Positions 1 to 27,704 of a stretch of 27,704 nt of DNA are shown here, piece by piece (position 1 is the stretch's first letter; every line of letters starts with the position of its first letter). A program made the position numbers and the translations under genes. The DNA comes from a virus. The notes under the pieces are model-generated. The model searched no databases. It saw only the letters and a program-made list of their open reading frames with translations, and was not told where the DNA came from. Location of the stretch: the IMG/VR virus record IMGVR_UViG_3300033141_006260, positions 1 through 27,704 of that record; one strand, written 5' to 3'.

Positions 1-1399
1 TAATACCCATACGTTGCTTAAGGATAATAATTTCTGCTACATTTTTATCTATATCGTCTATAGTATCTAGTTCGTCTTCATTAATATGCATATCTGATTC
101 ATCCTTCATATAATCATATTCATCATAATCATTATGAACGTTGATACCGTATGCTATATTGAATTTCAATGCTTTTTCCGGATTAAAGAAAGGTCGGTGT
201 ATACCAAATATTATGTCTGATATTTCTGTAAGAGCGTGTGCATTTTTTAAATCGTTCATAGTTGGTCTTTTATTACGCCTACGACTAACTTCTCGATTAA
301 TCTGTGCAACTAATATAAAATGTACAGCTAATTCTCTAGCAATAGCTTGTATCTCATTACACTTCTTTTCATAATCCCTAGCAAAATTATCGCTACCTTG
401 AAATTCTCTTAGTTTACCAAAAAGATCTATAGGTACTACTATATACCCACTTCCGCCTTTAGGATATAAAAAATCTTGTAACAGCATTATCTGTTCTTTC
501 ATACTTGCTATACTTTGCATGGGTTTATCGTTCAAAAATATTTTCTTATTTTTACGTAGTACTTTAATGCCATCCTCGTATATTTTTCTATCTACTTCAG
601 ATAAACGATCAGGGTGTTTTACAGTAGTTGTAATAGGTAAACGTGTATTAAAAGCTAATAATTTAGCAAATAAAGAAGTTGAATTCATTTCTAATGCAAA
701 TTGAGCAGAAGGTATACTTTTATGAGACAAATTTTTCATAATTGATAGACAAAAACTACTTTTTCCCATACCAGCTAGAGCTGTGATTGTAGTAATTTGT
801 CCAGGCTTAAAGCCTTCAGTAAGCAGCATATCGAGTTGGCTATATCCACAAGACCATTTATCCTTCTTATCCATCTTCGCTGCTTCAAATTGGTCCGCTA
901 CTGCATTTATATCCATAAATTCCATTTGTGTAGCAGAATAACTATTATCTATAATTTCTCTAGCATATTTTATAGATTCTTCTATATCTTTTATTGTAGT
1001 TTTAGAGTTTAAACATCTTTTATAGATAGAAGAAAACAACCATTTAAGTAAACGTATTTTAATATTATCTAAAACTAATTGTTCTATATGTATTTTTAAA
1101 TTTTCTTCAGGAACGGCAGTATAAGTATCCATCAATTGTAAAATAAAAGCATGATCTACATTTACCTTATATTCTGGAAATTGTTGTGTTTTTAATAAAA
1201 CTGTATCTATAGTAAATTCAAGATTCTCGGATAATATCTTATCTATTGCCCACATTATAGCTCTAAATTCTGTTGTACGAAATCTATCGTAAGATACTGT
1301 TCTTGTTATTAATGAATGTATATCTTTTTTTTGCAGAATACTAACTATAATTGTAGCTTCATTATCTGTATTAATAGGATATTCAATTATCTGTTCCAA
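1..1399 (-). CDS. dnaB: Replicative DNA helicase, DnaB family (3' end outside window)
   Basis: This is a hexameric 5'-3' replicative helicase that unwinds the fork ahead of the polymerase. About 466 codons are in the window and the frame runs off the left edge without a stop. I see a helical N-terminal part (about 1-110), a linker, and a RecA-fold motor. Walker A is GMGKSSF near residue 210-216, the ALEM element is near 235-238, Walker B is VVPIDLFG near 321-328, the AQINREVSRR stretch is near 365-374, and EISDIIFGIHRP and the KQRMG element are near 392-402 and 461-465. A strongly acidic stretch (about 423-452) lies between the last two and is longer than in typical DnaB. There is no ATG at the 5' end. 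I chose TTG because GGGA lies 6 nt upstream and the frame closes just above it. The gene follows an RHH gene by 20 nt and ends the replication block seen here. Confidence 0.93.
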   Translation of the reverse strand, partial: MEQIIEYPINTDNEATIIVSILQKKDIHSLITRTVSYDRFRTTEFRAIMWAIDKILSENLEFTIDTVLLKTQQFPEYKVNVDHAFILQLMDTYTAVPEENLKIHIEQLVLDNIKIRLLKWLFSSIYKRCLNSKTTIKDIEESIKYAREIIDNSYSATQMEFMDINAVADQFEAAKMDKKDKWSCGYSQLDMLLTEGFKPGQITTITALAGMGKSSFCLSIMKNLSHKSIPSAQFALEMNSTSLFAKLLAFNTRLPITTTVKHPDRLSEVDRKIYEDGIKVLRKNKKIFLNDKPMQSIASMKEQIMLLQDFLYPKGGSGYIVVPIDLFGKLREFQGSDNFARDYEKKCNEIQAIARELAVHFILVAQINREVSRRRNKRPTMNDLKNAHALTEISDIIFGIHRPFFNPEKALKFNIAYGINVHNDYDEYDYMKDESDMHINEDELDTIDDIDKNVAEIIILKQRMGI

Positions 1400-1419
1400 C
1401 AGCAGTCCCGTTAATTGTA

Positions 1420-1605
1420 TTATTTTAAAACAGATTTATCTATCGTTTTTATATCAAAAATATCGTCGAATTCACCATCAACAAATCTTACTATTAATTC
1501 TAGTAGAACTTCTTTAACCGTTACATCATAAAAATGACAACGATCTTTGAATTGATTTAAGACATATGAAGGAGCTGTTATATATATTCTTTGAATAGAA
1601 TTCAT
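1420..1605 (-). CDS. Small ribbon-helix-helix-like protein (61 aa)
   Basis: The pattern is that of a short RHH DNA-binding protein. A beta-strand-like start (QRIYITAPSYV) is followed by two helices (about 16-28 and 30-46) with the polar Thr-Val-Lys-Glu turn typical of the second helix. A short acidic tail (EFDDIFD) follows. RHH proteins bind operators as dimers and often regulate their own operon, so a phage regulator or adaptor is likely, but the target is unknown. The start overlaps the stop of the sigma factor gene (ATGA), so translation is probably coupled. It lies directly upstream of dnaB. Assignment rests on pattern only; it could also be a small protein-binding factor. Confidence 0.6.
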   Translation of the reverse strand: MNSIQRIYITAPSYVLNQFKDRCHFYDVTVKEVLLELIVRFVDGEFDDIFDIKTIDKSVLK

Positions 1606-2348
1606 GTTAATATTATTCCTGTACTGGATAATACATGACTACAATATTTGTTAGTACTAAAAAATATACAAAGTTCTCTTTTTATTTTATTAATTATTTC
1701 ATATACTGCATTATACGATATATTTAGCTGCCTAGCTATATCAGAACAACTATTTTTTCCTAAAAAATATTCTTCACATACTATTCTTACAGTATCACTT
1801 CGGGATTGTTTTTTAGATCTATGTTGAACAAATTTTGTATATTCCTTTGAAATCAAAAAAGCATTCAACCGATCAAACACTTGTTCGGAATCTGATAATA
1901 AAGGATCCACTATAACATATTCAGATACATTCACGGGTATATTAATGTTTCTATAATTAGATTCCTTCTCAGCCCACCTATTCATATGTTGTGGTAACAT
2001 TGTATTAATATAATAAGAAAAAGATGCTCTTTCTGGATCATATTTATCTAATAATACAAGAAACATTGAATATGTTTCTTGTAAAATATCTTCATAATCA
2101 ACTGTTGATTTTAATATATAGTATATTTTTGCTGAAACCTTTCGTATTAGAGGTTCATATAATTCTGTTATAAAACTAATTGCTTTATCCCGTCTCCGCT
2201 GTTTATATATACCAATATTTTGTATAATATTTATAGCATATTTAATAATATCATAAAGTTTAGTCGTCTCTTTATTAGTATTTTTATTAAAGTTCCTACT
2301 TAAATTTATACCTGTTTTATAAATAGCTTCATCTCGTTGAATGCACAT
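1602..2348 (-). CDS. Phage RNA polymerase sigma factor, sigma-70 superfamily
   Basis: The predicted role is to redirect host RNA polymerase to phage promoters, most likely middle or late ones. Region 2 is clear at about residues 60-130: DYEDILQETYSMF followed by LDKYDPERASFSYYINTML, matching the core-binding and -10 recognition helices of sigma-70 proteins. A C-terminal helix-turn-helix (about 185-230, SCSDIARQLNISYNAVYEII) fits region 4, which reads the -35 element. Regions 1.1 and 3 are absent or very short, as in ECF-type and phage sigma factors. The 248-residue length is normal for this group. Start choice is awkward: the ATG at 2348 has no well-placed ribosome site, whereas a nearby short ORF does. 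The gene lies downstream of the SF2 helicase and upstream of an RHH gene and dnaB. Confidence 0.82.
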   Translation of the reverse strand: MCIQRDEAIYKTGINLSRNFNKNTNKETTKLYDIIKYAINIIQNIGIYKQRRRDKAISFITELYEPLIRKVSAKIYYILKSTVDYEDILQETYSMFLVLLDKYDPERASFSYYINTMLPQHMNRWAEKESNYRNINIPVNVSEYVIVDPLLSDSEQVFDRLNAFLISKEYTKFVQHRSKKQSRSDTVRIVCEEYFLGKNSCSDIARQLNISYNAVYEIINKIKRELCIFFSTNKYCSHVLSSTGIILT

Positions 2349-2358
2349 ATATCAGCAT
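2329..2358 (-). other. Possible 9-codon leader ORF overlapping the sigma factor start
   Basis: An ATG at 2358 sits 6 nt after a perfect AAGGAG and opens a nine-codon frame (MLIYVHSTR) that stops with TGA at 2329. It overlaps the start of the sigma factor gene in another frame. The sigma ATG (2348) is 16 nt from the same ribosome site, too far for efficient direct initiation, and its frame is closed just upstream by a TGA. The short frame may be a leader peptide for translational coupling, part of a frameshifted start, or a sign of a base error. Confidence 0.4.
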
Positions 2359-2364
2359 AACAAT

Positions 2365-2370
2365 CTCCTT
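2365..2370 (-). promoter_or_regulatory. Strong Shine-Dalgarno site upstream of the sigma factor region
   Basis: The minus strand reads AAGGAG here (within AAAAGGAGAT). It is well placed for the ATG at 2358 (6-nt spacer) and poorly placed for the sigma factor ATG at 2348. Confidence 0.6.
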
Positions 2371-2405
2371 TTATATCCAATCATACGATGGCTTATAGTT
2401 CTACA

Positions 2406-2417
2406 ATTCTTAAGAAT
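2406..2417. repeat. 12-bp perfect palindrome between helicase and sigma factor genes
   Basis: ATTCTTAAGAAT reads the same on both strands. It lies just after the helicase stop codon in the 70-nt gap before the sigma factor, one of the longer gaps in the block. It could be an operator for one of the RHH proteins, or chance in AT-rich DNA. No loop or T-run is present, so a terminator is unlikely. Confidence 0.35.
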
Positions 2418-2418
2418 C

Positions 2419-4296
2419 CTAATCACTTTTATAATAGCGTTTTATTAATTCATCATAATACCTATATCGCCTTGTTGCTATATATTTTAATAAATATTTC
2501 TTAGTAGTTCCTTCTATAAGATACATTAAATTATCACAAAAATCAACTACAACTGGTAATAATTTATTATCATATGTTCTACGAATCCTACCAATCTGCT
2601 GTTCTACCTTATGTAAATTAGACGTGGGATATGTCAAGAAAATTACAGATAATCGTGGCAAATCTAAACCTTCAGATGCAATCTTATCCATTGCTATTAT
2701 ACAATCAATAGAATCATCTTTTTTTACATCATCCCACTTGATACGTTTTCTAGTCTCACCTATAAGTAAAACTACCTTATATCCCTTCTCAGTTAAAGCC
2801 TTATATAATAATTTACTGTGTTTTACTCTAGAACTTAATACCAATGGAAAATGGTTCATATTGATATACTCGATAATGTGCTTGATAATCAAATCATTTC
2901 TCTTATCGTCTGTAGCAAGCATATTATATAACTTTACAAAGTCAACAACATTTTCTTTTCTAGATCCTGTCCATCTATACGCTGTAGGTATAGATTTCTC
3001 GATATTTGTATTTATAACTTTATATGTAAATGGCAAAATTCTTTTTTTTAATTTATGTGCCTTAATCTGAATCAATAGTTTACCTATAACATCATAAGTC
3101 AAAAGCTCCTTCTGATCTTTACGCTTAACTGTTCCACTTATACCTATTCTATATTTTGCAGGAATATTATTAACTACAGCTAAAAACATCTTAGCAGGTA
3201 AATGTTGTACTTCATCTATAATAACCATTCCAAACTTTTCAAAAAAATTGGGTGTTTCCGTATAAACATTATACAAAGTATTTATGATACCTACTATAAC
3301 ACTACCATCCTTCTTTTGATCTCCATTATACTCACCTAATGTATAAGAACCCTTTAACCGTTTTTTTATCTCAGTCGACCACTGACTGGCCAATCGATGT
3401 TCGTGTACTATTATAAGAGTGGGTTGTTTGATTTGGCTAATTAAACCTAACATAGCTACTGTATTATGTGTTACAGTCAAATCATCTAATAAAAATCTAT
3501 GATTTCCATTAATTACAAATCCAAAATAATCACCTGTATCTTTTTCTTTCCTCACAGAAAAATTACTATACGTATATTGTATATTTTGTCTACTATTTAA
3601 AGAAGATTCCTGTAGATTTATATATTTAAAATGTTTATAATACGAATATGATTGCATATATGTATCAAGTGGCACATCAATCGTCGAATTTGATAAACCT
3701 ATAGTTAATATATGATCTTTATTACAAACAAATGAAAAACCTGTGTCTTCGTTTGTTATCCTATATAGCTCTCCTTTACCTCTACTTGCTTTGATAACTT
3801 TACGCGGAGTTAAATCATCTCCCATTAACATATCATCTTGTACAATGTCCTGTACCTTTTTTATACTACCGTTATACATTAGTACTTTTGTGTTATAGCC
3901 TAAACATTTTCCTCCCCCAGGACTCATCTCAATTAAACCCCCGTCATTTTGTATAAGGGTCTGTATAATTGTACGCTGAGTATCTTCTAGTACAGTATCA
4001 CATAATGAAATATTTAACATATCATGAACTACTCTTTTATCTTGAATATCTAGAGGTATTCTATGTGTATCATAAAATTCTATAACCTTATATATCCCAC
4101 CACGAGGTATTTGTAAAACTTTATGAACATTATCTAGCCTATAATGATACAAATAGGTAGGAATATCCTTAGTAGATAGTTTTAATTTCTTCTTTTGGAA
4201 TATCTCTGGATTTTTATATGTAAATAGTTCACATAGACTATTTATATTATAACCCAATTCTTCCGTATTTATGTAAATTTTGTCCCGAATGATCAT
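2419..4296 (-). CDS. SF2 DNA helicase (UvsW/XPB-like) with a P-loop intein
   Basis: The product is an ATP-dependent DNA translocase of superfamily 2, probably acting in fork remodelling or recombination like T4 UvsW. The 625-codon precursor contains a 148-residue intein (131-278) that splits Walker A (SPGGGK before it, TVAML after it). The spliced protein would be about 477 residues. Other motifs are Ia (LIIVHEHRLASQW, about 293-305), DEVQ box (IIDEVQHLP, 359-367), motif III (GISGT, about 385-389), motif V (AMDKIASEGLDLP, about 535-547) and motif VI (QQIGRIRRT, about 566-574). The ATG is preceded by AAGGAAGA about 6 nt upstream and overlaps the end of an RHH gene by 50 nt. It cannot bind ATP normally until the intein is removed. 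UvsW-like is inferred from motif spacing and phage context; other SF2 subfamilies are possible. Confidence 0.88.
   Translation of the reverse strand: MIIRDKIYINTEELGYNINSLCELFTYKNPEIFQKKKLKLSTKDIPTYLYHYRLDNVHKVLQIPRGGIYKVIEFYDTHRIPLDIQDKRVVHDMLNISLCDTVLEDTQRTIIQTLIQNDGGLIEMSPGGGKCLGYNTKVLMYNGSIKKVQDIVQDDMLMGDDLTPRKVIKASRGKGELYRITNEDTGFSFVCNKDHILTIGLSNSTIDVPLDTYMQSYSYYKHFKYINLQESSLNSRQNIQYTYSNFSVRKEKDTGDYFGFVINGNHRFLLDDLTVTHNTVAMLGLISQIKQPTLIIVHEHRLASQWSTEIKKRLKGSYTLGEYNGDQKKDGSVIVGIINTLYNVYTETPNFFEKFGMVIIDEVQHLPAKMFLAVVNNIPAKYRIGISGTVKRKDQKELLTYDVIGKLLIQIKAHKLKKRILPFTYKVINTNIEKSIPTAYRWTGSRKENVVDFVKLYNMLATDDKRNDLIIKHIIEYINMNHFPLVLSSRVKHSKLLYKALTEKGYKVVLLIGETRKRIKWDDVKKDDSIDCIIAMDKIASEGLDLPRLSVIFLTYPTSNLHKVEQQIGRIRRTYDNKLLPVVVDFCDNLMYLIEGTTKKYLLKYIATRRYRYYDELIKRYYKSD
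3463..3906 (-). mobile_element. Mini-intein (148 aa) in the helicase Walker A motif
   Basis: The sequence begins with Cys131 (CLGYNTKVLM) and ends at His-Asn 277-278, followed by Thr279 as the +1 nucleophile. This gives the canonical Cys...His-Asn/Thr splice chemistry. Block B appears as CNKDH (about 61-65 of the intein), where the usual Thr of TxxH is Asn. The C-terminal block includes GNHRFLLDDLTVTHN. It is too short for a homing endonuclease and none is seen. The insertion point, between Lys and Thr of GGGKT, is a classic intein site because the codons are conserved. Confidence 0.9.
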
Positions 4297-4477
4297 CTAA
4301 ATCTTCCTTTTCAAAGTTATCTAGAAAAAACAACAAAGCCTTCATCATGACCTCTGCATATGATAAAGTCTCACCAAACTGTTCATACCATTGTGTACGT
4401 ATCTTGTTTTGTAATTTTTTGAAGAGTTTGACATCCTTCACATAAATATTTAAGCGTGTAGTTTTTCCATCTAGCAT
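4247..4477 (-). CDS. Small RHH-like DNA-binding protein next to the tubulin gene
   Basis: A 76-residue protein whose N-terminus (KTTRLNIYVKDVKLFKKLQN) fits an RHH beta strand and first helix. The next stretch (TLSYAEVMMKALLFFLDNF) fits the second helix with a Ser-Tyr-Ala-Glu cap. The tail is acidic. RHH dimers bind short repeats, as in ParR and CopG-type proteins. It lies 13 nt downstream of the tubulin-like gene, with a good ribosome site (AAAGGAT), and overlaps the helicase gene by 50 nt. A role as a tubulin adaptor, by analogy with TubR of TubZRC systems, is only inferred; TubR itself is a winged-helix protein. It could simply be a transcription regulator. Confidence 0.55.
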   Translation of the reverse strand: MLDGKTTRLNIYVKDVKLFKKLQNKIRTQWYEQFGETLSYAEVMMKALLFFLDNFEKEDLDDHSGQNLHKYGRIGL

Positions 4478-4490
4478 AATTTATATCCTT

Positions 4491-5567
4491 TTACAAATCA
4501 AAATCATCATCAATAGTAGTTTCTATCTCATCTAGATCTATTGAATCTTCTTTATTCTTTTTGATGGTATGTCTTTCAAAATCTCTTTTTAGATTTTTAA
4601 TCTTAGACTTTAATATTTTAGGCAATTTCAATCCAGCACTCATAATAGTTACTCTTATTGATTTACTTAAAGCAGGATCAGAAAACATACCAATACGAGC
4701 CATCGAACTACCAAAAACTTTTTTAGATATTGTAAATATTCTCGATGCAAATTCAGTATAGCCTCCTCGAACAGGTACATCTATATTTAATAAATAAAAA
4801 AGAGTATCTTTATAATTATAACCAGATATCAATAAAGGTTCAAATAATTTCTGCTGTAATTCATCATCTGATAAATTCAGTGCAGCAGGAAGTTGAAAAT
4901 ATATATCTCGTACGTCCAATAGACCTTTTCCGTACTGAAAAATCCTAGAAAGCTCTCCTCTATCTATCGAACCTATACCAGTATGACTGATTTTATTATC
5001 TCTTAAGAGATCAAAGGCACTATAAATCCTAGCAAATATATAATAATTAATACGACGCCACCACTCTGCACTAATACCTACTTTTTTTATTAAGAATTCA
5101 TTATCAGCGAGTATATATAAACTTTTATCTATATCTTTTAATTCTTTGAGTCCTTTAATCGCATTATCTGTATCTAGAATACCTGCTAACTTGGGTGGTA
5201 GTGTTGCAATCACACCAACTCTACATTTTTTTGATTTTGCATATTCTAAGGAAGGTAAAATCATACCACCACCTGTGCCTCCACCTAAACCTAAGACAAA
5301 AATATTAAGTACATTTGAGTTAAGATGTATATCCATAAAATTAGTAAACTTTCCAAAATTGCGCTCTAGAATGAACCTACCCTTTGCTGGACTACGACCA
5401 CTACCTGTAGTACCTAACATTAATACCCGATTTGAGGTAGTATTAAAATTACGCATATCTACAGAATCTGTATTAATATAAAATACTTTGAAACCTTTGT
5501 CCTCAAACTCTTTACTTATACGACAACCACATTGTCCTAGGGCAAAAATATTAAACATATTTGTCAT
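4491..5567 (-). CDS. Tubulin/FtsZ-superfamily GTPase (TubZ/PhuZ-like)
   Basis: This is a predicted filament-forming GTPase, which in phages and plasmids moves or positions DNA or phage nuclei (TubZ, PhuZ). The N-terminal nucleotide loop is LGQCGCRI (10-17), and INTDSVD (31-37) matches the FtsZ region after strand 2. The tubulin signature GGGTGGG is at 95-101 (GGGTGTG in most FtsZ). TDNAIKGLKEL and DKSLYILADNEFL (about 133-159) match the conserved NA and Asp-Asn parts. SIDRGELSRIF (200-210) is the best candidate for the catalytic T7 loop (Asp202, Glu205). The C-terminus has a basic stretch followed by a very acidic tail (DLDEIETTIDDDFDL). At 358 residues it is in the family range. The start overlaps the previous stop (TAATG). 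Subfamily placement is not certain. Confidence 0.85.
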   Translation of the reverse strand: MTNMFNIFALGQCGCRISKEFEDKGFKVFYINTDSVDMRNFNTTSNRVLMLGTTGSGRSPAKGRFILERNFGKFTNFMDIHLNSNVLNIFVLGLGGGTGGGMILPSLEYAKSKKCRVGVIATLPPKLAGILDTDNAIKGLKELKDIDKSLYILADNEFLIKKVGISAEWWRRINYYIFARIYSAFDLLRDNKISHTGIGSIDRGELSRIFQYGKGLLDVRDIYFQLPAALNLSDDELQQKLFEPLLISGYNYKDTLFYLLNIDVPVRGGYTEFASRIFTISKKVFGSSMARIGMFSDPALSKSIRVTIMSAGLKLPKILKSKIKNLKRDFERHTIKKNKEDSIDLDEIETTIDDDFDL

Positions 5568-6004
5568 TATCTCATCCTCTCAATTAATTTTAATGTTGAT
5601 ATATAATGTAATGTTAATTTACTGCATGTATCTATGTATTTACAATCAATACAGCGTATTATCTTCTGCACATATTTTTTTGCTAAATCCTTTTTGTGCT
5701 GCTCAATTTTCATAGCACCATTAATATGCAATGCATATTTACTCAAATAAGAGGGTACTGGTAGCTTACCAGTAGCTTTCACAATAAGTTTAGATAAAAC
5801 AGTTGGATCTATGTTCTCGGGAGGTGTGTTTTTTGTTACACACAAAATATCTTCTATATCATAATCCATTTCGTGTAATAATAATGGAGGAATCATATTA
5901 CCAAAACAAGAAGGTATTTTTTTATCCTTCAGATATTTTTCTATATAAGATTCTATTGATGTTCCTATTGCATTTACATTAATTTTTATTTTCACGATAA
6001 TCAA
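5567..6004 (-). CDS. Unknown protein with C-terminal Cys cluster, between primase and tubulin genes
   Basis: I do not recognise this 145-residue protein. It is mixed charged and helical, without a membrane segment, and has a Cys cluster near the C-terminus (CIDCKYIDTC, about 117-126) that could hold a metal or a small knuckle. The frame opens with TTG at 6004, only 2 nt after AAGGA. A GTG at 5995 (11 nt after it) is an alternative that would remove three residues. The gene overlaps the primase end by 26 nt and is coupled to the tubulin gene by TAATG, so a replication or tubulin-linked role is possible. Confidence 0.6.
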   Translation of the reverse strand: MIIVKIKINVNAIGTSIESYIEKYLKDKKIPSCFGNMIPPLLLHEMDYDIEDILCVTKNTPPENIDPTVLSKLIVKATGKLPVPSYLSKYALHINGAMKIEQHKKDLAKKYVQKIIRCIDCKYIDTCSKLTLHYISTLKLIERMR

Positions 6005-6929
6005 AATCCTTCAAATTATGTTTTTTTAAAATTAAATATTCTTCCCATGAATATAATGCTTGTAGAGATGCTTCTATTTCCTCTTTAGTAGACTCTCCCG
6101 CATCTTTTCTATATGGAGGTAGTACACCTACCTTTATATCAAGAGTATGAATAAGAGGTGATATTCTTTCTACTAAACGTATACCTCCCGGATCATTATC
6201 TGGTATAATAATAAGTCTCTTAAACTTCTTTAACAGATTCAATTGATCCTTTGTAACACTATTGGTCATACAAGCTATAGCTTGTCTACCTGTATGTTTT
6301 ACAGATATACAATCAAAAATACCCTCTACTATACATACAGTATCATAATTTTTAACAAAATCTATCCCAGCAAATAAACCACCCTTAGGTTTTTTCGCTG
6401 TTATTTTTCCATTCCCATATGGACTACGCAGAAAATAATTACATAATTTCTTATCCTGATATAATGGAAATAAAATCCATCCTGTATAAGTATTACCGGT
6501 AACTACTGAAATAGACCACTCTTCAATATCATCACGTGTGACACCTCGTTTGGTTAAATAAGGATGTTCATATAATTTCCTATGAGAAGGAAGTTTAAAG
6601 TCATTTTGTACATTCTCCTTTTTATAATCAAAAAATATATTATCATATATACTATTCTTTATTTCATATCCTACAATATATTTACGTAAAAAGATATACG
6701 CATCGATATTCTCAATACCGAAATGATGTAATAGTTTATATATATTTCCCTTGTAACCACAACCAAAACAGTGAAATATACCTAATTTTTTATGTATACC
6801 CATTGATGGTTTACGTTCAGCATGATCCGGATTTAAACAAGTAATAGCCCATGATTTCTGAGACAAATTTTTGTATTTTATTCCCAGATCTTGTAATATC
6901 CTAGCAACATCGTATCGTATTTCATCCAT
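5979..6929 (-). CDS. DnaG-type DNA primase (zinc finger plus TOPRIM)
   Basis: The enzyme makes RNA primers for the lagging strand. The N-terminal CHC2 zinc finger is visible as Cys31, His36, Cys54 and Cys57 (CLNPDH ... FHCFGC). It is followed by a linker and the TOPRIM catalytic fold: VEGIFDCISV (201-210, Glu202 as the catalytic acid) and IPDNDPGG (242-249, the Asp-x-Asp metal pair). At 316 residues it is about half the length of bacterial DnaG and lacks the DnaB-binding C-terminal domain, as is common in phages. It starts 2 nt after the helicase loader stop. DnaB and a DnaC-like loader are in the same block, so a primosome is complete here. Confidence 0.92.
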   Translation of the reverse strand: MDEIRYDVARILQDLGIKYKNLSQKSWAITCLNPDHAERKPSMGIHKKLGIFHCFGCGYKGNIYKLLHHFGIENIDAYIFLRKYIVGYEIKNSIYDNIFFDYKKENVQNDFKLPSHRKLYEHPYLTKRGVTRDDIEEWSISVVTGNTYTGWILFPLYQDKKLCNYFLRSPYGNGKITAKKPKGGLFAGIDFVKNYDTVCIVEGIFDCISVKHTGRQAIACMTNSVTKDQLNLLKKFKRLIIIPDNDPGGIRLVERISPLIHTLDIKVGVLPPYRKDAGESTKEEIEASLQALYSWEEYLILKKHNLKDFDYRENKN

Positions 6930-6931
6930 CG

Positions 6932-7642
6932 CTATTTTACGAATTGAATAGATCCTTTAAAGTTTAAAGAAACACTTTTTGCTCTATTTAAAATAATTTT
7001 ACACTGTTGATAATTTGTATCTATTCTATCTATAGATACATTAGAAGTACAAATTATATATTTACCACCTGACAAAATCTTGTCAAGCCAATTGAATAAA
7101 CTCACTTGTATATATTCTTTTCCATAAGAGGATCTGCTATTATCGAATGCGTCGTCTATTAAATATACAGAAAAAGTATCTAATTGCGTTAACACTGAAG
7201 TTTTATTTTCAAAATTGGTGAACATCTCCAATAGATCTTGCATTTTTATAAAAATTCCTTTTAAACCATAATCAATTAATCTATATAGTAAAATGGATGC
7301 AATAGTTGTATGACCTGCATTAGGATCTATACCCCATATCCATACAATTTGAAAATTGTCAATAAATTTCTTTGGATTCTCTATAAATGCACAAACAATA
7401 TCTATATATCGTTTATTATATTTATAGATTTGTTCATTTTTAAGTATAGGTAGTTGCATATATGATTCCATTGTATAGTCCCAATACATTTTTGGGATAT
7501 TGGCTTTTGATAATTTATTCTCACGGATTTTATATAAATCTGTATTTATTTTACATTTACAAGGTACGTATACTTCTTCACCAGATACATCATCATATTC
7601 AATAATATATCTTTTATTCTTACAGAGTTCACAATTTTTCAT
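6932..7642 (-). CDS. DnaC/DnaI-like helicase loader with altered P-loop
   Basis: This is a predicted AAA+ protein that loads DnaB onto DNA. The N-terminus has a four-Cys zinc site (Cys4, Cys7, Cys28, Cys30) as in DnaI-type loaders. The ATPase core follows: VWIWGIDPNAGHTT at 100-113 in the Walker A position, VYLIDDAFD (159-167) as Walker B, YIICTSN near 195-201 as sensor 1 and a possible Arg finger at LNRAK. The Walker A lysine is replaced by His111 and the glycine spacing is altered, so ATP binding may be weak or absent. It lies between a nuclease gene (4-nt overlap) and the primase, which supports the loader call. A structural ATPase relative is the alternative. Confidence 0.75.
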   Translation of the reverse strand: MKNCELCKNKRYIIEYDDVSGEEVYVPCKCKINTDLYKIRENKLSKANIPKMYWDYTMESYMQLPILKNEQIYKYNKRYIDIVCAFIENPKKFIDNFQIVWIWGIDPNAGHTTIASILLYRLIDYGLKGIFIKMQDLLEMFTNFENKTSVLTQLDTFSVYLIDDAFDNSRSSYGKEYIQVSLFNWLDKILSGGKYIICTSNVSIDRIDTNYQQCKIILNRAKSVSLNFKGSIQFVK

Positions 7643-8115
7643 AATAAAAATATTTTTTTCCTATTTTGTAAAAAATTAGACCATGTTGTTATATAGTATG
7701 CCGTATTTCCTAATTCTATTTGTAATATATCCTGAATTTTTTGAAGATCTTCTTGTAATACTTTTATACTATTATATTCAGTGTGTATTCGTTTACATGG
7801 TATTATTGTAGCAACACAGTCCTTTTTCCGTAATACTGCATAATTATCTTCAGTTTTATTTATAACAAAGCCAAAACGTAATATAGGTATTTTATAATTA
7901 AGTATAGCTATTTTCTCTATTTTTTGTAAATCACTTAATTGTATTCTATAATATTTTTTCATTGTAAATTTATCTTCGTACTGGAAGAGCTCATCGTTCG
8001 CATCTCCTCTTTTCCACCATAAGGATCCACTAAATATATGCCTCTTACCACCAGTATCTTTTGCTATTTGTTTTTCTCTACGAGTTGAATATTTTTTATA
8101 ATTCTTTAGCTGCAT
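7639..8115 (-). CDS. PD-(D/E)XK nuclease, possible Holliday junction resolvase or repair nuclease
   Basis: A 158-residue protein with the core of a PD-(D/E)XK nuclease: a basic N-terminus (TRREKQIAKDTGGKRHIFSG), then WWKRGDAND with Asp38, then FQYEDKFT with Glu47 and Lys49, then IQLSDLQKIEKIA, a helix typical of the phage/archaeal resolvase-like group. Such enzymes cut branched or damaged DNA with two metal ions. The C-terminal half is less conserved. It lies between recA-like and loader genes. A separate RuvC-like enzyme is encoded at 13147-13704, so the two may act at different steps. The exact substrate cannot be read from sequence. Confidence 0.6.
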   Translation of the reverse strand: MQLKNYKKYSTRREKQIAKDTGGKRHIFSGSLWWKRGDANDELFQYEDKFTMKKYYRIQLSDLQKIEKIAILNYKIPILRFGFVINKTEDNYAVLRKKDCVATIIPCKRIHTEYNSIKVLQEDLQKIQDILQIELGNTAYYITTWSNFLQNRKKIFLL

Positions 8116-9448
8116 TGTATAAATCTTTCATTTCGTTAAAATTAGAATAGTAATGATTAAGCAAATTGACCATCCCATGAAATTTTTCATTATTTATATA
8201 ATACCATGCTCCTTTCTTTTCAATATAACCAGAAATTAATGCCAACTCGACTAATTCATTAATATGATCAATTCCAACTGGAAATTTATTTCCTTGTTTA
8301 AAATAATAATTGAGATGATATACACCACCTGGTGAACTTAATTTGTTTTTATCCGCACGTATTCTGATGCGTTGTCCATAGAAACTTTGTTTGAATTCAG
8401 CCTCCTCTCCATTTTCTTTTAGAAAATGTTCTCTTTTTAATTCTAGGGCTATAGCTATATGATGCTGTATAGCATTCCCTCCAGAATAAGTATCATAACC
8501 AGACATATATCCCATTTTAGCACGAACTTGTGATGTAATAAATAATGCAGCTTTATATGCCTCGCTTTCATCTAATAAATCTGTTGCTGCAAATGCACTA
8601 CATACATGTCTCATTAATAGTCCATTTTGTCTTGCTTCAACACCCATTGTAGCTTGGTCAGCTTCACGATCCTTTACATATCTAGGAAGCGCAGCCTGTA
8701 ATGAATCCCATATTACAATATCAACTTCTTTAGATTTAATCACATCTCTAGCATATTCAATACCTTCTTCAGTATCTTCCGGATCCCCGACTAATAAATC
8801 ATTTATAATTATACCGCATTTGCGTAGGTAATCGGTTGTTGCTTCATGTATTACTGTTGCTTCCTCAATTTTCAAGTTTTTTAAAAATTGTTCAATGTTT
8901 TTTATCCTATTTTTTTCTTCTTCTACAAGTTTATCTTTTGCAGTTAATTCATTCATTTCTAATAAAGCATCATTATAATCTAATTCATCGATTACTTCAT
9001 CTGTTTCTATATCGGTTATCTTTAGGACTTTTACTTTTACAGGTTCTTCAATTGATAATGATCTCTCATAATCCAACACAAGAACTTTTTTAGCTATTGG
9101 ATTTGAACATTTACAAATATCCATTTCTAACACTTTTAATAAGAAAAACGACCATCTATCTATATTTTTATCAAGTGCATAAGAAGGTAATACGTTATGA
9201 CATTTTCTACAGAGTCGTTGCGCGTATGCAATAGTTTGATTTAATAAAGCATTTTTTCCAGATGATTTCGCACCAAACAGTAATTGAATTCTTCTATAAG
9301 CAAAACCTCCACCTGTTATTCTATTTACAATGAATGAGCCCGGAAAGAATCTTTTCAGAATAAATGCCTTTGCTTCTGTTAGAGTTGTTATTTTTGTTGC
9401 TTTCTTTTTTTTATTAATATCATTGATCACTTGTGGTAATTCTATCAT
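8096..9448 (-). CDS. RecA-family recombinase with zinc-like insert
   Basis: The product is a strand-exchange ATPase of the RecA/UvsX group for recombination and fork repair. From the ATG at 9448 it is 450 residues. Walker A is GAKSSGKNAL (59-68), LDYERS (125-130) holds the catalytic Glu, VDIVIWDSLQ (242-251) is Walker B, and YSGGNAIQHH matches the L2 DNA-binding loop region. Two insertions stand out: CRKC (80-83) with CKC (112-114), a possible zinc site, and a charged, probably coiled segment at about 135-200. I chose the ATG at 9448 because AGAGAGG lies 7 nt upstream. The longer frame from 9517 has no ribosome site and overlaps the clamp gene. Confidence 0.85.
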   Translation of the reverse strand: MIELPQVINDINKKKKATKITTLTEAKAFILKRFFPGSFIVNRITGGGFAYRRIQLLFGAKSSGKNALLNQTIAYAQRLCRKCHNVLPSYALDKNIDRWSFFLLKVLEMDICKCSNPIAKKVLVLDYERSLSIEEPVKVKVLKITDIETDEVIDELDYNDALLEMNELTAKDKLVEEEKNRIKNIEQFLKNLKIEEATVIHEATTDYLRKCGIIINDLLVGDPEDTEEGIEYARDVIKSKEVDIVIWDSLQAALPRYVKDREADQATMGVEARQNGLLMRHVCSAFAATDLLDESEAYKAALFITSQVRAKMGYMSGYDTYSGGNAIQHHIAIALELKREHFLKENGEEAEFKQSFYGQRIRIRADKNKLSSPGGVYHLNYYFKQGNKFPVGIDHINELVELALISGYIEKKGAWYYINNEKFHGMVNLLNHYYSNFNEMKDLYNAAKEL

Positions 9449-9497
9449 ATACATACCTCTCTCTTTAAAATTATTATTATTAATTGTTTGTTGTAAT

Positions 9498-10628
9498 TCA
9501 ATTACCATCATTTTCAAAATCGATACAGATTACATATTTCTTAGAACTTTGTCCTATATATTTACCATTACTAATAAGCATAGTAGATAAGTCATTAGAA
9601 AAATTAAATACTATTTGAGATTCTTTAAAATTTTTCAATATTTTAATCAAAATAGATAAGTTAATTATAAAAGATAATTCCATTGGAATATCATTTTTAT
9701 CAATTTGAATAATCTCAGAACCTGTTTGCATAGAATGCTCGCTTACAATTGTTTTTATCACCAAATTTTCTTCAAAAATATTTATTTTTACATTTTTATT
9801 TATTTTTGTTAATGAATATAACCGTATACAAGCTTTTAATAATTGTACGGGATTTAGATAAAGTGTATGCTCATACTTTCTTAATAAATTATCTTTGTAT
9901 CCTAAAAATCCTTTTTTAGGATACTCATTCAATACAATTGATAAATTTAAAATATTTATTATAATCTTGTTATTGATCTTATAAAAATGTATTTGGTATC
10001 CCAAATCTTTTGTTATTTTTGATATTATTTTATAAAGAAGTTCAAAACTATTGCGTTCTATACAAATATCAGAATTATTTGATACTTTATATTCATAGAT
10101 TGCAGCTACTGTATCTGACGTCGTAACAAAATTTCCATCATAATATACAGCATTCCATATTTCTTTATATAAATCCTTATCTGGAAAACATAATTCGATA
10201 AATTTATATATAGTCTTTAATTCATTTTTATATATATCAAGTATACTATTCTTGCATAAATTTTTCATATTAATAATTCCTTCTGAAAAATCACAATCAG
10301 TTATAATTCGATCTACTGTATATGTATTTGTGCCACTTTGTAATATTACAGTATTAGATTGTATATTAAATTGAATTATACCTGATATACTATCTATATA
10401 TTTGTAAATTGAATCAAAATTAATGGAAAAAGATATATTAATACTTTCAATATTTCCACATAAGAATTCTAATGTATGTATTTCATCAAATACATATAAA
10501 AATAATTGTTTATCCATAATAGTAAACTGAACTAAACTACCATATTTACTGTTTTTTGTATATTTTATCATTGGAGAAATAATACGAAATGCATCATGTA
10601 ATAAATTAGTATCAATATTTATGATCAT
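9498..10628 (-). CDS. DnaN-like sliding clamp (divergent beta clamp)
   Basis: The product is a ring-forming processivity factor for the phage polymerase. The 376-residue length fits the three-domain bacterial beta clamp (about 370). The N-terminal domain has the pattern of alternating strands and one helix (INIDTNLLHDAFRIISPMI). NAVYYDGNFVTTSDTVAAI in the middle is the counterpart of the beta-clamp stretch around ATDGHRLA, though the motif is weakened. The C-terminal tail YVICIDFENDGN is divergent from the usual YLVMPMRL. The ATG at 10628 overlaps the polymerase stop (ATGA) and has AGGTGG 5 nt upstream. The GTG at 10637 that lengthens the frame is less likely. No clamp loader gene is in the window. 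Confidence 0.75.
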   Translation of the reverse strand: MIINIDTNLLHDAFRIISPMIKYTKNSKYGSLVQFTIMDKQLFLYVFDEIHTLEFLCGNIESINISFSINFDSIYKYIDSISGIIQFNIQSNTVILQSGTNTYTVDRIITDCDFSEGIINMKNLCKNSILDIYKNELKTIYKFIELCFPDKDLYKEIWNAVYYDGNFVTTSDTVAAIYEYKVSNNSDICIERNSFELLYKIISKITKDLGYQIHFYKINNKIIINILNLSIVLNEYPKKGFLGYKDNLLRKYEHTLYLNPVQLLKACIRLYSLTKINKNVKINIFEENLVIKTIVSEHSMQTGSEIIQIDKNDIPMELSFIINLSILIKILKNFKESQIVFNFSNDLSTMLISNGKYIGQSSKKYVICIDFENDGN

Positions 10629-13198
10629 TTTTCCCACCTATCAAGTACATCTATATCAGCTTTCAATGTAATTTTAACTTTTGGGATATTCTGTGTCATC
10701 AGCTCTGGTATTTTATCTACTACTTCATCAAGTTCTTCATATGGAACTTCTAAAATAACAGAATCATGTACTGACCCTACTATCTTTGTAGTTTTATTTG
10801 ATGCTTTTAACCATTTAGATATTTGTATCAACCCTAAAAAATATATATCACTAGCTGTACTTTGTATTGGTGTATTTACAGCTTGTCGTAATGCAGCTTC
10901 CTTCTCAAATATATTTGATTTATATACATTAGGTAAATATCTACGTCTACCATAGAAATTTTCTACAAAGCCATGTTCAATGGCAAAAGCTTTGATATCT
11001 TTAATCCATTGTGCCATCTGAGGAAAAGCTTTAAAAAACTGATTAATAAATGTCTGAGCTTTTTTTAATGATATATCTAATCTTTTTGCTAATGATTCTG
11101 CTGATTGTTGATAAACTATACCAAAATTAATCGTTTTGGCATTACTTCTTTTCTCAGCATGTTTTGGATTTTTTTTGTCAAAATCATCCATCTTTATATC
11201 AAATATAGCACAGGCAGTATATGTATGAAAATCATAATTAGCATTAAAGGCTTCTATCATATTAAAATCATCCGAAAGCATTGCTAAAACTCTCAATTCT
11301 ATTTGAGATAAATCACATATTACTAATTTATGATTATTTTCAGGTATTATAATTCCTCGAATCCTGTTATCACGAGGTAAATTCTGTAAGTTTGGATTTC
11401 TAGCAGAAAGTCGTCCTGTTGCTGTACCTATTTGAAAGTATTGCGGATATACTCTATGTTTTTCATCGACAAGCTTTTTATATCCTTCTAAATAGGTAGA
11501 AGTTTCTTTTATTATTCCTCTATAATCTAGAATTAAACTAAGTATTGGATATCGTTTAGCATATTCTTTAAGAGCAACCTCATCCATTGAAGGTTCTCCT
11601 TTAGGGGTTTTAAATTGCTTATTTACTGGTATTTTTAAATTCTCAAATATTATTTTTTTCAACTGAACAGTAGAATTTAAATTAAATTCTACTCCAATCT
11701 TTTTATATAATTTCTGCTTAATTGCCTCGGCTTTGTTTCTATTATCTTCTATCAGCTTATTAATTCTATCTATATCTATTTTAATTCCATTTTCATGTAT
11801 TTCTATCAAACATATGCAAACTGGTAATACTATATTATAGAATATATATGGATATTGTTTATCTATTTGATATTTTAATTTAAAATATATCCTATAAGTA
11901 GCATCAGCATCCATTGCAGAATAAAACTCAAGAGGAGTCATATCCAGAGATTTAATAAAATTTTCTTTAATATTTTTTATATAACGAAAACTCCTCAATA
12001 AAGAGTTTTCTAGTTCTTTATCTATATTGAGTACTTGATATAAATAATCTATAGGATATAAAGATAATTGATTAAATGGATATTCTATATTATCTTCTTG
12101 CTTTTTTCTTCCCTTTAAATAACCAACAACCCCTCCAAATGCATCTAATATACTATCATAACCACCTATAGAAGTTAATAACCATGACATATATTTTAAA
12201 CCATATGTCATAGCAGCAGTGTTATTCTCAAAACACATTGTTAATGTATGCTGAGCTAGCATTGTATCAAAAACAGGGTATATTTTTTTAAAACCATGCT
12301 TTCGTAAATATCGAATATCAAAATCAGCATTATGAAAAACTTTTATAACATCACATGCTTCTAATATTTCTTGTAGAAGATCAAAATGTTCCAGCATTTT
12401 ATCCCATTTTATATGTACACCCTTTCCAACTTTATTACAGAATGAAATATCAGTTATCACACCATCATGTATATTAGTATCTGATATTGTCTCAAGATCA
12501 ATAACTACAGCATCACTTTTTAATAAAGTTTTAAGATAATTCCTTATATCTACAGGATCTTCTATATTCATAGGTTGTGTTTGTATTATTTTTATAGGTG
12601 TATCTTTTAAAAAATCCAACACTTTTAAAATATCTTTTTCAAAATCTATTCTGAATTTATGATCATTATTTTGCAAAAGAGCAGATGGGTGGTAAAGTGG
12701 AATAATATGTATATTGAGTTCCGGATGATAAAAAGTTTGACCATGAACAGCTTCCATTGATGCTTTTGTTTTAATTAAACTATTGAAAGCAACTTTACCC
12801 AAAGCACATACTACTTTAGGTTTCATTCGTAAAATAATATCAATCGTAAATGTTCTGCACATTTCTATCTCAATAAAATTAGGAGCTCGATTTTTATTAT
12901 TATGTGATGGTCGACAACGAACTGCATTTGTTATATAACAATCTATATTATATTTATCCAGAAAATATTGCAATAATTTCCCAGATTTTCCAATAAAAGG
13001 TATTCCTTGATCATCTTCATTATAACCAGGAGCTTCACCAATAAATAAAAGATCTGCTTTAGGATTTCCTCTACCGATAATACATGGATTTTTTACATTT
13101 TTATATAAACCGCATTTTTTACAAAATGTATTAGCAACAGAGTATTCTAAATCAAATACTTTTCTATTTTTTGTATATGTGTCTTCAATAGTTTGCAT
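10625..13198 (-). CDS. Fusion of family 4 uracil-DNA glycosylase and family A DNA polymerase
   Basis: This is the main phage replicative polymerase, fused to a uracil sensor. Residues 1-200 are a family 4 UDG: iron-sulfur Cys26, Cys29, Cys95 and Cys114, motif GEAPG (54-58) and LYHPSAL (168-174). A DEDD 3'-5' exonuclease follows: VIDLETISD (Asp234, Glu236), FHNADFD (288-294) and FYSAMDADATYRI (425-437). The polymerase part has motif A ICDLSQIELR (626-635), motif B RSNAKTINFGIVY (684-696) and motif C SVHDSVILEVP (809-819). There is no 5' nuclease domain. At 857 residues each domain looks intact. The start has no strong ribosome site and overlaps the RuvC-like gene by 52 nt, suggesting coupling. 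A clamp-binding-like QLSLY sits at 377-381. Confidence 0.95.
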   Translation of the reverse strand: MQTIEDTYTKNRKVFDLEYSVANTFCKKCGLYKNVKNPCIIGRGNPKADLLFIGEAPGYNEDDQGIPFIGKSGKLLQYFLDKYNIDCYITNAVRCRPSHNNKNRAPNFIEIEMCRTFTIDIILRMKPKVVCALGKVAFNSLIKTKASMEAVHGQTFYHPELNIHIIPLYHPSALLQNNDHKFRIDFEKDILKVLDFLKDTPIKIIQTQPMNIEDPVDIRNYLKTLLKSDAVVIDLETISDTNIHDGVITDISFCNKVGKGVHIKWDKMLEHFDLLQEILEACDVIKVFHNADFDIRYLRKHGFKKIYPVFDTMLAQHTLTMCFENNTAAMTYGLKYMSWLLTSIGGYDSILDAFGGVVGYLKGRKKQEDNIEYPFNQLSLYPIDYLYQVLNIDKELENSLLRSFRYIKNIKENFIKSLDMTPLEFYSAMDADATYRIYFKLKYQIDKQYPYIFYNIVLPVCICLIEIHENGIKIDIDRINKLIEDNRNKAEAIKQKLYKKIGVEFNLNSTVQLKKIIFENLKIPVNKQFKTPKGEPSMDEVALKEYAKRYPILSLILDYRGIIKETSTYLEGYKKLVDEKHRVYPQYFQIGTATGRLSARNPNLQNLPRDNRIRGIIIPENNHKLVICDLSQIELRVLAMLSDDFNMIEAFNANYDFHTYTACAIFDIKMDDFDKKNPKHAEKRSNAKTINFGIVYQQSAESLAKRLDISLKKAQTFINQFFKAFPQMAQWIKDIKAFAIEHGFVENFYGRRRYLPNVYKSNIFEKEAALRQAVNTPIQSTASDIYFLGLIQISKWLKASNKTTKIVGSVHDSVILEVPYEELDEVVDKIPELMTQNIPKVKITLKADIDVLDRWEK

Positions 13199-13704
13199 AA
13201 AACATCTGTTTGATATTTGTATAAATTGTTATCTTCTTCATTTTTTATATGCAAATATAAATCATGAGCTATTTTTGCTAAAACAAAAGCATCTGCTATA
13301 TCGGAATCTCTAAATTCAATACTATATTTTTTATAAATATCGAGTAATATAGTTTCCTTACCAGTATTTTTCCCACTGCCTGATATATATTTTTTAAGCT
13401 GGGAAGGTGCTACCTCTATATATGTAATACTTCTTTTATATAAAGTGAGATGCAGAATTCCCAGCCATTTTCCAATATCTATTAATTTGCCACTTGCATG
13501 ATGTGCAGGTCCTTCAATACAACAAAAAGCAAATTCTGGCGAATTATCAAGAAATTTGATTAATTCTTTTTCCAATAAAAAAAGTCTTTCAATCCCAGTG
13601 GCAGATGTTGTTAATTTGGTTTCAAGATATACAGCAGATTTTGAATCTACTACTACTAAACCACTATTAGTTAGACTGGGATCAATTCCCAAAAAATATA
13701 GCAT
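13147..13704 (-). CDS. RuvC-like Holliday junction resolvase
   Basis: The product is a dimeric endonuclease that resolves four-way junctions. The RuvC catalytic tetrad is visible: Asp8 in GIDPSLTNSG, Glu64 in CIEGPAHHASG, and Asp135 and Asp138 in DSDIADAFVLA. The SQLKKYISGSGKNTGKE stretch (101-117) matches the RuvC region that contacts DNA. At 185 residues it is close to bacterial RuvC (about 170). It follows the single-strand binding protein gene by 3 nt and overlaps the polymerase gene. In phages, RuvC-type enzymes clear recombination intermediates before packaging. Confidence 0.9.
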   Translation of the reverse strand: MLYFLGIDPSLTNSGLVVVDSKSAVYLETKLTTSATGIERLFLLEKELIKFLDNSPEFAFCCIEGPAHHASGKLIDIGKWLGILHLTLYKRSITYIEVAPSQLKKYISGSGKNTGKETILLDIYKKYSIEFRDSDIADAFVLAKIAHDLYLHIKNEEDNNLYKYQTDVLCKLLKTHIQKIEKYLI

Positions 13705-13707
13705 TTT

Positions 13708-14949
13708 TTATTTACCAAAAGAAACACCACAAAATGGACATGTAATAGCATGTGCAGGGATAATATTATTACATATCTCGCATTTAACTACTAATTTATT
13801 TCCACATCTTGGACAAATTTTCTCATCTCTATTAATATGTGTATTACAATTTTTGCATAATATTGTAGGTATATTACCATCTTTCTTATCCATTTTCTTT
13901 TGATCAGATATAGTAGAGGGAGAATTAGACTGTTTTTTTTCAGGTATTTCCGGAAAAGGAGGAAAATCAGTATCTGAAAAAATAGATGCTGCATTTTCAA
14001 CAGAATCTTGAGGAACAGCTATATTCTGATTAACTGCTTGTTGTGACTGTTGTGGCTGTTGTGATTGTAATAACTGTTGTTTTTCATCAAAAAGTTGATT
14101 TTCTGCTTCACTTTCAACAGCATTTGCTATTTGATTCAATTTAGCTAGATATGATGTTCCCATAACATTATCAATTTGAGATATCGTATTTTCTAAATAT
14201 TTTAAAATATAATGCGCTGAAGATAATTTTGCTACATCTTTTAAATCATATCGTTCATATTTCTTTTCTTCATCTGCTAGAATTCCTATTTTTGCATATT
14301 TTGTATTTTTTCCGGCTCTTATAATACTCTGTACAGTATCACGACCTGTTCCTTTTTTAGAGAAAATAATATCATATTCTTCAAATTCTCCATGATTTTC
14401 AAAAATTATAGCTAGTTTTTTAAAAGCCTGTTGTCCAAAACGAATTAATTTAGTATGTTTATTAGCAACACACCAATCAATTAAACCTTGTTCTGTTGCA
14501 ACAGGATTTCTATGTATTGCATTGAACACATATTCTTTACGAGGACGTGCTGATGAAGTTCCCATAAAAGCAGGATTCCAATACTCAACTACTCTTTTCC
14601 ATAACTCTGGATTTTTACTCTGATAAGTATTGATTTTTCCATATTGTCCTTTCTTAGACTCTAAATAACCACCTTCAAACCAATTATTTTGATCCCCTAA
14701 TATTTCTGCTAAAATACTACGACCTTCGAAACTATTTTCAATGATGAAAGATCTAATCTTTTCGTCATCACATAACCACCATGAAATCCAATATTTTTCA
14801 AAAGATTCAGATCCACCTACAATTCTAAACACATTAGAACTACCGGAAGGTGTTTTTATTTCTTCTGGATAATCGAAACTAAAATCATCATCGATTCTAT
14901 CCGCTTCTTCTAAAAGTTTATTTTTTTTCTTCATACTATCATTTTCCAT
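13708..14949 (-). CDS. Probable single-stranded DNA-binding protein with double zinc ribbon
   Basis: I call this a phage ssDNA-binding protein on context and layout. It stands in the usual SSB place, between a UvsY-like gene and RuvC/polymerase. The N-terminal part (about 40-230) is rich in aromatic and basic residues (VFRIVGGSESFEKYWISWW, ARPRKEYVFNAIHRN), as in gp32-type OB proteins. A Gln-rich linker (about 290-310) follows. The C-terminus carries two CxxC...CxxC zinc ribbons (Cys365/368/379/382 and Cys390/393/404/407). The very end is not acidic, unlike many SSBs. It has a good AAAGGAG ribosome site. Alternatives are a zinc-ribbon DNA-binding protein of other function; no close family was recognised. 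Confidence 0.5.
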   Translation of the reverse strand: MENDSMKKKNKLLEEADRIDDDFSFDYPEEIKTPSGSSNVFRIVGGSESFEKYWISWWLCDDEKIRSFIIENSFEGRSILAEILGDQNNWFEGGYLESKKGQYGKINTYQSKNPELWKRVVEYWNPAFMGTSSARPRKEYVFNAIHRNPVATEQGLIDWCVANKHTKLIRFGQQAFKKLAIIFENHGEFEEYDIIFSKKGTGRDTVQSIIRAGKNTKYAKIGILADEEKKYERYDLKDVAKLSSAHYILKYLENTISQIDNVMGTSYLAKLNQIANAVESEAENQLFDEKQQLLQSQQPQQSQQAVNQNIAVPQDSVENAASIFSDTDFPPFPEIPEKKQSNSPSTISDQKKMDKKDGNIPTILCKNCNTHINRDEKICPRCGNKLVVKCEICNNIIPAHAITCPFCGVSFGK

Positions 14950-14991
14950 AACTTTCTGCTCCTTTTATTTTATTAAATTTTTTATTAATAA

Positions 14992-15477
14992 TTATGTAGT
15001 TTGATTTATTAATACATTATAATCTTTTAAATCATGTAATTGATAACTGAATTTTTCTAAACTACCAACAACCCGTTTTAATAAGCGTAATCTATGTCGT
15101 TCTTTATTTATATTATACAAATATTCTCGATATTCATCTTTAAACATATTTAAAAGAAATCGCTCTTTTGATGCCTCACTTTTTAACTTAGGATTTTCAT
15201 CTACTAATAATTGTGCATATTTTTCTGCCTTCCATATTGTAAAATTATCTTCAATTAATTGTAAAATTCTCTGTTGTTCATCACATAGATAACCATAATA
15301 ATAAAGCATGTAAGATATTTTATTTAAATAACTCATGATTAGTTCAATATTATCAATTGTATTTAATTCTAAGATTGATGGATCGAATTCAATCATAATT
15401 TCTTTCATACTTTCATATGTACTATTTTCATCATACTTTTTAAATGTTTCATTTAATTTTACTATATCATAATTCAT
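14992..15477 (-). CDS. Helical protein, possible UvsY-like recombination mediator
   Basis: A 161-residue, almost fully helical, charged protein with no Cys cluster or membrane segment. A Tyr-rich helix (about 47-66) is followed by a long helical pair and a C-terminal stretch (ERHRLRLLKRVVGSLEKFSY) resembling the end of phage UvsY-type mediators, which load the recombinase onto SSB-coated DNA. Position supports this: it is just upstream of the SSB candidate, and a RecA-like gene is in the same block. The resemblance is one of layout rather than clear motifs, so this is tentative. It starts inside the end of a small RHH gene (11-nt overlap). Confidence 0.4.
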   Translation of the reverse strand: MNYDIVKLNETFKKYDENSTYESMKEIMIEFDPSILELNTIDNIELIMSYLNKISYMLYYYGYLCDEQQRILQLIEDNFTIWKAEKYAQLLVDENPKLKSEASKERFLLNMFKDEYREYLYNINKERHRLRLLKRVVGSLEKFSYQLHDLKDYNVLINQTT

Positions 15478-15634
15478 TTTTTATTGCCTCTTCATTAATA
15501 AGTTTTTGTATTACTTTAGATTTATTAATATTTAATTTTGAACTTAGTTTAATTAATTTTTCATAACACTCTGGCTTAATTGAAATTGTTATTGAAATAG
15601 CTTTTCTCTCTCTTGATATTTTAAATCGGCCCAT
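15467..15634 (-). CDS. 55-aa RHH protein at the head of the replication block
   Basis: This small gene reads MGRFKISRERKAISITISIK at its N-terminus, followed by PECYEKLIKLSSKLNINKSK and VIQKLINEEAIKNEL. It is a textbook RHH layout: a basic N-arm, the alternating strand ISITISI, helix 1 with Glu-Lys-Leu-Ile, a turn with Asn-Lys-Ser-Lys, and helix 2. The ribosome site is weak. It is the first gene after a candidate promoter and overlaps the next gene by 11 nt. An autoregulator of the replication operon is the natural inference; its operator could overlap the promoter, where an 8-bp palindrome (ATTTAAAT) lies between the -35 and -10 boxes. Confidence 0.75.
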   Translation of the reverse strand: MGRFKISRERKAISITISIKPECYEKLIKLSSKLNINKSKVIQKLINEEAIKNEL

Positions 15635-15673
15635 GGCTTAAAATTATCATTATTATATTTAATTATATAAAAC

Positions 15674-15702
15674 AACATAAAATTTAAATATATATCTGTC
15701 AA
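15674..15702 (-). promoter_or_regulatory. Candidate sigma-70-type promoter of the replication block
   Basis: On the minus strand, TTGACA (15697-15702) is a perfect -35 box, followed by a 17-nt spacer and TATGTT (15674-15679) as a 4-of-6 -10 box. It lies in one of the few clear gaps in the window, 40 nt upstream of the RHH gene and just after the end of the 475-codon gene. A host-type promoter here would make the replication genes an early or middle unit. Confidence 0.55.
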
Positions 15703-15721
15703 GCTAATTAATGAAAAAAAT

Positions 15722-17149
15722 TTATAAATATTCCATAACATTAACATTTTTTACAAAAACTAGATTATTAAATTCAGGTACATATACTAATATTTTATTC
15801 TTTTTAAAAACTTTTACAATAATAGCAAGCATATCATCAATCTTAACAAACTGTTTATAATCTATTGGAATACTGCTCTTCGCAGGTTTAATCTTTATAG
15901 TTTCAATTTGATCACTAGATAATATTATGGTATAATTAAAATCTACAAGATATATTTTTGATTTTTCATCATCTTTATCATTTTCTATTTTAAATCCTAT
16001 ATAAGTGTCTGGTATAGGTCTAATCAATCCAATATCTGTTTTATACAAAAAACTTTTTCTAATTTTAACTGGTTTTATATTTTCTATCCACTTAATTGTT
16101 CCATATTTATATCTTTCTTTATAAAAAAAACTTTCTCTATGCATAATTTCTTCATAAATTTGATCTGACAATATTGTCCATCGATCAATAGGAATCGTGA
16201 CACTATCAGACGAAAGATTATATAATCGATTAAGTATTTCCTCTTTATAAGGAATTAAATCTTTCTCCTCTGCATATATAGGTAAACCTGGAGCAGAATT
16301 CGGTATTTCATCAATTGAATTCATTAACCAACATTCCAAATGACAATTGCATCCTGGATGACTTTGTGCTATTATTGGTTTAGGTGGATAATAACCTTTT
16401 GCACCAGCATGTGCATATGCATTATCAATTAATGTATCTAAAAATAAATCAGATGCGTGTAATCTATCACATATCGGTATACCATCTATAACAGGAGAAC
16501 AACAATCCTTTATATCTCTTCCTTCCTCTAATAAGCAATTATGCTCAGGTCCTATTACCCACATAGCTGATTGGATACCAAATGCTTTCAAATAAGTTAA
16601 GCAATTTATTGAACAATCTACATAAGAACTACTTTTCTCATTAAAAAAATATTCACTTTCTGCAATAAGTGGTTCAAATTCATATAAAACTTGCATTTCT
16701 GGACTTTCTTCAATAAGAACCTCTAATTTCTCTTCAGAAGGTTGCTCTGCTTCAACTTCTATTAAGGGAGTTTCTGCCTCACCCTTAAGATATGAAAAAA
16801 CTTCAGAATCTGGAGGAGGATCACCAGTCAATCTAGCAAACACTGCTTTATTAAAAACCTCAGCAATATTTTTGATAGCATCCGTTGAAAATATTTTTCT
16901 AAATGCATATTCTATAATCTCAGGAGGTAGATTCTTCTTTAGTATATATATAATATCTACAATTTGTGGAGCCAGATTTTTCTGAATGTAAAAAATATAC
17001 TCATTAGGTAAATTATATAAAACAACAGATTCTTCTTCTGTTAATGGTATTAAATTGTTTAATTTATTTATAATGCTATTAGAATATTGATAACATAATT
17101 CCTTATCCTGCATATCAAGATTTTGTATTAAGACAGCTTCTTTTTGCAT
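15722..17149 (-). CDS. Cys-rich protein of unknown function with HPGCNC motif
   Basis: I do not recognise the family with certainty. The 475-residue protein has a helical N-terminus (1-110), an acidic linker (about 115-165) and a Cys-rich middle (Cys179, 183, 205, 216, 217, 227) closing with SHPGCNCHLEC (263-273). HPxCxC is the hallmark of the Mu gpF-like minor head domain, which suggests a head or portal-associated role, but the surrounding pattern is only partly similar. The C-terminal part is beta-rich (about 340-475). A ribosome site (GGTGG) precedes the ATG. It is the last gene before the replication promoter and follows a nucleotidyltransferase-like gene. Other options are a zinc enzyme or an internal virion protein. 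Confidence 0.5.
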   Translation of the reverse strand: MQKEAVLIQNLDMQDKELCYQYSNSIINKLNNLIPLTEEESVVLYNLPNEYIFYIQKNLAPQIVDIIYILKKNLPPEIIEYAFRKIFSTDAIKNIAEVFNKAVFARLTGDPPPDSEVFSYLKGEAETPLIEVEAEQPSEEKLEVLIEESPEMQVLYEFEPLIAESEYFFNEKSSSYVDCSINCLTYLKAFGIQSAMWVIGPEHNCLLEEGRDIKDCCSPVIDGIPICDRLHASDLFLDTLIDNAYAHAGAKGYYPPKPIIAQSHPGCNCHLECWLMNSIDEIPNSAPGLPIYAEEKDLIPYKEEILNRLYNLSSDSVTIPIDRWTILSDQIYEEIMHRESFFYKERYKYGTIKWIENIKPVKIRKSFLYKTDIGLIRPIPDTYIGFKIENDKDDEKSKIYLVDFNYTIILSSDQIETIKIKPAKSSIPIDYKQFVKIDDMLAIIVKVFKKNKILVYVPEFNNLVFVKNVNVMEYL

Positions 17150-17166
17150 TATCCACCACTATTTCT

Positions 17167-18108
17167 TCAAGATAGTATGCGCAGTACTCTATTGACTTCT
17201 GATGTATCTACTTTTTTGTCTTTATATATTTCAGATATTTCTACCAATATTTTCATATAACCATATCGTTGTAATAACTTAAACAATAAATTTTCATCAG
17301 AATAATTCAAAGAATTCATCATACGTTCAAGATCAGTTTTTAATGTTCTCCTATCAAAAACATTTTTACGTAAATTCTTAACCAGTTTTGTATCTTCAGA
17401 TAATAAGCTAATTGAATCATTAATACGATCTAACGATATCATTAAATCTGTTTTTAACTGTTCCAAGTCTTCCTTTGAAGCATTTTTTAACTGATCCCGT
17501 AATATAATAAAATCCATTGTATCACGTTTAGCATTTGCAATATCTACGGAAAGTTTATCCAGAAAATTCCGAGCTTTTGATCTTATATAATTTAATGTAT
17601 ATACAGATGAAACAGGACCTTCAACTCTTTTAGGCTCCTTAATCCATTTATCTTGCATAATATTATATAAACTATCATATTTTATCAATTCTGGCTGGGC
17701 TGCTTCTTTAACTGATAGAAAATAAAAATCCATTGCATGTTTTGTCTCTGGAATATAAGCCGTTAACCATGAAGATTTTCGTCCCTTTTTAATTAAATTT
17801 TCTAGTATATCCTCTTCTGTTATATTAGAAAAATTCCTATTATGTATCTTAAATGTTATTATATCTATAACAACCTTTATATCAAAATCTGATTCATCTG
17901 TATAGAAATAAGTAGCAAGAGATGATCCTATATACATATCTACTACAAAATCATCATAACCTTTTAATTGCAATTCTTCAAAGAAACCGGCTAAGGAAGC
18001 GAAAATAAAATCACGAATTACAGGACGTAATTTATGATCATCTGTCCATATTTCTCGACATAATTCTTCCCTCTGTATATCTAATATGGAAGATCTTTTT
18101 GAAAACAT
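17167..18108 (-). CDS. Nucleotidyltransferase-fold protein
   Basis: The N-terminal half carries the polymerase-beta-type nucleotidyltransferase signature: MYIGSSLATYFYTDESDFDIKVV (split as GSS at 61-63 and Asp74/Asp76 in SDFDIK), with a third acid likely at Asp127 (HAMDFYFLS). These residues bind metal and NTP in enzymes that add a nucleotide to RNA, protein or small molecules. The C-terminal half (about 165-313) is helical. At 313 residues it is in the range of phage nucleotidyltransferase-like proteins of unknown target. It lies 17 nt upstream of the Cys-rich gene and 6 nt after a short coiled-coil gene. The substrate cannot be read from sequence; an RNA-modifying or toxin-like role is possible. 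Confidence 0.65.
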   Translation of the reverse strand: MFSKRSSILDIQREELCREIWTDDHKLRPVIRDFIFASLAGFFEELQLKGYDDFVVDMYIGSSLATYFYTDESDFDIKVVIDIITFKIHNRNFSNITEEDILENLIKKGRKSSWLTAYIPETKHAMDFYFLSVKEAAQPELIKYDSLYNIMQDKWIKEPKRVEGPVSSVYTLNYIRSKARNFLDKLSVDIANAKRDTMDFIILRDQLKNASKEDLEQLKTDLMISLDRINDSISLLSEDTKLVKNLRKNVFDRRTLKTDLERMMNSLNYSDENLLFKLLQRYGYMKILVEISEIYKDKKVDTSEVNRVLRILS

Positions 18109-18114
18109 GAGAAA

Positions 18115-18315
18115 TTACCCTATGTCTGATAATAAAAGATCAGCAGATTCTAGATCGGACTTTAACTTAGATATTTGTGCTGCTTGTATTGTAATAATAT
18201 CATGAGCTTCTTCTAATTTTTGTGAAATAATATCCACATACATACGCATTTGTGTGGAAATATGATCATCTTGTACTTTATCGATGAGATTATATAGTTC
18301 ACTTATTTCTATCAC
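18115..18315 (-). CDS. Short coiled-coil protein (66 aa)
   Basis: The frame starts with GTG and is helical throughout, with heptad-like Leu/Ile spacing (ISQKLEEAHDIITIQAAQIS, then KLKSDLESADLLL). No motif is recognised. It overlaps the end of the KOW-like gene by 17 nt and sits 6 nt before the nucleotidyltransferase gene, so it is probably translated by coupling. It could be a small accessory or scaffold-type protein. Confidence 0.45.
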   Translation of the reverse strand: MIEISELYNLIDKVQDDHISTQMRMYVDIISQKLEEAHDIITIQAAQISKLKSDLESADLLLSDIG

Positions 18316-18739
18316 GTTTTACATCACCGTAATCATCATATTCAGACTTAACCTTGATAAAATCATGTATATCATCCACAAACTCTTCTTTCATTTTATA
18401 AACAGCTTCTTTACATAATTTTTGTTGCCCACCAGTATCCCAGTGTACTGTAATAGTAAAACCATTCTTACTAACTGCAATTACTTTACCAAACCTAGCA
18501 GTTAACCTAGATCTTATAGTATCTCCTACTTGAATGTCTTCTTCTTTGATAAAATAATCTATTAGATCTTCCCGTCCAGCTAGTTTAAAAGTTTGTGCTA
18601 CTTTTTGATTAGAATACCTTAATCCATTTTTTGCCATCCATATTGAAATACTAGATAAAGGTGCTCCTTTTTTTATGGAATGATATAACTGAGGTATATA
18701 ATCTATTGTACTTCTTAAATGTCTTCTTACTTGTCTCAT
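18299..18739 (-). CDS. Small protein with SH3/KOW-like barrel
   Basis: The 146-residue protein has a helical, basic N-terminus and a C-terminal stretch (about 90-130) that reads IQVGDTIRSRLTARFGKVIA then GFTITVHWDTGG. This is the pattern of a small SH3/KOW or Tudor-like barrel that often contacts nucleic acid or RNA polymerase. The function is unknown. It has a ribosome site (GGTG) before the ATG. It follows the phosphoesterase-like gene by 18 nt and overlaps a coiled-coil gene. The fold call is from pattern only. Confidence 0.5.
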   Translation of the reverse strand: MRQVRRHLRSTIDYIPQLYHSIKKGAPLSSISIWMAKNGLRYSNQKVAQTFKLAGREDLIDYFIKEEDIQVGDTIRSRLTARFGKVIAVSKNGFTITVHWDTGGQQKLCKEAVYKMKEEFVDDIHDFIKVKSEYDDYGDVKRDRNK

Positions 18740-18757
18740 AATAACACCGCCATTCTT

Positions 18758-19426
18758 TTAAACTTCTACATAAATAGGACTCATTTCTGATTGAAGATAA
18801 GGAATAATAATTCCCTTAAGTGTTTGTCCCTTTTCTCTACCTAAACAATAACCAGCAGGAACTTTTACCTTACCAATACCTTTACCACCAAAATAGATTT
18901 CTATTCTTTTATCGCCTTTAAAAATATCAAAATCATACCATGATTTTTCATCTGGATTTTCAAATTGATAAAATTCACTATCTTTATCAAAATCACCTAT
19001 CATATAAAAAGTCTTTGGATCCTGCTCATCTATTGTCTTATTTGGTAAAACACCAGCATGTACTATATAAATATACTCTGATATTTTGATTATTAAAGGT
19101 AACTCTATAATAAATTTAAGTATATCACTGGTAGTGGGATATGATCTTAACCATGTTGGTATACTCTCCGGATCAGTTTTACTTTGATCTATTAAATCTA
19201 CTTCATTCTTTCCCTTCACTGAATAAACATTTAAACTATTTTTTATAAACAATAATGTTTCTATTGATTTAGGATCATCAAAATCAAAATTATTTCCAGT
19301 AGTAACCATAATATCTTTGTAGTTAAAATGTTGCTCATATAACAATCGAATAAATTGTGTATGGTCCCCAAGAATTTCACCTATTATAAAAATACGTTCT
19401 GGCTGTAGTTCCGATAAATCTAACAT
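18758..19426 (-). CDS. Calcineurin-like phosphoesterase fold with lost metal ligands
   Basis: The order of blocks matches PPP/PrpE/ApaH-type metallophosphatases, but most catalytic residues are gone. The GDIHG block is IGEILGD (His lost, Asp changed to Glu), GDxxDRG is TTGNNFDFDDP, GNHE is VKGKNEV, and GHT near the end is FGGKG. Only the VHAG block (IVHAGV) is kept. The distal stretch VKVPAGYCLGREKGQTLKGI keeps the family's end pattern. A pseudoenzyme that binds a nucleotide or a protein is therefore likelier than an active phosphatase. It lies between dUTPase and a KOW-like gene, 36 nt after the dUTPase gene's stop. GGCGGGG precedes the ATG at a long spacing. Confidence 0.6.
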   Translation of the reverse strand: MLDLSELQPERIFIIGEILGDHTQFIRLLYEQHFNYKDIMVTTGNNFDFDDPKSIETLLFIKNSLNVYSVKGKNEVDLIDQSKTDPESIPTWLRSYPTTSDILKFIIELPLIIKISEYIYIVHAGVLPNKTIDEQDPKTFYMIGDFDKDSEFYQFENPDEKSWYDFDIFKGDKRIEIYFGGKGIGKVKVPAGYCLGREKGQTLKGIIIPYLQSEMSPIYVEV

Positions 19427-19462
19427 AAATTTTTTACCCCGCCTTTTTCGAATTTAAAATTA

Positions 19463-19900
19463 TTATTTGCCAGTAGATCCAAAACCCCCCAAATTTCTAG
19501 AAGATTCTGGCAATACATCTACAGATTCCCACACAACCCTATATATAGGACATAATACTGCTTGAGCTATTCTATCTCCTTTATTAATTTGATATAAAGA
19601 TACTGTTGTATATAATATCACACCAATTTCATCTCTATATCCACTATCAATAGTACCAGGTTGGTTTAATACAAAAATTCCATTATTTAATGCCAAACCA
19701 GATCTGCTACGAATTTGTAATTCAAATCCTTCCGGAATTGCAACATATATACCTGTCTTAATAATAGTAGGTACATTCTCAAACAAAAACTTTGATTCAT
19801 TAGCATGTAAATCCATTCCTGAATCTCCTATATGCATATAGGAAGGCAAAGGATTATCCGATTTGTTTATAACTTTAACTGTAATATTCCTATTATCCAT
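19463..19900 (-). CDS. dut: dUTP diphosphatase (trimeric dUTPase)
   Basis: The enzyme hydrolyses dUTP to dUMP, lowering dUTP and feeding dTMP synthesis. All five trimeric dUTPase motifs are present: I GDSGMDLHA (about 25-33), II RSRSGLA, III PGTIDSGYRDEIG with the catalytic Asp, IV KGDRIAQAVL and V RNLGGFGSTGK at the C-terminal end. The 145-residue length is typical. A strong ribosome site (AAGGTGG) precedes the ATG. It follows the ribonucleotide reductase gene by 24 nt. Together with the UDG domain on the polymerase, it points to uracil exclusion from phage DNA. Confidence 0.96.
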   Translation of the reverse strand: MDNRNITVKVINKSDNPLPSYMHIGDSGMDLHANESKFLFENVPTIIKTGIYVAIPEGFELQIRSRSGLALNNGIFVLNQPGTIDSGYRDEIGVILYTTVSLYQINKGDRIAQAVLCPIYRVVWESVDVLPESSRNLGGFGSTGK

Positions 19901-19924
19901 TACTTACCACCTTATTTTGCTTTT

Positions 19925-22900
19925 TTAAAATATTTCACAAGAAGTACCACTACATGCCAATTCCGAACTACCTGTAGTAGTATCGCTCTTTTCATAATCA
20001 ACTAATTTAGAAAAATCTACATTTGGTAATTCTTTTAATAATTTATGATATTCCTCTTTATTAATATCTTCATAAGGGGCCAATCTATAAACATGATCTG
20101 AAACTGGCAGAAAAGTAAGCCCACCTATTTCATCGAAATTTTTATATACCCATGCTGCTACTTCCAGCCATTCATCTTCTTTGACATATATAGTCGTCGA
20201 TGGATTATGTTCACATTGTCCTGTCACAACTCCATTAAATGTACCCCTATTTGTCAGGGGTTCTGTAAAACAATACGTTTTTAAAGGTCCTATATATTCT
20301 ACCTTATTCACTTTTATTTCGAATTTCTTATTATATTTGATATCTTTTACGTTTATCCTATGCAATACCATTCCCATATCTTCCAAAAGTTTCAAAGCTT
20401 CTTTATATAATATAAGAACAGGTATTGCTGCAAGTGACCTATAGTCTTTATGTGCTAATTCATAGAATTTTTTCTTTATAACATCATTACAGTCATGTTT
20501 TGTTATTGAATAAATACCTAATGTATATAATAATAATTTAACACGTTCTACAAAATCATAATTTAATCCTCCTATATAAACACAATCCTCCATAATAATT
20601 CCTATATTGTCTATAAGTCCTCCTATCCACATAGCTCGATAGGTTATGGAAGTATGTATAGGAGGTATCCAGTTCCGTGCAAGTACTTCCTTATCAGATG
20701 GTTTCCATGTTATATATTGCTCAGAATCCATATTTTCATTATAAATCATCAAAGAATCTAAACAACAATAATGAGAAGGATATATGTCGAAGACACGCTC
20801 CTTACTATGGTGGAATATCATACCAGAATAAAATCCCTGTATATATGCATCTACTTTCGGAAAAATTGAAGTATTTATCTTTGATATAACAGGCATTCTG
20901 TATAATGATAGAGTATCTCCTCTTTTCAATGCACTTGTTTTTGTCCACAAACCATCTTCTTTTATGAACTTATGATTTCCAGTACATTTTATATTAGTAC
21001 CATTAGATAAACTAACCCTATAAACATTTTGTTGACCTGTTCTGAAAGGTGTCGTTTCTTTGAACGAAGTACCATTCCATACACGTATTTTTTTTCCTAC
21101 TAATGTTTCAATTGGTATATGTCCCTGATCTGTAAGTATTTTTGTATCTCCAGTAACACACCAGAAAGATTTCAACATTTTCCAATATTCTAATTGACTA
21201 ATAGCTGGTATTCCGCGTAGTTGTGTCTTTTGCGGTGCTTTGCATGGGAATTCTAATACCCATGTATTACAATTTTTAGGATCCTGTCCAACATCACACT
21301 TCATAGGAAAATCATGCGCACGTAACAAACGATAAAGAGAATCACTCTTTGTTATACGTACTCTACGAATATAATAACCTGTAGATGTCATTCTAGTATG
21401 TGCCCCTGCTGAGCTATTAACTAGTAAAGAAACTGTACCACTAGGTTTGACACATGTTATCGCTGCTGAAATATTAATATCCAATCGTTTAGCTATTTTT
21501 TTATTAGTTGCAATAGCAACATGTTTAAGATCAGATAACCACTTTTTTGCAGTATCATTAATATTTCCTAAAATAGAATGATCCCGCAAGCCTGTTAAAG
21601 ATACCCCTAACAATCTTTCTTCTTCACAATTAATTCTCCATTTTTTATCTATAAATTTGAAGCTCGTAAAAGTTGATTGCCATGTTCCTATCATAGTAGC
21701 AAGTTTTACCTTACGTTTTAAATCTTCAAATGTATCACCATTTCGTACTACTACTTCTGTTAAGTTGCATAGAGATTTATTGCGTAATAATACTTCTCCA
21801 CAATTATGAACAATAAAACCATTTACCACACCCCAATTAGTTTTCGGTTCATTGAAATCATATACATCAATTTTATTACTTTCTTTAATACTCATAACTA
21901 AAGGACTTTTAACTTTTATAAGATCTATCAATTTATTCATTTTATAATTTTGTATAAATCCTATATAAGTATAAAAAGCTTTTATACCCTCAAAATTTCC
22001 AATATTTAAATCATAACTTTTTTTACAAATATATTCTCCATTAGGAAATGAAACTTTTTTTGATTTATTAACTGTAATATAAGAAATGATTCCTAAATCT
22101 TGATAAAGAATATCTTTAACATTATTAACTAAATCCCAACAAGTACTTTTTAAAGTTATTCTATACTTAGAAATAACACTGCCATTAGCACTAAATAAAC
22201 CTTTTAAAAAAGATAATCTTTCTTCTTTTTTGAAACTAAAAAATTGTTTAGGCAAAGATCTTTCTGAAAGTTTCTTCATACTTATTCCTATTTTTTTCAA
22301 AACCTCAGTATATTCAGTTGTATAAAACTTTCTTCTTTTTTCTTTATTTAAATTTTCATTAAAAAAGTTCATATGATTAAATAATTTAGCAACATCATGA
22401 TCATTGCTTCCAAAATTAATTTCTAAACCTTTATGAAATTTACTACAGAGTCTTGTAGTAGTACCACCACCTTGTATAAAACCTAATTTAACAAATAAAC
22501 TATTTTCTTTAAAAGTCCTATTAACATAAACTTTAAGTCTTTTACCTTTTAAATTTTTCGCAGTAGATTCAGTATCATCATTCAATTTAAAAATATGATC
22601 TGGTGTACATGTGATAATTACTTTATTAGATAATTTAATTTTAAGAGTATTTTTTGTACCGTTTTTCCAAACTTTACCCTTAACCATTTCCCCATCAGCA
22701 TTTATTAAAATTGGTTCCGTTCCATCTAATTCTTCAAAAGTCTTATAACCATCACTAGTAAGTATTTCTTCATAACCAGCAAAACATGGATTAATCCCTA
22801 TAACAGCAGAACTATCCCTTCTTCCATTCTCTGTAACTTTTTTTTGTGCTGATGGTCTGCTAAAAATACCGCGTTCTCCACTTTTTGATCTATATAAATT

Positions 22901-25537
22901 TTTCCATTCATCTAAAAATGATATAATGTCAGGTTTTCTTGTATAAGCAACCGAATTATTTGATAGACTTCTCTGTGGATAGGCACGCCAAAATTCACCC
23001 ATTTTAGCATTAGCCATCTCATTATCTGTTAAATCCGACAGACTAATCAATGCACTATTATGTACTATAACATTTTCTGCAACAAATATTTCTGCAGTAT
23101 CTACTTCTATATCATAAACAGGTACCACATTCTTATAGATACTAATATCATGTATTGGTGATAGATAAATTTGTTTTTTGTTTGTATATAAAATACTTAC
23201 AATAGTATCTCCTATATGTTTATTTATCTTTATATTCGTAATATTTTCTTCTTCATGATACGAAGTTAGTGGTGTATCTATTTTTGTATGCTTCTTATAT
23301 GAATATTTATTGATCATATCGATCATAGCATTAAACATTGATGTAGATATCAGTAAGGAATTTTCTGAATAACTATTATATTTTACAATTATACCTATAC
23401 TATGAAACAATGTCTGCAAATTATGTAAATATATATCATTAGTACTTCCTAATGTAATATCAGTAAAATATTTATCGTATATTGCAATACCTATTGCAGA
23501 ATCAATAATACCTGCTATATACGCAATACGATTCTCAACAGATGCTTTCAATACATATTTTGGTATGTCAAAAAAACCAGATCCACTATAAGTATGGGAT
23601 TTTAACCATTTTGTAAAAGATTTCGAACATATATGTATCCTATACTTTGAGGATTCTTTTTTATCTATTTTTATTTTAATAGCGGGTATACCAATATCCA
23701 TAAGAATATAAATTATTCGGCTTATCAAAGCAGAATCAAGCTTTTCTCTATACAATCCATCTAAAGAAAGGACTACATGTCCCTTCGTAAAATATCCCCG
23801 TGCAAGCACTAAACCTAATAACCACATAAAGTTATATGATGTATCATTCGAGTTGAGATATTTTATTGGACTATAAACAATCGTAGAAAAGAATTTTTTA
23901 TATTTTATTGTAGGTAGCTCACAAATAGTTCCCTCATATGTATTTAAAGACAATAACAAAGAATCATTCTTTCCAATTTGTCTAGCCTCTTTGAAATTTA
24001 TTTCCTGTTGTTCTTTATCATATACAAGTAAACGATGTTCAGGAGTACAAACAATATCACCATATCTATGCTTTAATTTGTAAACAGATCGTAGCCCTAT
24101 ATATTTTTTACCTACAATTATATAATCTTTATTTCCTATTACAGCACGATCACCTACATTCACATCTTTAATATATTGTATTCCGTTTTTTAAATTTATT
24201 CGAGTATATCCAGGTAAACATCTCCTAGTACCACCAACAACTACTACTTCAGCAATCTTACAGCAAATATCATGCACATCTATTGATCTTAGTCTAAAAC
24301 CTCGATTGGCTTTTACAATATCAGAAGTGAAATTAATTAAATCTCGTAGTGGTTCAGGACCACTATTATGGCTTACAAAATTATTAACAATGAAACAATT
24401 CCTTGGGTATTGCATTTGTAAATCATATACATATAAAAGTCCCATTTTTCTAATGGAAATAATACTATCAAATGTTGTGTAAGCGACATTATTTATATCA
24501 ACAACAGTATCTTTACTAATATATATAATATCATTAATATCCACAGATGTGTTATAGCATTGTGTACAGTATAGAGATACAGGTGATATAGAACATTTAC
24601 ATACAATACAGTGACCATCAAGTTGTTTACGCATAGATCCTATAGCAATTCTGTCTCCTATATTAAATTTAGACAATACTTGCCATTTACCATCAGACCG
24701 CATAAATCTATGGTCATATGTAGCCTTTATCTTATAACCTTTTTTTGTCTGTATTTCATATACAGGTGCTTTTCCATTATCAACAATATCTAGCAACAAA
24801 TTTGGTACTAGTTTACCTGTAGTTTCGTCTAATGCTTTCAAGTAAATATCTTTTTGATTAGAATCTTTAAATTTTCGTATTAAATCTCGTAGATTAATCT
24901 CTATATATCTATCATCAATGTATTCATACAATATACAATCATCGGTCAAACAGGCTCTTCCTCCGAATGTTTTAAGTCTTTCTCCCCGTGGTCTTATTTT
25001 ACTGTAGTCACATATAAATTTCTGATCCTCCCACAGACATTCTAGAACTTTCTCAAACCCACGTGCCCATCCAAGTTTACTATCAGAAAATACTATTTTG
25101 ACTATTTTATTATTGTTATTAGCATCTTTTATGACAGGTAATTGATTTACATATTTTCTCTCTACACTATAACCACAACCAGTACCATTCATTAATATAT
25201 ACAATAGTTCAGCAAAATCTTTTAACTTCTCAATAGTAGTAAATGCACAATTAAAAATTGCTAAATTTTCTGTATCTGCAGCAATACCAGCAGACCACAA
25301 AGCCCGCATGGAAGGCATAACTTCTAAATTATAAATAGCATTATATACATCCTTAAATTCTTTATCAGTTATTTTATCTCCGAATTTATCTTTCATGTAT
25401 TTACAATATCTAAATACTGTTTCTCCCCATGTCTCTCTTCTACCTTTTTCTTCAATCCATCGAGAATAAGTACGTATATATACAAATTCCTGGAGCAGTG
25501 TATCAAATATACTATTATTAGTTGTATTTTCTTGCAT
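19925..25537 (-). CDS. nrdJ: Class II (adenosylcobalamin-dependent) ribonucleotide reductase with four inteins
   Basis: The enzyme reduces ribonucleoside triphosphates to deoxyribonucleotides with a B12 radical cofactor. The 1870-codon precursor holds four inteins totalling 1227 residues; the extein is about 643, close to monomeric RTPR enzymes (about 740 in Lactobacillus). Extein motifs are FNCAF (Cys97, redox), FGGRA/SGPEPLRDL, GGTRR/SALISL, GINP/CGEVLL (thiyl radical Cys1246), KSLCNLTEVV (Cys1257, redox), VKPSGTVS, and SFW/CEHNPSTTIYV. The C-terminus ends ACSGTSCEIF with the CxxxxC redox pair (1862, 1867). Slashes mark intein sites. AAAGGAGGT precedes the ATG at 25537, with 11 nt between GGAGG and the start. 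The class II call rests on the RTPR-like motifs. No cobalamin riboswitch was seen in the short leader. Confidence 0.95.
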   Translation of the reverse strand: MQENTTNNSIFDTLLQEFVYIRTYSRWIEEKGRRETWGETVFRYCKYMKDKFGDKITDKEFKDVYNAIYNLEVMPSMRALWSAGIAADTENLAIFNCAFTTIEKLKDFAELLYILMNGTGCGYSVERKYVNQLPVIKDANNNNKIVKIVFSDSKLGWARGFEKVLECLWEDQKFICDYSKIRPRGERLKTFGGRACLTDDCILYEYIDDRYIEINLRDLIRKFKDSNQKDIYLKALDETTGKLVPNLLLDIVDNGKAPVYEIQTKKGYKIKATYDHRFMRSDGKWQVLSKFNIGDRIAIGSMRKQLDGHCIVCKCSISPVSLYCTQCYNTSVDINDIIYISKDTVVDINNVAYTTFDSIISIRKMGLLYVYDLQMQYPRNCFIVNNFVSHNSGPEPLRDLINFTSDIVKANRGFRLRSIDVHDICCKIAEVVVVGGTRRCLPGYTRINLKNGIQYIKDVNVGDRAVIGNKDYIIVGKKYIGLRSVYKLKHRYGDIVCTPEHRLLVYDKEQQEINFKEARQIGKNDSLLLSLNTYEGTICELPTIKYKKFFSTIVYSPIKYLNSNDTSYNFMWLLGLVLARGYFTKGHVVLSLDGLYREKLDSALISRIIYILMDIGIPAIKIKIDKKESSKYRIHICSKSFTKWLKSHTYSGSGFFDIPKYVLKASVENRIAYIAGIIDSAIGIAIYDKYFTDITLGSTNDIYLHNLQTLFHSIGIIVKYNSYSENSLLISTSMFNAMIDMINKYSYKKHTKIDTPLTSYHEEENITNIKINKHIGDTIVSILYTNKKQIYLSPIHDISIYKNVVPVYDIEVDTAEIFVAENVIVHNSALISLSDLTDNEMANAKMGEFWRAYPQRSLSNNSVAYTRKPDIISFLDEWKNLYRSKSGERGIFSRPSAQKKVTENGRRDSSAVIGINPCFAGYEEILTSDGYKTFEELDGTEPILINADGEMVKGKVWKNGTKNTLKIKLSNKVIITCTPDHIFKLNDDTESTAKNLKGKRLKVYVNRTFKENSLFVKLGFIQGGGTTTRLCSKFHKGLEINFGSNDHDVAKLFNHMNFFNENLNKEKRRKFYTTEYTEVLKKIGISMKKLSERSLPKQFFSFKKEERLSFLKGLFSANGSVISKYRITLKSTCWDLVNNVKDILYQDLGIISYITVNKSKKVSFPNGEYICKKSYDLNIGNFEGIKAFYTYIGFIQNYKMNKLIDLIKVKSPLVMSIKESNKIDVYDFNEPKTNWGVVNGFIVHNCGEVLLRNKSLCNLTEVVVRNGDTFEDLKRKVKLATMIGTWQSTFTSFKFIDKKWRINCEEERLLGVSLTGLRDHSILGNINDTAKKWLSDLKHVAIATNKKIAKRLDINISAAITCVKPSGTVSLLVNSSAGAHTRMTSTGYYIRRVRITKSDSLYRLLRAHDFPMKCDVGQDPKNCNTWVLEFPCKAPQKTQLRGIPAISQLEYWKMLKSFWCVTGDTKILTDQGHIPIETLVGKKIRVWNGTSFKETTPFRTGQQNVYRVSLSNGTNIKCTGNHKFIKEDGLWTKTSALKRGDTLSLYRMPVISKINTSIFPKVDAYIQGFYSGMIFHHSKERVFDIYPSHYCCLDSLMIYNENMDSEQYITWKPSDKEVLARNWIPPIHTSITYRAMWIGGLIDNIGIIMEDCVYIGGLNYDFVERVKLLLYTLGIYSITKHDCNDVIKKKFYELAHKDYRSLAAIPVLILYKEALKLLEDMGMVLHRINVKDIKYNKKFEIKVNKVEYIGPLKTYCFTEPLTNRGTFNGVVTGQCEHNPSTTIYVKEDEWLEVAAWVYKNFDEIGGLTFLPVSDHVYRLAPYEDINKEEYHKLLKELPNVDFSKLVDYEKSDTTTGSSELACSGTSCEIF
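20216..21160 (-). mobile_element. RNR intein 4 (315 aa) with Gly-Gln C-terminus
   Basis: It runs from Cys1460 (CVTGDTKILTDQG) to Gln1774 (NGVVTGQ), with Cys1775 of CEHNPS as the +1 residue. Block B is CTGNH. The final residue is Gln rather than Asn and the preceding one is Gly rather than His; block F has YCF where YDx is usual. The LAGLIDADG-like helices are YIQGFYSGM (1565-1573) and IGGLIDNIG (1638-1646), without the full acid pair. Confidence 0.88.
21803..22786 (-). mobile_element. RNR intein 3 (328 aa), inserted before the catalytic cysteine
   Basis: It runs from Cys918 (CFAGYEEILTSDG) to Asn1245 (NGFIVHN), with Cys1246 of NPCGE as the +1 residue. Block B is CTPDH, block F VYDFNEP. The LAGLIDADG-like helices are LGFIQGGGT (1018-1026) and FLKGLFSANGS (1110-1120): Gly and Asn stand where a catalytic Asp is expected (QGDG and SADGS in active relatives), so the nuclease looks inactive. 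Confidence 0.92.
23057..24220 (-). mobile_element. RNR intein 2 (388 aa), GGTRR/SALISL site, eroded LAGLIDADG
   Basis: It runs from Cys440 (CLPGYTRINLK) to Asn827 (ENVIVHN), with Ser828 as the +1 residue. Block B is CTPEH, block F VYDIEVD. It is long enough for a homing endonuclease. The two LAGLIDADG-like helices are LLGLVLARG (573-581) and IAGIIDSAIG (674-683); the acidic residue that binds metal at the end of each helix is missing, so cleavage is unlikely. Confidence 0.92.
24365..24952 (-). mobile_element. RNR intein 1 (196 aa), FGGRA/SGPEPL site
   Basis: It runs from Cys196 (CLTDDCILYEYID) to Asn391 (FIVNNFVSHN), with Ser392 as the +1 nucleophile. The TYDH block B (about 273-276) and YDLQMQYPRN block F are intact. 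There is no LAGLIDADG endonuclease. In its place is a Cys cluster (Cys310, 313, 315, 324, 327) that looks like a small zinc knuckle, an uncommon insert in a mini-intein. Confidence 0.92.
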
Positions 25538-25577
25538 GAGCCAAACAACCTCCTTTCGATATTTTTTACATAGATTA

Positions 25578-26288
25578 TTATTTAGATTCGTCTGGTAGCT
25601 TCAGCACACCTCCTGATTTTAATATAGCTGTCTCTATATTAGAAATTTCATGTGAAAGCATTGCTCGAATATTTTGAACCAATCCAGAATATTCTGTATT
25701 TTGTTCAAAATGTATCAATACTTTTATGATACTATTCACAAATTTACTGAGCGTGGTATACTGAAATTGCATGACCGCTTTAGATATATCCTTTGGGAAT
25801 ATATATTTATGCATCATCTCATATATTTTCAAAATTTTATTCTCTATAGAATCTGATAATCTATTTAAAGCTACAAACTCTTGAAGTTGCATTTCATCGG
25901 TATTATCTATTTCTATATCGTCTGAAATTTTTTTAATACGTTCATTTATAATATGCAATCTTTGTGCATTTACTTCTAGCATATCATGTAGAGCACCGAA
26001 TAAATCCACATCTCCTTCAAGTATTCTAGATACAAGTTCAATAGATTCCTGACTATTTTCTTCTTTCAGATTTAATATTTGTCGATTTACTTTGGAAATT
26101 ATAAAGTGATTTCTGAAATGAATATCTAGAGCCTCAATAGTTAAATCTGGTTTTTTTGCTATTATTTCATCATATGTTAAATGATCCCTAGCTCTGAGAG
26201 CATTAATTTCCATATGATCAGATCTTGTACATATTGTACATATTCTACTAGTTTTTGTATATTTACCAAATTCTGTCTCAACAACCAT
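25578..26288 (-). CDS. Zinc-motif helical protein, possible terminase small subunit or DNA-binding protein
   Basis: The N-terminal 61 residues form a Cys2-His2-like site: CTIC (Cys17, Cys20) with His57 and His61 (IHFRNH), enclosing a helix-turn-helix-like stretch (LTYDEIIAKKPDLTIEALDIHF, written here from about 37). Phages use this arrangement, CxxC...LR...I...S...HxxxH, in small terminase subunits and in DNA-binding regulators. The rest (65-236) is helical and could oligomerise. Assignment is by pattern and remains open. It is 40 nt upstream of the ribonucleotide reductase start; its own ATG has no clear ribosome site. Confidence 0.45.
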   Translation of the reverse strand: MVVETEFGKYTKTSRICTICTRSDHMEINALRARDHLTYDEIIAKKPDLTIEALDIHFRNHFIISKVNRQILNLKEENSQESIELVSRILEGDVDLFGALHDMLEVNAQRLHIINERIKKISDDIEIDNTDEMQLQEFVALNRLSDSIENKILKIYEMMHKYIFPKDISKAVMQFQYTTLSKFVNSIIKVLIHFEQNTEYSGLVQNIRAMLSHEISNIETAILKSGGVLKLPDESK

Positions 26289-26299
26289 AATAATTAATT

Positions 26300-26695
26300 C
26301 TATTCTTTAATTTGTATAGTAGATATGCGTATTTTAGACATAGTGGAATCTTTATGTTGTTTACACTTAGTCTTATCTGCACATAAGATGATATGGTTAT
26401 CTTCCGATATAGCCCATACATCTATATAATCGATTTTTCCAGATTGTATCTCGGCCAATGTTCTACAGCTATTTAAAATATCTTCAGTAGTAATAGAATC
26501 ATCTTCTATAAAGTTCATAAAGTCTTGTAAAGTAATATATATCTTATCGCTATTTTGCATATACATTTTATATTTCTTATTAAGCATGTTTTCTTTTGAC
26601 ATAAGAAAGGTTCTATGTGCATTTACATAATCACACATAGTCTTAAATATTCTGCTTGATTTCTTTTTATTAGGGATAAATCGTCTAAAAAGCAT
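26300..26695 (-). CDS. Hypothetical protein (131 aa)
   Basis: I do not recognise this protein. It starts with a basic stretch (RRFIPNKKKSSRIFK), has a helical middle with an acidic patch (MNFIEDDSITTEDILN) and ends with a beta-rich part (IDVWAISEDNHIILCADKTK). There is no membrane segment. It is packed between a coiled-coil gene (3-nt gap) and the zinc-motif gene (11-nt gap), so it is likely co-transcribed. Confidence 0.5.
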   Translation of the reverse strand: MLFRRFIPNKKKSSRIFKTMCDYVNAHRTFLMSKENMLNKKYKMYMQNSDKIYITLQDFMNFIEDDSITTEDILNSCRTLAEIQSGKIDYIDVWAISEDNHIILCADKTKCKQHKDSTMSKIRISTIQIKE

Positions 26696-26698
26696 TAT

Positions 26699-27704
26699 CT
26701 ATTCTCTAGTGATTTTTACAATCTTTTTAATTGTAGATGGATAAGTATAGTCTATTATGGTAAACAATTTATTCAATGAGATATTGAAGTGTTCTAGAAG
26801 AATTAATCTACTATATATTGATTTTTTCAAAGAAGAATCAATATTTGTAATATCTTGCTCAACTTTCAGATTTGCGTAATGATAAAAATAATATCTTAAA
26901 TAGTTTTGAACGGTTAATACGGCTGTAGGTTGTAGTGGGCTAGATAAATGTGAAGCAATTGAAGTTTTTTCTATATCTGTTATTGTTGCAGTAGCATACG
27001 AAGCATCGTTCTCTACAGATGCTTCCCGTACTACTTCTTCATGCTTTTGTTTTTTCAATTCAGATTCTAGATTTACAAGAGTATTATATAGCTTTTCGTA
27101 TCTCTCTTCCTTAAGTTGTATTTCTTTATCGATATTTTCAATATGACTAATAGATATCTGATCAATTACTTCTAATTCTGAAACAGTACTTTGTCGTTTG
27201 CTTAATATATCATTTAATGTAGCATCTATATTTTGTAACAGCGCATCTATATGCATCAAATTCTTTTCAAATGCTGTTTTTTTCTTAATGAAAAGGTCTC
27301 TTTCGACAACATCGTCTGAAGCGGTTTTTCGAGCTGCTATATCTTCAAGAGTTACATTTATATCAGCTAATATTTTCTCTATATTTGTTCGGTTCTCTAC
27401 ATAGTTCTGTCTGTTCTGCAATATAGTAGAATATTCTATTGAGAGCTTTTCCCTCTTTGACAACAAAGCCTCTCTTTGGTTTAATTTTTGTACTAGTTCA
27501 TTTCTTTCTTTCTGTAGGTTTATCTTCTCATCATTGACTTTTGTTATATCTTCCAACACACGATCCATATCTACTTTCAGTTTTTCTATATTCAGTTTAT
27601 TCATAGTAATATCTTGATGCACATGTGTTTTTTCTTTTATGACCAAATCAGATTCTTTATTAAAAAGTTTTTGCAGAGGTTGATATACAGAAGTAATTTT
27701 TCTC
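26699..27704 (-). CDS. Long coiled-coil protein, 5' end outside window
   Basis: The frame is open to the right edge: 19 further codons upstream of the TTG at 27646 contain no stop, so the gene is very likely cut by the window. About 335 residues are visible. Residues about 30-240 are charged heptad-rich coiled coil (KEKTHVHQD, LNQREALLSKREKL, KEIQLKEERYEKLYN), followed by a Ser/Thr-rich hinge (about 250-265) and a compact aromatic C-terminus (NYLRYYFYHYANLKVEQD). No catalytic motif is seen. It may be a structural or scaffold protein, or part of an SMC-like factor; none is supported. An internal ATG at 27604 has no ribosome site, so the start is not inside the window. Confidence 0.55.
   Translation of the reverse strand, partial: RKITSVYQPLQKLFNKESDLVIKEKTHVHQDITMNKLNIEKLKVDMDRVLEDITKVNDEKINLQKERNELVQKLNQREALLSKREKLSIEYSTILQNRQNYVENRTNIEKILADINVTLEDIAARKTASDDVVERDLFIKKKTAFEKNLMHIDALLQNIDATLNDILSKRQSTVSELEVIDQISISHIENIDKEIQLKEERYEKLYNTLVNLESELKKQKHEEVVREASVENDASYATATITDIEKTSIASHLSSPLQPTAVLTVQNYLRYYFYHYANLKVEQDITNIDSSLKKSIYSRLILLEHFNISLNKLFTIIDYTYPSTIKKIVKITRE

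Follow-up and report, generated by a model that had tools for sequence, protein, structure and literature searches.

Four inteins of different descent, apparently without active endonucleases, in the class II ribonucleotide reductase gene of a large phage

The DNA analyzed here (the window; 27,704 bases) comes from one metagenomic contig and makes up a virus record of IMG/VR. Its minus strand carries what is very probably the class II ribonucleotide reductase (RNR) gene of a large phage, holding four self-splicing inteins of different descent whose endonucleases have since been lost. This reading was built on exact insertion, splice motifs, separate descent and loss of endonuclease motifs, each of which was traced in the sequence. 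Limits of the RNR inteins were placed from their splice motifs, resulting in the following features.

19925..25537, minus strand: class II RNR precursor, 1870 aa, one uninterrupted ORF
24953..25537, minus strand: extein segment 1, aa 1-195, continuous with intein-free relatives
24365..24952, minus strand: intein 1, 196 aa (aa 196-391), site FGGRA/S, C1...HN
24221..24364, minus strand: extein segment 2, aa 392-439
23057..24220, minus strand: intein 2, 388 aa (aa 440-827), site GGTRR/S, C1...HN
22787..23056, minus strand: extein segment 3, aa 828-917
21803..22786, minus strand: intein 3, 328 aa (aa 918-1245), site NP/C, C1...HN
21161..21802, minus strand: extein segment 4, aa 1246-1459
20216..21160, minus strand: intein 4, 315 aa (aa 1460-1774), site FW/C, C1...TGQ (C-terminal Gln)
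19925..20215, minus strand: extein segment 5, aa 1775-1870, with the C-terminal redox Cys pair ACSGTSC

The inteins (196, 388, 328 and 315 aa) sum to exactly 1227 of the 1870 codons of the ORF (65.6%), the count given in a preliminary description of this DNA. Following removal of the inteins, 643 aa (~74 kDa) remain of a whole precursor of ~215 kDa. The extein is ~50% identical to intein-free phage class II RNRs across 98% of its length, and its nearest solved structure is L. leichmannii RTPR (PDB 1l1l, E 1e-46), with which its NPCGE motif and second Cys align. The RNR_Alpha domain was found in the ORF using Pfam, and the C-terminal tail reads ACSGTSCEIF. On the basis of RTPR homology and the catalytic Cys and Glu, the gene product is assigned to the monomeric adenosylcobalamin-dependent (class II, B12-type, RTPR-like) RNRs.

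The spliced extein was aligned with 63 intein-free viral RNRs. No gap column was found at any of the four junctions, across which the joined sequence reads FGGRASGPEPL, VGGTRRSALISL, GINPCGEVLL and KSFWCEHNPS. Among the intein-free RNRs, the +1 residue is Ser at junctions 1 and 2 and Cys at junction 3 in all 63 sequences, and Cys at junction 4 in 57 of 63. From gap-free junctions and conserved +1 residues it follows that the inserts are in-frame insertions at conserved positions. An alignment of this kind had been named earlier as a test of whether the insertions are flanked by conserved RNR motifs; conserved flanks were found, and the claim that all four sites lie in conserved motifs was confirmed. 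The site names FGGRA/S and GGTRR/S used at that time denote extein residues; the inteins all start with Cys. Intein 3 immediately precedes the NPC active-site Cys of the RNR.

Splicing nucleophiles are present throughout: C1 in all four inteins and S, S, C and C at +1. Block B has the TxxH form in each case (TYDH, TPEH, TPDH and TGNH in inteins 1 to 4). Block G ends in HN in inteins 1 to 3 and in GQ, without the penultimate His, in intein 4. Four Intein_splicing stretches were found in the ORF using Pfam, and intein-family searches of the record gave a match in each insert. With PF14890, inteins 1 and 2 score above the cut-off, intein 3 at the cut-off and intein 4 under it (28.5 vs 35.8 bits); with TIGR01445, intein 4 scores above the cut-off (40.6 bits). 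By insertion, nucleophiles, block B, C-terminus and family match, the four inserts are classified as class 1 inteins.

The unusual end of intein 4, the Cys in its block F at a position that is usually Asp and the absence from intein 1 of the block F His of its relatives could each slow splicing. It can be argued from the missing His-Asn end and the missing His that the inteins, at least intein 4, are in decay and now splice badly if they splice at all, leaving a dying or non-functional RNR; intein-bearing nrdA genes of some Campylobacter phages have been described as degenerating (PMC3653736). We consider such decay unlikely, since the 1870-codon frame is open, NPCGE, the second Cys and the C-terminal Cys pair are retained, and a second copy of the gene, described below, is equally intact. 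Moreover, a C-terminal TG(Q/N) end is common to a wide intein family in phage RNRs, ICP1 included, and Gln ends can splice: the CIV RNR intein, which natively ends in Gln, splices better in this form than with a terminal Asn (PMC4031507). Structures predicted for intein 1 from a four-sequence alignment (pLDDT 52) and for intein 4 from a single sequence (pLDDT 31) were of too low confidence for use.

The second copy is carried by IMGVR_UViG_3300033148_007798 (39.6 kb), an independently assembled record that overlaps the window by 9.2 kb (99.98%) and is referred to as the sister contig; its RNR gene differs by one amino acid. Since only one metagenomic contig underlies the window, its RNR could be a chimera into which inserts from other genes had been joined. 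The same gene in a second record is a strong argument against this, and in addition the junctions are codon-exact and both ends of each insert have splice motifs. Misassembly was rejected on the sister contig and is given practically no chance.

Inteins spread via homing, and decay is expected after fixation. Intein 1 aligns with its allelic inteins in the viral records L106, L107 and L112 except for a missing HNH segment; the first of the zinc ribbons (CxxC...CxxC) is retained. The other three have kept the outline of a LAGLIDADG domain. Its acids are lost in intein 2 (GDG to ARG, DSDG to DSAI) and in intein 4 (GDG to GMI, DADG to DNIG). In intein 3 the first acid is lost (GGG, vs GDG in the allele of Nodularia phages), and at the second motif Asn is found already in the Nodularia phage relative. 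When a fixed pattern for LAGLIDADG acids or the HNH motif was applied, neither was found in any of the five inteins of the window. With their endonucleases looking dead, the RNR inteins are apparently no longer able to spread.

We infer splicing, enzyme function and the reason for intein persistence from these features, as follows. Four inteins of differing descent would have been inserted at different times into four conserved RNR sites, brought in by homing endonucleases, of which that of intein 1 was later deleted and those of inteins 2-4 lost the catalytic acids. The RNR would be translated whole as a precursor of ~215 kDa. Each splicing event would start with an acyl shift at Cys1 and transesterification to the +1 Ser or Cys, and end with cyclization of the final Asn (Gln for intein 4) and peptide bond formation, four events yielding the ~74-kDa enzyme. 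The inteins may persist because imprecise deletion at these sites would destroy the RNR. Alternatively, conditional splicing could have been co-opted to time the appearance of active RNR, for example, through redox at the active-site Cys, and this would keep inteins with dead endonucleases. Splice motifs do remain while the endonucleases look dead, and intein 3 directly precedes that Cys; however, the need for exact loss explains retention without any benefit, and the sites differ between sister phages, unlike those of a conserved switch. A co-opted function thus seems improbable, and retention through the need for exact deletion is preferred.

Kinship was determined by all-against-all comparison of the delimited inteins. 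Intein 1 is nearest to the FGGRA/S-site inteins of L106, L107 and L112 (E 3e-40), intein 2 to the GGxRR-site inteins of L119 and a 402-kb phage group (E 1e-23), and intein 3 to the NP/C intein of Nodularia phages (42% identity, E 6e-87). Intein 4 is nearest to inteins of phage class I RNR at SNL/C, the class I equivalent of the NP/C site (28-30% full-length identity, E ~1e-32). Since its homologues sit at SNL/C, intein 4 appears to have moved to a new site at FW/C. An IMG/VR scan with a pattern of the FW/C junction plus the TG(Q/N) ending, which inteins with other endings would escape, returned the sister contig only. Judged by this comparison, the four inteins are separate acquisitions from different lineages. 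Duplication of one intein within the RNR was rejected, since for each the nearest relatives are inteins of other phages and not its neighbors in the gene.

The window belongs to a phage with identifiable relatives. L107 lies in IMGVR_UViG_3300017963_000192 (217.7 kb; G002), in which nearly all window genes have a match in conserved order; from this match in gene order, the window represents part of a large phage of the G002 kind. The preliminary description had called the genome lytic, and nothing in the window shows a lytic lifestyle. Gene order is also shared with G014 (121.5 kb, 6 inteins) and G012 (236 kb, 2 inteins). No RNR was found in G014 or G012 in a search that had no positive control.

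Like the window RNR, the G002 RNR holds four inteins, of which those at FGGRA/S and NP/C share their sites with the window. It differs in that its other inteins are at YN/C and PSG/T, GGTRR and FW/C being empty, and its NP/C intein starts with Ser, that of the window with Cys. Endonuclease motifs look intact in all four G002 RNR inteins, unlike those of the window. The inteins of the FGGRA site are 60% identical between G002 and L112 and 31% between the window and G002, whereas extein identity is 45% and 68.7%, respectively, and the NP/C inteins of the window and G002 are 27% identical. This incongruence between intein and extein, together with the low identity at NP/C, indicates transfer or replacement rather than common inheritance. 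Vertical inheritance of the FGGRA-site intein from an ancestor of the window phage and G002 is disfavored on the same incongruence.

A scan of bacterial genomes with the intein 3 alignment gave no match. The scan with the RNR extein alignment returned bacteria, with no cyanobacteria among them, and two loci with RNR inteins: L249, at GGVRR, and L210, at YN/C (elsewhere given as FN/C). The L210 contig is filed as a Bacillota genome bin and also holds a terminase-like gene with two inteins; it may come from a phage and have been binned as bacterial. One in-frame stop was seen inside the tblastn match in 17 of 80 intein-free viral RNR matches (L027, L030, L033, L035, L037-L039 and ten further loci).

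In the window itself, a fifth intein had been claimed for the helicase, and its presence was borne out; it and a sixth, on the sister contig, are located as follows.

2419..4296, minus strand: XPB-like helicase, intein host, 625 aa
3463..3906, minus strand: helicase mini-intein, 148 aa, P-loop site GGGK/T, without endonuclease
L093:12623-16843 (sister contig): portal-like gene, intein of 372 aa, site IFR/T

The helicase intein matches PF05203 Hom_end_hint (E 6e-20) and resembles the P-loop inteins of the G002 DnaB and terminase. The earlier total of five is right for the window; counting the portal intein of the sister contig, which retains one of two endonuclease motifs, the total for the phage is at least six. 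In both G002 and G014 the portal intein occupies another site, STYA/S.

Thirteen inteins were delimited in G002, four in the RNR, three in PolA and six elsewhere, the last in the following genes.

G002: DnaB
G002: terminase
G002: portal
G002: structural protein
G002: radical-SAM protein
G002: one unknown

With the fixed pattern used for the window, at least one LAGLIDADG acid or HNH motif was found in 12 of the 13, and the 13th has one by eye. The clade count (G002 13, G014 6, G012 2, window phage 6) gives a total of at least 27 inteins for four genomes; they occupy 22 distinct sites, of which only five are shared between two genomes. In sister phages the genes that hold inteins are the same (replication, packaging and nucleotide genes), but the sites mostly differ. 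The heavy load noted earlier agrees with comparison data: inteins were reported in 8 of 18,717 marine viral RNRs in one survey (PMC12918982), and no intein match was found anywhere in 23 control viral records, chosen for their intein-free RNRs. Zeta crAss-like phages, with 3 inteins per genome, have the highest phage count stated in the papers covered by a non-exhaustive survey (PMC7886860). One known phage lineage is heavy in self-splicing elements; these are mostly introns, with fewer inteins per genome than the 13 of G002. On balance, though by a modest degree, we favor an undescribed giant-phage clade that serves as an intein reservoir with the highest phage intein load yet, in which the window set is endonuclease-less and that of its sister apparently active.

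In G002, DnaB (L152, ~187.9-189.0 kb) and terminase (L153, ~197-198 kb) have P-loop inteins that appear to start with Thr and Ser, not Cys. G014 holds a RecA-like protein with a P-loop intein (L169, 50.5-52.7 kb) and a terminase large subunit with two inteins (L170, 80-90 kb).

Inteins in phage RNRs are already well known (PMC3653736), and the kind itself is not new: four in one RNR gene are known from Trichodesmium erythraeum (2003, J Biol Chem 278:46826, as cited in PMC1635734 and PMC4649490). As far as those accounts go, the likeness to the window lies in the number of inteins in one gene, and the difference in a cyanobacterial chromosome, instead of a phage, that has group II introns too. 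Nodularia phage vB_NspS-kac65v151 and its relatives have a class II RNR intein at NP/C, as intein 3; it is the single intein of that RNR and its first LAGLIDADG acid is intact, whereas the window RNR has four and this acid is lost. The class II RNR of Thermus phage phiLo has one intein (269 aa) at GGTRR/S, the site of intein 2, which it resembles only across the N-terminal 90 aa (29%). NrdA inteins at SNL/C in ICP1, SCTP-2, CcrSC and PhAER-4 are full-length homologues of intein 4 with the same TG(Q/N)/C end; they are located at the class I RNR active-site Cys, intein 4 at FW/C. Less expected are the intein load across the clade, the contrast in endonuclease state between syntenic sisters and the use of FW/C as a site.

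The clade holds both states of the homing cycle in the same enzyme of syntenic genomes, with motifs intact or with none, and with these paired states the cycle can be tested directly, as can any cost of four splicings for each enzyme molecule. A further natural variant of splicing is offered by intein 4, with its terminal Gln, and by its site FW/C. Annotation is affected too: unless inteins are removed, the RNR, PolA, terminase and portal genes of such phages will be overlooked or given the wrong size.

Two further window genes were compared within the clade. At 10625-13198 (minus strand), a uracil-DNA-glycosylase-superfamily domain is fused to a family A DNA polymerase; the fusion is common to G002, G014 and G012, with up to three inteins there and none in the window. 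An FtsZ/tubulin-like protein is encoded at 4491-5567 (minus strand; TIGR00065 E 1e-11, weak PhuZ match) and is conserved in the same three genomes at 45-65% identity.
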